Part shown: positions 1 through 64,000 of the stretch, one piece after another | Layout: each line of letters opens with the position of its first letter | Numbering within the stretch: the stretch's first letter is position 1 | Origin: Candidatus Stoquefichus sp. SB1 | Lineage (GTDB): Bacteria; Bacillota_I; Bacilli_A; Erysipelotrichales; Coprobacillaceae | NCBI RefSeq assembly: GCF_001244545.1 | Contig: NZ_LN852693.1 | Coordinates: 382,656 to 446,655, forward strand | Direction of reading: 5' to 3' | DNA length: 64,000 nucleotides | Program-made: the position numbers and the translations under genes | The notes under the pieces: model-generated | Told to the model about the DNA's origin: nothing | The model's database searches: none | What the model saw: the letters and a program-made list of their open reading frames with translations, nothing else

Positions 1-114
1 CCCTCTTACATTTAAACAATATCCATTCATCTTAATCTTAAAAAATTGTGTATCCATTATCATTACTTCCATATAATCTTTAACATATATCTGATTATGA
101 TCAATCAACAACAT
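1..114 (-). CDS. YqfC/YabP-like sporulation protein (N-terminal fragment, runs off window)
   Basis: An open frame starts at an ATG at 114-112 and runs off the left edge, giving 38 residues beginning MLLIDHNQIYVKDYMEV. A good ribosome site (GAGGTGA, five bases upstream) fixes the start. The alternating short beta-strand pattern and the motif IKMNGYCLNVRG resemble the start of the small YqfC/YabP family of mother-cell sporulation proteins. The position directly downstream of rpsU matches the Bacillus rpsU-yqeY-..-yqfC order. Only a fragment is visible, so the family call rests on pattern and context and is tentative. Confidence 0.55.
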   Translation of the reverse strand, partial: MLLIDHNQIYVKDYMEVMIMDTQFFKIKMNGYCLNVRG

Positions 115-140
115 GAAATCACCTCATCTTAATATATGTT

Positions 141-172
141 AAAACAAAAAAAGAAGAACCCAAGTTCTTCTT
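141..172 (-). terminator. Rho-independent terminator after rpsU
   Basis: On the minus strand AAGAAGAAC, a TTGG loop and GTTCTTCTT are followed by TTTTTGTTTT. The stem overlaps the last codon region of rpsU, so some readthrough into the downstream sporulation gene is possible. Confidence 0.8.
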
Positions 173-353
173 ATCTTTGTTTACCTTTATTTTTTCTAGC
201 AGCTTCTGATTTCATTTTGCGTTTTAAACCAGGCTTAACATAGAATTCTCTTTTACGAGCTTCTTGCAGGGTTCCTGTTCTTGAAACTTGTCTTTTGAAA
301 CGACGTAATGCGTCATCTAAAGATTCATTTTCTCTTACTACAGTTTTTGCCAT
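171..353 (-). CDS. rpsU: 30S ribosomal protein S21
   Basis: A 60-residue basic protein beginning [22 protein letters not shown], the standard bacterial S21 form: an N-terminal acidic segment, then Arg/Lys-rich helices ([24 protein letters not shown] in part). S21 sits on the 30S platform and supports translation initiation. The frame is open further upstream, but the start at 353 is right because AAAGGGGGG lies just ahead of it and the family N-terminus begins there. It has its own strong promoter (391-419) and terminator, and it precedes a YqfC-like gene as in Bacillus. Confidence 0.95.
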
Positions 354-390
354 TTTGAACTTCCCCCCTTTACTATCAAGTACATTCGTC

Positions 391-419
391 ATTATACATG
401 GATAATGGAAGAAAATCAA
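391..419 (-). promoter_or_regulatory. Sigma-A promoter for rpsU
   Basis: Minus strand TTGATT (419-414), 17-base spacer, TATAAT (396-391), about 40 bases upstream of the rpsU start. Confidence 0.8.
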
Positions 420-789
420 GTTTTTTTGTTAATAATCTTTCTGACTTTTTTATGATTTTTAAATAAAATGCCAATCCAAGCATAGATTAAAATTATAAAA
501 ATGATAATTATCCTCTTCACATCAACATAATTTCTTATATCATAATAAAATCAATGAACATATATCTTTTTATCTATTCATCAATATTTTTATAATTTCT
601 ATCTCATAATTATACATTATTTTTTAATATTTATAACATCATTTTACTGTTATGGTCATATACATATAAGTTTATAATCCTATTATGAAAGCATTCTCGT
701 ATTACATTTATATAAAAAACAAAAACATATATCTTTATTTTACAACATTAAACATTTATCCTATTTTGTCTGTTCATTTTCACTTTCAT
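420..789. other. AT-rich intergenic stretch without a gene
   Basis: Between the rpsU promoter and the CRISPR remnant the sequence is extremely AT-rich. I find no frame with a ribosome site, no RNA gene and no clear hairpin. Short open frames here are compositional noise. Its left end is transcribed toward rpsU; the rest may be decayed CRISPR-flanking DNA. Confidence 0.6.
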
Positions 790-884
790 ATTTCAAAACA
801 TTATATGTTGATATTAATTTCTGCAAAAAATCAAGGTAGTACAAGTCTCCACCTATTTCAAAACACCATATATTGATATTAAAC
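790..884 (-). CRISPR. Two-repeat CRISPR remnant
   Basis: Two 30-bp units at 790-819 and 855-884 match the repeat of the main array at 13.9-14.7 kb. The first differs at three positions (TT for CC at positions 12-13 and T at position 30). The second differs at two (A for G at position 18, A for T at position 29). They are separated by exactly 35 bases (820-854), a normal spacer length for this array. No further clear repeat is visible on either side. It is a decayed or stranded mini-array in the deoC-rpsU gap. Confidence 0.85.
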
Positions 885-947
885 AAAATATTTAAAACAA
901 TTTATTATAAAAACTATAACATTATAAGAAAATGACAGTATTTTTGC

Positions 948-993
948 AAAAAAGAGGAGAATCCTTGTTAATGCTAAGGATTAGTCCTCTTTT
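948..993 (-). terminator. Terminator after deoC
   Basis: Minus strand hairpin with arms AAAAGAGGA..AATCCTT and AAGGATT..TCCTCTTTT, with a small internal mismatch, ending in a T-run. It closes the rsmE-to-deoC transcript. Confidence 0.75.
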
Positions 994-998
994 GATCA

Positions 999-1661
999 TT
1001 AATAATCCTGTTGGCTTTCTTCGTTATTCATTAATTGAACACCAGCTGATGTTCCAATACGTGTTGCACCAGCATCAATAACAGCCATCATATCAGCATA
1101 ATTTCTTACGCCACCACTTGCTTTGACTTGACATTTATCGCCAACAGTTTTCTTCATTAATGCAACATCATGTGGTGTTGCTCCGCCTGTGCTAAAACCT
1201 GTTGATGTTTTAACAAAAGTAGCCCCTGCTTTTACAGCCAGCTGACAAACAGTAACTTTCTCTTCATCAGTTAATAAACATGTTTCAATAATAACTTTTA
1301 CACAGTAATTTCCGCTTGCTTCAACAACCGCTTTTATATCATTATAAACAAGATCTGTATTGCCATCTTTTAAAGCACCAATATTAATAACCATATCCAC
1401 TTCATCAGCACCATTTTCAATAGCATTTTTTGCTTCAAATGCTTTGACTTCTGAAGTATTTGCTCCTAATGGGAAACCAATAACTGTACAGATTTTAACA
1501 TCTGTATCTTTTAAATATTGGGCACAATAATGAACCCAAGTTGGATTGACGCAAACAGAAGCAAAATCATATTGTTTAGCTTCTTCACATAATTTGTCAA
1601 TTGTTGCTTGTGTTGTGTCTGCTTTTAATGCAGTGTGATCAATAAATTTGTTGTACTTCAT
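999..1661 (-). CDS. deoC: Deoxyribose-phosphate aldolase
   Basis: A 220-residue class I aldolase that cleaves 2-deoxyribose-5-phosphate to glyceraldehyde-3-phosphate and acetaldehyde, in the salvage breakdown of deoxynucleosides. Family hallmarks are visible: IDHTALK near the N-terminus, [11 protein letters not shown], the GFPLGA motif, the KVIIETCLL strand, the Schiff-base region [14 protein letters not shown] and the phosphate-binding [12 protein letters not shown]. The start at 1661 was chosen because AAAGGAG lies nine bases upstream; an ATG two codons earlier is only three bases from that site. It overlaps the end of the upstream MurE-like gene by 23 bases, so the two are probably translationally coupled. 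Confidence 0.95.
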
Positions 1662-3114
1662 CTTCATCTTCTCCTTTAAATATTTTATCAATTGCTTCTA
1701 ATGCTACATATTTATCTCCTGGATAAGGTTCATTTCCAATTGAGGATGCCATAAACTGTTCATGTCCTTTTCCTAAGATTAATATGATGTCGCCTTTATT
1801 AGCGATTTCTATAGCTTGTTCAATCGCAATCCGACGGTCTTCAATAATAACACTGACTGGCTTTTCCAGATATTCTTGAATATCCAAACAAATTTCATGG
1901 ATATCTTCATCACGATTATCCTCTGCTGTCAATATAACCTGATCACAATACTGATTCGCCAGTTTTCCTATCTTTTCACGTTTGTTGTAATTCTTTTTTC
2001 CAGGAGCCCCAAATACAGCAATAATACGTCCTGTTGTCTTCACGTGTCGGGCAAATTCAAATACTTTCTCAAAGCTTCTAGCATGTTGACAATAATCAAC
2101 AATTACATGAAAAGGATAAGGATGATCTAATAATTCCATTCGTCCATCAACGCCTTTTATATAGCTAATTGATTCTAAAACCTGACTAATTGGCATCTCT
2201 AAAGCTAATAACGAGGTAATAACTGCCAAAACATTAGAGATATTAAAACGTCCTAAAACAGGTACAGAAACATGTCGCATTTCTTCATATATCTGTAAAT
2301 CAAATTCGCTATGATCAATAAACAATTGAATATTTCTTGCCATAACATCTGATTTGTGTTCAATTCCATATGTCAACAAATGACAATGCAAAGAATCCTT
2401 AACCATTGTATAAAAACGAACCTCATCAGTATTAAGAATAGCATATCCTTTTTCATCAACCAAAGAAAATAATTTTGCTTTGGAAGCCATCAGATTTTCC
2501 ATTGTACCATGAAAATCCAAATGTTCTTCATAAACATTTGTAAAAATAGCAATATCAAAATGAACACTATCAACGCGTTTTAAAGCCAATCCATGACTTG
2601 AAACTTCCAATGTCACTCCTTTAATATCACTCTTTACCATATCATGTAAATGACGTTGTAAAAAAATTGTTTCTGGTGTTGTATAAGGGCACTGTTCAAT
2701 ATGACCTGCATATTCAATATTGTTTGTTCCAATATAACCCATTTTTAAATAATGTGATAAAACCTCTTTAATCATTAATGCAACAACTGTTTTACCACTT
2801 GAACCAGTGACTCCAATCATTGTCATCTTATAACTTGGATGATCATAAAACAAATCAGCAACGCGATTTAATTCGTCTAAAACATTATCTACCTTAATAT
2901 AAAGAACATCACGATGTTTATATGCTAAAGGTTTTGAATAGACAATGCATTTTGCACCTTGAAAAACAGCATCTTCAATATATTTATGACCATCAACACT
3001 TAATCCATCAACACAAAAGAATATTGAATCTTTACCAACATAGCGTGAATCACTATGAATCGAAACAATTTTAAATTCTTCTTCAACATCAAATAATTCA
3101 TTTATCTTTTTCAC
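1639..3114 (-). CDS. Divergent MurE-like UDP-MurNAc-peptide ligase
   Basis: A Mur-ligase of about 491 residues with N-terminal UDP-binding, central ATPase and C-terminal ligase domains. MurE-like features include [17 protein letters not shown], the P-loop region [27 protein letters not shown] and [14 protein letters not shown]. MurE adds the third amino acid of the peptidoglycan stem peptide. Several signature motifs depart from canonical MurE: GSSGKTV for [16 protein letters not shown] for VDYAHTPD, and EDNR where the diaminopimelate-specific enzymes have DNPR. It therefore looks like the second MurE-type paralogue known in Firmicutes, and its amino-acid specificity cannot be read off. The GTG at 3114 has AGGAAG eight bases upstream; a GTG at 3123 abuts that site. 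It overlaps mtaB and deoC. Confidence 0.8.
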
Positions 3115-4408
3115 TGATAACACTTCCTATCAATTCCACACCATCACGTGCTTCAATATATACCTGATATATGTGACCAATAGCAGATTCTGATAATGGA
3201 ACATTGACTTTCAAATAATTTGAAGCATGACCAGCCATATAATCACCATGTCGCTCTTCAATTAAAACTTCTAAAACTTTTCCAATTTGAGTATCTGCAA
3301 ATTCACTTTGTAATTGCGTTGATAATGCCATCAATGTTTTGACTCTTTCATGTTTGACTTCACCATCAACTTGTTCTTTCATTTTAGCAGCTGGTGTTCC
3401 CTGACGAGGTGAATAAGGGAAAACATGCAATTGATTAAAGTGCATTGATTGAATCCATTGATATGTTGTCTCAAATTCCTCTTTAGTCTCACCTGGAAAC
3501 CCAACAATAACATCAGTTGTTACAGATAGAGATGGTAACTTTGATTTTAATTCATCTAGTTTTTTGGAAAATTCTTCAGTTGTATAATGACGATTCATAC
3601 GTTTTAAGGTCGCATCACAACCTGATTGAATCGGAATATGAAGATGATCAACAACGATTGGTGATGTTGCAATTAAATCGATAATTTCATGTGAGACTTG
3701 ACTCATTTCAATTGATGAAATGCGTAATCTTTTTAAGCCTTTGACCTTAGTTGTTAAATCTACTAATAAATCATAAAAACTATAATCTTTTAAATCCAAT
3801 CCATATCCCGCTGTATGAATACCTGTTAAAACGATTTCAACAAAACCATGATCAACAAGTTTTTGGGCTTGTTTTAAAACACTTTCAGGCAAACGTGAAC
3901 GTACTCGTCCACGAGCATAAGGAATAATACAATAAGTACAGAAATTGTTACATCCATCCTGAATTTTCAAAAAGGCTCTTGTATTTTTGGTAAATTCATC
4001 AATATCTAAATCTTCAAAAACAGATAAATTCATTACATCTGCTACATGTATAACAGGTTCATGAGTCTCCTTATAAATATTCACAAATTCAACAATTCGA
4101 TTTCTATATTGTGTCCCTAACACAACACAAACTCCCTCTATAGATGCTACTTCTTCACTCGCAATTTGGCTATAGCAACCCACAACACAAACAATTGCAT
4201 CGGGATTTTGGCGAACTGCCTTTCTAATCATTTGACGTGATTTTGAATCACCAGTATTCGTTACTGTACATGTATTAATAACATATACATCTGCTTTTTC
4301 TTTAAAATCAACTTCCTGATAACCATCCTGATGAAATAATTTCAGCATGGCTTCAGATTCGTATGTATTGACTTTACATCCTAACGTTAAAAATGCAACT
4401 GTCTTCAT
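3098..4408 (-). CDS. mtaB: tRNA t6A37 methylthiotransferase MtaB
   Basis: A 436-residue radical-SAM enzyme that adds the 2-methylthio group to N6-threonylcarbamoyladenosine-37 of tRNAs. The N-terminal domain carries the three cluster cysteines C11, C47 and C78; the radical-SAM motif is C153, C157 and C160 (CNNFCTYC); a C-terminal TRAM-type domain follows from about residue 370. The opening MKTVAFLTLGCKVN is typical of the MtaB branch rather than MiaB. AAAGGAAG precedes the start. It lies between an unknown gene and the MurE-like gene, with the latter starting inside its 3' end. Its position after rsmE parallels Bacillus yqeU-yqeV. Confidence 0.92.
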   Translation of the reverse strand: MKTVAFLTLGCKVNTYESEAMLKLFHQDGYQEVDFKEKADVYVINTCTVTNTGDSKSRQMIRKAVRQNPDAIVCVVGCYSQIASEEVASIEGVCVVLGTQYRNRIVEFVNIYKETHEPVIHVADVMNLSVFEDLDIDEFTKNTRAFLKIQDGCNNFCTYCIIPYARGRVRSRLPESVLKQAQKLVDHGFVEIVLTGIHTAGYGLDLKDYSFYDLLVDLTTKVKGLKRLRISSIEMSQVSHEIIDLIATSPIVVDHLHIPIQSGCDATLKRMNRHYTTEEFSKKLDELKSKLPSLSVTTDVIVGFPGETKEEFETTYQWIQSMHFNQLHVFPYSPRQGTPAAKMKEQVDGEVKHERVKTLMALSTQLQSEFADTQIGKVLEVLIEERHGDYMAGHASNYLKVNVPLSESAIGHIYQVYIEARDGVELIGSVISEKDK

Positions 4409-4419
4409 AAACTTCCTTT

Positions 4420-5190
4420 CTATTGATATTTTTTCAATATCTTCTGATATGTTTTTTCTTGAATAAGAGATTTATCTCTCAACAAATCCAAACAATCCTT
4501 ATATAAATAATTTTCTATATTATAAGCAATTGCTTTAACATCACTTAAAGCAACATCAACATGACTACTTTCATCTTGAATAATAACTTTATTTAATAAT
4601 TTCTTTGTTTCTTTTTGAAAAATATAAATTGTTTTTAAAGCCTCATAATAAAGACATAAATGTCTATGATCTTCAAAAACATTTTCTAATGATGAAAAAG
4701 TCGTACGATAAATTCCCTGACCATATAAGTTTTCTGGCGTCTTTTCTTCAACTTGATAATTCTTAATATATTCACGATGCTGTTTCAACAATAAAATTTG
4801 ATAATCATGTGTATAACGCTGATTAACAAAGGGTTCAAGATATGGGATATATATATCTGTTTGACTAACTTCATCAAAAAAATGAGGAGCCTTTTGTAAA
4901 ATTTCAACAATATCATTATTAAACATTTTTTGTTTTTCATCATAATTTAAATAATCTAATAAATCATAGTGTTGATTCAAAAAAACTTCATACATATTCT
5001 CAATTTGATTTTGGGTTAACATTCCTCGATATATCACTTCATAAGCAAACAAATCAAATTCATCTTTTATTTTTACTTTTAACCCCATTGCTTCTAAAGA
5101 CAATTTAGCTGCTTCTATTTCTTGATAAATTGCTGTCTTTGAAACAGGAATTTTTTGTCCATATTTATTTAAACTCTCAATAAAACCCAT
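4420..5190 (-). CDS. Conserved-looking protein of unknown function
   Basis: A 256-residue, probably cytoplasmic protein with no signal peptide, membrane segment or catalytic motif that I recognise. It is rich in charged and aromatic residues (Tyr, Lys, Glu, Gln), with predicted long helices such as QNQIENMYEVFLNQHYDLLDYL and LSDVKAIAYNIENYLYKDCLDLL in part. Its ATG overlaps the rsmE stop codon (TAATG), so it is translationally coupled to rsmE, and it is followed 11 bases later by mtaB. The context of two RNA-modification genes suggests a translation-related role, but that is inference only. Confidence 0.7.
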   Translation of the reverse strand: MGFIESLNKYGQKIPVSKTAIYQEIEAAKLSLEAMGLKVKIKDEFDLFAYEVIYRGMLTQNQIENMYEVFLNQHYDLLDYLNYDEKQKMFNNDIVEILQKAPHFFDEVSQTDIYIPYLEPFVNQRYTHDYQILLLKQHREYIKNYQVEEKTPENLYGQGIYRTTFSSLENVFEDHRHLCLYYEALKTIYIFQKETKKLLNKVIIQDESSHVDVALSDVKAIAYNIENYLYKDCLDLLRDKSLIQEKTYQKILKKYQ

Positions 5191-5924
5191 TATTTCATCA
5201 ACTCCCTTGTATACCCTATAACACTTAACATATAGAGCGGAGCTGTCTCACTCCTTAATATTCTTTTTCCTAATGAACACGGAACAATATCTAATTTTTC
5301 CATTTGTGCAATTTCACTTTCATCAAACCCACCTTCTGGACCAACAATAATTGTTATACTTTGATATGTACTTAAGAGTGCTTGTGCAAAATGGGCATGC
5401 TCGCCCTGTTTACTTGATTCTTCATAAGCAACTAAATTAATATCAGAGAGATAAAGTGATAAATCATTGATTGTCATTAATGGCATTAATTCAGGAATGA
5501 CCTGACGATAAGATTGTTCACTTGCTTCTTTTAAAATACGCTGATAACGTTCTGTTTTTTTGGTAAATGTCTTAGCATCCGTCTTAATAATACTTCTTTT
5601 TGATAAAAATGGAACAATACGATGAACACCTAATTCAGTAGCCTTTTGTAAAACAAGTTCAAATTTATCATTTTTAGGCAAACCATAAACAAGTGTCACA
5701 AAAACATCTAATTCATGTGCTTCATTTAATTCTTCTTTTTGTTGTAATTTCCCTATAACTATATCTATAATCTCATAAATATATGTTTTTCCTGATGGTA
5801 AAATACAAACAACTTGATCACCATTATGATATCGCATCACACGTTGCATATGCTTATGATTATAATCATCTATCATAATATAGTTGTCTTGAATACAATT
5901 TTCATCAATAAAATAACGTTGCAT
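5190..5924 (-). CDS. rsmE: 16S rRNA m3U1498 methyltransferase
   Basis: A 244-residue SPOUT-class enzyme methylating N3 of U1498 in 16S rRNA. The N-terminal PUA-like barrel opens MQRYFIDENC and holds HKHMQRVMR. The C-terminal knotted domain shows LPKNDKFELVLQKATELGV, RSIIK, EASEQSYRQVIPEL, VGPEGGFDESE and LGKRILRSETAPLYML, all RsmE landmarks. The start at 5924 is preferred to the ATG two codons earlier because AAAGGAGG directly abuts that earlier codon but is six bases from this one. It leads the rsmE-x-mtaB-mur-deoC cluster. Confidence 0.93.
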   Translation of the reverse strand: MQRYFIDENCIQDNYIMIDDYNHKHMQRVMRYHNGDQVVCILPSGKTYIYEIIDIVIGKLQQKEELNEAHELDVFVTLVYGLPKNDKFELVLQKATELGVHRIVPFLSKRSIIKTDAKTFTKKTERYQRILKEASEQSYRQVIPELMPLMTINDLSLYLSDINLVAYEESSKQGEHAHFAQALLSTYQSITIIVGPEGGFDESEIAQMEKLDIVPCSLGKRILRSETAPLYMLSVIGYTRELMK

Positions 5925-5977
5925 AAACATCCTCCTTTGGCTATTTTATCATATTTTTAGCAATATAAAAAGAAAAA

Positions 5978-6014
5978 AGGCACAAAAAGAAAATGCATAA
6001 GTTCCCTTATGCAT
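5978..6014 (-). terminator. Terminator after clpB
   Basis: Nine-base stem ATGCATAAG / CTTATGCAT with a four-base loop (5993-6014), followed on the minus strand by TTTTCTTTTT. The stem includes the clpB stop codon. Confidence 0.8.
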
Positions 6015-8577
6015 TCATAATTGTAAACCTGTCATTTTGATAATCAACAACAATATGACTACCACGCACAATATCACCTTTAATCATTGCTTTAGCAATT
6101 AAAGTTTCGATATGAGATTGAATAAAACGTTTTAATGGTCTAGCTCCAAAAGTTGGATCAAAGCCTTCCTTAGCAATTTCTTCTTTTGCACTCGAAGAAA
6201 CTTGAATAGTAACTTTTTGATCAGCTAATCGTTCAGATAACTGATGAACAAATTTATCAATAATCTGATATACAACTTGTTGATCTAATGAATTGAACAT
6301 CACAGTCTCATCAATTCGATTTAAGAATTCTGGTTTAAAATGAGCTTTTAATTCGATTTCAACTTCATGTCTTGTTTCTTCATTATTTCCCTGCAACAAA
6401 TATTGTGAACCAATATTAGATGTCATGATAATAATTGTATTTTTAAAGCTAACTACATTTCCTTTAGAATCAGTAATACGACCATCATCTAAAACTTGTA
6501 ATAAAACATTGAAAACTTCAGGATGTGCTTTTTCTATTTCATCCAATAAAACAATACTATAAGGAGCACGTCTGACCGCTTCGCTTAATTGACCGCCTTC
6601 TTCATAACCTACATAACCTGGTGGCGCACCTAATAATCTTGAGACACTAAATTTTTCCATGTACTCACTCATATCAATACGAACAATATTCTTTTCACTA
6701 TCAAAGAGTTGTTCTGCCAAACTTTTTGCAACTTCTGTTTTTCCTACACCAGTTGGACCTAAGAATAGGAAAGAACCAATTGGTCTATTTTCATCATTAA
6801 TACCAGCACGTGATCTTAAAATAGCATCACTTACTTTTTCAATTGCTTCATCTTGTCCCATGACTCTTTGTCTTAAAATTTCATCAAGATGTAATAACTT
6901 TTCTCTTTCAGATTCCATTAATTTATTCATTGGGATACCTGTCCAGCGAGCAATCACTTCGCTAACAGTATCAACAGTGACTTTTTCTTGTAAGAGTGCA
7001 TCTTCTGATTCATTTGATTGAAAATCTGAAATTTCCTTATTGATTCTTGGTAATGTCTCATATTTAATTTTAGAAGCTTCTTCTAAATTTCCTTCTGTCT
7101 CATATTTATCTTTTAAAGCTTCTAAACGTACTTTTTGATCTTTTAATTCTTTAATATGATCTAATGCTTTCTTTTCTTCTTTCCATTTATCAGTCAAACC
7201 AATCATTTTCTCATCAAGTGAAGCAATTCGACTCTTAATTTCATCTAATCGTTTTTCATTGTCATCGTTTTTATCTTCTTTTTCTATTGAAATACGTTCC
7301 ATTTCTAAACGATTCTTTTCTCTTGTAATGACATCTAATTCTTCTGGTAATGAATCAATTTCCATGCGGACTGATGCACAAGCCTCATCAATTAAATCAA
7401 TAGCTTTATCTGGCAGGAATCGATCAGTAATATAACGTTGTGACATATTGACAGCCCCAACAATAGCACTATCGGTAATTTGAACACCATGATGTGATTC
7501 AAAACTATCTTTGAGTCCACGTAAAATTGCAATTGTATCATCTGTATCAGGTTCATCAACTGTTACCTTTTGAAAACGTCTTTCCAGGGCTGCATCTTTT
7601 TCAATATATAAACGATATTCATCTAATGTTGTTGCACCAATACAATGAAGTTCACCACGCGCTAACATAGGTTTCAATAAATTAGCCGCATCCATTGCCC
7701 CATCTGTTTTTCCAGCACCAACCAATTGATGAATTTCATCAATAAACAAAATAATATTTCCTTCAGCTTTCTTAATTTCATTTAAAACCGCTTTTAATCT
7801 TTCTTCAAATTCACCACGATATTTAGCACCAGCAACCAACGCTCCTAAATCAAGTTCGTAAAGTGTCTTATTTTGCAAACTTGTAGGAACATCATTTTTG
7901 AAAATACGCCATGCCAATCCCTCTACGATTGCTGTTTTCCCAACCCCTGGTTCACCAATCAAAATTGGGTTATTCTTTGTTTTACGTGATAAGATTTGAA
8001 CAACTCGTCTGATTTCTTCATCACGACCAATGACCGGATCCAATTTTCCATCTTGTACATCTTGAATTAAATCTCGACCATATTTTGTTAAAACTTCATA
8101 TTGATTTTCTGGATTTGGATTATCTACCATTTTCCCACCTCGCATTTCTTTAATCGTTTTTTCAAGTTCTTTTTGATTCAAATGAAACTCTTTAATAATT
8201 TCCTGAGTTAAAGAACTTTGAACTTTAAACATTGCCATCATTAAATGTTCAACACTTAAATATTCATCTTTATAATCATTCATCACATTTTGAGCTTTCA
8301 TAAGCAACTGATTAAGATCATATGAAATCCTAATCTGACTTTCATCTACCCCTTCAATACGAGGTTTTTGACTTCTTTTCTTTTCCAAAAATGATCTAAA
8401 TTGATTTATATCTACATTAGCTTTTGTTAAAACACGATAAAATATACCACTAGTATCTTCCAATAAGGCAATCAGAAGATCTTCAATATCAACAACTTGC
8501 CGAGACATTGACAAAGTCTCTGAAATTGCTTTTTGTAAGGCTTCCTGCATTGCCATTGTCCATTTTTCTATATTCAT
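6007..8577 (-). CDS. clpB: ATP-dependent disaggregase ClpB
   Basis: An 856-residue Hsp100 chaperone that pulls polypeptides out of aggregates with DnaK. It has a double Clp-N domain (residues 1-150), AAA1 with Walker A GEPGVGKT at 208-215, a long M-domain coiled coil (about 400-530, rich in Glu/Lys), and AAA2 with GPTGVGKTE near residue 600 and the [13 protein letters not shown] loop. Length is normal for the family. GGAGTGATTAT precedes the ATG. It is a single-gene transcript with two CIRCE operators on its promoter, so HrcA repression relieved by heat is expected. It diverges from the van-like operon. Confidence 0.96.
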
Positions 8578-8589
8578 ATAATCACTCCT

Positions 8590-8616
8590 TTAGCACTCTT
8601 CATATCTAAGTGCTAA
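8590..8616. promoter_or_regulatory. CIRCE operator 1 of clpB
   Basis: TTAGCACTC, nine bases, AAGTGCTAA: one mismatch from the consensus inverted repeat bound by HrcA. It lies between the -10 box and the ribosome site of clpB. Confidence 0.92.
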
Positions 8617-8620
8617 CTAT

Positions 8621-8648
8621 AGTATATCACTATTTTTAGCACTGTCAA
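8621..8648 (-). promoter_or_regulatory. Sigma-A promoter of clpB
   Basis: Minus strand TTGACA (8648-8643), 16-base spacer, TATACT (8626-8621). The -35 box lies inside CIRCE operator 2 and transcription would start near operator 1, so HrcA would block it from both sides. Confidence 0.85.
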
Positions 8649-8662
8649 CACTTAAGTGCTAA
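8636..8662. promoter_or_regulatory. CIRCE operator 2 of clpB
   Basis: TTAGCACTG, nine bases, AAGTGCTAA: two mismatches from consensus. Its centre lies 46 bases from operator 1 and it covers the clpB -35 box. Confidence 0.88.
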
Positions 8663-8672
8663 AATTTAAATA

Positions 8673-8712
8673 TTCTTAAGACTTTCTTAATGAATTTATT
8701 CTCTTTTATTAT
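8673..8712 (+). promoter_or_regulatory. Van-like operon promoter with tandem CTTAAG-type response-regulator site
   Basis: TTCTTAAG (8673) and TTCTTAA (8684) form a direct repeat with an 11-base period, in the form CTTAAG-N5-CTTAAT. The second copy doubles as a weak -35 (TTCTTA, 8684-8689), followed by 17 bases and TATTAT (8707-8712). A repeat with one-turn period overlapping a poor -35 is the usual layout for activation by an OmpR-family regulator. The same motif occurs at 31785-31807. Confidence 0.55.
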
Positions 8713-8781
8713 GACCATCTTAAAACCATTTTATATTTCTTTTGATAAGATGATTGTGTTCATAAATATGGGAGGTTTATT

Positions 8782-9846
8782 ATGAAAAAATTAGCGATTC
8801 TTTTTGGAGGTCATTCAAGTGAGTATAGTGTTTCGCTTGAATCAGCTTATTCTGTTTTAAGCCATATCAATAAAGAAAAATATGACTTGTATATGATTGG
8901 TATTACAAAAGAGGGAAAATGGTATCACTTTGATCGGGATATTGAACAAATTAGAGATGATACATGGTGGCAAAATCCATTACATTCTGTCACTATTTCA
9001 CCCGAACCTACACAACATGCATTTATTGAAATGAAAAAAGATCATTTTATCTATGTATATGTTGATGCAGTATTCCCTATTCTTCATGGTCAAAATGGTG
9101 AAGATGGTACGATTCAGGCTCTTGTTCAATTATCTGGCATTCCATTAATTGGCTGTTCACTTATGAGTTCTGCACTTTGTATGGATAAATACAGAGCACA
9201 TGCTATTGTTTCTCAAATGGGCATTAAAACACCTAAAGCATTGGTATTAACATCATCATCTGATTTAAACACATTTAAACAAGAAATTCAAAAATTACAC
9301 TATCCACTTTTTGTAAAGCCTATGAAAGCAGGATCATCTTTAGGAATTTCTAAAATCACAGATTTTTCTGAATTAAAACCAGCAATTTCTCTGGCATACC
9401 AATATGATAATGAAATTATTATTGAAGAAGCCATTTCAGGATTTGAAGTTGGATGTGCTATTATGGGAACAGATCAATTGATAGTTGGACGTGTAGATGA
9501 GATTGAGTTATCACAGGGATTTTTTGATTTCACAGAAAAGTATTCACTGAAAACATCTCAAATCCATATGCCTGCAAGAATTGATTCAAACATCGAAAAA
9601 CAAATTCAAAACACAGCAAAAATAATCTATCAGGCACTAGGGTGTCAAATCTTTGCAAGGGTTGATATGTTTTTAACACCTAAAAATGAAATTGTTTTTA
9701 ATGAAGTCAATACAATCCCAGGATTCACATCACATAGCCGTTTTCCAAATATGATGAAAGGCATCGGACTTTCTTTTACTGAAATATTAGATACTATTAT
9801 TGAAATGGGGTTAGCTCATGAAAACCATCGCTTTACATCCAACTGA
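8782..9846 (+). CDS. VanG-type D-Ala-D-Ser (or D-Ala-D-Ala) ligase
   Basis: A 354-residue ATP-grasp ligase joining D-alanine to a second D-amino acid for the end of the peptidoglycan stem. Landmarks are FGGHSSEYSVSLESA (residues 8-22), HGQNGEDGT (102-110), the ATP loop KPMKAGSSLGISK (179-191) and NEVNTIPGFTSHSR near the C-terminus. Length and wording follow VanG closely: CMDKYRAH, GFEVGCAIMG and the omega loop GFFDFTEKYSLK (246-257), where ordinary Ddl enzymes carry a YDYxxKY-type loop. That loop and the downstream VanXY and VanT genes argue for D-Ser as second substrate. GGGAGG precedes the ATG. If this were the cell's only ligase it would be housekeeping as well. Confidence 0.88.
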   Translation: MKKLAILFGGHSSEYSVSLESAYSVLSHINKEKYDLYMIGITKEGKWYHFDRDIEQIRDDTWWQNPLHSVTISPEPTQHAFIEMKKDHFIYVYVDAVFPILHGQNGEDGTIQALVQLSGIPLIGCSLMSSALCMDKYRAHAIVSQMGIKTPKALVLTSSSDLNTFKQEIQKLHYPLFVKPMKAGSSLGISKITDFSELKPAISLAYQYDNEIIIEEAISGFEVGCAIMGTDQLIVGRVDEIELSQGFFDFTEKYSLKTSQIHMPARIDSNIEKQIQNTAKIIYQALGCQIFARVDMFLTPKNEIVFNEVNTIPGFTSHSRFPNMMKGIGLSFTEILDTIIEMGLAHENHRFTSN

Positions 9847-10561
9847 TATTCATAAAGGTCCACTCATTCTTATTAATTCTGATTATCCTTATTATGAAAA
9901 TCCTCATTTACGCATTATTGAAGAGCATCAAATCTTATTAGAAAAAACAACGATGAATTTATACAATCAGATCATTAATGATCCCTATCTTCAAAAGAAT
10001 ATTATGCCTACAAGTGGTTATCGTACAGCCATCCAACAAACTCAAATATATAATGATTCTTTAAAAGAGAATGGTCTGGATTTTACTCAACGTTTTGTCG
10101 CACTACCACAACACAGTGAACATCAAAGTGGACTTGCTATTGATTTAAGTTTATCGCATGAAGATATCGATTTGATAACGCCTCATTTTGTTGACCATAG
10201 TGCATGTGAATATTTTAAAAACCGTGCTTTAGAATATGGTTTTATTCAAAGATATACCAAAGAAAAACAATTTATCACAAATATTGATGATGAACCATGG
10301 CATTTTCGTTATATCGGTATTCCCCATTCTTTTTATATGTTTGAAAATAATCTTTGTTTAGAAGAATATATAGATCATTTAAAACGATATTCTATTTATC
10401 AACCATTACATTATTGTTATCAAAATCGATTATTTACTATTTTCTACGTCCCTGTAGCGCAAGAAAGTGTTCATCTTTCTTTATCTGATCAAGCCATTTA
10501 TCAAATTTCCGGAAATAATGTTGATGGCTTTATTGTAACATCATGGAGGGCCTATGTTTAA
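9818..10561 (+). CDS. VanXY-type D,D-dipeptidase/carboxypeptidase
   Basis: A 247-residue M15 zinc peptidase without signal peptide, so cytoplasmic, as expected of VanXY enzymes that destroy D-Ala-D-Ala and trim precursors ending in D-Ala. The zinc site is complete: H102 (SEHQSGLAIDL), D109 and H162 (EPWHFRY), with E159 as general base; SGYRT (66-70) carries the substrate arginine. The stretch SLKENGLDFTQRFVALP is very close to VanXY of the vanG type. It overlaps the ligase gene by 29 bases, with GGGG upstream. The last 60 residues form an extra beta-rich tail of unclear role. Confidence 0.85.
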   Translation: MKTIALHPTDIHKGPLILINSDYPYYENPHLRIIEEHQILLEKTTMNLYNQIINDPYLQKNIMPTSGYRTAIQQTQIYNDSLKENGLDFTQRFVALPQHSEHQSGLAIDLSLSHEDIDLITPHFVDHSACEYFKNRALEYGFIQRYTKEKQFITNIDDEPWHFRYIGIPHSFYMFENNLCLEEYIDHLKRYSIYQPLHYCYQNRLFTIFYVPVAQESVHLSLSDQAIYQISGNNVDGFIVTSWRAYV

Positions 10562-11567
10562 GAAAAATTATCCTTATATTGATATCATGCGTATCATAGC
10601 AGCTATTCTTGTTATTGGTATACATACTTATCCTTTTTTACAAATCAGTAAAGAATTTGATTTTTTAACAACTCATGTTCTTGGAAGAATCGCTGTTCCC
10701 TTCTTCTTTATGACAACAGCATTCTTTCTTTTTCAATCAGGTTTACCCTCATCACAAAAATTAAAAAAAGTCTTTAAACAACTGTTTATGATTGATTTAA
10801 TAAGTATCATTCTTTACTTACCTATTCAAATCTATAATCATTCTTTATCTTTAAGTCCATCAATCATTTTTAAAGATCTTTTGATGAATGGAACATTTTA
10901 TCATTTATGGTATTTACCTGCTTCAATGATTGGAATTTTGATTGTTTATCTTTTGTTGCGATATTTATCAATAAAACAAAGTTTTTTGATTGTTTTGATT
11001 TTATATATTATTGGATTAGGTGGTGATTCATATTATGGCTTATCTGTACAAATTCCCCTCTTAAAAAATCTTTATTCAGGAATTTTTCTATTTTGTGATT
11101 ATACCAGAAATGGGGTTTTCTTTGCTCCTCTTTTTATAATCTTAGGTGCATTCATTGCCCAACATCCACAAAAAATTCATAAAAAGGCTTGGTTTATTGC
11201 TGGTGGTGTGAGTTTTGCTGTGATGTTTATAGAGGCATATTTATTAAATCATTATCAATTTCCACGCCATGACGCTATGACTATAGCATTGCCTTTTGTT
11301 ATGTATTGTCTTTTCATGATTTTAATATCTTTTAGTGGAAAACGATATTCACTTTGTAAAGACTTATCACTTTATGTTTACATTATTCATCCTTTTGTAA
11401 TAGTGATAATCAGATTAGTAGCCAAATTCATCCATCTAGAAAATATTCTTGTCCAAAACAATTTATTACACTTTCTTTTTGTTACAGTCTTTTCATTTAT
11501 GATTTCTTATATTTGTCTTTGCATTAAAAACGGAGGTCTTTATCATGATAAATCAACAAATATATAA
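10554..11567 (+). CDS. VanT-like membrane domain (acyltransferase-3 fold), separate gene
   Basis: A 337-residue integral membrane protein with about ten hydrophobic segments. It begins MFKKNYPYIDIMRIIAAILVIGIHT, the acyltransferase-3 signature with its conserved first-helix His. The N-terminal half of the VanT serine racemases of the vanG and vanC types has this same fold and is thought to bring L-Ser across or to the membrane. Here it is a stand-alone gene immediately followed by the racemase, the arrangement described for vanTm and vanTr in the vanL operon. GGAGG lies just ahead of the ATG, which overlaps the VanXY gene by eight bases. Alone it could be mistaken for an O-acetyltransferase. 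Confidence 0.8.
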   Translation: MFKKNYPYIDIMRIIAAILVIGIHTYPFLQISKEFDFLTTHVLGRIAVPFFFMTTAFFLFQSGLPSSQKLKKVFKQLFMIDLISIILYLPIQIYNHSLSLSPSIIFKDLLMNGTFYHLWYLPASMIGILIVYLLLRYLSIKQSFLIVLILYIIGLGGDSYYGLSVQIPLLKNLYSGIFLFCDYTRNGVFFAPLFIILGAFIAQHPQKIHKKAWFIAGGVSFAVMFIEAYLLNHYQFPRHDAMTIALPFVMYCLFMILISFSGKRYSLCKDLSLYVYIIHPFVIVIIRLVAKFIHLENILVQNNLLHFLFVTVFSFMISYICLCIKNGGLYHDKSTNI

Positions 11568-12738
11568 AGAAAGAAGCTGGATTGAAATTGATCTTGATGC
11601 CCTTATTCATAACGTTCATGAAATTTCTACTTTATTAAAAAAGCCATCGCAAATTATGGCCGTTGTTAAAGCTGATGCATATGGACATGGTGCACCTATC
11701 ATTGCCCAGACACTAGAAAAATCTGGAATCCGTTATTTTGCTGTAGCAACATTAGATGAAGCTATTGAACTCAGAATGCATCATATCCAAAGTGAGATTT
11801 TAATTCTTGGATACACTTCACCACATTTGGCTAAATTTCTTCACCAATATCATCTAACACAAACAGTTATTGATTACAATTATGCTTTACAACTTTCTCA
11901 AATGCATATTCCTTTAAATATTCATATCAAGATTGATTCAGGAATGCATCGTTTAGGAGAAGATTATCATGATCTTTATCATATTCTAAAAATATTTGAA
12001 TTACCGCATTTACATATGACAGGAATTTTTTCTCATCTCTGTGTTGCTGATAGTTCAAAAACTGATGATATTGATTTTACACATCAACAGTTTCAACATT
12101 TTAATGAAACCATTTCAAAGTTACAAAAATTAGGCTATAACGTTGGAAAAGTACATATGCAAAGTAGTTATGGTTTACTTAATTATCCTGAATATCAATA
12201 TGATTATGCCCGAATTGGGATTGCCTTATATGGTGTTTTATCAAGTCCCAATGATTTTATGAAACATCCTATCCAATTACAACCGGTTCTTTCTATGCGT
12301 TCTCATATTGCCTGTATTCATCAAGTGAGTGCCAATAGCGCAATTGGTTATGGTAGAAGTTATACTTTACAACAAGATAGCCTAATTGCAACAGTTCCAA
12401 TTGGTTATGCTGATGGATTACCTAGACAATTATCATCTTGGCAAAATGTTATTGTGAATGGTAAAAAAGTTCCTATTGTGGGAAGAATTTGTATGGATCA
12501 GTTAATGATTGATATCACCTCTCTTCCTCATTGTCAAGTTGGTGATATTGTCACTATCATTGGCAAAGATCGTCAAGCACAAATAACGGTAGAAGAACTA
12601 GCCAACAACGCAAATACCATCAGCAATGAAATATTAAGTCGAGTTGGTCAGCGACTTCCCAAAATTTATTATCAAAAAGGAGTCAATCATGAAACGCTAC
12701 AAACGTCAATATTATCAAAAACCAAAGTCATTTCCTAA
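11545..12738 (+). CDS. VanTr-like PLP serine racemase (alanine racemase fold)
   Basis: A 397-residue fold-III PLP enzyme. K42 in VVKADAYGHG binds PLP, Y269 in AIGYGRSYTL is the second catalytic base, and YARIGIALYG, VGRICMDQ and IGYADGLPR are family motifs. At the position of Tyr354 of Geobacillus alanine racemase (INYEV) this protein has Asn361 (ISNEIL). The same Tyr-to-Asn change was reported to favour serine in VanT of the vanG type. With the preceding membrane gene it would rebuild a full VanT supplying D-Ser to the ligase. GGAGG precedes the ATG, and it overlaps genes on both sides. An ordinary alanine racemase is the alternative. Confidence 0.83.
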   Translation: MINQQIYKERSWIEIDLDALIHNVHEISTLLKKPSQIMAVVKADAYGHGAPIIAQTLEKSGIRYFAVATLDEAIELRMHHIQSEILILGYTSPHLAKFLHQYHLTQTVIDYNYALQLSQMHIPLNIHIKIDSGMHRLGEDYHDLYHILKIFELPHLHMTGIFSHLCVADSSKTDDIDFTHQQFQHFNETISKLQKLGYNVGKVHMQSSYGLLNYPEYQYDYARIGIALYGVLSSPNDFMKHPIQLQPVLSMRSHIACIHQVSANSAIGYGRSYTLQQDSLIATVPIGYADGLPRQLSSWQNVIVNGKKVPIVGRICMDQLMIDITSLPHCQVGDIVTIIGKDRQAQITVEELANNANTISNEILSRVGQRLPKIYYQKGVNHETLQTSILSKTKVIS

Positions 12739-13897
12739 AAAATTAGTTATTATCGGAATTGTTCTTGGTATTTTAGGAGTCACTACGTATTTTCAATGGA
12801 CACGTATCCAACTTATTTTAAAAGGTTATAATCTAACCGAACAAACAATGATTTTATCTTTAGATGACCAAGATATCAAGACATATTTACAAGAGCCTAA
12901 AATAGCCCATTTAGAGACCTGGAACACTTTGAAAAATCAACAGCACTACCTTGAATACATAACTTATCAAAAATATCATCCAGATATTTCTAAAGAAGAC
13001 GTTGTCACATATATCGATACATTTTATCAAAACCATTATGAGAAACTCAAACAACTTCATTATCCTGATGATATTCTTTTACAAATGATGGAAACAGCTT
13101 CTATCAAAGATTTTGATAGCCTTATCCAACAAAATTTAGATTATCAACAAACCAAACCGTTTTTGTCAATCAAAGGAATGGTTTATCAACATCTCAATCA
13201 GTATATTCAATCTCAAAAACAACCTTTACAAGCAGTATTATCTATATCCTATCCATTTATTGATTCACACAATGAAGTGACTCAAAACTACCTCATTGTT
13301 CAACCTAATGCTTATACAACCCTTATAAAAAAAGGATTTCAAATTGCATCAGATTATGTACCAAAAGATCTTGTTACACCCAATTTACCATACAGTCCTG
13401 ATTGCGACAATAAACAATTGCGAAAAGAAGCTGCCAATGCTTTAGAGGATATGTATCAGGATGCTTTAAAAGAAGATTTACATTTAGCAATCAATAGTGC
13501 TTATCGAACTTATCAGCAACAAAAAGCAATTTATGATGACTATCATCAAAAGTACGATGAGGTCACAGCAAATGGTCTCGTTGCAATACCTGGCTGTAGT
13601 GAACATCAATTAGGTTTAGGAGTTGATTTAACAAGTCAAAGCGTTCTTGATCATCAATGGCGTTTTTTTGGTGATACACCTGAATACCAATGGGTTATTA
13701 AAAATGCTCATCGTTACGGATATATTCTCAGATATCCAAGTCAGAAATCTGCCCTTACAGGAACTGCTAATGAACCTTGGCATTTTCGTTATGTTGGTAA
13801 AGATGTTTCACAAATCATCTACGAAAACAATTGGACATTAGAGGATTATATATTACACAACGGATTTTCATCAACTTTACAGAAGATAAATAAATAA
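12689..13897 (+). CDS. VanY-type membrane-anchored D,D-carboxypeptidase
   Basis: A 402-residue protein with a basic N-terminus, one membrane anchor (residues 17-36), a 200-residue extracytoplasmic region without a recognised domain, and a C-terminal M15/VanY domain (about 240-395). Zinc and catalytic residues are intact: H306 and D313 (SEHQLGLGVDL), E362 and H365 (NEPWHFRYVG); NSAYRT (269-274) carries the substrate arginine. VanY removes the terminal D-Ala from pentapeptides outside the membrane, lowering glycopeptide targets. AAAAGGAG sits six bases before the ATG. It overlaps the racemase by 50 bases and closes the operon; its stop codon overlaps a decayed CRISPR repeat. Confidence 0.87.
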   Translation: MKRYKRQYYQKPKSFPKKLVIIGIVLGILGVTTYFQWTRIQLILKGYNLTEQTMILSLDDQDIKTYLQEPKIAHLETWNTLKNQQHYLEYITYQKYHPDISKEDVVTYIDTFYQNHYEKLKQLHYPDDILLQMMETASIKDFDSLIQQNLDYQQTKPFLSIKGMVYQHLNQYIQSQKQPLQAVLSISYPFIDSHNEVTQNYLIVQPNAYTTLIKKGFQIASDYVPKDLVTPNLPYSPDCDNKQLRKEAANALEDMYQDALKEDLHLAINSAYRTYQQQKAIYDDYHQKYDEVTANGLVAIPGCSEHQLGLGVDLTSQSVLDHQWRFFGDTPEYQWVIKNAHRYGYILRYPSQKSALTGTANEPWHFRYVGKDVSQIIYENNWTLEDYILHNGFSSTLQKINK

Positions 13898-13918
13898 CAA
13901 TATATATTGATATTAAAC
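13889..13918. repeat. Decayed terminal CRISPR repeat overlapping the vanY stop codon
   Basis: Aligned to the array repeat, the last block TTGATATTAA is intact while the first half has diverged (about two thirds of positions match overall). It lies exactly one spacer length (37 bases) from the first intact repeat, as expected of a terminal degenerate repeat at the trailer end. Confidence 0.65.
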
Positions 13919-13950
13919 TCACTTGAATCCCTATTCGGGTGAGTTTTTCG
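13915..13950 (+). terminator. Terminator of the van-like operon
   Basis: A 14-bp stem (13915-13928 with 13933-13946, including two G-T pairs), CCCT loop and a TTTTT tail. It occupies the position of the last spacer of the CRISPR array. Confidence 0.9.
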
Positions 13951-13955
13951 TTTGT

Positions 13956-14710
13956 ATTTCAAAACACCATATGTTGATATTAATCGCATGTCATTAAGCA
14001 AGGATTTGATATTATACCACTATTTCAAAACACCATATGTTGATATTAATCAAGACCATGATGATTATTAACTTGTTTACATATGCATTTCAAAACACCA
14101 TATGTTGATATTAATCCTATATCACGGATACCACACAACAGGACATGAAGACTATTTCAAAACACCATATGTTGATATTAATCTTTTACTTCCTGATCAG
14201 TGACGTTTCCTCCACCATATTTCAAAACACCATATGTTGATATTAATCTTAATTATTATACCATCAAGGATTCTCGAGACTCATATTTCAAAACACCATA
14301 TGTTGATATTAATCGGCAGAATTTGAAGCAATTACGACACAAGAAGAATTATTTCAAAACACCATATGTTGATATTAATCGTTTGCCGGCCGTAGAAAGC
14401 TTTTTTACTACAGTAGATTTCAAAACACCATATGTTGATATTAATCTTAATCGTTCCATGGTTATACGTATTCTTATACAAGAATTTCAAAACACCATAT
14501 GTTGATATTAATCAGGAATGTAGATGCTTGTACCAGCATAATACTCAAATTTCAAAACACCATATGTTGATATTAATCGACTTGAATTCCTCAATGGCAG
14601 CTTCTTTGACATCCATTTCAAAACACCATATGTTGATATTAATCCAAGTATCAGGCGGTTCTTTCATTCTCGAATGCTACATTTCAAAACACCATATGTT
14701 GATATTAATC
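13956..14710 (-). CRISPR. CRISPR array, 12 identical 30-bp repeats, 11 spacers
   Basis: Twelve perfect copies start at 13956, 14022, 14087, 14154, 14219, 14285, 14351, 14417, 14484, 14549, 14615 and 14681. On the plus strand each begins ATTTCAAAACACCATATG and ends TTGATATTAATC. The 11 spacers are 35-37 bases and all different. On the minus strand the repeat ends in TTTTGAAAT, like the 8-nt crRNA handles of type I-B and III systems. A decayed repeat at the low-coordinate end and a promoter at 14903-14931 both support minus-strand transcription. No cas gene lies in the window. Confidence 0.97.
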
Positions 14711-14725
14711 CTAGATAAAATGTGC

Positions 14726-14754
14726 ATTTCAAAAACAAAGAATTGATAATTTAG
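14726..14754. repeat. Repeat-like fragment at the leader end
   Basis: ATTTCAAAA (14726-14734) matches the repeat start and TTGAT follows one base early; the rest has diverged. It is only 15 bases from the last intact repeat, so it is not a functional unit. Confidence 0.5.
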
Positions 14755-14780
14755 TTGATAGATTCATTGTTTTTTCAATA

Positions 14781-14883
14781 TTTTACCAGGCAATATTGCT
14801 TTTTGTAAATAATTGTAAAAAGCAGAAATTGTATTGATATAATCAATGCTTTTTAGATTGATTTAATTTCTTAGCTGGTAAAA
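14781..14883. repeat. Nested inverted repeats in the CRISPR leader
   Basis: Outer arms TTTTACCAG (14781-14789) and CTGGTAAAA (14875-14883) are perfect complements. Between them are the palindrome GCAATATTGC (14790-14799), the hairpin GCTTTTT / AAAAAGC (14798-14804, 14817-14823), and ATTGAT-ATA-ATCAAT (14833-14847). It could be a binding site for adaptation proteins or a structured transcript; function unknown. Confidence 0.6.
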
Positions 14884-14902
14884 ATAACATAACTTTAAGA
14901 TA

Positions 14903-14931
14903 ATTATATTATTTTTAGCCATATATGTAAA
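14903..14931 (-). promoter_or_regulatory. Candidate promoter for the CRISPR precursor RNA
   Basis: Minus strand TTTACA (14931-14926), 17-base spacer, TATAAT (14908-14903), about 190 bases upstream of the first repeat in the inferred direction. Confidence 0.6.
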
Positions 14932-14964
14932 TGAATTTAAAAGAGTTCTAAATCAATAATATAT

Positions 14965-14994
14965 TAAAGTAAACATCCTATGTTGATATTTAAT
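14965..14994. repeat. Isolated decayed CRISPR repeat
   Basis: Shares TATGTTGATATT and AAACA with the array repeat (roughly 19 of 30 positions). It lies 254 bases beyond the last intact repeat and has no paired neighbour. Confidence 0.5.
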
Positions 14995-15045
14995 GGCATC
15001 ATTTACTCTTCTCACTCATTTCAAAATTTTTATTAAATATGGATA

Positions 15046-15080
15046 AAAGAAGCAACCACTTATGTGATGATTGCTTCTTT
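15046..15080 (-). terminator. Terminator after degV
   Basis: Arms AAAGAAGCAA (15046-15055) and TTGCTTCTTT (15071-15080) around a 15-base loop; short T-run on the minus strand. It ends the long priA-to-degV transcript. Confidence 0.65.
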
Positions 15081-15101
15081 ATGATAATATAGCATTAAAC
15101 T

Positions 15102-15995
15102 TTATTTATACTTTTCAATAATACCTACTCCAATTGGATAAGGTCCAGTATGTACACCAATGGTAGCGCCAATATGTTGTAAAAGAACAGTTTGATGAAA
15201 GTCAGGGAATTTTTCATGCAATGTTGCTTCTAACAATTCCTTGAATTTCTGTCCTTCTTGTTGATCATAGCCATAACCAACACAAAAGGCATACTGATTA
15301 ACATCTAATTGATTATCAACAAAATGATTAATCATATTCTCAATGACTTTACGTTTTGACTTTTCTCTTCCCCTTGTTACGCCGGAAGCAAAAATTTCAC
15401 CATCACGTAAAACAATTAATGGTTTGATTCCTAAAGTTTTTGCAGCCACTCCAGCAACTTTACCAATTCTTCCACCATGAATCAAATACTCAAAGTTTCC
15501 AACAGTAAAGAAAATACGTCCTGTTGTTTTTATTTTTTCAATGATCTCAATCACTTGTTCATATGTCATTCCATCTTTTCGCATCTGAGCAGCCTCTAAA
15601 ACTAACAATCCCTGTAGTACAGTATTCACTGTTGCATCGATAATTGTTATTTGTTGTTGAGGATAGTCTTCAGCTAATATTTGTTTAGCTGTATATGTAC
15701 TATTATAAGAGCCTGAAAACTTGGTTGTTATACAGATACATATAATATCATCTCCATGTTTTAAAATAGGTTCAAATACCTCTAAATAATCTTCGACTGA
15801 AGGCATTGAAGTCATTGGAAAAATATCTTTATGATCAACCATAAATTGATATAAATCTTCAACTGAAATTTCTTCTTTTTCTTTTTGATGGTTTTTTCCA
15901 TCACATGTAATATAGAATGGTACAACATGTAATTGATTTTGATCAACTAGATTTTGATCTAAATCACAAGAACCATCTGTTACAATTTGATACAC
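15102..15995 (-). CDS. DegV family fatty-acid-binding protein
   Basis: A 297-residue DegV/FakB-type protein. These bind a single fatty acid and, with the kinase FakA, feed exogenous fatty acids into phospholipid synthesis; no fakA is in the window. Landmarks are IVTDGSCDL at the start, TSMPSVEDY, the STYTAKQIL-like region after TKFSGSY, NFEYLIHGGRIG and HTGPYPIGVG near the end. I place the start at a GTG (15995) because AGAAGGA lies six bases upstream and the family begins YxIVTDS; an in-frame TTG eight codons earlier lacks a site. Last gene of the priA operon. Confidence 0.87.
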   Translation of the reverse strand: MYQIVTDGSCDLDQNLVDQNQLHVVPFYITCDGKNHQKEKEEISVEDLYQFMVDHKDIFPMTSMPSVEDYLEVFEPILKHGDDIICICITTKFSGSYNSTYTAKQILAEDYPQQQITIIDATVNTVLQGLLVLEAAQMRKDGMTYEQVIEIIEKIKTTGRIFFTVGNFEYLIHGGRIGKVAGVAAKTLGIKPLIVLRDGEIFASGVTRGREKSKRKVIENMINHFVDNQLDVNQYAFCVGYGYDQQEGQKFKELLEATLHEKFPDFHQTVLLQHIGATIGVHTGPYPIGVGIIEKYK

Positions 15996-16012
15996 AACTT
16001 TTCCTTCTTTCT

Positions 16013-16603
16013 CTAACAAGATTGAATCAATAAAACAGTTTCACTATTTTGAATGATTGCATATTTGTTATTCATCTGATTTGAAACACATAATGGATCA
16101 CTTCGTTTTAAAAGATAATGGTCTAATGGATAATGACATTCTTGAAGTGTAATGACACTTTGGGTTAATGCAAATACTGAAAAATATTTATAATCATCTT
16201 TAAAGATTTTATGGTTTCCTGGTTTTAAGATATAAATTTTATTTTGCTGATCATAAATCGTAATAGCATAATCCTGATATTGTTCTAATAAACATAATAC
16301 GGCTAAAAAATGATCCATTCGGTTTTGAGTAACGCCATATAAATCAATTTGATCATAACCTTTATCAATAGCATACTCAATAGCTAATGCTGTATCTGTA
16401 TCATCTTTTATAGATGAAACTTCATTAACTACTAACCCTTCCAATAATTTCTTATCTTCAATCGAATCCATATCACCTAAAGCAATAATTGGTTTGATTC
16501 CCTGTTTCAGCAAATGGCAAACGCCCTGATCAACACCAATATAATCAATTTTATCATCCTTGATTAGACCAGCATCAACTCCACAATAAATACCTATCTT
16601 CAT
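16013..16603 (-). CDS. thiN: Thiamine pyrophosphokinase
   Basis: A 196-residue enzyme transferring pyrophosphate from ATP to thiamine. The catalytic domain shows the family pattern: GVDQGVCHLLKQGIKP, LGDMDSI, the key KDDTDTALA run and YGVTQNRMDHFLA. A beta-rich thiamine-binding C-terminal domain of about 80 residues follows and is divergent. Its start overlaps the end of rpe (ATG within the last codons), so it is coupled to it. The rsgA-rpe-thiN order is conserved in many Firmicutes, including Bacillus yloQ-rpe-yloS. Confidence 0.9.
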   Translation of the reverse strand: MKIGIYCGVDAGLIKDDKIDYIGVDQGVCHLLKQGIKPIIALGDMDSIEDKKLLEGLVVNEVSSIKDDTDTALAIEYAIDKGYDQIDLYGVTQNRMDHFLAVLCLLEQYQDYAITIYDQQNKIYILKPGNHKIFKDDYKYFSVFALTQSVITLQECHYPLDHYLLKRSDPLCVSNQMNNKYAIIQNSETVLLIQSC

Positions 16604-17244
16604 TTTAATAAATCAATAGCTTTCTGACGATCAGGAGATTGAAACACATAACTTCCAGCAACTAACACATCAACTCCAGCCTCTTTACAAAGTGCTCCAG
16701 TCTCAGCATTAATACCTCCATCAACTTCAATAACAAAATGACGATGTCCTCTCAATTGATAAAGGGCTTTTATCTTATCAATTGCAGATGTCTGAAAAGC
16801 TTGTCCACCAAATCCAGGTTCAACACTCATAACTAAAACAAGATCAATATCGTCTAAATATTTTTCAACTAACTGAGTTGGTGTAGCAGGTTTAATACTT
16901 ATTCCTACATCAGCTCCCTGATTATGAATATGTTTAATCAATTCACGAACTGCTTTTTCATCTGACAAAGCCTCAAGATGAAAAGTAATTAAAGAAGCTC
17001 CTGCCTTAATAAACTCATCAACATATTTCATCGGATCACTAATCATCAAATGAACATCCAAATACAAATCAGTCACCTTTGCAATATCTTTTAAAATACT
17101 ATATCCAAAAGAGATATTAGGGACAAAATGTCCATCCATAACATCATAATGAATCCAATCTGCTCCATATGTTCTTATCGAATCCAAATCACTTTTTAAA
17201 TCAGCAAAATTTGCTGACAACACCGATGGTGCAACTTTAACCAT
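16600..17244 (-). CDS. rpe: Ribulose-phosphate 3-epimerase
   Basis: A 214-residue TIM-barrel enzyme interconverting ribulose-5-phosphate and xylulose-5-phosphate in the pentose phosphate pathway. Landmarks are PSVLSANFADLKSDL, the metal and catalytic strand HYDVMDGHFVPNISFG, DVHLMI, VMSVEPGFGGQAF and EVDGGINAETG, with catalytic Asp residues in the two DG motifs. Length is normal. It overlaps the end of rsgA by eight bases. Confidence 0.95.
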   Translation of the reverse strand: MVKVAPSVLSANFADLKSDLDSIRTYGADWIHYDVMDGHFVPNISFGYSILKDIAKVTDLYLDVHLMISDPMKYVDEFIKAGASLITFHLEALSDEKAVRELIKHIHNQGADVGISIKPATPTQLVEKYLDDIDLVLVMSVEPGFGGQAFQTSAIDKIKALYQLRGHRHFVIEVDGGINAETGALCKEAGVDVLVAGSYVFQSPDRQKAIDLLK

Positions 17245-18112
17245 ATTTTTTCTCCTTTAATACCTTACTTTCTTTTAAAAACATTAAATAATGCTCATAT
17301 CTTTCTAAAGATATATCACCATTTTCAACAGCCTCTTTAACCGCACAATGTGGTTCACTATCATGCAAACATCCTCTAAATTTACATGCTGAAGACAGTT
17401 CTTTAAAGTCATGAAAACTATGGGCAACTTGAATTGGTTCCATCTCCAATTCAAGTGATGAAAAACCTGGTGTATCAGCCACATAGCCATCATACATCTT
17501 TAACAGTTCAACATGACGAGTTGTATGTTTCCCACGTCCAAGTGCTTTAGAAATTTCATTAGTATCAATATTCAAATGAATATCTAAAGCATTCAATAGA
17601 CTTGATTTTCCTACACCACTTTGGCCAGTAATAACACTCATTTTATCTTTAAAAAGATGTTTAATTTCTTCAACTCCCTGATTTTCTTTGGCACTGACAT
17701 AATAAACACGATATCCTGCTTTCTCATATGGCAACATAATTGACTGAATGGTCTCTTGTACAACTAAATCCATTTTAGAAATACAAATAATCGGTTCAAT
17801 ATTCAAATGTTCAATAAAAACCAAAAAGCGATCCAATAAAAGGGTATTGATTTCAGGCTCTTGAGCTGAAAATACCAAAAGAGCCTGATCTACATTACAA
17901 ATAGGTGGTCTTATTAAGACGTTTCGACGAGGTAAAAGTTTTCGAATATAGCCTTCCGTTTCATTTTCAATAGAAAACTCACATTTATCACCCACAAGTG
18001 GCTTTTGATCATCTTTTCTAAATTTTCCTCGTGCTCGACATTGATAGATAACGCCATCAGCCTCTACATAGTAAAATCCTGATAACGCCTTAATAATCAT
18101 TCCGTTTTGCAT
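17237..18112 (-). CDS. rsgA: Ribosome small-subunit-dependent GTPase A
   Basis: A 291-residue circularly permuted GTPase that checks late 30S assembly. It has an N-terminal OB fold, then G4-like SKMDL, the P-loop GQSGVGKSSLLN, the G2/G3 region GKHTTRHVEL and DTPGFSSLEL, and a C-terminal zinc knuckle (ACKFRGCLHDSEPHC). The frame is open well upstream, but AAAGAGGTGG five bases before the ATG at 18112 fixes the start, in agreement with family length. It follows prkC with a 16-base gap; in Bacillus PrkC can phosphorylate this GTPase. Confidence 0.94.
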   Translation of the reverse strand: MQNGMIIKALSGFYYVEADGVIYQCRARGKFRKDDQKPLVGDKCEFSIENETEGYIRKLLPRRNVLIRPPICNVDQALLVFSAQEPEINTLLLDRFLVFIEHLNIEPIICISKMDLVVQETIQSIMLPYEKAGYRVYYVSAKENQGVEEIKHLFKDKMSVITGQSGVGKSSLLNALDIHLNIDTNEISKALGRGKHTTRHVELLKMYDGYVADTPGFSSLELEMEPIQVAHSFHDFKELSSACKFRGCLHDSEPHCAVKEAVENGDISLERYEHYLMFLKESKVLKEKKYG

Positions 18113-18128
18113 CCATCCACCTCTTTCA

Positions 18129-19916
18129 TTAATTTGTTGTTGTCCCTGATTGGGTATTGTTATCAGTTCCAGTATTTGGATCTGTTGTCCCGCCATTTGG
18201 ATTCTGAGAATCACTAGGAAGATCAGGTTTATGATCATAATATTCTAAAGTAATATTTTCGTTTTTCTTATAAACAACTGTAAATGCATCTATAGATTGT
18301 TTCATAACAACATTGATTTTCATTGTTTTAATTTCTTCAACTGTTGTTGGTGGTGTTAAGACTTTTAAAGTCACCTTAAATCCTGCCTTTGTTAACAAAT
18401 CTGCTGCTTTATTAATATCCTGTCCATAAACATTAGGAACCGTTACTGAATATCCTTTTGAAACAGTTAAAGTAATTGTTTTATTAGTTGAATTTGGATC
18501 AATCTTTTCACCTTGAACAATTGATTGTTTTAAAATCACGCCTTTTTCTTCTTCACTTGTTTCTTCTTCTTTAACAACATGGAAACCCTGATTTGATAAA
18601 ATCGTTTCAATATCATCATAAGTCTTCCCAACATAATTATCAATAACAATATATTTACCAGATGATACAGTTAATTCAACAATATCACCTTTTTTAACTG
18701 CCGAACGTGCTTCAGGATTACTTGAAATCACTTTTCCTTCCTCAACAGTATCGCTTAATTCATGTTTAATATTTTCATCAACCTTCAAACCACTATTTTC
18801 TAATGTTTGAATAGCCTGTTCCTGTGTCAATGTTACAACATCAGGCATTTGGAAAGTATTGGCAGGCCTTAAGAAAAAGAAATAAATCAAACCAAATACA
18901 AGTAATGCTCCAACCACACAACCTGCTATAATTCCAACTTTCTTTTTATCTAAAGCTTTCTTTTCAGGTTCTTCTTCCATCAATTCTTCTGCTGGAATTT
19001 TGACTTGTGTCTGAGTAAAGAAATCTTTATCTTCTGCCACAATTGTTGTTTCATCAGGATCATCGTAAGTAAAAACTAATTTTTCTTCATTTTCACGAGA
19101 TAAACATGTATTTAAATCCTCAAACATATCAATAGCTCGCAAATAACGATCTTTTGTATTTTTAGCAGTGGCTTTAATAATCACATTTTCAACAGATTGA
19201 GGAATTGACGGATTAAAAGCACGTACTGATGGAATATCATCTCGCATATGTTTTAATGCGATATTAACGGGTGATTCACCATTAAATGGCACTTCGCCTC
19301 TTAAAAGTTCATAAAAAACAATTCCTAAAGCATAAATATCACTTTGAGCAGTTGCTTTTTCACCACGAGCAATTTCTGGAGCCAAGTAATGAAGTGACCC
19401 CATAATAGTATCAGTTTGTGTCACTTGCGATAAAGACTGAATAGAAGCAATTCCAAAATCACCAATTTTGACAACGCCACTATCTGTCACCAAAATATTT
19501 TGTGGTTTTAAATCACGATGAACAATCCCAACAGAATGGGCTTTCGCTGTTGCACTCACAACTTGTTTCATAATATCAACAGCCTCAACATAATGTAAAG
19601 CTCCACGTTTATGGATCAATTCTTTTAATGTCTGTCCTGGAACATACTCCATAACAATATAATATTCATCATCTTCATCACCAACATCATAAATTTCAAC
19701 AATATTTTTATGTGATAAGGCTGCTGCTGCACTGGCTTCACGATGAAAACGTGTCACATATACAGGATCACCTGTCAATGATGAACGCATAATTTTAACT
19801 GCTACAGTTCTTTTTAATATCTTATCTTCAGCAAGATAAACATCCGCCATCCCACCTTGACCAATTAAATCTTTTAAAACATAACGTCCTGCGATTGTTT
19901 TATTTATCTGACTCAT
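18129..19916 (-). CDS. prkC: PASTA-domain Ser/Thr protein kinase
   Basis: A 595-residue membrane kinase sensing muropeptides or lipid II. The cytoplasmic kinase domain (about 12-275) has the Gly loop IGQGGMADV, K41, HRDLKPQN with D135 and DFG with D153. A juxtamembrane linker and one membrane helix (327-349) lead to three clear extracellular PASTA repeats, starting near residue 355, and a Thr/Asn/Gly-rich tail. GGAG nine bases ahead supports the ATG at 19916. It overlaps prpC, its cognate phosphatase, by 17 bases. It ties cell-wall status to growth and, in related species, to germination and antibiotic tolerance. Confidence 0.95.
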   Translation of the reverse strand: MSQINKTIAGRYVLKDLIGQGGMADVYLAEDKILKRTVAVKIMRSSLTGDPVYVTRFHREASAAAALSHKNIVEIYDVGDEDDEYYIVMEYVPGQTLKELIHKRGALHYVEAVDIMKQVVSATAKAHSVGIVHRDLKPQNILVTDSGVVKIGDFGIASIQSLSQVTQTDTIMGSLHYLAPEIARGEKATAQSDIYALGIVFYELLRGEVPFNGESPVNIALKHMRDDIPSVRAFNPSIPQSVENVIIKATAKNTKDRYLRAIDMFEDLNTCLSRENEEKLVFTYDDPDETTIVAEDKDFFTQTQVKIPAEELMEEEPEKKALDKKKVGIIAGCVVGALLVFGLIYFFFLRPANTFQMPDVVTLTQEQAIQTLENSGLKVDENIKHELSDTVEEGKVISSNPEARSAVKKGDIVELTVSSGKYIVIDNYVGKTYDDIETILSNQGFHVVKEEETSEEEKGVILKQSIVQGEKIDPNSTNKTITLTVSKGYSVTVPNVYGQDINKAADLLTKAGFKVTLKVLTPPTTVEEIKTMKINVVMKQSIDAFTVVYKKNENITLEYYDHKPDLPSDSQNPNGGTTDPNTGTDNNTQSGTTTN

Positions 19917-20655
19917 TTTCAACAACTCCTTTAGTTAATATTAAGGCAAAACCGATATTATCTTTACCACCAAATGTATTTGCAGCATCCATCAATTCTT
20001 TTCCCATTTCTTCTAAATCAATATCTTTTTGAAGAATTTCTATTAATTGTGGATCAAATAATGAATTATATAAACCATCAGAGCATACTAAAATCAAATG
20101 CCCATTTCCTTGCTGGGTTGTAAAAGATACATCTAAATGTTCACTGACTCCTACTGCCTGCAACAAAATATTCTTTTGCGGATGATATAAAGCTTCTTCC
20201 TGTGAAATTGTTCCTGAATCAATCAGAACATTGACTAAAGTATCATCTTTTGTTAATTGGATTAATTGATTATCTTTAAATAAATAAGCACGTGAATCTC
20301 CCACATGAGAAATATAAATATGATTATCAATACAAAGAACAATAACGACTGTTGTTCCCATTCCCTCTAAATTTTCTGAAGTATGACTTTCATTCATCAC
20401 CAAATGATGAGCATGATTGATAACTTCTTCCATCCAATCATGAATTTCCTCAGTTGATTGAAAAGCACCATGTTGCTGATAATGCTCTATAATATCATCA
20501 CAAGTTAATTTTGAAGCAATCTCACCAGCATTATGTCCACCCATTCCATCACATAAAACAACCAAACCTTCTTGCTCACTTTTTTGATGATATCGCACAT
20601 AATCCTGATTAATCGTTCGTACATTCCCAACATCACTCATTGCTATGATTTTCAA
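19900..20655 (-). CDS. prpC: PP2C-type protein phosphatase
   Basis: A 251-residue metal-dependent phosphatase opposing PrkC. Metal-binding and core motifs are visible: SDVGNVRTINQDYV, VLCDGMGGHNAGEIAS, SHVGDSRAYLF, VCSDGLYNSL and GGKDNIGFALI. I place the start at a TTG (20655) because AGGTGG lies six bases upstream and the family begins with a Lys-Ile-containing strand just before SDVG. This TTG overlaps the rlmN stop (TTTTGA), so translation is coupled. The frame stays open further upstream inside rlmN, but no ribosome site supports an earlier start. Confidence 0.93.
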   Translation of the reverse strand: MKIIAMSDVGNVRTINQDYVRYHQKSEQEGLVVLCDGMGGHNAGEIASKLTCDDIIEHYQQHGAFQSTEEIHDWMEEVINHAHHLVMNESHTSENLEGMGTTVVIVLCIDNHIYISHVGDSRAYLFKDNQLIQLTKDDTLVNVLIDSGTISQEEALYHPQKNILLQAVGVSEHLDVSFTTQQGNGHLILVCSDGLYNSLFDPQLIEILQKDIDLEEMGKELMDAANTFGGKDNIGFALILTKGVVENESDK

Positions 20656-21683
20656 AAAGATCCACCTACCTTTTTTGCACGTAATTGGCCACAAGCGCCA
20701 TCTATATCGCGACCATGTTCTTTTCTTAATGTCACATTAATTTTTAATCTTAACAGTTCGTTTTTAAAAATTTCAACATCTTTTGGTGCTGTCTGTTGAT
20801 AGCCATGTTCATCAACCGCATTATAAGGAATAAGATTGACATAGGCATTCAATCCTTTCACATAATGGGCTAACTGTCGTGCATGAATAATATCATCATT
20901 GACACCTTTTAAAAGAATATATTCAAATGTGACACGACGATTCGTTTTTTGAATATAATCCTGTAATGATTTTCTTAACTCATCCATTGGATAACGCTTA
21001 TTAATTGGCATGAGCTGATCTCGAATTTCATCATTAGGTGCATGTAAAGAAACTGCTAAGTTTGTTTGAATTCCTTCTTGCGCATATTCTTCAATTTTAT
21101 CGCACAAGCCACATGTTGAAATCGTTAAGTGACGTGCACCAATTGCTAATCCTTTAGGATGATTAATAATATATATAAAGTTCATTACCTGCTGATAATT
21201 ATCAAACGGTTCACCCGTTCCCATAACCACAACATGTGAAATTCGCTCACCTGTATCATTCATAACTGTTAAAACCTGATTAACCATTTCTCCAGCTGTT
21301 AAATCTCTTTGTTTTTTTAACAGACCGCTGGCACAAAAAGTACAGCCCATATTGCAGCCAAGTTGACTTGTCACACAAAGACTACGTCCATAATCATGAA
21401 CCATCAAAACAGTTTCAATGAGGCCCCCATCTTCCAATTCTAAAAGATATTTAATTGTTCCATCTTGAGAAACCTGCTTTTCAATAATTTCTAATGGTCC
21501 GACTTGGAAATGAGAAATGAGTTTTTCTCTTAATTCTAATGACAAATTACTCATTTGATGAAAGTCTTGAATATTTTGACGATATAACCATTCAAACACT
21601 TGAGTCGCCCTAAACTTTTTTTCTCCTAAAGCAATAAATTCATCAATTAATTGTTCTTGTGTATAATCATATATTGATTTCAT
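20652..21683 (-). CDS. rlmN: 23S rRNA / tRNA adenine-C2 methyltransferase RlmN
   Basis: A 343-residue radical-SAM enzyme making m2A2503 in 23S rRNA and m2A37 in some tRNAs. The cluster cysteines are C110, C114 and C117 (CNMGCTFC) and the C-terminal catalytic cysteine is C331 (DGACGQLR). GTGEPFDNY, LAVSLHAPND and FEYILLKGVND are strict family motifs. Cfr, which gives antibiotic resistance, shares the fold, but the operon position between rsmB and prpC marks this as the housekeeping enzyme. Confidence 0.95.
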   Translation of the reverse strand: MKSIYDYTQEQLIDEFIALGEKKFRATQVFEWLYRQNIQDFHQMSNLSLELREKLISHFQVGPLEIIEKQVSQDGTIKYLLELEDGGLIETVLMVHDYGRSLCVTSQLGCNMGCTFCASGLLKKQRDLTAGEMVNQVLTVMNDTGERISHVVVMGTGEPFDNYQQVMNFIYIINHPKGLAIGARHLTISTCGLCDKIEEYAQEGIQTNLAVSLHAPNDEIRDQLMPINKRYPMDELRKSLQDYIQKTNRRVTFEYILLKGVNDDIIHARQLAHYVKGLNAYVNLIPYNAVDEHGYQQTAPKDVEIFKNELLRLKINVTLRKEHGRDIDGACGQLRAKKVGGSF

Positions 21684-21687
21684 TGTT

Positions 21688-22935
21688 TCATTCCTTTTCT
21701 AGCAGGCACATATAAAAACCATCACTATGATATTGATATGGTAATATTGTTAATTCTTTGATCATTAACATATCAGGATGTTTTTTTATAAATGCTGCAA
21801 TTTGTTTTTCGTTTTCTTTTTTATTGATGGTACAAGTGCTATATACAATATTACCACCATTTTTCAATAATGGGTATGCATTTTCTAATAATTTTTCCTG
21901 AATTTGAATAATTTCATCCATTGCATCAGCCGGATGATACTTAATTTCAGGTTTTCTTGCTAATACACCTAATCCACTACATGGAGCGTCTAAAAGAATT
22001 TTATCAAAACTATTATCAGGATAACGATGAGCTAACTGAGTGGAATCAGCAGCCTCTAATTCAACAATGGTTATTCCTAAACGTTCCATCTGTTTTTCTA
22101 CTAATGGTATTTTATGTGGATAGAGATCAAAAGCCTTAATACAGCCTTGATTCTTCATAAGCGCAGCCAAATGAGATGTTTTTGTACCTGGTGCACAACA
22201 CATATCTAAAACATACTCACCAGGCAATGGATTCAATAAAGGTGCCACCAGTTGACTCGATTCATCTTGAATCGTGACAAGTCCTTTTTGAAATGCTTCA
22301 CTATTAGCAATATTGCCTTTATTATAATAAACACCCTCTTTTGAAAGTTGACCTTTTTCCCATGCCGGATCTTCTAACAAAGCATCTCGCGTTGTCATAA
22401 GTGTATTGACGCGAGCACATTTATAAGGCGTTTCATTATTGGCATAACAGATTTTTTTAGCTGTTTCAAAACCATACTGTTTGACAAACATTTTAACCAT
22501 CCATAAGGGGTGACTTGTTTCAATTGATAAACGCTCTTGTAACTCTAAATGCTCAAGTGAATAAGAACAGGCAAAAGCCTTTTTTAAAACGGCATTAATA
22601 AATTGTGCTGTTCTCATACCTTTTTTCTTTTTTGCTAAATTGACTGCTTCATTAATAATTGCATAATCAGGAATCGCATCCATCATAAAATGTTGATATA
22701 GACTCATTAATAAAAGCATCTTTTCAAACGATTTGACTCTCCCTTGAAGATGTGGTTTCAAAATATATTCTAAAAAAATAAGATTTTGAACAGTTCCATA
22801 TACAACACGTGTAATAAAATCTTTTTGTCTTCGTGTCAGATCATCATTTTGCAAATAAGAATTTAATGTCAAATTGAGATAACTGTTATCTTGTTTATAT
22901 TTTAATAATATTTCTAAAGCAATTTGTCGATCCAT
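21688..22935 (-). CDS. rsmB: 16S rRNA m5C967 methyltransferase
   Basis: A 415-residue protein with an N-terminal NusB-like RNA-binding domain (about 1-135) and a C-terminal SAM methyltransferase. It shows DMCCAPGTKTSHLA (SAM loop), DAPCSGLGVLARKPEIKY with the general cysteine, and YSTCTINKKENE with the nucleophile cysteine. The ATG at 22935 comes four bases after the priA stop and has only a weak ribosome site (AAGATA), so it is probably translated by coupling. Upstream in-frame codons lie inside priA and lack a site. Confidence 0.93.
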   Translation of the reverse strand: MDRQIALEILLKYKQDNSYLNLTLNSYLQNDDLTRRQKDFITRVVYGTVQNLIFLEYILKPHLQGRVKSFEKMLLLMSLYQHFMMDAIPDYAIINEAVNLAKKKKGMRTAQFINAVLKKAFACSYSLEHLELQERLSIETSHPLWMVKMFVKQYGFETAKKICYANNETPYKCARVNTLMTTRDALLEDPAWEKGQLSKEGVYYNKGNIANSEAFQKGLVTIQDESSQLVAPLLNPLPGEYVLDMCCAPGTKTSHLAALMKNQGCIKAFDLYPHKIPLVEKQMERLGITIVELEAADSTQLAHRYPDNSFDKILLDAPCSGLGVLARKPEIKYHPADAMDEIIQIQEKLLENAYPLLKNGGNIVYSTCTINKKENEKQIAAFIKKHPDMLMIKELTILPYQYHSDGFYMCLLEKE

Positions 22936-22939
22936 TATC

Positions 22940-25129
22940 TTAAATTTGTGAATATGGATTAAAATCACATATCACATTTACCTTTCCTTTTTGTTTTTTA
23001 TTGTAATAATCATTCATTGTCTGTAATGCTTCAAAGACCTCATCACTTTGAATAAACTTAATCAATATACGTTCACGATATTGATCTTGTAACTTATAAA
23101 TCATACTTTTGGCCGGACCTAAGATGGCACAATGATGAAGATGATCAGTTAAATATTTTTTTATATCCTTAGCAGCAATTTGAACACGTTGTTGCTGGGA
23201 AGATTGAATAAGAATGCTGACCAGATGGCAATAAGGTGGATATTTTGCTTTTTGGCGATATAACATCTCCTGCTGATAAAATGCTAAGTAGTTATGTTGG
23301 GCAGCACAAGTAATTGCATAATGATCAGGATTATACGTCTGAATAATCACAGTTCCTTGCTTAACACCACGTCCACTTCGTCCTGAGACTTGACATAATA
23401 GTTGAAAAGTTCGTTCACTCGCACGAAAATCAGGAATATTCAAACTCATATCAGCATTGAGGACACCTACAAATGTCACATCTTCAAAATCTAATCCTTT
23501 AGCAATCATCTGTGTTCCTAATAAAATATTTCCTTCTTTACGACGAAAACGTTCCAAAAGTTTCATATGTCCATTTTTATTTTTAGTCGTATCTACATCA
23601 TAACGAATCACTTTTGCATTTTCAAATGTCTTTGCGAGTTCCTCTTCAACACGTTGTGTTCCAAATCCAACACTTTTGAAATGAGTTGAGCCACAATGTG
23701 CACAACTCTGTGGATAACTTTGAACATATTCACAATAATGACACTTTAACACATGCTCATTTTTATGATAAGTTAAAGTCACATCACAATGTGGACATTT
23801 TACGACTTCTCCACAATCAGCACATTGAATATAAGTTGCATACCCACGTTTGTTTAATAATAAAATCACCTGTTCATTACGATTTAACGTTTCTTGTATT
23901 CGTGTTTTCATTTTTCTAGAAAACATAGAGTAGTTACGTTGTCTTGTTTCTTCTATCATATCTACGATTTCTACTTTTGGAAGTGGTTTTTGGTTTATTC
24001 TGTTTTTAAGTTCATATAAATCATAGACCCCTTTTAAAGCCCGTGAATAACTTTCTAATGAAGGTGTAGCACTTCCTAATACAACAGCACCGTGATGATA
24101 TTGTGCACGCATCTTAGCAATCTGTGAAGTCAGATATCGAGGCTTAGACTCCTGTTTATAACTGGCATCATGTTCTTCATCAAGAATAATCAATCCAATA
24201 TTTTCCAAAGGTGCAAAGACAGCGGAGCGTGCTCCTACAACAATTTGAACTTCTTGTTTTTTAATACGTCGGTATTCATCATATTTTTCACCTTGTGATA
24301 AACGTGAATGCAAAATTGCCACCTGATCTCCAAAACGCTGTTTAAAAACCTCTACCATCATTGGTGTCAGTGATATTTCTGGTACCAGCATCATCACTGT
24401 CCTTTTATTTTCTATGTAGTAAGCCGCTAATGCTAGATAAACTTCTGTCTTACCTGAGCCTGTAACTCCATGTAATAAGGAAACACGTTGAGGATGTTCA
24501 ATAATTCCTTTGACTACCTTTTTTTGATCTGCAGTTAATTCTATTTGAGATGATTCTTTTTGATAAAGGCTCAAAGGCTGACGATAAATTTCTTTTTGAA
24601 CATATCTTATGAAACCTTGTTTCACTAATCGATCTAATAAACCTTTTGTATAAGGAATATCTTGAATCAAAGCATCTGGATGTTCTTTTAAATAATCTAA
24701 ACATTCTTGTTGTTTAACTGTTTGTGCTTTTCCATCAGCAATCACCTGAACAGCACGTCTTAATTTCAATCCTACAGAATGGTTTGTACTCGGTTTTAAT
24801 TGTGCAGGCAACATAGCCTGTAAACATGCAATACGGGGTGAAAGAGTCATTTTAGACATTTGATATGCTAATGATTGAAGTTCATCATTTAAAAGTGGTT
24901 CTTCATCAATAACATCAATAATATACTGATATTGAAAACCAGCCTCTGCTTCTAATTGTTCTTGAGATAACGGAGTCTTTTCAATAGATTCAACATAACC
25001 AACTAATTTTTGATAACCAAAAGGAATAAAAACCCGGATTCCTACTTTTAATTGTTGATCACATAAATAATCAAATGTTGTATCTAAAGAATGAACTGGA
25101 TGTTCTACCAGCACTTTAACAATGTACAT
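22940..25129 (-). CDS. priA: Primosomal helicase PriA
   Basis: A 729-residue replication-restart helicase. It has an N-terminal fork-binding domain, Walker A GVTGSGKTE, the DEEH box (LDEEHDASYK), the zinc-binding cysteines (CADCGEVVKCPHC, CHYC, CAHCGS) and helicase motifs V-VI (GTQMIAKGLDFEDV, QVSGRSGRG). Length is normal. AGGTGG precedes the ATG. It opens the cell-wall/translation operon that runs to degV. The usual def-fmt pair between priA and rsmB in Bacillus is absent here. Confidence 0.95.
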   Translation of the reverse strand: MYIVKVLVEHPVHSLDTTFDYLCDQQLKVGIRVFIPFGYQKLVGYVESIEKTPLSQEQLEAEAGFQYQYIIDVIDEEPLLNDELQSLAYQMSKMTLSPRIACLQAMLPAQLKPSTNHSVGLKLRRAVQVIADGKAQTVKQQECLDYLKEHPDALIQDIPYTKGLLDRLVKQGFIRYVQKEIYRQPLSLYQKESSQIELTADQKKVVKGIIEHPQRVSLLHGVTGSGKTEVYLALAAYYIENKRTVMMLVPEISLTPMMVEVFKQRFGDQVAILHSRLSQGEKYDEYRRIKKQEVQIVVGARSAVFAPLENIGLIILDEEHDASYKQESKPRYLTSQIAKMRAQYHHGAVVLGSATPSLESYSRALKGVYDLYELKNRINQKPLPKVEIVDMIEETRQRNYSMFSRKMKTRIQETLNRNEQVILLLNKRGYATYIQCADCGEVVKCPHCDVTLTYHKNEHVLKCHYCEYVQSYPQSCAHCGSTHFKSVGFGTQRVEEELAKTFENAKVIRYDVDTTKNKNGHMKLLERFRRKEGNILLGTQMIAKGLDFEDVTFVGVLNADMSLNIPDFRASERTFQLLCQVSGRSGRGVKQGTVIIQTYNPDHYAITCAAQHNYLAFYQQEMLYRQKAKYPPYCHLVSILIQSSQQQRVQIAAKDIKKYLTDHLHHCAILGPAKSMIYKLQDQYRERILIKFIQSDEVFEALQTMNDYYNKKQKGKVNVICDFNPYSQI

Positions 25130-25177
25130 ATTTTCACCACCTGTCGCTTTATTTTATCATAAAATCACTTTCTTGAA

Positions 25178-25201
25178 TAGAAAAAGGATACAAACGTATC
25201 C
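25178..25201 (-). terminator. Terminator between gmk and priA
   Basis: Minus strand GGATAC-GTTT-GTATCC followed by TTTTTCT. It sits at the gmk stop codon, so priA needs its own promoter or readthrough. Confidence 0.8.
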
Positions 25202-25762
25202 CTATGCATTTTCTCTAATAATTCTTGATATTTGTTCCTTTGCAGCCAATACATCATCATTTTCAACTACATATTTATATTCATCTTTTGTCGCAATTTC
25301 TTTTCTCGCTTTATCCAAACGTTCTTTGACAACATCTTCCGCTTCTGTACGACGACCACGAATACGTCTTTCCAATTCTTCAAATGAAGGTGGAACCAAG
25401 AAAATTGTTAAGGCTTGAGGACATTTACGCATAACCTGTAATGCTCCTTGTACTTCAATCTCTAAAACAACATTTTTTCCTTCATTTAATAATTGTTCAA
25501 CATAAAATCTTGGTGTTCCATAATAGTTACCTACAAATTTCGCATATTCTAGCAACTCATCATTTTCAATCTTATTTAAAAACTCAGTTTCACTGACAAA
25601 GAAATAATCAACACCCTCTTGTTCTGTAGGGCGTGGCTTCCTTGTTGTCATTGAAATAGAATATGCCAAATTTAAAGACTGATCCTTAAAAAGTTCTTGT
25701 CGTACAGTTCCTTTACCCACTCCACTTGGTCCACTTAATATAATTAATAGCCCTTTTTTCAC
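25202..25762 (-). CDS. gmk: Guanylate kinase
   Basis: A protein of about 186 residues phosphorylating GMP to GDP. It shows the P-loop LSGPSGVGKGTV, TTRKPRPTEQEGVDYFFV for GMP binding, YYGTPRFYVE, LEIEVQGALQV and the lid RIRGRRTEAEDVVKERL. The start is uncertain. An ATG at 25774 directly abuts the AAAGG site, so the GTG at 25762 (giving MKKGLLIILSGPSG, the family N-terminus) is preferred. It is transcribed alone from 25788-25816 with its own terminator. Confidence 0.93.
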   Translation of the reverse strand: MKKGLLIILSGPSGVGKGTVRQELFKDQSLNLAYSISMTTRKPRPTEQEGVDYFFVSETEFLNKIENDELLEYAKFVGNYYGTPRFYVEQLLNEGKNVVLEIEVQGALQVMRKCPQALTIFLVPPSFEELERRIRGRRTEAEDVVKERLDKARKEIATKDEYKYVVENDDVLAAKEQISRIIRENA

Positions 25763-25787
25763 AACATCCACCATCCTTTATGAAACA

Positions 25788-25816
25788 ATGTTACATGAAC
25801 ACAACTTTAATGTCAA
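25788..25816 (-). promoter_or_regulatory. Sigma-A promoter of gmk
   Basis: Minus strand TTGACA (25816-25811), 17-base spacer, TAACAT (25793-25788). A plus-strand TATACT at 25834-25839 probably serves rqcH. Confidence 0.7.
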
Positions 25817-25857
25817 TTCTTTTTCAAATATGTTATACTAAATAACGGTGATAAAAT

Positions 25858-27495
25858 ATGGCTTATGATGGAATTATGTTGTCTCGGGTTGTTGAAAATC
25901 TACAATCACAACTGACTGGAGGCAGAATTAACAAGATATATCAAATATCTCAATATGAACTTTTGTTTCATGTACGTGCTCAAGGCACAAATCAAAAATT
26001 ATTGATGTCAATACATCCTATGTATGCTCGAATTCAATTAACATCTCTTACTTATCCTACTCCAGCTACACCTAATGCTTTTACAATGTTACTAAGAAAG
26101 CATTTAGAAGGCGCTTATATTGAATCAATTGTACAGCTTCAATTAGATCGTATTATTGATATCCATTTTGTAGGAACAAATGAGTTTAAAGATACTGTTG
26201 AATTACATCTTTATATGGAAATTATGGGTAAACATTCTAATGTGATTGTTGCATACAACAATCATAAAATTATCGATTGCTTAAAACGTGTTTCTCCTTC
26301 AATGAGTGCACGAATTATGCAACCAGGTGCAATTTATGAATTCCCGCCTTTAATTGAAAAGAAAAATCCAATGACAAGTGAATTTATACCAACTGATAAT
26401 TTAACGAAAATATATCAGGGGATTTCACCTGAACTCTCTCGTGAGATTTTGTATCGAATGGATCATGGAGAAGATTTTGGTGAAGTTATGAAAAATTTAC
26501 AAAAATCAAATCAAATTTATATTCATAAATTAGATGCAAAAGAATATTTTCATCTCATTCCTTTAACACATTTACAATGCGATTATGAAGTTTATCCACT
26601 CTTTGAGGGCTTAGATACACATTATCATTTAATTGATCAAAAAGATCGTATTAAACAACAAACATCTGATTTAGCTAAATATATTCAAAATGAATATCAA
26701 AGAAATATCAATAAACTTCATAAATTAGAAAAAACTCTTTTTGATTCACAAAATAGTGATGAATATCGTATTATGGGTGATTTATTATTTGCAAATTTAC
26801 ATTTGATTCAAAAAGGACAAACAAGTGTGACTGTAGAAAATTATTATGATGGTACGATGATGACAATTGAATTAAATGAAAAGTATGATGGGAAAACAAA
26901 TGCCAATAAGTATTATGCAAAATATCAAAAAGCTAAAAATGCTTTACATCATTTAGAAGAACAAATAGCTTTAACAAAAGAAGAAATTAATTATTTTGAT
27001 ACTTTGATAACACTAATGGAAAATGCAAATTATTATGATGCTTTAGAAATAAAAGAAGAACTAGAAAATCTTGGTTATTTAAAAAAGAAAAAAACCAAAC
27101 AAGTTCATCGAACTTTAAAAATGCATTATGAAACTTATCAGACTAAAGATAATATTATGATATATGTAGGTAAGAATAACCTGCAAAACGATTATCTTAC
27201 CTTTAAAATGGCTTCTAAAAATGATATGTGGTTTCATGTCAAAGACATGCCTGGAAGCCATGTGATTGTGCATAGTGAAGAATTAGACGAATATACAATA
27301 AGACTGGCAAGTCAAATGGCAGCTTATTTTTCCAAAGGAAAACACAGTTCATCAGTCCCTGTTAATTATACAAAGATTCGAACTTTGAAAAAACCACAAG
27401 GAAGCAAGCCAGGAAAAGTCATTCTTTCTCATTACTCAACAATTTATATTGATCCTGATGAGACTTTCTTAAAAGAAGTTAAAAAGATTGATTAA
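25858..27495 (+). CDS. rqcH: Ribosome quality-control protein RqcH (NFACT family)
   Basis: A 545-residue protein of the NEMF/Rqc2 family that binds stalled 50S-peptidyl-tRNA and adds alanine tails for degradation. It has an N-terminal NFACT-N domain beginning MAYDGIMLSRVVENL, a glycosylase-like HhH part, a long coiled-coil middle (about 270-400), and an NFACT-R domain with NDMWFHVKDMPGSHVIVHS and KPQGSKPGKV. Older annotation calls it fibronectin-binding protein. It diverges from gmk. Its last 17 bases overlap, convergently, the end of the cotD-like gene, with no terminator between them. Confidence 0.93.
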   Translation: MAYDGIMLSRVVENLQSQLTGGRINKIYQISQYELLFHVRAQGTNQKLLMSIHPMYARIQLTSLTYPTPATPNAFTMLLRKHLEGAYIESIVQLQLDRIIDIHFVGTNEFKDTVELHLYMEIMGKHSNVIVAYNNHKIIDCLKRVSPSMSARIMQPGAIYEFPPLIEKKNPMTSEFIPTDNLTKIYQGISPELSREILYRMDHGEDFGEVMKNLQKSNQIYIHKLDAKEYFHLIPLTHLQCDYEVYPLFEGLDTHYHLIDQKDRIKQQTSDLAKYIQNEYQRNINKLHKLEKTLFDSQNSDEYRIMGDLLFANLHLIQKGQTSVTVENYYDGTMMTIELNEKYDGKTNANKYYAKYQKAKNALHHLEEQIALTKEEINYFDTLITLMENANYYDALEIKEELENLGYLKKKKTKQVHRTLKMHYETYQTKDNIMIYVGKNNLQNDYLTFKMASKNDMWFHVKDMPGSHVIVHSEELDEYTIRLASQMAAYFSKGKHSSSVPVNYTKIRTLKKPQGSKPGKVILSHYSTIYIDPDETFLKEVKKID

Positions 27496-27793
27496 ATGGT
27501 GCATTGACAAATGTTTGTTCATACTGAGGATAATAAACTGGGTAATACATGCAATGATTAACACGACGACATTCAACTGGACAAATAACTGGTTGTGGAA
27601 CTGGTGTAACCTGATTTGTCACACATACTTTTTTAGGTGCAACAATTGGTTGAGGTCTAGGACATCCATTCATGCATGAGCAGCCACCCATTTGTGGCAT
27701 ATTGTTCATTGAACACCCACATCCTTGGTTTGTACCTGCACATCCACATGGACGTGCTTGTTGTCCATGACAACCACAAGATTGATTATACAT
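27479..27793 (-). CDS. CotD-like spore coat protein
   Basis: A 104-residue Cys-, Pro- and Gly-rich protein: an N-terminal segment with about ten cysteines in CGC/CSC pairs, then VCVTNQVTPVPQPVICPVECRR in part, then a Tyr/Asn tail (HCMYYPVYYPQYEQTFVN). The layout of a Cys-rich head, the VxNxVTxV core and the N-H..YYP tail resembles the CotD family of inner spore coat proteins, cross-linked through Cys and Tyr. AAGGAGGG precedes the ATG. A mother-cell-type promoter (CATAGTATA) lies just upstream. The call rests on composition and short motifs, so it is moderate. Confidence 0.65.
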   Translation of the reverse strand: MYNQSCGCHGQQARPCGCAGTNQGCGCSMNNMPQMGGCSCMNGCPRPQPIVAPKKVCVTNQVTPVPQPVICPVECRRVNHCMYYPVYYPQYEQTFVNAPFNQSF

Positions 27794-27814
27794 ATTTTTT
27801 CCCTCCTTCGATAT

Positions 27815-27842
27815 ATACTATGAAAATTCAAAAGAAGTGTAA
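27815..27842 (-). promoter_or_regulatory. Candidate sigma-E/K promoter of the cotD-like gene
   Basis: Minus strand CATAGTATA (27823-27815) fits the CATAnnnTA -10 box shared by sigma-E and sigma-K. An ACAC lies 14 bases further upstream as a weak -35. Confidence 0.5.
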
Positions 27843-27863
27843 GGGCAAATGAAAGGAGTTTTT

Positions 27864-28637
27864 ATGAAATTAATACCTTGGTGTCTTTTTAATGAAATTG
27901 AAGCTTATACAACATGTGCCTATGATGAAAATCATCAACTTATTGATATGAGCTATAATGGCTTTAATGATCAGCAAGTCTTAAAAAATCGACAAGCACT
28001 TGCTCAACAACTTCATACAGACTTAAATCATATGGTAGCAACCTATCAGCAACATACCACTCGCTTTTTAAAAGTTTCTAATCAGGATGGAGGACGTGGA
28101 ATGTTGAGTCGTGATGATGCTTTTATTGGATATGATGCTATGTATACAAAAGATCCTCATTTATGGTTATGGACTTTTCACGCTGATTGCTGTCCTGTTT
28201 TACTATATTGTCGTGATCAAAAGATAGTAGCAGCCATTCATTCCGGCTGGAAAGGAACAGTTGGTGAAATTGTTGGAAAAGTAACAAAGTATCTTATTGA
28301 ACATGAAAATTGTCATCCCGAGTATATTTATGCTTATATAGGTCCATCAATAGAACAAAGAAATTTTGAAGCAAAAGATGATATTATTGATTTAGTAAAA
28401 GATATGTCATTTGATACACATGCTTTTTATACAGAAAAAGAAGATGGCAATTATTTACTTGATAGCAAAGGCTTAATTCGACAACAGCTTATCAATTTGA
28501 ATGTTATATCTGAGCATATAACAGTTTCACCTTATTGTACAATTGAAAATGAAGAGTTATTCTTCTCTTATCGTCGCAATAAGACACCCCATCGCAATAT
28601 CACAATGATTCAGTTAAAATCCATTTCTGATTCATGA
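27864..28637 (+). CDS. pgeF: Peptidoglycan editing factor PgeF (YlmD/DUF152 family)
   Basis: A 257-residue member of the family once called multicopper polyphenol oxidase. E. coli YfiH/PgeF hydrolyses UDP-MurNAc with the wrong first residue (L-Ser instead of L-Ala), and homologues have purine nucleoside phosphorylase activity. Metal-binding motifs are present: HADCCPVLLY, IHSGWKGTVGEIVGK and YIGPSIEQRNFEA. The start at 27864 follows AAAGGAG by five bases; an ATG five codons earlier overlaps that site. It stands alone between divergent cotD-like and convergent nnr, separated from nnr by a strong two-way terminator. Confidence 0.88.
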   Translation: MKLIPWCLFNEIEAYTTCAYDENHQLIDMSYNGFNDQQVLKNRQALAQQLHTDLNHMVATYQQHTTRFLKVSNQDGGRGMLSRDDAFIGYDAMYTKDPHLWLWTFHADCCPVLLYCRDQKIVAAIHSGWKGTVGEIVGKVTKYLIEHENCHPEYIYAYIGPSIEQRNFEAKDDIIDLVKDMSFDTHAFYTEKEDGNYLLDSKGLIRQQLINLNVISEHITVSPYCTIENEELFFSYRRNKTPHRNITMIQLKSISDS

Positions 28638-28647
28638 TGTAAGATTC

Positions 28648-28685
28648 ATTATAAAACGACCTTTATACAAAGGTCGTTTTATAAT
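28648..28685. terminator. Bidirectional terminator between pgeF and nnr
   Basis: Perfect 17-bp stem (28648-28664 with 28669-28685), ATAC loop, T-runs on both strands. It includes the nnr stop codon. Confidence 0.92.
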
Positions 28686-30160
28686 TCGCGTTTTTGAATA
28701 AGTTCTTTCATTGCACGAGGAATATATTGAATCAACTGTGAAGGAATGACAGTATAAGCATCACGAGCAATCTGATCTCCAGCATAGCCATGAATATAAA
28801 CCCCTAACATAGCTGCTTGTATACCAGAATAACCTTGCCCTAAAAAACTAACAATCATGCCAGCCAGCACATCTCCCATACCTCCACTTGCCATTGCTTT
28901 ATTTCCAGTTGCAATACGATAAGCCTCCTGACCATCAGTAATCATTGTATAAGGTCCTTTTAAAACAAGTATGACATTATGCTGACGCGCAAAATCTTTA
29001 GCAACCAATAAAATATCATCTTCTTCACAAAAGTCGCATAAACGCTTAAATTCACCCATATGTGGTGTTAAGATAATATCACGTTCCTGATTTTTCAATA
29101 AATCTAAACGTGTTGCTAAAATCGTTAAAGCATCAGCATCAATAACAAGCGGTTGTGTAGATAATGTGAAAACATCCATAACATAACGATAACTATCTAG
29201 ACTTTGTCCTAAACCACAACCAATCAATAATGCCTGATATTTTATAAAATCTTCTTTTTGAAATATAGGCGGTCTCAACTGTGTTGTTGCTTCAGGACAA
29301 AAAACAGTCAAAGAATCAATAACTTGTTGCTCTGTAATCACATTGACAATACCACTGCCACTATAGACAGCACTCTTTCCACTAAGCAAGGCTGCCCCCT
29401 TATAGTCTTGACAGCCAGTAATTAAGCCAACTCTTCCATAAGTTCCCTTATGTCCGTAAAACTGTCTATCTTTTAAGATTGGTAAAATAAATTCTTCATC
29501 AACCAATTGATACAATCCAACTTCATCATAAACATCATCTACATCTAATTGTTCAACAATCACTTTTCCTGTAAAAAAAAGACTATCTGGATTTAAAAAA
29601 CCATTTTTTAAAGCCGTTAAAGTGATTGTCTGTGTAGCACAAATAACACTTTGATAAGGATTTCCACTATCACAATCTAAGCCCGTTGGAATATCTATAG
29701 CAATAATCTCTTTATCATAAAGATGATTGAGTTCCTCAATCACAATCTGATAAATACCTCGTGGAGAACTATTCAAGCCATTTCCAAACATTGCATCAAT
29801 AACAACATCACTTTTTGCTATTTCTGACATAACAACATCTATGACATCAGCATGCAATAAAACAATATGCATCCCCTCTTCATAACAACAATCTAGATAA
29901 TAACGATTGGCTTTTGATAAATGATTTTGATCTTCAAAGATATAAACATTGACTTTTTTCCCCTGTTTCATTAATTTTAAAGCCAATGACAAACCATCAG
30001 CACCATTATTTCCAGGACCACATAATAAACTATAAGAACTATAATTCATATGCTTTAATAAGCAATCACTTGCCTTATCAACCAATTCAATTATAGAATA
30101 TCCATTATTTATTAAGCACTGATCATAATCCATCATTAATTTTTGACTACCTATATACAT
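28679..30160 (-). CDS. nnr: Bifunctional NAD(P)HX epimerase/dehydratase
   Basis: A 493-residue metabolite-repair enzyme. The N-terminal YjeF_N epimerase domain (about 1-210) has LCGPGNNGADGLSLA and DIPTGLDCDSG. The C-terminal ATP/ADP-dependent dehydratase domain (about 220-490) has GTYGRVGLITG, LTPHMGEFKRL, VLKGPYTMI and GSGDMGD-like ASGGMGDVLAGMI. Together they restore hydrated NADH and NADPH. Length is typical for the fused form (NnrE-NnrD). It is the downstream neighbour of the NlpC/P60 gene but is separated from it by a terminator, so probably independently transcribed. Confidence 0.93.
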   Translation of the reverse strand: MYIGSQKLMMDYDQCLINNGYSIIELVDKASDCLLKHMNYSSYSLLCGPGNNGADGLSLALKLMKQGKKVNVYIFEDQNHLSKANRYYLDCCYEEGMHIVLLHADVIDVVMSEIAKSDVVIDAMFGNGLNSSPRGIYQIVIEELNHLYDKEIIAIDIPTGLDCDSGNPYQSVICATQTITLTALKNGFLNPDSLFFTGKVIVEQLDVDDVYDEVGLYQLVDEEFILPILKDRQFYGHKGTYGRVGLITGCQDYKGAALLSGKSAVYSGSGIVNVITEQQVIDSLTVFCPEATTQLRPPIFQKEDFIKYQALLIGCGLGQSLDSYRYVMDVFTLSTQPLVIDADALTILATRLDLLKNQERDIILTPHMGEFKRLCDFCEEDDILLVAKDFARQHNVILVLKGPYTMITDGQEAYRIATGNKAMASGGMGDVLAGMIVSFLGQGYSGIQAAMLGVYIHGYAGDQIARDAYTVIPSQLIQYIPRAMKELIQKREL

Positions 30161-30214
30161 ATTCTCACCTACTCTTACTTATCTTTATTATAATCTTTTT
30201 CTATTCAAGGAAGC

Positions 30215-30247
30215 AAGAAAAAAAGCAGATAGACATCTATCTGCTTT
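30215..30247 (-). terminator. Terminator after the NlpC/P60 gene
   Basis: Stem AAAGCAGATAG / CTATCTGCTTT (30222-30232, 30237-30247) followed on the minus strand by TTTTTTCTTG. Confidence 0.88.
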
Positions 30248-30256
30248 AATGGCTTG

Positions 30257-31717
30257 CTATTTTCTTCCTCCGCCAGCCCAATGGCTAACCCAGTAAGAAC
30301 TATTTAAATTCGCAGTTGAAACACCAGTTCTTGATGAACCAGCATGAACGAAACGTCCTCCGCCGATATAAATACCAACATGAGTAATTCCACCTTTTCC
30401 TGTTGTTCCTTTAAAGAACACAAGATCTCCTGCTTTTAAATTAGACTTAGACACTCTGCTTGTCGCGCTATATTGACCAGCAGCTGTTCTTGGTAATGAA
30501 ACTCCATTTTGTCTATAAGCCCATTGTGTTAATCCAGAGCAGTCAAATGCATTTGGACCACTTCCACCTGCTACATAACGGCTTCCAACACGACTTAATG
30601 CACTTGCCGCAGCACCTGCATTTGTAGGGATTGGACTTTCAACTTTGACACTCAAAGTTTTAGAAGCAGTATTTCCAGCCGCATCAGTGACGGTATATTT
30701 AACTGAATACTTACCAGCTTTGCTAGTATTAACTGAACCACTTATTTTCACTTTTGAAGTGACATTTCCATCTTTGTTATCAATAGCACTATTTAAATAA
30801 CTCTTAGCGTTAAAACTTTTTCCAGTTGTCATTGTTAAAGATGTCTTAGACAAATTAATGCTTGGTGCACTAATATCTTTAACATCAACTGTCAATGTTT
30901 TACTTGATTCGTTACCAGATGAATCAGTAGCTGTTAATTTCAATGTTGTTGAACCAATCTTCTTAGTATCAACATTACCATCTACTTTAATTGATGCTAC
31001 TTTCTTATCGAAGTTATCAGTTATATTAACATAATCTGAATAACTAAATTTTGACCCATAGTCTACAGTCACTGTAGAACCTTTTTTATAACTTATATTA
31101 GGTGCTTCTGAATCAGATACATAGAATTCATACGTTTGTTTTGTAACGTTACCTACAGTATCAGAAACATTAAGCTCAATTGTTTGTGTTCCTAATTTTG
31201 AAGTATCAAGTTTTTGACTTGCTTCAATGAACGGTGTGACATCACCATCAACATTATCAGTTGCCTGAACATATTTTGTAATATCATTACTTCCATTGAC
31301 AGGGACATCAATAACATATCCATTGCTCTTTCCAACTGGTTTCAATTCAGGAGCTGTCTTATCAACAACCTCTACTTGGACAACCTTATTTCGTGAATTT
31401 GAGAACAAATCAGTAGCTGTAACTTCAACGTTATATATACCCAATTGATAAGCATCATATGCGTTATCATTAATTTGAACATCAATCGCATCTAGGGAAT
31501 CTTGATTATCAGAAATAGCAAACATACTTTTATCAAGTTTTGTTCCATAAAGAACTTCGATTTTGTTGGCATCGATGACAGGTTTTTCCTTGTCAACAGC
31601 GGCATAACCAACCAACCCAAATGTTGTTACAAATAACATTGGGATAAACATCGCTTTACGCTTAATAATCTGTTCTTGCAGATTTTCTAATAAATTCGTC
31701 TTAATATTACTATCCAT
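30257..31717 (-). CDS. Exported NlpC/P60 cell-wall hydrolase with Ig-like repeats
   Basis: A 486-residue protein with a basic N-terminus and one hydrophobic segment (about 23-40) that may be an uncleaved anchor. Then come about four tandem DUF5011/Ig-like domains (around 45-370), recognisable by repeated VTATD..N, DNxDGDVT and KxSGKYSVKYTVTDAAGN motifs. The C-terminal NlpC/P60 domain has catalytic C393 (FDCSGL), H446 (THVGIY) and H458 (FVHAG). It should cut peptide bonds in peptidoglycan. AAAGGAGG six bases before 31717 sets the start; the frame is open upstream. Its promoter carries perfect CTTAAG tandem sites like that of the van-like operon. Confidence 0.92.
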   Translation of the reverse strand: MDSNIKTNLLENLQEQIIKRKAMFIPMLFVTTFGLVGYAAVDKEKPVIDANKIEVLYGTKLDKSMFAISDNQDSLDAIDVQINDNAYDAYQLGIYNVEVTATDLFSNSRNKVVQVEVVDKTAPELKPVGKSNGYVIDVPVNGSNDITKYVQATDNVDGDVTPFIEASQKLDTSKLGTQTIELNVSDTVGNVTKQTYEFYVSDSEAPNISYKKGSTVTVDYGSKFSYSDYVNITDNFDKKVASIKVDGNVDTKKIGSTTLKLTATDSSGNESSKTLTVDVKDISAPSINLSKTSLTMTTGKSFNAKSYLNSAIDNKDGNVTSKVKISGSVNTSKAGKYSVKYTVTDAAGNTASKTLSVKVESPIPTNAGAAASALSRVGSRYVAGGSGPNAFDCSGLTQWAYRQNGVSLPRTAAGQYSATSRVSKSNLKAGDLVFFKGTTGKGGITHVGIYIGGGRFVHAGSSRTGVSTANLNSSYWVSHWAGGGRK

Positions 31718-31751
31718 TCGTTGCCTCCTTTCAATAATATACCCACTTAGA

Positions 31752-31807
31752 ATTATAGACCAACGTTCACAAAAAGTCCACAACTTTCTTAAGAAATTCT
31801 TAAGAAA
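31752..31807 (-). promoter_or_regulatory. NlpC/P60 promoter with perfect CTTAAG tandem operator
   Basis: On the minus strand -10 TATAAT is at 31757-31752 with a poor -35 (TGGACT, 31780-31775). Just upstream, 31785-31807 holds two TTCTTAAGAA units with an 11-base period, i.e. CTTAAG-N5-CTTAAG. The layout is that of an activator-dependent promoter, matching the binding pattern of CiaR/OmpR-family regulators. Confidence 0.6.
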
Positions 31808-31858
31808 TTGAAATTATATTGATGCATTCAATGTTTTTTCGCATAACTTTTTTTGAGA

Positions 31859-31870
31859 TTTCTTAAGAAA
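31859..31870. promoter_or_regulatory. Third CTTAAG palindrome
   Basis: TTTCTTAAGAAA, an exact 12-bp palindrome and the same unit as the 31785-31807 operator, about 105 bases upstream of the next plus-strand gene. It may be an auxiliary site for the same regulator. Confidence 0.45.
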
Positions 31871-31974
31871 TATGAAAAAAATGGTGATTTCTATACATTA
31901 TTGTAGCCAAAATCATGCTTTTTAGACATAATTTTCCTTTCTTTTCATAACATGATATAAAAAAGGAGAGTTGT

Positions 31975-32475
31975 ATGATTATCTATTTTGCTATTTATTG
32001 TTTTTTAGGTTATTTGCTTGAATCTTGCTATGTTTCTATTTTACAAAGAAAATGGATTTCTTCTGGTTTATTAAAAGGTCCCTTTATTCCACTCTATGGT
32101 TTAGGTGCACTTTTACTCATTCTTTTATTTCCATATTTACACACTTCGTATTATCTGAGTTTCTTTGTTGGTGGGATTGCTATGACAATATTAGAATATT
32201 TTGCAAGTGTTTATATTGAGAAAGCATTTCATACACGCTGCTGGGATTATTCACGACATCCTTGTCAATTACATGGACGTATTTGTTTGTTCTATTTTAT
32301 TATTTGGTGCTTTTTAAGTTTATTGTTTATTCAATATATTCATCCATTTTTTATGTCATTAAATATTATGAATGACTCTGTCTCATTGATTTGTCTTATT
32401 TATCTTGGATTTATTTTAAAAGCATTTATTGATCGTCTTCAATTTCATAAAATAAATGGTCTTGACATTCATTAA
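31975..32475 (+). CDS. Small membrane protein, putative ABC-transporter type IV (CmpB/DUF1113) family
   Basis: A 166-residue hydrophobic protein with about five membrane segments. The N-terminus FAIYCFLGYLLESCYVSI and the motif KGPFIPLYGLGALLLI, followed by an ExFASVYIEKAFHTRCWDYS-type region, are the marks of the family annotated as putative ABC transporter type IV. Its function is unknown, and no ATPase partner is adjacent. AAAGGAGAG precedes the ATG. It diverges from the NlpC/P60 gene and converges on livF across a two-way terminator. Confidence 0.78.
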   Translation: MIIYFAIYCFLGYLLESCYVSILQRKWISSGLLKGPFIPLYGLGALLLILLFPYLHTSYYLSFFVGGIAMTILEYFASVYIEKAFHTRCWDYSRHPCQLHGRICLFYFIIWCFLSLLFIQYIHPFFMSLNIMNDSVSLICLIYLGFILKAFIDRLQFHKINGLDIH

Positions 32476-32489
32476 TCAAGACCATTTTT
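32454..32489. terminator. Bidirectional terminator, membrane-protein gene / livF
   Basis: Stem AAATGGTCTTGA (32454-32465) with TCAAGACCATTT (32476-32487), T-run on the plus strand and an AT-rich T-containing tail on the minus strand. Confidence 0.85.
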
Positions 32490-33191
32490 CTATCCTAAAT
32501 AAGCTTCCCTTACTTTAGGGTTATTCGCCACATCTTTAGCATCTCCTGAAACAGTAATATTTCCTGTTTCTAAGACATATGCACGATGAGCAATTGACAA
32601 TGCCTTATTGGCATTTTGTTCTACAAGTAAAACAGTGACACCATCTTCTTTATTAATTTCCTGAATAATTGAAAAGATTTCATTCACAAGAATGGGTGAC
32701 AATCCCATTGATGGTTCATCAAGAAGTAATAATTTAGGTTTTGACATTAATGCTCGTCCCATTGCCAGCATCTGCTGTTCACCACCTGATAAAGTCCCAG
32801 CCAACTGATTTTTTCTTTCCTTTAATCTCGGAAAACGCTGATAAACTTTATCAAGATCTTCATTGATTTTATGATCAGTGCGCAAATAAGCACCCATTTC
32901 TAAATTATCCTGTACAGAAAGTTGAGAAAAAATACGACGTCCTTCTGGAACCTGAGCTAATTTTTTAGCAATTATTTTATGCGCTGGTGTTTTTGTAATA
33001 TCTTCTTGCAAAAAAGAAATAGCCCCTCCACTTGCCTTAATGAGACCACTAATCGCATGCATAACAGATGTCTTTCCAGCTCCATTGGCACCAATCAAAG
33101 CCACAATTTCTCCTTCATTGACTTCAAAGGAAACATTTTTAATGGCATGAATAACCCCATAATGTACATTTAAATTTTCTACCTTTAACAT
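32490..33191 (-). CDS. livF: Branched-chain amino-acid ABC transporter ATPase
   Basis: A 233-residue ATPase with Walker A GANGAGKTS, signature LSGGEQQMLAMGRAL, Walker B LLLDEPSMGLSP and VEQNANKALSIAHRAYVLE, which is specific to LivF. It pairs with LivG under the LivHM permease. Last gene of livJ-H-M-G-F, 12 bases after livG. Substrates are probably Leu, Ile and Val, although such systems can also take other amino acids. Confidence 0.93.
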   Translation of the reverse strand: MLKVENLNVHYGVIHAIKNVSFEVNEGEIVALIGANGAGKTSVMHAISGLIKASGGAISFLQEDITKTPAHKIIAKKLAQVPEGRRIFSQLSVQDNLEMGAYLRTDHKINEDLDKVYQRFPRLKERKNQLAGTLSGGEQQMLAMGRALMSKPKLLLLDEPSMGLSPILVNEIFSIIQEINKEDGVTVLLVEQNANKALSIAHRAYVLETGNITVSGDAKDVANNPKVREAYLG

Positions 33192-33203
33192 GTGTTAATC
33201 CTC

Positions 33204-33968
33204 CTACTCATCATTTCCTAGATATGCAGCAACAACATCCGGATTATTTCTGATTTCTTCAGGTGTTCCAAAAGCCAAAACAGTCCCAAAATTTAATACA
33301 GCGATTTTTTCACAAATCCCCATTACTAACTTCATATCATGCTCAATCAATAAAATAGCAATCGCAAATTTTTCTCTTACAATCTTAATTGTTTCCATTA
33401 ACTCAGCAGTTTCAGTTGGATTCATCCCAGCTGCTGGCTCATCTAAAAGCAATAATTTAGGTGATGTTGCAAGTGCTCTGGCAATTTCTAATTTTCTTTG
33501 TTTTCCATAAGGTAAATTACTTGCCTTTACATGTGCAAATTGTTCTAAATCAAAAACACGCAATAAGCTTAAAGCCATTTCCTCCATAGCTTCTTCACCT
33601 TTAAAATACTTTGGTGTATGAACAATAGAACTTAATAATGAATAATTTTGTGAATGATGCAACCCTACTTTTACATTATCTAATACAGTCATATCTTTAA
33701 ACAAACGAATATTTTGAAATGTTCTTGCGATACCAAACTGAGTAATTTGAGTTGGTGACATTTTTAATAATGATTTACCATCAAACATAATCTGACCACT
33801 AGTTGGTTTATAAACACCTGTCAATAAATTGAACACAGTTGTTTTTCCAGCACCATTAGGACCAATCAAACCAAATAATTGATTTTTATCAATTTCAAAA
33901 TTGAATTCATCAACAGCTTTTAAACCACCAAATTGAATTCCTAAACCTTCTGTTTTTAATAAACTCAT
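33204..33968 (-). CDS. livG: Branched-chain amino-acid ABC transporter ATPase
   Basis: A 254-residue ATPase with Walker A GPNGAGKTT, GIARTFQNIRLF after the Q-loop, signature LPYGKQRKLEIARAL, Walker B LLLDEPAAGMNPTE and the LivG-type C-terminal extension (LNFGTVLAFGTPEEIRNNPDVVAAYLG). Its start overlaps the livM stop (four bases), indicating coupled translation. It is the second ATPase of the heteromeric Liv transporter. Confidence 0.93.
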   Translation of the reverse strand: MSLLKTEGLGIQFGGLKAVDEFNFEIDKNQLFGLIGPNGAGKTTVFNLLTGVYKPTSGQIMFDGKSLLKMSPTQITQFGIARTFQNIRLFKDMTVLDNVKVGLHHSQNYSLLSSIVHTPKYFKGEEAMEEMALSLLRVFDLEQFAHVKASNLPYGKQRKLEIARALATSPKLLLLDEPAAGMNPTETAELMETIKIVREKFAIAILLIEHDMKLVMGICEKIAVLNFGTVLAFGTPEEIRNNPDVVAAYLGNDE

Positions 33969-34909
33969 TGTTCACTCACCTCCTCATTTGTTTTTTTAGC
34001 AAACTTTGCTTTAATGCGAGGCATTAAATTCTTTTCTTTCATAATCATAGCTGCAATTAAAACAACAGCATATAACAACATACGATATTCAGAGAACGCA
34101 CGTAAATATTCAGGTAATATAGTCATAACAATTGCTGCAATAACTGATCCCTTTAAGTTTCCTAAGCCACCTAAAACAACCATAACCAAGATTTCAACAG
34201 ATTTGTTATAATCAAATGTTTTAGGAACAAGCATACCCATATAATGAGCATAAAGGCCACCAGCTAAACCAGCAAAAAATGCTGAAATCGCAAATGCCAA
34301 TATTTTATAATAAGATGTAGGTATTCCTGCCAATTCACTAGCTGTTTCATCTTCACGAATAGAAATAATTGCACGTCCATGACGTGATTTAACAATACTA
34401 TAAATCACATAGATTGTAACTAAAACACTAATAAAGCCTGTTGTAAAATCTGTATTCATAGGAATACCCATCAAACCTTTGGCACCATTTGTAATATTAA
34501 GATTTAACATAATCACACGAATAATTTCATTAAATGCTAAAGTGATAATACAAAGATAGTCACCTTTTAAACGCAATGTTGGAATTCCAATCAAAATACC
34601 AATAATACATGCTGCAATCGCACCTAAAATTAGACTCACAATGAAAGGAAGTTCAAAATAAATACTACAAATAGCAGAAACATAAGCACCAACTGACATA
34701 AAACCAGCGTGTCCTAATGTTAACTGACCTAAATAACCACTTGCTAAATTCAAACTCGTTGCCAAAACGATATTGATACAAGCCATAATCATAATACCTG
34801 ACCAATAGTTATCAAGTATTCCTGAACTCATTGCAAACATCATGGCACCATAAATCACAAGAGCTATTATAAATGAAAGAATAAATTGTTGAATTTGCTT
34901 TTTCTTCAT
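33965..34909 (-). CDS. livM: Branched-chain amino-acid ABC transporter permease
   Basis: A 314-residue permease with about nine membrane segments. LivM landmarks are NLASGYLGQLTLGHAGFMSVGAY in part, PTLRLKGDYLCIITLAFNEIIR in part and GGLGNLKGSVIAA. I use the ATG at 34909 because AGGTGG lies about six bases upstream; the in-frame GTG three codons earlier is part of that site. It directly follows the livH stop codon. Confidence 0.92.
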   Translation of the reverse strand: MKKKQIQQFILSFIIALVIYGAMMFAMSSGILDNYWSGIMIMACINIVLATSLNLASGYLGQLTLGHAGFMSVGAYVSAICSIYFELPFIVSLILGAIAACIIGILIGIPTLRLKGDYLCIITLAFNEIIRVIMLNLNITNGAKGLMGIPMNTDFTTGFISVLVTIYVIYSIVKSRHGRAIISIREDETASELAGIPTSYYKILAFAISAFFAGLAGGLYAHYMGMLVPKTFDYNKSVEILVMVVLGGLGNLKGSVIAAIVMTILPEYLRAFSEYRMLLYAVVLIAAMIMKEKNLMPRIKAKFAKKTNEEVSEQ

Positions 34910-34918
34910 TCCGCCCAC

Positions 34919-35794
34919 CTACACTTTCTCTCTTATGTTTTTACCAAACAAACCAGCAGGTTTAACCAGTAAAATAAAAATTAAGATTCCAAAAACAACA
35001 GCATCAGAAAATGCAGAAGAAATATATGAAATTGTAAAAGCCTCTGCAACGCCAATAATCAGACCTCCGACCATGGCACCAGGAATACTTCCAATCCCTC
35101 CTAAAACAGCTGCTATAAAAGCCTTAATACCAAGCATTGCACCTAAATAAGGATTAATCAATGAATAACTCATTCCATAAATAATTCCAGCAACGGCACC
35201 TAATCCAGACCCAATCGCAAATGTCATTGAAATCGTTGTATTGACATTAATACCCATCAACTCTGCTGCACCTTTATCTTCACTAACTGCACGCATCGCT
35301 TTTCCTAATTTCGTTTTGTTAATAAATAAAAGTAACAATCCTGTACATATCCCTGTTAAGCATAATGACAGCAATGAAACATATGTAATTTGTGCACCAA
35401 AAACATTTAATGATCCACTTGGCATATAAGCTGGAAATGTTCTTGCTGCTGAACCAAATAAAATTAAAAATAAATTTTGTAATAAATAACTGACACCAAT
35501 AGCCGTAATTAAAACCGCTAAACTGCCACTGTTTCTTAATGGTTTATAAGCCACCTTTTCTGTAACTACTCCTAACAAAGCACAGCCAATAATTGATGCC
35601 AGAACACTGACAATCATTGGCATTCCTAACATTGATGTCATTAAATAAGCAATATATGCTCCTACCATGATAATTTCACCATGCGCAAAATTAATCATCT
35701 TAGCAATTCCATAAACCATTGTATATCCAATAGCTACCAAGGCATACATTCCACCTGTACTTAAGCCATTAATGATTTGCGTTAAAAAATCCAT
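34919..35794 (-). CDS. livH: Branched-chain amino-acid ABC transporter permease
   Basis: A 291-residue permease with about eight membrane segments. It shows the LivH pattern GLSTGGMYALVAIGYTMVYG in part, MINFAHGEIIMVGAY, the EAA-like loop MRAVSEDKGAAELMGINV, and AAVLGGIGSIPGAMVGG. GGAGG precedes the ATG. It is separated from livJ by a hairpin terminator, so it is probably expressed at lower level by readthrough. Confidence 0.92.
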   Translation of the reverse strand: MDFLTQIINGLSTGGMYALVAIGYTMVYGIAKMINFAHGEIIMVGAYIAYLMTSMLGMPMIVSVLASIIGCALLGVVTEKVAYKPLRNSGSLAVLITAIGVSYLLQNLFLILFGSAARTFPAYMPSGSLNVFGAQITYVSLLSLCLTGICTGLLLLFINKTKLGKAMRAVSEDKGAAELMGINVNTTISMTFAIGSGLGAVAGIIYGMSYSLINPYLGAMLGIKAFIAAVLGGIGSIPGAMVGGLIIGVAEAFTISYISSAFSDAVVFGILIFILLVKPAGLFGKNIREKV

Positions 35795-35807
35795 TATATA
35801 ACCTCCC

Positions 35808-35846
35808 TATTCAAAAAAATAAAGGAGAAGAATCTCCTTTATTTTT
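35808..35846 (-). terminator. Attenuator-type terminator between livJ and livH
   Basis: 14-bp stem (35815-35828 with 35833-35846) followed on the minus strand by a T-rich tail. Placed inside the operon it likely sets a high ratio of binding protein to permease. Confidence 0.8.
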
Positions 35847-35851
35847 CTTCA

Positions 35852-37003
35852 TTAATCTAAATAAGTATATGCTCCATCTTTGATTGTTTTAACAACCAAC
35901 TCTTTTGTTGGATTATGTTGACTATCAAATTTGAAAGTTCCTGTAATACCTGTATAATCAGTTTTTTCTAATGCAGCACAAACTTTTTCTGGATCAGTTG
36001 TTCCAGCCGCTTCAACAGCTTTAATCAATACCCAAGTCGCATCATAAGCCATTGTTCCAAACATATTTGTTTCTGCATTATATTTTGCTTTATAAGCTTC
36101 AACATATTTTTGAACTGCTTCAACACGATCATCAAATGTATTTGTATAATATGCTCCGTTGAAAATAGATTTATCAACATCTTTTACTGATAAAACGCCA
36201 TCCCAACCATCTGTTCCTAAGAATGTACCTTTGAACCCAGCATCTTTAAATTGTTTCACCATTGTTGCAATTGTTTCATAATAATCTGGAATGAAAACTG
36301 CATCAGCACCAGAACTCATAACTTGTTGAATATAAGTTTTAAAATCTTTTTGTGTTTGTGGATATTTCTTTTCTAATACAATTTGTGTTCCATCTTCTTT
36401 TGCCTGTTTCACAAATGAATCTGTACATCCACCACTATAATCACTATCACTATTTGTTAAAATAGCAACTTTACTTGCTTTAATTGTTCCTTTTCCAATA
36501 GCAGAAGCAATTGTTTTTCCACCCATTGAATCATTTGAACAAGTTCTAAAATAATTAGCTTTTGTACTACCATCATTATTTAAAGTCACACTATCTCCTG
36601 AAGTACTTGAAGATACGATTGGTGTTCCATCATTCTTAGAAGCTTCACCTAAAGCCAAACCTTCAGCAGTAATAACTGGTCCAACAATTCCAACAATACC
36701 TTCTCCAACTAATTTCTTATAAGCACTTGTTGCTTGTTGTGCATCACCAGCAGAATCTTCTTTCAACAATTCAACTTTATACTTAGCATCCTTTGACGCA
36801 TTATAATCAGCAATCGCTAATTCAATAGAACGCGCAACTGGAATACCATAAGTTGATGTTTCACCAGAAGTAGGGCCAACAAATCCAATCTTGATTGTAT
36901 CTCCATCTTTTAATTCAACACCTTTAGATCCACCATTTCCACTACCACATCCAACAAGCATGCTTGCCGCTGCAACTGCAGATAAAACTTTCTTAAAATT
37001 CAT
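35852..37003 (-). CDS. livJ: Branched-chain amino-acid ABC transporter substrate-binding lipoprotein
   Basis: A 383-residue type I periplasmic-binding-fold protein. The signal peptide ends in the lipobox MLVGC, with the lipid-modified Cys at residue 19, followed by a Gly/Ser linker. The body shows IKIGFVGPTSGETSTYGIPV, IVGPVITAEGLALG, SSSTSGDS and FRTCSNDSMGG, as in Leu/Ile/Val binding proteins. The start at 37003 follows AGGGGAGAG; the upstream in-frame ATG has no site. It heads the liv operon behind a strong promoter. Confidence 0.93.
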   Translation of the reverse strand: MNFKKVLSAVAAASMLVGCGSGNGGSKGVELKDGDTIKIGFVGPTSGETSTYGIPVARSIELAIADYNASKDAKYKVELLKEDSAGDAQQATSAYKKLVGEGIVGIVGPVITAEGLALGEASKNDGTPIVSSSTSGDSVTLNNDGSTKANYFRTCSNDSMGGKTIASAIGKGTIKASKVAILTNSDSDYSGGCTDSFVKQAKEDGTQIVLEKKYPQTQKDFKTYIQQVMSSGADAVFIPDYYETIATMVKQFKDAGFKGTFLGTDGWDGVLSVKDVDKSIFNGAYYTNTFDDRVEAVQKYVEAYKAKYNAETNMFGTMAYDATWVLIKAVEAAGTTDPEKVCAALEKTDYTGITGTFKFDSQHNPTKELVVKTIKDGAYTYLD

Positions 37004-37045
37004 TTTTTCTCTCCCCTTTTTAACACTTTTTATAGTATACATTTC

Positions 37046-37073
37046 ATTATACTGAACATTTCAGACAAGTCAA
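37046..37073 (-). promoter_or_regulatory. Sigma-A promoter of the liv operon
   Basis: Minus strand TTGACT (37073-37068), 16-base spacer, TATAAT (37051-37046). The 140 bases further upstream are AT-rich with no feature I can name. Confidence 0.75.
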
Positions 37074-37216
37074 CAAAAATTTCACATACTTTTTCCATTA
37101 TTCTAAAAATCATAATTTTTTTTCGATTTAGAACAAAATAGTCCCTCTTTTCAATTGTATAAAATACAATTATTTCAGTATCTATCGTTTTATTTTAAAT
37201 TTTATCAATTGTTTAA

Positions 37217-37250
37217 ACAAAAAAACAAAGAACAATCAGTAAAACTGATT
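37217..37250 (-). terminator. Terminator of the ABC exporter operon
   Basis: Minus strand AATCAGT-TTT-ACTGATT (37234-37250), then GTTCTTTGTTTTTTT. Confidence 0.85.
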
Positions 37251-40200
37251 ATTCTATACTTTTTAATGATTCAACCATATTGACTTTATTTAAGACACGT
37301 CGCATTGTTAAATTAATTAAGAAAGTAAATCCTAATGTCATAGCAATAGCAATCAAATAACTTGATAAAGTCAGTTCTCTTACAAACATTGTTAAATCTA
37401 GCTCAACTGTTCTAATAATAAACTGATGCAAAACAAAACCAAAGATTGTGCCAACTAAAGAACCAATAACAGACAGTAAGATATTTTCTCTAAATATATA
37501 ATCATAAACTTCCTTACGCCTAAAGCCTAACACTTTAATTGTTGCAATTTCACTCTTACGCTCTTGAATATTAATATTTGTCAAATTATAAAGAACGATA
37601 AAATTCAAAGCACCAGCACACAAAATCAAGATTATAATAACAATATCCAAACTTTGAACTTGATTAGAAAATTCACTACTACTACCATCTAGATAAGCCA
37701 AATGACCATAATGATGTTCATTCATATAGTTTTCTAAACTTGTTTTATAAGACTGATCAAGCTTTTTCATATTTAAAAATGCATGATTGACTTTTAAATC
37801 CTGAGATGTCGTATTTTCATATAATGTTTGAGACATATAAACAAAATTCATAAAATAATTTTCCATAATACTTGCAACTTTCACATTATACTTTGTTCCT
37901 GCAATCTCAATATCAATTGTATCATTGACACCTACTCCTAGCAATTCTGCAGTTTTGATTGATAAAACAACACCATCATCATTTAAAGCTATTTTTTTAT
38001 TGTTCTGCATATCATGAAAACTAATAAAATTCTGAATATTTTCCATTGACTGATAAACAACTAGTGTTGCATAAAGATCTTCTTTGTTTTTTAAAACATT
38101 AACACTCTGATTTAAAACATATTCAACATTTGTGACTTCATCACGCTTGAGTAAGTTTTCCTGATATTTCTTAGCATCAGTGACACTGACTTCATCTTCT
38201 AAGCGCACTTGAGCATCATAAGTCAAAACTTTCTGATATTGTCGATCAATAACTTCAGATACTGAATATTTAATACCAAATCCTGTAATGATTAATGCGG
38301 TACACCCAGCAATTCCTATAATTGACATAAAGAAACGTTTCTTATATCTAAATATATTACGCATGGTGACTTTTTGATTAAATGAGAGGCGTTTCCAAAT
38401 CAAGTCAATTTTCTCTAAAACAATTCTTTTCCCTAATTTTGGTGCCTTAGGACGCATAAGAACAGCCGGCATCAAATTCAATTCACTTATACAAACAGAG
38501 AGTGTCGCTATCATTGTTACAAAAACAGAAATAAAAATCGTTTGTAAAGTAATGATATAATCAGAAGAGATTAAAGTTGGCATTCGTACCTGAAACAGCA
38601 TTAAACTATATAAATAATAAATGATTCTTGGGAAGAACTGTGTCCCTGCTACAATTCCTAAAGCACAGGCAATAAATGTTGCCAAAATTACATAAACAAT
38701 ATATTGTTTAATAACATCCCACTTAGAATAGCCTAAGGCACGTAGCGTTCCACTTTGACCTCTTTGTTCTTCAACCATTCTGGTCATTGTTGTTAATGAG
38801 ACTAATGCTGAGACAAGGAAGAACATGAGTGGAAAGACATTGGCAATGGAAGAAATAGAATCCACATTTGAATCATAATTGACAATTCCAGCATTTTCAT
38901 GTCTCGTTAATGTATATAATTTCCCTTTTGGAATTTGATCCACTTGTTCCTTAGCATCTGTAATTTGCAAATGGGCATCATCTAATTTTGATTTTGCTTC
39001 GCTTAATTGATGATTGGTTTTTAATTCTTCTAAAGTCAATTTGTTTTCTTGTTGCTGAATTTCTAATTTTGCCTTTTGAATTTGTAAACCAGCTTCATTT
39101 AATTGTGAAAAGCCTTCTATTGCAGTTGATGAAGACGCTAAAGTTTTTTGAATAGATTGTAAATCTTTTAAGACTTCATCAATTTCAGGTACTGTTGCAA
39201 TTGATGGATTTTCTTTAAAATGCTCTAATTGCTTTTCTAATTCATCCAAATCTTTTTTGAGTTCTTTAGACGTTTCTTCAATTGTTCCTATCATCTTTTG
39301 AGTTTCTTCACTTGCTTGAGACTGTGCTTTTAAATATTCAGTTTCCTTATTAGCCAAAGTCATTTTGGCATTGGTTAATTGAATCTTAGCTTCTAATATT
39401 TTTGTATCAAATGTATTTTTAGAATCTGAATATGTCTGATATCCTTTATCATATTCTTTTTGTGCATCATCTAATTTTTTTTGTGCATCAGATGTCAATT
39501 GTTCATACAAATCACTCATTTTTAAAGATAGGTAACTTTTTATTTTTGTATTGACATCTTCTATATAGTCATCATATTCTTCACTAAATAAATTATATTG
39601 GTCTGCCCCTTTCACCGTAACAGAAATCTGATTATAAAGTGTTTTTTCATCACGCAAATCATACAAATCTTTAGGCATTGCTAAAAAAGCATTATTTTGA
39701 TTTAAGATTTCAATATAACCAGAATTTGTTCCATCACCTAATGTATTGGTTCCACGATCTGTTTTGGCAATATATCTAACATCATTTACAATTCCTACGA
39801 CTGTGAACGTTTTTTCTCCTTGATGATTAGAAATTTCAATTTTATCTCCAATTTGAGTTCCACTTTTAGCAATTTCAACATCTATTAAACATTCGTTATC
39901 TTGAGTCGGAAATTTTCCTTCTTTTAAATCTGGAAGATTAATCATATCCTGATGAAAGGTTTGCGTAGTGTAGACTTTAACACCAGATAATTTATCATTC
40001 ATCATTGTTAGTGCATCAAACTGGTAACCATAATCAATTCGTGCAATACCCTGAATATTTTCTATTTGCTGAATATCTTCATCATTAAAACCTAAAGTTG
40101 CCATATATGTTAAATCAGCAAAATGATATTTATCCAAATAAGCATCCATTGTTTTCATCATTGTCCCTGGTGTATTTCTTAACCCAGCAAAAAAGGCAGC

Positions 40201-40302
40201 ACCTAGAAATACAATTGAAAAAATCGAAAGAAATCTTGCTTTAGACTTAAAAATAGATTTCCATAAATTTTTCCAATAGACTGATTTTTTTTGTTTTACC
40301 AT
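37249..40302 (-). CDS. Large FtsX/MacB-type ABC transporter permease
   Basis: A 1017-residue permease with two FtsX domains. An N-terminal membrane helix (about 20-40) is followed by an extracytoplasmic domain, a Lys/Gln/Glu-rich coiled coil (around 240-450), three membrane helices (about 485-610), a short linker, another helix near 660, a second extracytoplasmic domain and three C-terminal helices (about 880-1005). Such exporters act on lipids, peptides or antimicrobial peptides rather than on imported solutes. GALNFIVLYNLTNINIQERKSEIATIKVLG in part is a typical FtsX signature. It overlaps its ATPase gene by seven bases. No sensor kinase pair is adjacent, so the substrate is open. Confidence 0.88.
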   Translation of the reverse strand: MVKQKKSVYWKNLWKSIFKSKARFLSIFSIVFLGAAFFAGLRNTPGTMMKTMDAYLDKYHFADLTYMATLGFNDEDIQQIENIQGIARIDYGYQFDALTMMNDKLSGVKVYTTQTFHQDMINLPDLKEGKFPTQDNECLIDVEIAKSGTQIGDKIEISNHQGEKTFTVVGIVNDVRYIAKTDRGTNTLGDGTNSGYIEILNQNNAFLAMPKDLYDLRDEKTLYNQISVTVKGADQYNLFSEEYDDYIEDVNTKIKSYLSLKMSDLYEQLTSDAQKKLDDAQKEYDKGYQTYSDSKNTFDTKILEAKIQLTNAKMTLANKETEYLKAQSQASEETQKMIGTIEETSKELKKDLDELEKQLEHFKENPSIATVPEIDEVLKDLQSIQKTLASSSTAIEGFSQLNEAGLQIQKAKLEIQQQENKLTLEELKTNHQLSEAKSKLDDAHLQITDAKEQVDQIPKGKLYTLTRHENAGIVNYDSNVDSISSIANVFPLMFFLVSALVSLTTMTRMVEEQRGQSGTLRALGYSKWDVIKQYIVYVILATFIACALGIVAGTQFFPRIIYYLYSLMLFQVRMPTLISSDYIITLQTIFISVFVTMIATLSVCISELNLMPAVLMRPKAPKLGKRIVLEKIDLIWKRLSFNQKVTMRNIFRYKKRFFMSIIGIAGCTALIITGFGIKYSVSEVIDRQYQKVLTYDAQVRLEDEVSVTDAKKYQENLLKRDEVTNVEYVLNQSVNVLKNKEDLYATLVVYQSMENIQNFISFHDMQNNKKIALNDDGVVLSIKTAELLGVGVNDTIDIEIAGTKYNVKVASIMENYFMNFVYMSQTLYENTTSQDLKVNHAFLNMKKLDQSYKTSLENYMNEHHYGHLAYLDGSSSEFSNQVQSLDIVIIILILCAGALNFIVLYNLTNINIQERKSEIATIKVLGFRRKEVYDYIFRENILLSVIGSLVGTIFGFVLHQFIIRTVELDLTMFVRELTLSSYLIAIAMTLGFTFLINLTMRRVLNKVNMVESLKSIE

Positions 40303-41000
40303 TCTATTTCCTCAATTAGTTTTGGATTCTCATTTAATTCAATTCCATAAACTTTCCCGTTACGTAAATGGATGACACGATCAGCCATTGGTGCTAAGGC
40401 TGAATTATGCGTAATAACAATGACAGTCATCTGATATGTTTCACACATTTCACGCAGCAATCCTAAAATCGCCTTTCCTGTTTGATAATCCAAAGCCCCT
40501 GTTGGTTCATCACATAAAAGTAATTTAGGATTTTTAGCAATTGCTCTAGCAATAGCTACACGCTGTTGCTCTCCACCAGATAATTGGGCCGGGAAATTAT
40601 CCAAACGACTATCCAGTCCAACACGTTCCAAAACATTTCTGGCATCTAATGGATTTTTACAAATTTGTGTTGCTAATTCAACATTTTCTAAAGCTGTTAG
40701 ATTTTGAACCAGATTATAAAACTGGAAGACAAATCCTATATCATTACGACGATATTCTGTTAATTTTTTTTCATCATAAAGTGCAATGTTTTCATCATCC
40801 ACTAAAATAGAACCGCTCGTTGGCGAATCCATTCCTCCCAACAGATTTAAGATGGTTGTTTTCCCTGCGCCGGAAGCTCCTACAATAACAACAAATTCCC
40901 CTTTATTCACTTCAAAGTTGACGCCATCACTGGCATGAATTGTAATATCCCCCATTGTATAGCTTTTCATAATATTTTTAAATTGTATTAAAGCACACAT
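40296..41000 (-). CDS. ABC transporter ATPase (MacB/LolD type)
   Basis: A subunit of about 234 residues powering the adjacent FtsX-type permease. Walker A is GASGAGKTT, the Q-loop [21 protein letters not shown] is typical of the MacB/LolD class, the signature is [15 protein letters not shown], and Walker B is [11 protein letters not shown]. The start is uncertain: the first in-frame ATG (41012) abuts AAAGG, so I use the ATG at 41000, about 11 bases beyond. It leads the two-gene operon. Confidence 0.9.
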
Positions 41001-41082
41001 TTCTCTTACCATCCTTTGTTTAATTTGTTATTATAATAATAGTAACACATTTTTATAAAAAAAGACATAATGGAGGTTAATT

Positions 41083-41595
41083 ATGGGACAAATATTAATT
41101 ATTTCAGATAGTCATTATATGCCCAAAAATAAATTATTAAAATTTATTAATCAATTCGATTCTTTAAAAGCTGTTATTCATTGTGGAGATATTTATATAG
41201 GTTATCAACCTGGTGATCTATCTATCAATTGTCCTTTATATATGTGTAAAGGAAATAATGATTTTGCTGATATACCCCGTATTCTTCATTTTGAAATTGA
41301 TGGCAAGCGTTTTGTCATTACCCATGGCAACATGTATCAATATGCATACAATCCCCTTGCTTTAAAAGAATTATTAGAAGATTATCCCGCTGATATTATT
41401 TGTTTTGGTCATACACATATTCCATTTTTATATAAAGAAAACGACTTAATGATTATAAATCCAGGGAGTTTATCTTTAGGACGCAGTTATCCACGGCATA
41501 ATACTTATGCATTATATGATACTCTAACAGACGAAGTTCATTTCTTTGACATTCAAGACAATCAGGAAGTTTTTATTCAAATAAAGAGAGATTGA
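41083..41595 (+). CDS. YfcE/MJ0936-type metallophosphoesterase
   Basis: A 170-residue calcineurin-like phosphoesterase. The metal-binding motifs are complete and in order: SDSH (D and H near residue 8), IHCGDIY, CKGNND, ITHGN and CFGHTHIP, with NPGSLSLGR at the end. Family members hydrolyse phosphodiesters in vitro, and the physiological substrate is mostly unknown. GGAGG precedes the ATG. Single gene, divergent from the ABC exporter, ending in a shared two-way terminator. Confidence 0.88.
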   Translation: MGQILIISDSHYMPKNKLLKFINQFDSLKAVIHCGDIYIGYQPGDLSINCPLYMCKGNNDFADIPRILHFEIDGKRFVITHGNMYQYAYNPLALKELLEDYPADIICFGHTHIPFLYKENDLMIINPGSLSLGRSYPRHNTYALYDTLTDEVHFFDIQDNQEVFIQIKRD

Positions 41596-41613
41596 CAATT
41601 CAATCTCTCTTTA
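41583..41613. terminator. Bidirectional terminator, phosphoesterase / ktrA
   Basis: 13-bp stem AAAGAGAGATTGA (41583-41595) with TCAATCTCTCTTT (41600-41612). It includes the stop codons of both convergent genes, though the T-runs are short. Confidence 0.8.
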
Positions 41614-42279
41614 TGATTCTACTAAATAATCAAATTTTTCTATACGATCAGTTTCTGCAATCATCAAAAAATGATCATCCATACGAATAACATATTGTGG
41701 ATCAATGGATAAATCCAATTTATGAGTATCTTCATCTCTAATTCCTAAGACATTGATTCCATAATTTTTTCGTAAATTTAAAGCGGTTAAAGAATGACCT
41801 ACCCATGCCTGAGGAACTTTCATTTCAACAACACTATAATTATCATCTAATTCTATTAAATCAGTAATATTCTTTCTTAATAATGAACGAGCCACTCTTT
41901 CGCCCATTTCCTTTTCAGGACGGCAAACACGATCAGCACCAATTTTTTCTAAAACCACTTTAAAGCGTTTATTTTTAGCTTTTGCAATAATATAAGGAAC
42001 ACCTATTTCCTTAAGATTTAAAACACCCAATAAGCTTTCCTCTAAATGATTTCCAATCGCAACAATTCCAACATCAAATTCTTCTACACCCAAATCAATT
42101 AAAAATTGTTGATCAGTAATATCACCGATAACTGCTTTGGTTGCAAATTCCGAAACTCTTTGGACACATTCTGGGTCTTTATCAACTGCCAAAACTTCAC
42201 ATCCAAATTGTGATAATGTTTTTGTAATTGTAGAGCCAAAAACACCTAGACCCAATACAACATATTGCCTGCTTTTCAT
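41611..42279 (-). CDS. ktrA: Potassium channel gating subunit KtrA/TrkA
   Basis: A 222-residue cytoplasmic RCK protein. The N-terminal Rossmann domain has VVLGLGVFGSTI and the acidic end of the second strand (VDKD), which binds ADP/ATP or NAD. The C-terminal RCK_C domain follows from about 140; in relatives this binds c-di-AMP. It forms a ring under KtrB and controls K+ flux. It starts five bases after the ktrB stop, and the short tail ends at the convergent terminator. Confidence 0.92.
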   Translation of the reverse strand: MKSRQYVVLGLGVFGSTITKTLSQFGCEVLAVDKDPECVQRVSEFATKAVIGDITDQQFLIDLGVEEFDVGIVAIGNHLEESLLGVLNLKEIGVPYIIAKAKNKRFKVVLEKIGADRVCRPEKEMGERVARSLLRKNITDLIELDDNYSVVEMKVPQAWVGHSLTALNLRKNYGINVLGIRDEDTHKLDLSIDPQYVIRMDDHFLMIAETDRIEKFDYLVES

Positions 42280-42283
42280 ACAA

Positions 42284-43684
42284 CTAACCTATTAAGACAT
42301 TGGCTTCAGGATAAACAATGTCTTTTCCTTTCATTTGATTATATCTTTTAGCAAATATTAATACCATTGTGATTGGTCCAATACGACCAATATACATTAA
42401 AATAATAATGACAATTTTTCCTACACTTGTCAAGAGTGGTGTCACTCCAGCCGTTAAACCAACTGTTGCAAATGCTGAGAAAACTTCAAAAACCAAATCA
42501 ATAAATGAGCATTCTTCACTAATAGCTAAAACAACCAAACCAATGATACAAATAAAGAAACTTACCATAGCGATAGTTAATGAACGCTTAACAACTTGAT
42601 CAGAAATAGAACGCTTCATTAATTTAATGCGATCACTCCCTTTCACAAGCGAATGAATATATAACAACATAATAGCAAAAGTAACTGTTTTAATACCACC
42701 AGCAGTTCCCGCAGGAGAACCACCAATAAACATAAACATTGCCATAATCAGTTTTGTTGAAACATGCAACGCACCAATATCCACAGTAGCAAAGCCAGCT
42801 GTTCTTAAAGTTGTTGATTGAAAGAAACTGGCTAGTATTTTTTCTGGCCAAGGCATTGTTCCTAATGTCTTCATATTATCAAATTCAAGACCTAAAATAA
42901 TAAGTGTTCCTGAAATCAATAAAAAGATGGTAATTAAAAAAACAATTTTTGTATGTAAAGATAAAGATGTAATAAATTTTCTTAATTTAAAAACTTTAAA
43001 ATTATCTTTATAATGCTGCCAAGCCATTCTCAAATCAACCCAGACAACAAATCCTAATCCACCAGCGATAATTAATCCTGAAACAACTAAATTCACAATG
43101 ACATTATTATAATATCCCATTAATGAACTTGCTCCTAAGATATCAAAGCCAGCATTACAGAAAGCTGAAATAGAATGAAAAATTGAAAAATAAAGTCCTT
43201 TTACAATCCCAAATTCAGGGATAAAAACAAAACTTAAAAATAGTGCACCTGTCAATTCAAAGACAACTGTATATTTGATAACTCTTTTGATATAAATACT
43301 CATCGCACGCATTGAATTTTGATTCAAGGCCTCTTGCATAATAATTTTATTTGTATAAGACAATTTCTTTTTAAAAGCAACAAGCATCATATTTAAAAGG
43401 GTTAAAAAACCTAACCCACCTATTTGAATTAATGCTAAAATCACCAATTGACCAAATAAAGTATATTGTTCAGCAACAACAATAGGCACAAGTCCAGTCA
43501 CACATGTTGCTGATGTCGCAATAAACAAATGATCCAGATAAGGAATCACTGTTCCTTGATTAGAAATAGATAACGATAATAATAAAGATCCTATAATAAT
43601 AACCATAAAGAAACTAAAGGCAATACGACGTGTTGGCGAAAATACCTTTTTCTTTTTATCTTTATGAATATCAATTGCTTCCAT
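42284..43684 (-). CDS. ktrB: Potassium uptake permease KtrB/TrkH
   Basis: A 466-residue SKT-family K+/Na+ transporter with four M1-P-M2 units. The four filter segments are visible as TCVTGL (60-65), FCNAGFD, LRTAGFA and FATVGLT, each with the central Gly. The N-terminal tail is basic. GGGAGG precedes the ATG. Its first codons overlap the end of the upstream flavoprotein gene by 14 bases, so it is translated as part of a four-gene operon ending with ktrA. Confidence 0.93.
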   Translation of the reverse strand: MEAIDIHKDKKKKVFSPTRRIAFSFFMVIIIGSLLLSLSISNQGTVIPYLDHLFIATSATCVTGLVPIVVAEQYTLFGQLVILALIQIGGLGFLTLLNMMLVAFKKKLSYTNKIIMQEALNQNSMRAMSIYIKRVIKYTVVFELTGALFLSFVFIPEFGIVKGLYFSIFHSISAFCNAGFDILGASSLMGYYNNVIVNLVVSGLIIAGGLGFVVWVDLRMAWQHYKDNFKVFKLRKFITSLSLHTKIVFLITIFLLISGTLIILGLEFDNMKTLGTMPWPEKILASFFQSTTLRTAGFATVDIGALHVSTKLIMAMFMFIGGSPAGTAGGIKTVTFAIMLLYIHSLVKGSDRIKLMKRSISDQVVKRSLTIAMVSFFICIIGLVVLAISEECSFIDLVFEVFSAFATVGLTAGVTPLLTSVGKIVIIILMYIGRIGPITMVLIFAKRYNQMKGKDIVYPEANVLIG

Positions 43685-45251
43685 GTTGATCCTCCCTCAA
43701 AATCATTTCAGCACACATTATGCCATCAACTGCTGCCGACATAATTCCACCAGCATAACCAGCACCTTCCCCAATTGGATAGAGTCGGGTAGCAAAATCG
43801 GATTGTAACAACTCATTACGAACGATTCTTACAGGCGCACTGCTTCTCGCCTCTACACCTGTTAAGATGGTTGCTTCATCAATAAAGCCTGGCATTTTCT
43901 GATTCATTAATTGCAATCCTTCTTTTAAATTTCGATTAATAAATTCAGGAAAAAGTTCATTCAAATTAGCCAAATGATATCCAAATTGGAAACTTGGTAT
44001 GATTTCATTAAGTGTTCCCAATTGATTATCCAGATAATCAGCAACGCGTTGCACCGGAGCTTGATAATTGCCACCACCCAATAAGAATGCTTTTCTTTCT
44101 AATTGACGCTGAAATTCAATTCCAGCAAGCGGATGACTGCTTTTAAAATCTTCTGGTGTCACATTGACAAGAATAGCACTATTGGCGTTTTTACCATCAC
44201 GAGCATAATAGCTCATTCCATTCACACATAAAGTCTTTTCTTCATGTTGAGAAGGAACTACATAGCCTCCAGGACACATACAAAATGTATATACTCCTCG
44301 TCCTTCGCTTGTTTGCACTGCAAGTTTATAAGGTGCAGCTTTTAAATAAGGTGAAGTGGCACTTTGCTTATACTGAATTTGATTGATCTTTGCTTGAGAC
44401 TGCTCAATACGCAAACCAACCGCAAAAGGTTTAGCAAGCATTGGCAAGCCTTTATGATACAACATTTCATAAGTATCTCTTGCGCTATGTCCAATGGCTA
44501 AAACAAGTGCATCAGCAACGATTGTTTGTTGTTGATGTGCATGTAATGTTTGAATTTGATATTGATCATTTTGATATTGAAAATCAGTCATTTGTGTTTC
44601 AAACAAAAAGTGTACACCTTTCTTTTCCATTGTTTCTCTCATACTGATTAATACTTTTCGTAAATAATCAGTCCCTATATGTGGTTTAGAATCATACATA
44701 ATATCTTCTGGAGCTCCATGTTTTACAAAAGTCTCTAAAATATATTGAAGTCGTACATTTTTAATACCAGTTGTTAATTTTCCATCAGAGAAAGTTCCTG
44801 CCCCACCTTCACCAAAAGCAATATTGCTATCTGGATTAAGAATTCCCTGCAATAAAAGTCGATCAACATCTTTAATACGTTCTTCAACCTTTTTTCCTCT
44901 TTCAATTACTGTAATATTTTGTCCTGAATGCGCAAGCACATAAGCACAAAATAACCCAGCTGGTCCACTTCCTACCACTACAACATTTTGTTTATGATGA
45001 GCTGATAAATATTGATAATGATAAGGTTTGACTCTTTGCAGTTGAGGATGTTTTTGAAGAAGTTTATCTTCGTCTTGGACCTCAAAATCAAAACTACAAA
45101 TCCAATGGACAACTTTACGTCTGGCATCAACTGACCTTTTTGAAAGATGAACTTCTTTTATTTCCTTTTCTCTAATGTTTAAAACCTGTGAAAGAATTTT
45201 ACTATAATTTGTCTGTCCTAATTTGACTTTGACATTATGTATTCGTAACAT
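43671..45251 (-). CDS. NAD(P)/FAD-dependent dehydrogenase (COG2509 type)
   Basis: A 526-residue flavoprotein. An N-terminal region of about 80 residues (SKRSVDARRKVVHWICSF and similar) precedes the FAD Rossmann fold VVVGSGPAGLFCAYVLA with ERGKKVEER. FGEGGAGTFSDGKLTTG, FCMCPGGYVVPS and PIGEGAGYAGGIMSAAVDG are strongly conserved in the uncharacterised FAD-dependent dehydrogenase group COG2509. AAAGGG lies upstream. It overlaps the previous flavoprotein gene by 17 bases and ktrB by 14. The substrate is unknown. Confidence 0.85.
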   Translation of the reverse strand: MLRIHNVKVKLGQTNYSKILSQVLNIREKEIKEVHLSKRSVDARRKVVHWICSFDFEVQDEDKLLQKHPQLQRVKPYHYQYLSAHHKQNVVVVGSGPAGLFCAYVLAHSGQNITVIERGKKVEERIKDVDRLLLQGILNPDSNIAFGEGGAGTFSDGKLTTGIKNVRLQYILETFVKHGAPEDIMYDSKPHIGTDYLRKVLISMRETMEKKGVHFLFETQMTDFQYQNDQYQIQTLHAHQQQTIVADALVLAIGHSARDTYEMLYHKGLPMLAKPFAVGLRIEQSQAKINQIQYKQSATSPYLKAAPYKLAVQTSEGRGVYTFCMCPGGYVVPSQHEEKTLCVNGMSYYARDGKNANSAILVNVTPEDFKSSHPLAGIEFQRQLERKAFLLGGGNYQAPVQRVADYLDNQLGTLNEIIPSFQFGYHLANLNELFPEFINRNLKEGLQLMNQKMPGFIDEATILTGVEARSSAPVRIVRNELLQSDFATRLYPIGEGAGYAGGIMSAAVDGIMCAEMILREDQHGSN

Positions 45252-46401
45252 GGTCTTCCCTTTCTATTGCCTTTGCAACCTGATATGCACTTGCCAAAGC
45301 AAAATGCAAATTATAACCACCACATAAGCCCGCAACATTTAAAATTTCTCCGATTGCATACATATGTGGATATTTTTTTATTGATAAATTTTCATCGACT
45401 TCCTTTAAAGAAAGTCCTCCTTTCATCACCTGAGCTGTTTCATATGACCTTAAACCTGCCACATTCAAACGAAAATGCTTCAACTGATGAACAATATGAG
45501 AAACACTTTGATTAGACATTTTCTCAAAATAAGAGGCAATTTTGCTATGAAGTAATCCATCGTAGAAATGATTATAGCCTTTATTGCTACGAAGTTCAAT
45601 ATATTCAGTCAAATTCTTTTCATCTTCTTCATCAAAAAAATCAATCTCCAGCTGATAATCATGACCTTGCTGATAAAAAGCTGATAATTGCATCACAGCA
45701 ATCCCACTTATCCCATAATCAGTGAAGAGTAACTCACCCTTTTCAGTATGAATACATTGACCATCTTCTAACAATGAAAAAGTTCCTTTTATTCTCACAC
45801 CTTTCCATTGTTTTATCACTGGTTTTGTATACATCTGAACTAATGATGGCTGTGGTGGTACAACTTTAAGATGTAATTTTTTAAACACATCATAACGTGA
45901 TTGATTGATTCCTGAAAGTTTCCCTGCCTCACTTCCCATAGCCCATATAAGAACATCAGCATGAATTTGCTGTTGATTAGTATGGACAATATAAGACTGA
46001 TGATATTCTATAGATAAAACTTCTTGATTATACAAAAAACAAACACCTAATTCTTCAGCTCTATGCATAAAAATCTGTTTCACTGATAATGCTTGTTCAC
46101 TTTTAGGATAGAGTAATTGTCCCTGATAAAGACAATGCAAGCCTAATTTATCCATTTCTTTTAACATATCAAAAGATTTGACAATCTTTCCTACCAATTC
46201 ATTATTATCACTATGATAACACTCCTGAGTTATATATCGATTAGATAAATTACAACGTCCATTGCCTGAGGCAAGAACTTTTTTTAAAGAGACGGCATTT
46301 TGTTCCACAACAATAACATCTGTATTGCTTAATTTTTGCTTTAAAAGAATTGACAAATAAACACCTGATGCTCCTGCACCTACAATCACAATTTTCTTCA
46401 T
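45235..46401 (-). CDS. HI0933/BaiN-type flavoprotein
   Basis: A 388-residue FAD protein of the HI0933 family, which includes BaiN, reported in bile-acid dehydroxylating clostridia, and is usually annotated as an aminoacetone-oxidase-family enzyme. Landmarks are IVIVGAGASGVYLSILL, ASGNGRCNLSN, WAMGSEAG, GELLFTDYGISGIAVMQLS and the C-terminal GEILNVAGLCGGYNLHFALASA in part. The ATG at 46401 has AAGAGGTG six bases upstream; the in-frame GTG three codons earlier belongs to that site. First gene of the flavoprotein-ktrBA operon. A bile-acid role cannot be inferred from this alone. Confidence 0.87.
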   Translation of the reverse strand: MKKIVIVGAGASGVYLSILLKQKLSNTDVIVVEQNAVSLKKVLASGNGRCNLSNRYITQECYHSDNNELVGKIVKSFDMLKEMDKLGLHCLYQGQLLYPKSEQALSVKQIFMHRAEELGVCFLYNQEVLSIEYHQSYIVHTNQQQIHADVLIWAMGSEAGKLSGINQSRYDVFKKLHLKVVPPQPSLVQMYTKPVIKQWKGVRIKGTFSLLEDGQCIHTEKGELLFTDYGISGIAVMQLSAFYQQGHDYQLEIDFFDEEDEKNLTEYIELRSNKGYNHFYDGLLHSKIASYFEKMSNQSVSHIVHQLKHFRLNVAGLRSYETAQVMKGGLSLKEVDENLSIKKYPHMYAIGEILNVAGLCGGYNLHFALASAYQVAKAIEREDHVTNT

Positions 46402-46456
46402 TTCTGTCACCTCTTACACTATTTTATACGAAATAATACGATTATACCATTTTTTA

Positions 46457-46485
46457 TTGAAAAATCATCAAAAAATGTTTATAAT
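46457..46485 (+). promoter_or_regulatory. Sigma-A promoter of yebC
   Basis: TTGAAA, 17-base spacer, TATAAT (46480-46485), about 30 bases before the yebC start. Confidence 0.8.
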
Positions 46486-46516
46486 ACAAAAGGAATTTTA
46501 AAAGGAGGAATCACGT

Positions 46517-47257
46517 ATGGGTAGAGCACATGAAGTGCGTAAAGTCGCTATGGCGAAAACAGCAGCAAAAAAAGCAAAAGTCTATTCTCGCTATGGAAAA
46601 GAAATTTATTTAGCAGCAAAAGCTGGTGGTCCTGAACCTGATGCCAACTTATCATTGAGACGTTTGATTGAAAAAGCAAAGAAAGATCAAGTACCTGCTG
46701 ATGTTATTAAACGTGCCATTGATAAAGTCAAAAGTGGTGTAACTGAAGACTATGAACCAATTCAATTTGAAGGATTTGGTCCTAATAACTCAACAATTAT
46801 TGTTAAATGTTTAACTGATAATATTAATCGTACTATTTCTCAAGTACGTCCAGCATTTACAAAATCTAAATCTAAATTAGGTGCTGAAGGTTCAGTTTCT
46901 TATTTATATGATGTCGAAAGTACTGTTATCTTTAAGGGTATGGATGAAGAAACTGCATTAGAAGCATTAATTATGGCTGAAGTAGATGCTAAAGATATTA
47001 CAACACTAGAAGATGGCCGTATTAAGGTAACTGGTGAACCAACTGATTTATATAAAATCAAAACAGCTATTGAAGAAGCTAATTCTGATGTTGAATTTGA
47101 TATTTATGAAATCACAACAACACCTCAAGATTATGTTGAACTTGATGGTGATGATATGATGTTATTTGAAAGATTAATGGATTTATTAGATGATTGTGAT
47201 GATGTCGATCAAGTTTTCCATAATGTTTCTAATTATGATGATGGAGAAGAAGAATAA
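46517..47257 (+). CDS. yebC: YebC/TACO1-family translation factor
   Basis: A 246-residue YebC/PmpR protein. The family was long called a transcription regulator, but recent work shows that several members relieve ribosome stalling at proline-rich stretches. It has three domains: a basic N-terminal helical domain (VRKVAMAKTAAKKAKVYSRYGKEI in part), then EGFGPNNSTIIVKCLTDNINRT in part, and an acidic C-terminus. The GRAHEVRK opening, where most members have GHSKWAN, places it in the shorter-tail branch. AAAGGAGG precedes the ATG. Confidence 0.92.
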   Translation: MGRAHEVRKVAMAKTAAKKAKVYSRYGKEIYLAAKAGGPEPDANLSLRRLIEKAKKDQVPADVIKRAIDKVKSGVTEDYEPIQFEGFGPNNSTIIVKCLTDNINRTISQVRPAFTKSKSKLGAEGSVSYLYDVESTVIFKGMDEETALEALIMAEVDAKDITTLEDGRIKVTGEPTDLYKIKTAIEEANSDVEFDIYEITTTPQDYVELDGDDMMLFERLMDLLDDCDDVDQVFHNVSNYDDGEEE

Positions 47258-47282
47258 CATGCAAGGCATGTTATCTTTTTTA
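47254..47282 (+). terminator. Terminator after yebC
   Basis: Stem ATAACATGC / GCATGTTAT with AAG loop (47254-47274), then CTTTTTTTAT. The next ATG comes two bases after its T-run. Confidence 0.88.
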
Positions 47283-47283
47283 T

Positions 47284-47955
47284 ATGTACGTTACACATTT
47301 ATTTCATAGTGGATGTCTTGTTGAATTAGAACATCATAGTTTACTCTTTGATTATTATCAGGGGGACTTAAAAATCAATCAAGAAAAACCACTTTATGTA
47401 TTTGTCTCACATAGACATTTTGATCATTATAATCCACAAATTTTTAAATTGGAACATCCACAAGTCACATATATTCTTTCTAATGATTTAAGACATAAAT
47501 ATGATGGTCATTATGTTGATGTTCATCAAACATATCAATTTGATGATGTGAAAGTGAAAACTTTGTTATCGACTGATGAAGGATGTGCATTCATTGTAGA
47601 AGTTGAAAACAAGTCTATTTATTTTGCTGGTGATTTAAATTGGTGGCACTGGGATGGTGAACCCGATGAAGATAATCAATATCAAGAAATCACTTATAAA
47701 CAAGAAATCAATTCTATTCAGCAACCTCTTGATATTGCTTTTGTTGTGGTAGACAAAAGACAAGAAGATAACTATCTTTTAGGCTTACAGTATTTTTTAA
47801 ACCACGTCAACACTCAGTATATTTTCCCTATTCATTATTTTGGTGACTATACAATAAGTGAACAATTAAAAAAAGAAAAGCTTGATAATTCTTACCAAGC
47901 TCAAATCATAGATATACATCACCAAGATGAAAGATTTGAAATTGAGATCTCATAA
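47284..47955 (+). CDS. MBL-fold metallohydrolase (UlaG-like)
   Basis: A 223-residue metallo-beta-lactamase-fold protein beginning MYVTHLFHSGCLVEL. It has the metal motif SHRHFDHY (HxHxDH), AGDLNWWHWDGE for the later metal ligand, and FPIHYFGD at the end. This resembles the UlaG-like or YtnP-like hydrolases whose substrates are mostly unknown. It starts two bases after the yebC terminator T-run and has no recognisable Shine-Dalgarno site. The start is kept because the family N-terminus matches it. Confidence 0.82.
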   Translation: MYVTHLFHSGCLVELEHHSLLFDYYQGDLKINQEKPLYVFVSHRHFDHYNPQIFKLEHPQVTYILSNDLRHKYDGHYVDVHQTYQFDDVKVKTLLSTDEGCAFIVEVENKSIYFAGDLNWWHWDGEPDEDNQYQEITYKQEINSIQQPLDIAFVVVDKRQEDNYLLGLQYFLNHVNTQYIFPIHYFGDYTISEQLKKEKLDNSYQAQIIDIHHQDERFEIEIS

Positions 47956-47970
47956 GAGATCTTTTCTTTT
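47945..47970 (+). terminator. Terminator after the MBL gene
   Basis: AGATCTC-ATAA-GAGATCT (47945-47962), then TTTTCTTTT. It fills the 13-base gap to the convergent DUF2812 gene. Confidence 0.75.
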
Positions 47971-49105
47971 ACCAATTCAATTCATCTAAAAAGAGAGACA
48001 TATTTTTTATAACTGTTAATTTTGTTTTGATCATCTGATTATTTTTATAAATAACAACCAAATCATCTGATTGATAGATATCATATCCCTGTTGTTGACT
48101 TTTAACATAAATATCATCTGTTTCTTCAAGAAACTTTTGCAGCAAATAATCACTCATACCACTTTTTAAACTTTTTGCATAATCAAGAAAATCATATTCC
48201 CCTATTTCATAAGCATAATAATCTAAAAACAGAGAATGTTCTTCATCATTTAAAGTGAATTTCATAGCCGCATTAGGAAGTTGTGGTGGCGTATAAGTTG
48301 TCATCCATGCACTTCCAAGTGAAAAAAGAATAAAAGCGAAACCAATGCCATATGTGAAAAGTGAGAGCCCTTGTAATAAGAAAGGATTTTCTTTTTTTCG
48401 TTTTATAAAATAAATAACCAATGCCAAACAAGGACAAAACAAAATATACAAACAAACCAAATACATTGTTTCATCACTGAAAAGTAATGTTCCAAAGACA
48501 ACTAAGAAAAACAAAAACTGTAAAATATAACTTCTCAATAAACAAACATGATAATGATAATTTGCTTTGTTTAAGATGAAATATGAAATATAATAGCCAG
48601 TATTCAAACCTAATACAACCCAATAAATCACGAAAAAGAAACTTCCGATAAAGCTTGAAATCGTAACAAAATCGTAAAACGAAGGTGAAAAACAGTCAAA
48701 TAAATACATAAAACATAAAAGTATAGGAATAATTAAAAACTGTTTCAACAAAGATTGTTTTGAATACCGATAAATAAGTTCTTTATCAACATTTTCATCT
48801 GTATAGATTGCTCTTGCATTTTGTGATGCAAAGATATAAAAGATACTATATCTATCAATATACTGATAGCCACTTTCTTCAAATAACTGAACATATTTTT
48901 CATCTACTTCTGGCTGAATAAATATACTGTTTTTATCATGAATCGCAACATGATAATAAATTTCACTCTCATCTTTTTCATACGTACTTAAATAACTATT
49001 AAATTTTTTTAAATGATATCCTTTCCTGGCCATACCATTTAAATAATCTTCAAACTGTGTTCTTTCAAATGGAAAAAAGCCATTTAAATTCAATACTCTT
49101 TTCAT
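47969..49105 (-). CDS. DUF2812 membrane protein
   Basis: A 378-residue protein with an N-terminal DUF2812 domain (about 1-100: FEDYLNGMARKGYHL, then EIYYHVAIHDK and FEESGYQYIDRYSIFYIFAS), five membrane helices (about 118-270) and a C-terminal extracytoplasmic or cytoplasmic domain of about 100 residues containing DDIYVKSQQQGYDIYQSDDLVVIYKN in part. DUF2812 proteins are usually found beside PadR regulators in Firmicutes, and their function is unknown. It follows a close paralogue (43-base gap) in a PadR-led operon. Confidence 0.85.
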   Translation of the reverse strand: MKRVLNLNGFFPFERTQFEDYLNGMARKGYHLKKFNSYLSTYEKDESEIYYHVAIHDKNSIFIQPEVDEKYVQLFEESGYQYIDRYSIFYIFASQNARAIYTDENVDKELIYRYSKQSLLKQFLIIPILLCFMYLFDCFSPSFYDFVTISSFIGSFFFVIYWVVLGLNTGYYISYFILNKANYHYHVCLLRSYILQFLFFLVVFGTLLFSDETMYLVCLYILFCPCLALVIYFIKRKKENPFLLQGLSLFTYGIGFAFILFSLGSAWMTTYTPPQLPNAAMKFTLNDEEHSLFLDYYAYEIGEYDFLDYAKSLKSGMSDYLLQKFLEETDDIYVKSQQQGYDIYQSDDLVVIYKNNQMIKTKLTVIKNMSLFLDELNW

Positions 49106-49147
49106 TATACCCCTCCTATAAAATCAATCTATCATACAAAATACCTC

Positions 49148-50275
49148 TTACCATCCAAATCCCAAATACCGCTTTGTATCTGTATTCAACAACTGATGAT
49201 TTCCCCTTAAAAAACGATGCCCTTTAGAAACAATCACATCATCTTCATTGATATAATAGATATCATATCCCTGATCTGTTGTTTTCTTATAGTGCTCATT
49301 TATTAACATATTGTTAAAAACAATTGGGTAAATCTGATCACAGTAACTTTCAAAATATGCCAATCGATTTCCATCAGTATCCTGATAATTGACATATCCT
49401 GCTAAACTTGATTGCTGAAAAACAATATATGGCTTTTGAGCTGTTAATGGTATATTCATTTGAGGATAGCCTACTCCTGATATGAGATAGAAAAATGAGA
49501 TAATAGCAGTAAAACAAAACGTTATAAGAGGAATCTTCATTGCTAACCAGATATTTTCTGTTTTTCCAATCAAATAATTTCCAATAAGACAAAGTAACAA
49601 ATAAACACCAATAATGATGCCATATGTAATATATGGTGTTTTAGCTATAATGACTGCTAATAATGACAACAGACAAGCAAAAATCAAAGCTGTATGATAA
49701 GAACGTTTTAAAATATGAATATAAGAATATTCCACTTTCTTTGTTAACTTATATTTCAGATAAGGATAAATACTCGCCACAAAATATCCAAGTAATACAA
49801 ACAGCCAAAGCACAATATTCATGAGCCAATAATCACTTGAAACGCTGAAAACATCAATTGAAAATTTCATCCAAAGAATAATCATCCAACATGTACAAAA
49901 GAACAAATCTGACAATAAATGCCGATGAGAAGTTTTACGAATCAACTCTTTTTCTACATCTTCATCAGTATGAATAGGCTTATTTTCAAGAGAAGTAAAA
50001 ATATAGAAAGGTTCACAATAATCTAATAATTCATAGCCATTATTTTGAAAATATTCAAAGTATTCTTCTTTTTGAGGAACATCAACAAAACCATCTTTTT
50101 GACTATAGACATCAATATAATAATAAATTTGATGAATGGGTTCAGACTTAAAGACAAGATATTGAGAATGAATTTTTGTCAAGTATTTTCCTTTCTTGGC
50201 CATTTCATTTAAATAGTCTTCTAATTGTTGTTTTTCAAAGTAATGAAATTGATTATATTTTAATTCATGTTTCAT
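49148..50275 (-). CDS. DUF2812 membrane protein (paralogue of the next gene)
   Basis: A 376-residue protein of the same design: a DUF2812 head (LEDYLNEMAKKGKYLTKI, QIYYYIDVYSQ, FQNNGYELLDYCEPFYIFTS), five membrane helices, and a C-terminal domain with the shared TTDQGYDIYYINEDDVIVSKG region. The start at 50275 uses GAGG nine bases upstream and overlaps the padR end by 11 bases, so it is coupled to padR. The head may sense a ligand or another protein. The tail motif GYDIY..DD.V..K shared by both paralogues looks functional. Confidence 0.85.
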   Translation of the reverse strand: MKHELKYNQFHYFEKQQLEDYLNEMAKKGKYLTKIHSQYLVFKSEPIHQIYYYIDVYSQKDGFVDVPQKEEYFEYFQNNGYELLDYCEPFYIFTSLENKPIHTDEDVEKELIRKTSHRHLLSDLFFCTCWMIILWMKFSIDVFSVSSDYWLMNIVLWLFVLLGYFVASIYPYLKYKLTKKVEYSYIHILKRSYHTALIFACLLSLLAVIIAKTPYITYGIIIGVYLLLCLIGNYLIGKTENIWLAMKIPLITFCFTAIISFFYLISGVGYPQMNIPLTAQKPYIVFQQSSLAGYVNYQDTDGNRLAYFESYCDQIYPIVFNNMLINEHYKKTTDQGYDIYYINEDDVIVSKGHRFLRGNHQLLNTDTKRYLGFGW

Positions 50276-50588
50276 AAATATCATCCTCACTCTGCTTTGT
50301 ATCTTCTATCATTTCTAAAAGATGCTGATATTCTTTTTCTAGCATTATACGACCAATATTTGTTATGATATAACTTCTCTTACGCCCTTCTGACTTTTTT
50401 TCCTGAATCCATTTTTCATCTTCAAATTTTGAAAGAATTGCATATAATGTTCCTGGTCCAAGAACAACTCTTCCATGGGTGAGTTGTTCAATGTATTGTG
50501 ATATTTCTACTCCATATCTTTCTTTTTTTAATGCTAATAAAACATAATACATTTGCTCTGTTAAAGTTTTTAATTGGACTCTTGGCAT
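50265..50588 (-). CDS. PadR-family transcriptional regulator
   Basis: A 107-residue winged-helix regulator: LTEQMYYVLLALKKERYGVEISQYIE in part, the recognition region GRVVLGPGTLYAILSKFEDEKWI in part, and the wing KKSEGRKRSYIITNIGR, then a short dimerisation helix. AAGGAG precedes the ATG by ten bases. Two 19-bp palindromes in its own promoter predict autorepression. It leads the padR-DUF2812-DUF2812 operon, whose inducer is unknown; in relatives such regulators often answer to antimicrobials or phenolics. Confidence 0.92.
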   Translation of the reverse strand: MPRVQLKTLTEQMYYVLLALKKERYGVEISQYIEQLTHGRVVLGPGTLYAILSKFEDEKWIQEKKSEGRKRSYIITNIGRIMLEKEYQHLLEMIEDTKQSEDDIYET

Positions 50589-50604
50589 GCATGATCAACT
50601 CCTT

Positions 50605-50623
50605 AATATCGTTTAACGATATT
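50605..50623. promoter_or_regulatory. PadR operator 1
   Basis: AATATCGTT-T-AACGATATT, a perfect 19-bp palindrome directly upstream of the padR ribosome site. Confidence 0.8.
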
Positions 50624-50635
50624 ATCTTCAATTTT

Positions 50636-50664
50636 AGTATATTATCGTTAAACGATATTGTCAA
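50636..50664 (-). promoter_or_regulatory. padR promoter with embedded operator 2
   Basis: Minus strand TTGACA (50664-50659), 17-base spacer, TATACT (50641-50636). The spacer is filled by the second palindrome ATTATCGTT-A-AACGATATT (50641-50659), so a bound repressor would exclude RNA polymerase. Confidence 0.85.
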
Positions 50665-50665
50665 T

Positions 50666-50686
50666 AAAAAAAGAGATCATATCTCT
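50666..50686 (-). terminator. Terminator after the VOC gene
   Basis: Minus strand AGAGAT-ATG-ATCTCT, then TTTTTT. It abuts the padR -35 box. Confidence 0.75.
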
Positions 50687-51056
50687 ATGACTTCTCTCTA
50701 ACAATCTCGAACCAATAATCATCAGGATCATGAATAAAATATAATCCCATCGCTTCATTTTCAAAACAAATACAACCCATTTTTTGATGCAATGCATGAG
50801 CTTCATCATAATTATCAACAGTAAGACAAATATGACTTTCGTTTTCTCCTAACTCATAATTTTGAGGATGATCTTTTAACCAAGTTAATTCTAATTGAAA
50901 TGGTGAAACTCCATCACTCAAATAAACAAGTTTAAAACTTCCATCACTGGCTTCTTTTTCACGAATAACTTCTAATCCTAATGCCTCTTTATAAAAAGCA
51001 ATACTCTTTTCTAAATTCGTCACATTAATATTACAATGATTAAAAATAGCTTTCAT
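50685..51056 (-). CDS. VOC/glyoxalase-superfamily protein
   Basis: A 123-residue two-module VOC protein resembling lactoylglutathione lyase: FNHCNINVTNLEKSIAFYKEALGLEV in part carries the first metal His, SHICLTVDNYDEA the second, and FIHDPDDYWFEIV the glutamate end. It may detoxify methylglyoxal or bind another small molecule. AAGGAGG precedes the ATG. A symmetric element at 51092-51140 lies in its upstream region. Confidence 0.82.
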   Translation of the reverse strand: MKAIFNHCNINVTNLEKSIAFYKEALGLEVIREKEASDGSFKLVYLSDGVSPFQLELTWLKDHPQNYELGENESHICLTVDNYDEAHALHQKMGCICFENEAMGLYFIHDPDDYWFEIVREKS

Positions 51057-51091
51057 TTATTTTTCCTCCTTACCAATATCTGTCATAATCG

Positions 51092-51140
51092 TTGTGACAA
51101 TAGATTATGTCTATCTATTGCATAAAACGTTTTGTCACAA
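51092..51140. promoter_or_regulatory. Nested inverted repeats upstream of the VOC gene
   Basis: TTGTGACAA (51092-51100) and TTGTCACAA (51132-51140) are inverted repeats 40 bases apart centre to centre. Inside is CAATAGAT-N7-ATCTATTG (51098-51120). They look like operator half sites, possibly of a looping or dual-site repressor; the regulator is unknown. Confidence 0.45.
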
Positions 51141-51162
51141 AAATATTATAACGATAATTTCA

Positions 51163-51519
51163 TCAATCCACAAGTTTCTTTTGTTTTCTCTTTGGTAATG
51201 TTAAATCATAGCTTTCCTGAATCATGGCTTGAATATCTTCTAATGACACTGTCCCATCTAGGATAATGGAATTCCAATGCTCTTTACTTAAATGATATCC
51301 TGGAATAACTGAATCATATTTTTCTCTAAAAAAATCCAACCAACCTCTTGTTCCTTTCACATTAATCCAAATATTGCCTTGTCTTTCAAAAATCCATGCA
51401 TAAACTTTACGATTTTCCAAATGACGCATACATGTCCAATTCAAATCTGAAAATGGATAATCTTCATATACATTTTCAAAATTCAAACAATATTGAATAG
51501 CATCTTGTCTTGTTTTCAT
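51163..51519 (-). CDS. MmcQ/YjbR-family protein
   Basis: A 118-residue protein of the MmcQ/YjbR double-wing DNA-binding-like fold. It begins KTRQDAIQYCLNFENVYEDYPF and contains WTCMRHLENRKVYAWIFE, INVKGTRGWLDFFREKYDSVIPGYHLSKEHWNSI in part and the typical end. The molecular function of the family is not settled. AAGGTG lies five bases before the second of two adjacent ATGs, which I take as the start. Monocistronic as far as can be seen. Confidence 0.8.
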   Translation of the reverse strand: MKTRQDAIQYCLNFENVYEDYPFSDLNWTCMRHLENRKVYAWIFERQGNIWINVKGTRGWLDFFREKYDSVIPGYHLSKEHWNSIILDGTVSLEDIQAMIQESYDLTLPKRKQKKLVD

Positions 51520-51575
51520 CATTTCACCTTCCTATCTCTATCATACAACAAAATTCTAAGAAGAAAAATAGAATT

Positions 51576-51602
51576 TTAGCACTTGATAAAAGAATGTGCT
51601 AA
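51576..51602. promoter_or_regulatory. CIRCE operator 1 of groESL
   Basis: TTAGCACTT, nine bases, ATGTGCTAA: a degenerate CIRCE element upstream of the groES -10 box TATAAT (51631-51636). Confidence 0.8.
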
Positions 51603-51630
51603 AAATTCATATTCAGTTCATATTACAGTT

Positions 51631-51636
51631 TATAAT
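51631..51636 (+). promoter_or_regulatory. groESL -10 box
   Basis: TATAAT between the two CIRCE elements; no strong -35 is evident (TTCATA at 51606-51611 is 19 bases upstream). Confidence 0.55.
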
Positions 51637-51644
51637 TATCAGTG

Positions 51645-51671
51645 TTAGCAATCTATAGTTATGAGTGCTAA
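51645..51671. promoter_or_regulatory. CIRCE operator 2 of groESL
   Basis: TTAGCAATC, nine bases, GAGTGCTAA: the right arm is perfect and the left arm has one mismatch. It lies in the 5' leader close to the ribosome site. Confidence 0.9.
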
Positions 51672-51691
51672 ATAACAAAGGAGGAATAAAA

Positions 51692-51952
51692 ATGTTAAAG
51701 CCATTACATGACTATGTTATTTTAAAAAAAGAGGAAGCAGCAAAACAAACTGCTAGTGGGATTATTTTGACTGCCCCTAAAGAACAAGCAAGTAATCAAG
51801 CAACTGTTGTCGCAGTCGGTCCAAAATGTGATGATCATTTAAAGGAAGGTATGACTGTTATTTTTAAAGAATATTCAGGTACAAAATTTAAAGATGATGA
51901 AACTGAATATATGATCTTAGAAGAAGAAGATATTTTAGCAATTGTTGAATAG
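51692..51952 (+). CDS. groES: Co-chaperonin GroES
   Basis: An 86-residue Hsp10 that caps the GroEL ring. KPLHDYVILKKEEAAKQTASGIIL in part holds the mobile loop, VVAVGPK and YSGTKFKDDETEYMILEEEDILAIVE in part the roof and C-terminus. It is a few residues shorter than most. AAGGAGG is seven bases upstream of the ATG at 51692; earlier in-frame codons fall within the leader. HrcA repression through CIRCE is expected. groEL follows 12 bases later. Confidence 0.95.
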   Translation: MLKPLHDYVILKKEEAAKQTASGIILTAPKEQASNQATVVAVGPKCDDHLKEGMTVIFKEYSGTKFKDDETEYMILEEEDILAIVE

Positions 51953-51961
51953 GAGGAATAA

Positions 51962-53582
<1,621 letters not shown>

Positions 53583-53584
<2 letters not shown>

Positions 53585-53613
53585 AAAAAGCCAAACGAAA
53601 GTTTGGTTTTTTT
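53583..53613. terminator. Bidirectional terminator, groEL / malic enzyme
   Basis: CCAAAC-GAAA-GTTTGG (53591-53606) flanked by A7 and T7, so it works for both convergent genes. Confidence 0.92.
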
Positions 53614-54787
53614 ATTTTGTGACTCCTTCTTCAATTGCTTTTTGTGATACTGCTTTTGCTACTGCTTCAGATACTCGTGGATCTAGAGCATCTGGAATAA
53701 CATATGTTGATGAAAGTTCTTCATCACTGACAAGTGATGCTAAACCATAGGAAGCAGCTAATTTCATACCTTCTGTAATCTGACGGGCACGAACATCTAA
53801 TGCACCTCTAAAAAGACCTGGAAAAGCCAAAACATTATTAATTTGATTTGGATAATCAGAACGGCCCGTTCCCATCACTGCGACTCCTGCCTCAATAGCA
53901 TCATCATATTTAATTTCAGGTTCTGGATTAGCCATCGCAAAAACAATCGGATCTTTTTTCATTCCTTTAATCATTTCTTTTGTCAATACATCTGGTGCTG
54001 ATACACCAATAAAAACATCTGCTTCTTTTAAAGCTTCTGCCATTGACATTCGTTTCATTTGACGATTGGTTATTTCTGTTAATTCTTGTGTTAAGAAATC
54101 ATATTGATCATAATCTTCTTTTGTCACAATGCCATTAATATTAAAACCATAAATTTCTTTAACCCCCAAAGAATGAATCATTTTAATGATAGAACTTCCA
54201 GCAGCACCCGTTCCACTAACTACAACAGTTATATCTTCAACATTTTTATCAACGACTTTTAAAGCATTTAATAAGCCCGCTGTCACAACAATCGCTGTGC
54301 CATGTTGATCATCATGAAAAACAGGAATATCTAACTCTTTAATTAAAGTTCTTTCTATTTCAACACAACGTGGTGCACTGATATCCTCTAAATTAATCCC
54401 ACCAAAAGTAGGTGCAATTGCTTTGACAATTTGAATAATTTCTTTTGGATCTTTCGTATCTAAACAAATAGGTACAGCATCAATATTTCCAAATTTCTTA
54501 AATAATATTGATTTTCCTTCCATAACTGGCATAGCTGCTTCTGGACCAATATCACCCAATCCCAAAACAGCTGTTCCATCACTAACAACAGCCACACTGT
54601 TTTGCTTCCATGTATATTTATAAACATCATCTTTATTTTTAGCTATCTCACGACATGGTTGAGCAACTCCTGGTGTATATGCTAATGAAAGATCATGACT
54701 TTCATTTAATGGTACTTTTAATTGAACTTCTAATTTTCCTTTTGCCTGTTCATGCATTTTTAATGCATCCTGATATATATCTGACAT
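53612..54787 (-). CDS. NAD(P)-dependent malic enzyme
   Basis: A 391-residue small-type malic enzyme converting malate to pyruvate and CO2. It shows [15 protein letters not shown] (catalytic Tyr region), [22 protein letters not shown] in part, [23 protein letters not shown] (metal site) and [12 protein letters not shown] (dinucleotide fold), ending [21 protein letters not shown] in part. The coenzyme cannot be assigned with certainty from the visible motif. Monocistronic. It supplies pyruvate and reducing power in fermentative metabolism. Confidence 0.93.
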
Positions 54788-54840
54788 TCTTTTTCTCCCC
54801 TTTTCACGTTTCTTATTATGACATAAAAGACTATTGTTGA

Positions 54841-54868
54841 AAAGAAAAAGAATGAACTTTAATGTTCA
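54841..54868 (-). terminator. Terminator after the DUF4261 gene
   Basis: Minus strand ATGAAC-ATTAAA-GTTCAT (54851-54868), then TCTTTTTCTT. Confidence 0.7.
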
Positions 54869-54871
54869 TCC

Positions 54872-55957
54872 TTACTGAGTATCTTCAACAACATCAATTT
54901 TCAATGTTTCTTCATCTAAGAACAATCCTGGACTTAAAGTTATCTGACATTTTTGAGTTTCACTCAACCCAATTGTTTCTCCATCATGTAATACAGCTTC
55001 CTGTTCAACAATATAACAAACAATATTAAACATAAATTCATGAAGTTCTGACAGTGGAAGAGTTGTTGGTAATGTTTCTATTTCATAATGTCCAAAATTC
55101 TTTAATCCAATTGTGTAAATATGATTTCCATCCTGATTTGTGACTATTCCTAAATAAACCCATAAAAGAACAGGCAACGTTTGATTACAATAATAATCAT
55201 TCATAACATCTTGGTAAATATGTTTAGGCCAAACCATTTCATCACCATATACAGCAATTGACTGTTCAAAATTCAAACAAGCATCAATTAACTGGGATTG
55301 TAAAAGCAGCGCCTCTCTTGAATCAATTCCTTTCGCAATTGTTGTCACAATGATATGAGCCTGGTGTTCTTTAACATGCTCAACTGCCCCTTCCCACATG
55401 TAGCACCCTTGAGCATAGTATTCTGCCTCACCTTCAGGCACTGGCATATTCATTAATGACAATGAAATCAAGGATTCTCCTACATTCGCAATATAAATAT
55501 TATCTTCATCTTCTTGAATATCTTGGCACTGTATATGACAATGCTCTTTTAAATATTCAAAAACCGTTTTTAACTGAACATTCTCATCTTTCAATAAAAC
55601 AAAATTCACAAAAGTTGAGCGTGGTTCTAAAACATTAACTTCTGATGCTTTATTCATCCAATATTCTCTTATCATTTCTACCATATCAATACACTTTTGT
55701 TTAGCAGTTTCTTCATGATAATCTTCTAATTGACTAAAAATATGTCCACAGTGTCCAATTTCATCTTCATGATAACCACCACATACACCAACAAGCCAAG
55801 AAGAAAATCTAGACTTTTTAAATTTAAATATATAATAATGCAAATCATGTAAATCAAATTCACCTGCAATTTGTATTTGATAAGGCTTTTTCCCTAACTC
55901 ATTTTCATGACTTAACCATTCAATCATACATTGTGTGGCATTCTCTCTTTGATCCAT
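54872..55957 (-). CDS. DUF4261-domain protein
   Basis: A 361-residue, probably cytoplasmic acidic protein. The second half matches the DUF4261 pattern: VNFVLLKDE, HQAHIIVTTIAKGIDSREALLLQ in part, IAVYGDEMVWPKHIY, LPVLLWVYLGIV and the GLKNFGHYEIE block. The first 110 residues (with GVCGGYHEDEIGHCGHIFSQ) form a further domain that I do not recognise. DUF4261 has no assigned function. AGGAGG precedes the ATG. It stands alone between manA and the malic enzyme, with terminators on both sides. Confidence 0.75.
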   Translation of the reverse strand: MDQRENATQCMIEWLSHENELGKKPYQIQIAGEFDLHDLHYYIFKFKKSRFSSWLVGVCGGYHEDEIGHCGHIFSQLEDYHEETAKQKCIDMVEMIREYWMNKASEVNVLEPRSTFVNFVLLKDENVQLKTVFEYLKEHCHIQCQDIQEDEDNIYIANVGESLISLSLMNMPVPEGEAEYYAQGCYMWEGAVEHVKEHQAHIIVTTIAKGIDSREALLLQSQLIDACLNFEQSIAVYGDEMVWPKHIYQDVMNDYYCNQTLPVLLWVYLGIVTNQDGNHIYTIGLKNFGHYEIETLPTTLPLSELHEFMFNIVCYIVEQEAVLHDGETIGLSETQKCQITLSPGLFLDEETLKIDVVEDTQ

Positions 55958-55969
55958 ATACTTCCTCCT

Positions 55970-55998
55970 ACAAGAAAAGCAGATTTATCAATCTGCTT
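55970..55998 (-). terminator. Terminator after manA
   Basis: AAGCAGATT / AATCTGCTT (55977-55985, 55990-55998), followed on the minus strand by TTCTTG; the T-run is short. Confidence 0.7.
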
Positions 55999-56001
55999 AT
56001 T

Positions 56002-56937
56002 TTATAATGTTGTTATCATGACAGTCATAACACCATCATAAACAACTTCTTTTTGATCACTGCATACAATAAAATGATCACCTTTTTGAACTGGCTGTCC
56101 ATCAAGTGTTCCTTCACCTTCTAAAATACTGACCATTTGGAATGGTTTGTCATTAATAACACTATTTTCTCCATCCATTCTATAACAATCTACTGTAAAG
56201 AATTCACTCTCTAAATAACGTGTTTTTGAACCATGATCTAAATGTGTATTTGTAAATAATTTGTTTGAATCATTGTTCGAAGGGATTGTTGTTACATCGA
56301 TAGATTGTTGAACATGTAACTGACGTTCATGTCCATCTTTATCTTTACGATGATAATCATAAACACGATAAGTAATATCTGATGATTGCTGTGCTTCATA
56401 AATTAATGAACCACTGCAAATTGCATGTAAAGTTCCTGATGGAATATAGAAGAAATCACCCTTATTAATTTCAAAAGAATTCAACAAATGATCATAATCA
56501 TCATCCTCTATTGCCTTAATAAAATCGTCTTTGGTTTTAGCATGATGTCCCATCACCATTCTTGTTCCTTCATCAGCTTGAAGTACATACCAACATTCTG
56601 TTTTTCCTAAAGAGTTTTCATGCTTTGCAGCATATTCATCATTAGGATGAACCTGAACTGATAAATCATTTTTGGCATCAATAATTTTTGCCAATAACGG
56701 AAATTGATCACCTTCTATATTTCCAAATAATTCTCTATGATTTTCCCAAAGCCACGATACAGTTTTCCCTTGATACTCACCATCAGCAATAACACAATCG
56801 CCATTTTTATGACCAGAAATAGCCCAACATTCTCCTGTCTGATCACTTGGTATATCATATCCATAGATATCTCTAAGTTTATGACCACCCCAAATCATTT
56901 CTTTAAATACTGGTTGAATCTTTAAAATATGTCCCAT
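56002..56937 (-). CDS. manA: Mannose-6-phosphate isomerase, class I
   Basis: A 311-residue cupin enzyme interconverting mannose-6-phosphate and fructose-6-phosphate. It shows the N-terminal PVFKEMIWGGHKLRDIYG, SGHKNGDCVI, the zinc motif LSVQVHPNDEYA, GKTECWYVL, FYIPSGTLHAI and the QQSSDITYRVYDYHR stretch. Short (Firmicute-type) length. The ATG at 56937 has AAAGGA eight bases upstream; an ATG three codons earlier abuts that site. It overlaps the DUF523 gene by about 35 bases and is probably coupled to it. Confidence 0.93.
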   Translation of the reverse strand: MGHILKIQPVFKEMIWGGHKLRDIYGYDIPSDQTGECWAISGHKNGDCVIADGEYQGKTVSWLWENHRELFGNIEGDQFPLLAKIIDAKNDLSVQVHPNDEYAAKHENSLGKTECWYVLQADEGTRMVMGHHAKTKDDFIKAIEDDDYDHLLNSFEINKGDFFYIPSGTLHAICSGSLIYEAQQSSDITYRVYDYHRKDKDGHERQLHVQQSIDVTTIPSNNDSNKLFTNTHLDHGSKTRYLESEFFTVDCYRMDGENSVINDKPFQMVSILEGEGTLDGQPVQKGDHFIVCSDQKEVVYDGVMTVMITTL

Positions 56938-57394
56938 ATTCCTCATCCTTTCTTATATATTTTAAGAATTCTTCAATTTGATTCTCATGAAATACTTTAA
57001 TGCCTTCTTGTTGGCATAATTTTGCAAAAACACCCTGTCCTTCAACTAATATATGACTAAATGTTCCATCATAAATACCATCACAGCCACAACTAGGACT
57101 TCTAAATTTCAAAACAGCAACCTTAACATTGTTTTCCAAAAACAATTTTATAGCTTTTTGTGCTCCTAAAACATATTCATTTGTGACATCCTGATTATGG
57201 ATTGTTTGAATAAGTAGTGGATCATCTGAAATGATTTCGGCTGGATCTCTAGGAATAGATAATCCCCCTAAAACTTCTGGACATACAGGCACAACGATAC
57301 CCTGATCATAAAGAATTTTTAATTCATTGATCAAATGATTTTTACCATTATAAGTGCAGTTTTCACCTAACAAACAGAAACTAACTCCTATCAT
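56903..57394 (-). CDS. DUF523-family protein
   Basis: A 163-residue protein of the DUF523 family: VSFCLLGENCTYNGKN, VVPVCPEVLGGLSIPRDPAEI in part, and KFRSPSCGCDGIYDGTFS with clustered cysteines that may bind metal or an iron-sulfur cluster. E. coli YbbK-like and 2-thiouracil desulfurase proteins share this domain. AAGGAG precedes the ATG. Coupled to the upstream HAD gene (14-base overlap) and to manA. Confidence 0.85.
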   Translation of the reverse strand: MIGVSFCLLGENCTYNGKNHLINELKILYDQGIVVPVCPEVLGGLSIPRDPAEIISDDPLLIQTIHNQDVTNEYVLGAQKAIKLFLENNVKVAVLKFRSPSCGCDGIYDGTFSHILVEGQGVFAKLCQQEGIKVFHENQIEEFLKYIRKDEEYGTYFKDSTSI

Positions 57395-58034
57395 TGTAAA
57401 TAATCTCCTTCAATTCCTGTAGTGTATCAACAACATATGTAGCTTGTGCAGCTTCTAACTCTGCTCGGCCTCTAAATCCCCATGTCACACCAATAGTCTC
57501 CATATCAGCATTATAGCCAGTATCTATGTCCACATTACTATCACCAATAAAATAACAATCCTGATGCCCTAATTTCATATTCATCAAAGCAATACAGGTT
57601 GACTCAGGATTAGGTTTCACAGGATATAAATCCTGTTGTCCTAAAATGGTTACAAAACAATCTGGAAAGCAATGTTCAACAATTTGCAAAGCTAAATAAT
57701 GTGGTTTATTGGTAACAACACCTAAACGAATTCCTGAATCATTTAATTCATGAATCAGTTTAGACATTCCAGGATATGGTATTGTATGATCTAAACAATG
57801 TTCCTCATACACTTGATAAAATTCTTCTAGACACTCATCTAAAATATCTAAATGATCTTTACCAATCGCCCTTTCCATTAGTTTCTTGACACCATTTCCA
57901 ACAAACTGATTATACTTTGACAATTCATGTGTAGAAAGATGATGTGCCTGCAAAACCGTATTAGCACAAATGGCTAAATCCATTAATGAATCAACCAAAG
58001 TTCCATCCAAATCAAATAAACAACCTTTTTTCAT
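57381..58034 (-). CDS. HAD-family phosphatase (phosphoglycolate phosphatase-like)
   Basis: A 217-residue HAD-IA hydrolase. Nucleophile D8 and D10 lie in LFDLDGTLVDS; then VTNKPHYLA (motif II Thr), KPNPEST (motif III Lys) and FIGDSNVDIDTGYNADM (motif IV). The helical cap between residues 15 and 85 is of the Gph/PpaX type. The true substrate could be phosphoglycolate, pyrophosphate or a sugar phosphate. AGGAGG precedes the ATG. First gene of the HAD-DUF523-manA cluster. Confidence 0.87.
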   Translation of the reverse strand: MKKGCLFDLDGTLVDSLMDLAICANTVLQAHHLSTHELSKYNQFVGNGVKKLMERAIGKDHLDILDECLEEFYQVYEEHCLDHTIPYPGMSKLIHELNDSGIRLGVVTNKPHYLALQIVEHCFPDCFVTILGQQDLYPVKPNPESTCIALMNMKLGHQDCYFIGDSNVDIDTGYNADMETIGVTWGFRGRAELEAAQATYVVDTLQELKEIIYNDRS

Positions 58035-58123
58035 ACCTTCCTCCTACTATGTATCATTATAACAGTATTGAAAAAATAATGAAAGATGTTATAATAAAAT
58101 ATGTGTAAAATGAGGTGATGGAA

Positions 58124-58330
58124 ATGAACAAATTAAAAACAACAAAATATATGAATATATTTACTAATCTTGGTTATATTCTTGGGTTTGGTATCATTAT
58201 TTGGTATATCATTACACGTAGTAATGGATTGTTGCCAATTATCGGAGTCATTGTTATCTTTTTGGGACGTGCCATTGGTTATGGTATTGACAGAGTTATC
58301 GAATATAATGATGAAAAAAAGAAAGCTTAA
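58124..58330 (+). CDS. Small membrane protein of unknown function
   Basis: A 68-residue protein with two membrane helices (about 12-30 and 36-53), a short Lys/Thr-rich start and a charged tail (DRVIEYNDEKKKA). The ATG at 58124 follows AGGTGA by five bases, and a hairpin terminator lies right after the stop. These signals make it a real gene despite its size. I do not recognise a family. Confidence 0.7.
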   Translation: MNKLKTTKYMNIFTNLGYILGFGIIIWYIITRSNGLLPIIGVIVIFLGRAIGYGIDRVIEYNDEKKKA

Positions 58331-58336
58331 GACATT

Positions 58337-58395
58337 ATGATTTTCTAAAGCAAACACAACAGTGTTTACTTAAGAGAATCATATTTTTTTATACA
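58337..58395 (+). terminator. Terminator after the small membrane protein
   Basis: Long interrupted hairpin: TATGATTTTCT..AAACAC paired with GTGTTT..GAGAATCATA, then TTTTTTTAT. Confidence 0.7.
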
Positions 58396-58430
58396 AAAAA
58401 ATCCACTAGAGAATAACTCTGGTGGAAAAA
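58395..58430 (-). terminator. Terminator after the PBP5-type gene
   Basis: Minus strand hairpin with arms CCACCAGAG and CTCTAGTGG, then ATTTTTTTGT. Confidence 0.75.
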
Positions 58431-58447
58431 TTCATTTTTAAAGATTA

Positions 58448-59662
58448 TTAAGTTCTTTTCTTTCTACGAAGAATCAAATATACCATCAATATGACAACAA
58501 ACATCGGTAAAACAAACACAATACAATAATAAAGGAGCATCCCCATAAATGAACTCTCTATTGATTGAGTTGCTGTTAATTGATATTCATAAAGTGTCTG
58601 TCCTTGATACTGTACAATGACACGACCTAATTGTTCACCTTTTTGAATTGGTGCTTTCAGCAAGGAAGGTGCTTCTATTTGAATATCTAACGATGAAGCT
58701 GTCATTGATTGTTCAGCTAAAAATGAAACTTCTTGTAATGCTTTTTGATGATATTGAAATGATAAAGATTTAGTAATCCAATAGTTTTGAATTTCTTGAT
58801 CTTTTTTATAAATAATAATTTTATGAAAATGTTCATTCATATATTGATAAACACTCACTGCATCTTGAACATGATTTTGAGAGTATTGTCCTTTTGCATA
58901 CGCAGTAACTAAAATAAGCTGATGGTCATCAATTGTCATAGTGCTCGCAAATGTTAACTGAGCCTCATCAGTAAAACCACTTTTCCCACCATCTATATGG
59001 CTGATATCAATATTTTTATATTCTTTTCCTCTTTGTAAAGAAGAAATCCATTGATGATTGGCTTTTGAACTTGTATGTTTTCTAGCCTCAAAAACTTTGA
59101 CAAATGCCTGATTTTTTAAAGCATCATTTAAAATCAACGCCATATCATGGGTTGTTGTATAATGCTGTTCATCATGAAGTCCAGTCACATTCATAAAATG
59201 ACTGTTTTTCAATCCTAAAGCAAGTCCTTTTTGATTCATTGCACTAACCATCTTTTCTAATGAGCCATATGTTAAACGTGCTAAAGCATTGCAGGCATCT
59301 GCTCCTGAAGGTAATAATGCTCCATATATTAAATCCTCATAAGTCACTTTTTCACCTGCATAAAATCCTGCAACTGTGGCTTGCATTTCTTTTAGCCCAG
59401 CTAAATCAGCTTCAACAATGGTAACTGTTTGCTGTAAATTTTTAATTTTATCTAGCGCAAGGCTCACTGTCAGTATTTTTGTCATGCTGGCTGGAAATAT
59501 TTTTTCATTACTTTTTTTATCCAAATAGACAAGTGATGTTTCTCGATCATACAAATAAGCATATTGAGAATGTAAAGAAATATCCATTGACCAAGCAGAA
59601 ACTGGCTGAAAACTCATCAAACAGATAAAAACAACAGTCAATAAACTAACAATTTTCTTCAT
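58448..59662 (-). CDS. Serine-type D-Ala-D-Ala carboxypeptidase (PBP5/DacA family)
   Basis: A 404-residue S11 peptidase that trims the last D-Ala of peptidoglycan stems outside the cell. It has a signal peptide (about 1-23), catalytic S59-x-x-K62 (SMTK), SGA at 119-121 where many members have SxN, and K227-S-G. A beta-rich C-terminal domain and a C-terminal membrane helix (about 370-398) with a basic end follow; the helix is a true span rather than the amphipathic anchor of E. coli PBP5. The ATG at 59662 follows AGGGG by about nine bases. It overlaps the EamA gene by 17 bases. Confidence 0.92.
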   Translation of the reverse strand: MKKIVSLLTVVFICLMSFQPVSAWSMDISLHSQYAYLYDRETSLVYLDKKSNEKIFPASMTKILTVSLALDKIKNLQQTVTIVEADLAGLKEMQATVAGFYAGEKVTYEDLIYGALLPSGADACNALARLTYGSLEKMVSAMNQKGLALGLKNSHFMNVTGLHDEQHYTTTHDMALILNDALKNQAFVKVFEARKHTSSKANHQWISSLQRGKEYKNIDISHIDGGKSGFTDEAQLTFASTMTIDDHQLILVTAYAKGQYSQNHVQDAVSVYQYMNEHFHKIIIYKKDQEIQNYWITKSLSFQYHQKALQEVSFLAEQSMTASSLDIQIEAPSLLKAPIQKGEQLGRVIVQYQGQTLYEYQLTATQSIESSFMGMLLYYCIVFVLPMFVVILMVYLILRRKKRT

Positions 59663-60542
59663 CAATCATGACCCCTTTCTTTAAAAAAGAAAGTTTTGTT
59701 TCAGAAATAATAATAGCAACAAATATAAAAACAAATCCTAATATCACTTGAAAACTCAAAACTTCACCATAAAATAAAACAGAAAAAGCAACACCAAAAA
59801 CAGATTCTAGAGATAAGATCAAAGAAGCTTGACACTCACTCGTATAGTTTTGTCCAATCGTTTGACAAACCATTGTAACAGCCGTTGCAAAGAATGCCAA
59901 ATAAAAGATTTGTAAAAATATTGAAGAATCAATCATAGTCACTAATCTTATATCTTCACTTAATAAAGCTATTACCCCTGCCACACAGGCACCACCTATA
60001 AACTGAAATGCTGTAAAAGCACCGCCATCAACATCTTTAGAAAACCTTTTAATCATTAGTATGTGTACAGCATAAAGGAAACCACCACACAATGTTAAAA
60101 AATCTCCTTTATTCATTGATAGATTGCCATCTAGAGAAACAAATCCAATCCCAACCACACATAAAAATGCTGCTACGAAATTATAAATATCAGGACGTTT
60201 ATGATGAAGAAACCAAACAAGGAATGGAACAATAGCACAATAAACTGCTGTTAAAAAAGCATTTTTTCCTGGGGTCGTAAAATTAAGTCCCCATGTTTGA
60301 ACATAATAGGCACCAAACAAACAACAACCTGTTAATAATCCTCCAATCATTTTTTGACGTGGAAAAGCTTTTATTTTAGGGAAAAATAAGATACCTAAAA
60401 ATAATGCAGCCAAACTAAATCGAACAAATAAAAGCACGGCAGGTGTGAGAAAATCCACTGCACTTTTCATAACAATAAAAGAACTTCCCCAAATCATAGC
60501 TGCGATTAGTAATAATAATCCACCTTTTACTTTTTGCGTCAT
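59646..60542 (-). CDS. EamA/DMT-superfamily transporter
   Basis: A 298-residue membrane protein with ten helices formed by two EamA repeats. It opens GGLLLLIAAMIWGSSFIVMKSA in part and contains FVRFSLAALFLGILFFPK and, in the second repeat, ASLILSLESVFGVAFSVLFYGE in part with the conserved glutamates. Members export amino acids or metabolites; the substrate here is unknown. GGAG lies upstream. It starts 45 bases after ileS, behind a terminator, and is coupled to the carboxypeptidase gene. Confidence 0.88.
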   Translation of the reverse strand: MTQKVKGGLLLLIAAMIWGSSFIVMKSAVDFLTPAVLLFVRFSLAALFLGILFFPKIKAFPRQKMIGGLLTGCCLFGAYYVQTWGLNFTTPGKNAFLTAVYCAIVPFLVWFLHHKRPDIYNFVAAFLCVVGIGFVSLDGNLSMNKGDFLTLCGGFLYAVHILMIKRFSKDVDGGAFTAFQFIGGACVAGVIALLSEDIRLVTMIDSSIFLQIFYLAFFATAVTMVCQTIGQNYTSECQASLILSLESVFGVAFSVLFYGEVLSFQVILGFVFIFVAIIISETKLSFLKKGVMIDEENC

Positions 60543-60554
60543 ATGCGCTCCTTT

Positions 60555-60585
60555 CTAAAAAAGGAATGGTACTGAGTACCATTCT
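60555..60585 (-). terminator. Terminator after ileS
   Basis: Hairpin GAATGGTACT / AGTACCATTC (60564-60584), followed on the minus strand by CTTTTTTAG. Confidence 0.8.
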
Positions 60586-60587
60586 TT

Positions 60588-63320
60588 TTATTGATTGACA
60601 ACTTCGTGACAACGATGGCACAATTCGCCATCCATTTCATCTTCATCAAAATAATTCCAACATCTTGGACATTGTACACCATTAAACTTTTCAGCTTTGA
60701 TATAAGCTGTATCATATTCAGATAATCCATCATTTTGATTGACAAGTTTGACCTTAGCAACAATAAACAATTGTTTTAAATCATCAGATAATTGTTCCAT
60801 ATCCTGATATGCATCTTTTAAACAAATTGTTAATTTTGCTTCCATATTAGATTTAATCACTTTTTCATTTCTTAAATCTTCTAATGCTTTCATAACATCT
60901 TTTCTAAGTGTTAGGAAACGATCATAATATTGCTTTAAGTCTTCAGCATTGGCAACATTTATAAATTCAGGTTTTGCTTCCAAGAATACAGATTCTTGTT
61001 TTTTATCATCACAATGGAAATGATCGTGTAATTCTTCAGCTGTGAATACCAAAATTGGAGATAACAATTTCATCATTGTTTTCGCATAATGATATAAAAC
61101 TGTTTGAACTTGTCTTCTTCTTAAACCATCTGCTTTTTCAATATATAAAATATCTTTTGTGAAATCCATATAAAAAGCACTTAATGTATTTGTAAAGCAA
61201 TTTAAGATTAATTGATTTGCTTCAGCAAAATCATAACGTTCAAATGCTTCTTGATATCCCTTCATTAACAGATTCAATTCAACAAGCATATACTGATCTA
61301 CACCTTCAAGTGCAGATGTTTCAACAACATCACAAGATTGAAAATCAGATAAATTTCCAAGTACAAATCTCATTGTATTTCTAATTTTACGATAATTTTC
61401 TGCGACTTGCTTCATAATTTCATCAGAGATACGTACATCTGACTGATAAGCAACAGATGTTGCCCATAATCTTAAAATATCTGCTCCATATTGATTTACA
61501 AGTTTAATTGGATCAACAGTATTCCCTAAAGATTTAGACATTTTATTACCTTTACCATCTAAAACAAATCCATGTGATAAAACAGTCTTATAAGGTGCTT
61601 CACCATGAGCAGCAGTTCCAATAATCAATGATGAGTTAAACCAACCACGATATTGGTCACTTCCTTCAAAATATAAATCAACTGGATAAGGATATCCTCT
61701 TTCTTTCATACAACCCGTATGTGATGAACCAGAATCAAACCATACATCCATAATATCTTTTTCTTTTCTAAAGATACCATTTGGTGAATGTTCATTTGTA
61801 TATCCTTCAGGTAATAAGAATTTCTCATCCTTTTCAAACCAGATATTAGAACCATATTCTCTAAATAACTGAGAAATATGTGCAAAAACTTCTTTTTCCA
61901 TAATAGGTGTTCCATCTTCACAATAAATAATTGGAATTGGCACTCCCCAACTTCTTTGTCGAGAAATACACCAGTCACCACGATCTCTAATCATGTTATA
62001 AATACGAACATGACCCCATTCATTTAACCAATTGACTTTATCAATTTCACTTAATAACTTTTCTCTAATTTTATCAATAGAACAGAACCATTGATCAGTC
62101 GCTCTAAAGATAATTGGTTTTTTTGTACGCCAATCATGAGGATAACTATGTGTAATGAATTCAAGTTTTAATAAAACCCCTAATTCATCAAGTCTCATTG
62201 TTACAGTCTTATTAGCATCATCTACATACTGACCAGCTAACCATTCACCGCAATCTTCCATCATTTTCCCATGCGCATCAACATTACAATAAATATCTAG
62301 ACCATATTTTTGACCAACAATAAAGTCATCCATACCAAATCCAGGTGCTGTATGAACACAGCCAGTTCCGGCTTCAGCAGTGACATGATCACCTAAGATT
62401 ACTAATGATTCACGGTCATATAATGGATGAGAACATGTAATCATTTCTAATTCAGAACCTTTGAATCTTTTCAATACTTCTTTTTGTTCTAAACCAAATT
62501 TTTCCCATAATGAATCAACAAGTTCATCTAAAACAATTAATTTTCCCTTTTCACTTTGCACAAGAGCATAAGTATAATCAGCATTCAAACAAATTGCTAA
62601 GTTAGCTGGAATTGTCCAAGGTGTTGTTGTCCAAATCACAAAGCTTGTATCAGTATCTAAAATACCCTTTCCGTCTTTGACAGCAAATTTCACAAAGATT
62701 GTTGGACTCTTGACATCATGATATTCAACTTCAGCTTCAGCTAATGCTGATTCACTTGAAGGTGACCAATAGACAGGTTTTAATCCTTTATAAATCAATC
62801 CATCCATTGCCATTTTTGCAAAAACATCAATTTGATTAGCTTCAAATTCTGGCTTTAATGTAAGATATGGATGTTTGTAATCTGCAAAAGTTCCAACACG
62901 AATACATTGTTCTTTTTGTTTTTCAACTTGTTCTAAAGCATATTCATAACATTTTTTTCTAAACTCAGCAGTTGTCATAGCTTTACGATTGACACCTAGT
63001 TTTTGAATAGCATTTTCAATTGGTAATCCATGTGTATCCCACCCAGGAATATATGGCGTATAAAAGCCTTCCATATTTTTATAACGACAAATAACATCCT
63101 TGATGATTTTATTTAACATATGTCCAACATGCATATTTCCATTGGCATATGGTGGACCATCATGAAAAATAAATTGTTTTTTACCTTCATTTTGTTGATA
63201 AACCTTTTCATACATATCTGCCTGTTGCCAGCGTTCTACATATCCAGGTTCTTTCTTAGGTAAATTTCCTCGCATTTCAAAATCAGTTTTTGGCATTAAT
63301 AACGTATCTTTATAGTTCAT
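60588..63320 (-). CDS. ileS: Isoleucyl-tRNA synthetase
   Basis: A 910-residue class I synthetase. The HIGH motif is HVGH (64-67), KMSKS appears as NKMSKSLGN, the editing domain has WTTTPWTIPANLAI, GCVHTAPGFG and related motifs, and WDTHGLPIE is isoleucine-specific. A C-terminal zinc ribbon (CPRCWNY..CHRCHEVV) shows the bacterial type 1 form, the mupirocin-sensitive kind, rather than type 2. The ATG at 63320 follows AAAGGG. Expression is controlled by the T-box leader just upstream. Confidence 0.96.
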   Translation of the reverse strand: MNYKDTLLMPKTDFEMRGNLPKKEPGYVERWQQADMYEKVYQQNEGKKQFIFHDGPPYANGNMHVGHMLNKIIKDVICRYKNMEGFYTPYIPGWDTHGLPIENAIQKLGVNRKAMTTAEFRKKCYEYALEQVEKQKEQCIRVGTFADYKHPYLTLKPEFEANQIDVFAKMAMDGLIYKGLKPVYWSPSSESALAEAEVEYHDVKSPTIFVKFAVKDGKGILDTDTSFVIWTTTPWTIPANLAICLNADYTYALVQSEKGKLIVLDELVDSLWEKFGLEQKEVLKRFKGSELEMITCSHPLYDRESLVILGDHVTAEAGTGCVHTAPGFGMDDFIVGQKYGLDIYCNVDAHGKMMEDCGEWLAGQYVDDANKTVTMRLDELGVLLKLEFITHSYPHDWRTKKPIIFRATDQWFCSIDKIREKLLSEIDKVNWLNEWGHVRIYNMIRDRGDWCISRQRSWGVPIPIIYCEDGTPIMEKEVFAHISQLFREYGSNIWFEKDEKFLLPEGYTNEHSPNGIFRKEKDIMDVWFDSGSSHTGCMKERGYPYPVDLYFEGSDQYRGWFNSSLIIGTAAHGEAPYKTVLSHGFVLDGKGNKMSKSLGNTVDPIKLVNQYGADILRLWATSVAYQSDVRISDEIMKQVAENYRKIRNTMRFVLGNLSDFQSCDVVETSALEGVDQYMLVELNLLMKGYQEAFERYDFAEANQLILNCFTNTLSAFYMDFTKDILYIEKADGLRRRQVQTVLYHYAKTMMKLLSPILVFTAEELHDHFHCDDKKQESVFLEAKPEFINVANAEDLKQYYDRFLTLRKDVMKALEDLRNEKVIKSNMEAKLTICLKDAYQDMEQLSDDLKQLFIVAKVKLVNQNDGLSEYDTAYIKAEKFNGVQCPRCWNYFDEDEMDGELCHRCHEVVNQ

Positions 63321-63342
63321 CTTTATCCCTTTCCTTTCCAAA

Positions 63343-63527
63343 TAAAAAACGTCCTCTTAAAGGACGTGATGACGCGGTACCACCTTTATTCATATTTTTC
63401 AATATGCTCTTCATATCTTAACGCGATTAACGTCTTTCCCTACTGTTATTTCAGGAAGCTACTCAAGAGTGATACAATATAAGTTCCACCTATTTGTTTT
63501 CACCAACCACAAACTCTCTAAAAGTTT
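63343..63527 (-). promoter_or_regulatory. T-box riboswitch of ileS (isoleucine specifier)
   Basis: On the minus strand the leader has a Stem I with GGTTGGTG and a base-paired AGAG/CTCT foot, the specifier codon ATC (63473-63471) before ACTCTTGAG, and the conserved antiterminator bulge AAGGTGGTACCGCG around 63386-63373. It ends in the terminator ACGTCCT-TTAAG-AGGACGT with a T-run (63367-63344). Uncharged tRNA-Ile should favour readthrough. It begins immediately after the divIVA stop codon. Confidence 0.93.
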
Positions 63528-63530
63528 TCC

Positions 63531-63983
63531 TTATATACTGTCTCTATCATTGTATTTATTTTCTTTTTCTTCTCTTATTAAACTAAAAATTTCAGATTTG
63601 TCAATAGTTTCTAGCATATCTTCACTCATTTTTACAACATTTTGTCTAAAATCAATAGCTTCTTGCTTAAATGCATCCATATCTTTTGATAAACCACGAA
63701 CATATTCCATTGATTCTTTCAAAATCATATTGGCATTCTTTTTGGCTTTTTCAATTAACTCACTTGCCTCTTTTAAAGCCAATCGAGCAATTTCTTCATT
63801 TGTTTTTTCATGAACAGTCACTTGTTTTGTAAGCAGGGTGTTTTGTTCTTTAAGCATTTCTAAATCATTTTCTAATGATTGAATAGTTTCTTTTTGTTGT
63901 TGAATTTGTTCTTTCAATTCATTAATACGATCATCGACTTCAAGAATGTTGTACCCTCGAAATTGCTTATCAAATTGTTCCAC
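63531..63983 (-). CDS. divIVA: DivIVA-family division/polarity protein
   Basis: A 150-residue coiled-coil protein. The N-terminal motif FDKQFRGYNILEVDDRINEL corresponds to the DivIVA membrane-binding head, although the usual first residues are shortened. A long coiled coil (about 20-60) and a second helical segment (ARLALKEASELIEKAKKNANMILKE in part) follow. It marks curved membrane at poles and septa. The GTG at 63983 has AGGTGG five bases upstream; an in-frame GTG three codons earlier is part of that site. The divIVA-ileS order is conserved in Firmicutes. A TAA just upstream (63998-64000) may end the preceding gene. Confidence 0.88.
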   Translation of the reverse strand: MEQFDKQFRGYNILEVDDRINELKEQIQQQKETIQSLENDLEMLKEQNTLLTKQVTVHEKTNEEIARLALKEASELIEKAKKNANMILKESMEYVRGLSKDMDAFKQEAIDFRQNVVKMSEDMLETIDKSEIFSLIREEKENKYNDRDSI

Positions 63984-64000
63984 ATCTTCCACCTCACTTA

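Follow-up and report, generated by a model that had tools for sequence, protein, structure and literature searches.

Can an operon for D-Ala-D-Ser-type vancomycin resistance that has no regulatory genes at its side still be under control, and by which regulator? This question is raised by a stretch of 64,000 nucleotides (the window) that sits in contig C3 of the 3.59-Mb genome of the gut bacterium Candidatus Stoquefichus sp. SB1. The nearest genome compared (G001) belongs to the same genus and carries the same genes as Candidatus Stoquefichus massiliensis AP9, and the source genome is a second species in the genus of S. massiliensis. The overall reading that we consider best, and hold with good confidence, is that of a relocated VanG-type operon that is probably controlled in trans.

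A five-gene operon predicted to encode a D-Ala-D-Ser pathway

Five overlapping plus-strand genes, all with open frames (ORF check), occupy positions 8782-13897 of the window and are followed by a terminator-like element:

8782-9846, plus strand: VanG-type D-Ala:D-Ser ligase, 354 aa (NF000091, PDB 4FU0, tree, D243/F252/R324)
9818-10561, plus strand: VanXY-type D,D-peptidase, 247 aa (full-length match to PDB 4F78 and motifs)
10554-11567, plus strand: VanT membrane part with an acyltransferase-3 fold, a separate protein of 337 aa (PF01757, vanT-CELN positions 4-328)
11545-12738, plus strand: VanT racemase part, a separate protein of 397 aa (NF033131, PDB 4ECL)
12689-13897, plus strand: membrane-anchored VanY-type D,D-carboxypeptidase, 402 aa (PF02557)
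13915-13946, plus strand: terminator-like hairpin, then a T run (sequence pattern only)

The VanY gene starts with the ATG at 12689, with a TTG upstream at 12644. The same five-gene order is found in S. massiliensis (L037), G019 (L170), G006 (L172) and L019. A first-pass annotation of the window had described these five genes as a D-Ala-D-Ser operon with a split racemase in a vanL-like order, with intact catalytic residues and a base composition like that of the neighbouring genes. The coordinates, open overlapping frames and family scans agree with this description, and the D-Ala-D-Ser assignment is supported by profile cut-offs, tree, residues and PDB matches. Two VanT genes in the order ligase-XY-Tm-Tr are indeed present, the catalytic residues appear intact from profiles, solved relatives and alignments, and the G+C content is 31.2% in the operon versus 31.6% in the window.

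The ligase passed the cut-off of the VanG model NF000091 (561.9 bits versus 495), far above its scores on the other Van models, stayed below that of the VanL model (305.4 bits versus 750) and matched PDB 4FU0 (VanG) with E=1.7e-132. In the tree, 26 VanG-like rows, in which the ligase sits with VanG 4FU0, split with a support of 96 from 16 Ddl rows, among which the genome's own Ddl falls; VanC, VanE, VanL and VanN are absent from this tree and were compared by profile scores only. At the VanG positions D243, F252 and R324, which we take to matter for the choice of D-Ser, the ligase displays D/F/R versus G/Y/M in the genome's own Ddl. VanA has the same three residues, so that Ddl is ruled out by them but a D-Lac ligase is not; the ligase is set apart from VanA by the tree and the profile score.

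The racemase part passed the cut-off of the VanT-G model NF033131 (531.2 bits versus 460) and matched PDB 4ECL (VanTG) with E=9.8e-118. At the Tyr354 place, it has an asparagine as in 4ECL, while the genome's own Alr has the tyrosine. Neither of the sequence-level outcomes that would have refuted the first-pass annotation appeared: the ligase groups with VanG and not with housekeeping Ddl, and the racemase does not go with Alr. A genome search found separate ddl and alr genes apart from the operon. As these exist, the operon would represent an added D-Ala-D-Ser pathway. The two proteins are members of the Ddl and Alr superfamilies, but given the tree, the residues at the D/F/R and Tyr354 places and the separate Ddl and Alr, it is hardly conceivable that they are housekeeping copies devoid of D-Ser specificity.

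The XY protein, which has no signal peptide or anchor, aligns end to end with PDB 4F78 (VanXYG, E=6.2e-65) and keeps the metal and catalytic motifs (SEHQ-GLAIDL and EPWHFRY); its score is below the VanXY-G naming cut-off (221.7 versus 500). VanY matches PF02557 with 129 bits, and its position is conserved in L037, L170, L172 and L019. Judged from these sequence features, a D-Ala-D-Ser pathway that is complete on paper is very probably present.

VanY-domain matches amount to seven in all in the genome, and a second long VanY-type protein of ~420 aa (L014, G000:C4:835993-836394) resembles the VanY of the operon.

Relation to known van systems

With vanG of Enterococcus faecalis, the operon has in common a ligase and a racemase that pass the G-type cut-offs, an XY protein that aligns end to end with VanXYG and an expected D-Ser end product. 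However, VanT is a single protein in vanG and is encoded here by two genes (10554-11567 and 11545-12738), and vanG has vanURS upstream with its own promoter (PMC4405338), whereas the present operon has no linked regulator. With vanL of E. faecalis, it shares the order ligase-XY-Tm-Tr and the split racemase, for which the NCBIfam library holds separate models of the VanT-L membrane and catalytic subunits. It differs from vanL by its VanG-type ligase (561.9 bits versus 305.4 for VanL), by the lack of vanRS behind the operon and by an extra VanY at the end. The present XY and Tm proteins are under the G and L naming cut-offs.

Among closer relatives, the operons of S. massiliensis (L037) and G019 (L170) have the same five genes, order and clpB/degV site, whereas that of G006 (L172), which shares the five genes and their order, is located elsewhere and immediately preceded by vanR-vanS. 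Clostridium innocuum is a gut Firmicute with intrinsic resistance and chromosomal D-Ala-D-Ser genes; a literature search on its mechanism or on resistance in Stoquefichus gave no useful match. The vanG-type cluster of Clostridioides difficile, which has its own vanRS, is a further case of chromosomal D-Ala-D-Ser genes in gut Firmicutes. Its VanT is fused (PMC12423673, PMC11326576), in contrast to the split protein of the present operon. Overall, the operon is well formed and largely of a known kind, and what it adds is the unlinked regulator and the evidence for relocation.

The chromosomal site

In the source genome, S. massiliensis and G019 alike, the heat-shock gene clpB lies upstream of the operon in divergent orientation and degV, a thiamine-pyrophosphokinase-like gene (TPK) and rpe lie downstream. 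In Massilimicrobiota (G017), the clpB-degV gap is 132 bp with no van genes in between, and clpB adjoins TPK in G006, G007 and G022. The van operon is found at other sites in G006 and G017, with VanRS directly upstream. Most simply, the structural genes would have arrived at the clpB-degV junction, unaccompanied by vanRS, in the Stoquefichus/G019 lineage. The earlier view of a long-resident cluster is valid for the genus itself and for a single sister genus, yet the operon is an insertion at a junction that is empty in Massilimicrobiota. As previously noted, no mobile element is now visible at the operon borders, the neighbours being clpB, degV, TPK and rpe, though a CRISPR-type array is close behind.

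This array (13958-14715) starts ~60 bp behind the operon and contains a 30-bp repeat, ATTTCAAAACACCATATGTTGATATTAATC, 12 times, with spacers of about 36 bp and a decayed repeat copy near 14971. Upstream of clpB, two CIRCE-like inverted repeats (TTAGCACT-N-AGTGCTAA) are located at 8609-8665 of the window, the second of which overlaps the clpB -35-like TTGACA and ends close to the van boxes; clpB is likely under HrcA control.

An unlinked VanR/VanS-like pair

No linked vanU, vanR or vanS was found in the neighbourhood of the operon. The best match in the genome to the linked VanR of Massilimicrobiota (61%) is encoded on contig C6, together with a VanS-like kinase:

G000:C6:873363-874043: vanR-like regulator (VanR profile and tree)
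C6:874036-875133: vanS-like kinase, directly after the vanR-like gene

The C6 regulator passed the cut-off of the VanR model (369.1 versus 350; 282 for the next two candidates). In a tree with the other OmpR-type regulators of the genome, it is the only one to group with VanR proteins; two Clostridia contribute to its subgroup with VanRs that are linked to VanG operons. The kinase scored 325.3 and is under the VanS cut-off of 400, as are the linked VanS of G006 (378.9) and L020 (366.7). The absence of vanRS reported in the first-pass annotation is consequently correct locally but not genome-wide, as a regulator above the VanR cut-off and a VanS-like kinase are present on another contig. The lack of regulation that it implied is not supported either, since this unlinked pair exists and its promoter has the same kind of box as the operon promoter.

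Six relatives have orthologues of the C6 regulator (79-91%), and a linked VanR is present as well in two of them. We rejected the idea that the unlinked pair is the operon's own displaced VanRS because a linked pair coexists with the orthologue of the unlinked one in both G006 and Massilimicrobiota; the C6 pair is thus a paralogue. Near the C6 vanRS, two almost identical ABC-transporter ATPase genes (L161:10214-10897 and 13262-13945) correspond to either a recent duplication or an assembly repeat.

Repeats at the van promoters

The operon is preceded in the window by the following elements:

8673-8690, plus strand: tandem TTCTTAA-type boxes with 11-bp spacing, TTCTTAAGACTTTCTTAA (exact pattern match, matrix score)
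8717-8751, plus strand: putative promoter-proximal ATCTTAA-N22-TAAGAT (-10-like), with the geometry of vanR promoters

The layout TTCTTAA-N22-TATAAT occurs in all seven unlinked orthologous vanR promoters, and an exact box match lies 48 bp before the C6 vanR. S. massiliensis (L037) retains the van promoter boxes, G019 and L019 retain them in part, and the operon promoter of G012 has a single good box. In genome-wide pattern searches, the exact pattern was found seven times in the genome versus two for the control, and 86 versus 21 times over 22 genomes, counts that are in part too high because palindromes were scored on each strand; with one mismatch allowed, there was no enrichment (25 versus 34 for the control). 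Using a matrix trained on other genera, the van promoter is the second-best place in the window, and its score was reached by 5 of 5000 shuffles. A sigma-70 promoter scan performed no better than shuffles.

Similar boxes are present before the C39-like gene behind vanS in G000, G001, G019, G006, G017 and G012. A VanZ-family gene (PF04892; L163:2346-2879, G000:C4), unlinked to the operon, has a TTAAGAA double box at its promoter; this box is found in G000, G001 and G019, not in G006 or G007.

Among the linked operons with a readable repeat, most combine [T/C]GTAAGAA boxes with a regulator whose helix is AHI[A/G]RLR. The recognition helix is VHIRH, and the boxes are of the CTTAA type (TTAAGA), for the C6 regulator as for those of L044 and L070. 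Thomasclavelia cocleata, whose AHVARLR regulator is encoded on another contig, has a GTAAGAA box. This co-variation between box base and VanR recognition helix, to which L024 is an exception and which was judged partly by eye, is suggestive.

The best double box of the positions scanned, TTCTTAAGAAATTCTTAAGAAATT (window 31783-31809, with a perfect copy at 31786), precedes a minus-strand gene (30257-31783) for an NlpC/P60 hydrolase that has Ig-like domains. Since this site recurs before NlpC/P60 orthologues across the family, a family-wide envelope regulator probably reads it. TTCTTAA-N4-TTCTTAA is also found before NlpC/P60-type genes in genomes devoid of the unlinked VanRS, such as G014, G015, G018 and G020. 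We withdrew the view of the box as VanR-specific on account of such relatives without a C6-type VanRS, where a second regulator must read the box and could also read the van promoter. No WalR was identified over a cut-off, and the regulator at C5:9988 reached none.

Control in trans and its alternatives

In the pathway as predicted, the racemase would make D-serine and the ligase would use it to make D-Ala-D-Ser for the cell-wall precursor, while VanXY and VanY would remove D-Ala-D-Ala dipeptides and terminal D-Ala. Precursors ending in D-serine would then result in a weaker binding of vancomycin to its target and, if the operon is expressed, in resistance. The most likely way of switching on expression is in trans, by the C6 VanRS-like pair, which may bind the TTCTTAA repeats at both promoters; from the sequence evidence, we give this control by the C6 pair nearly an even chance, more than either alternative below. 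More tentatively, the five genes may have moved without vanRS and their promoter may then have been captured by this separate pair, an older one of the family. The capturing pair would also control itself, the C39-like peptidase and the VanZ-family protein, and GTAAGAA would have given way to TTAAGAA in the box, matching the different recognition helix of this pair. If true, this would provide an example from nature of how a resistance operon is rewired to join a cell-wall regulon.

It is rather unlikely that the promoter of a genuine D-Ser operon is read by another envelope regulator, that of the NlpC/P60 hydrolases, with the VanRS-like pair as a fellow target. The double boxes before NlpC/P60 genes, both in genomes without the unlinked VanRS and at 31786, would be accounted for, but not the box base that tracks the VanR helix, T. 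cocleata included, nor the box-N22-(-10) arrangement that every unlinked vanR promoter strictly follows, and no WalR exceeded a cut-off. We are also doubtful that the operon is unregulated or silent, i.e., a relic without vanRS with basal expression or none, for which the first-pass annotation leaves room, since its five frames are open and kept in two genera at the same site and its promoter boxes are conserved. Such a state would nevertheless agree with the lack of linked vanRS, with the low to moderate resistance usual for D-Ala-D-Ser types and with the constitutive nature of some Van types (PMC8541618). Should control by the unlinked pair be real, such operons would be wrongly scored as unregulated or silent in surveys that rely on a linked vanRS to assess van clusters. 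As close relatives exist with and without linkage, how a resistance operon is rewired can be put directly to the test.

The split VanT

The separate membrane part matches PF01757 and scored 204 bits on the vanT-L-mem model, under its cut-off. Residues D10, H24 and R45 are invariant in fused and split versions (28/28), and R13 is found in 96% of them. This conservation fits a conserved role for the acyltransferase-like membrane fold of VanTG to which a previous study points (PMC12423673). A VanT-G racemase over the cut-off is present in 13 of the 43 genomes of this bacterial family; since the open frame has just 378-411 codons in all but one of them, a split VanT is the norm of the family. Such a split offers the possibility of removing the little-understood membrane part without touching the racemase. 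In T. cocleata (L022:8995-12383), the cluster is shortened to ligase-racemase-VanY, lacks both XY and the membrane part, and has its VanR-like regulator on another contig.
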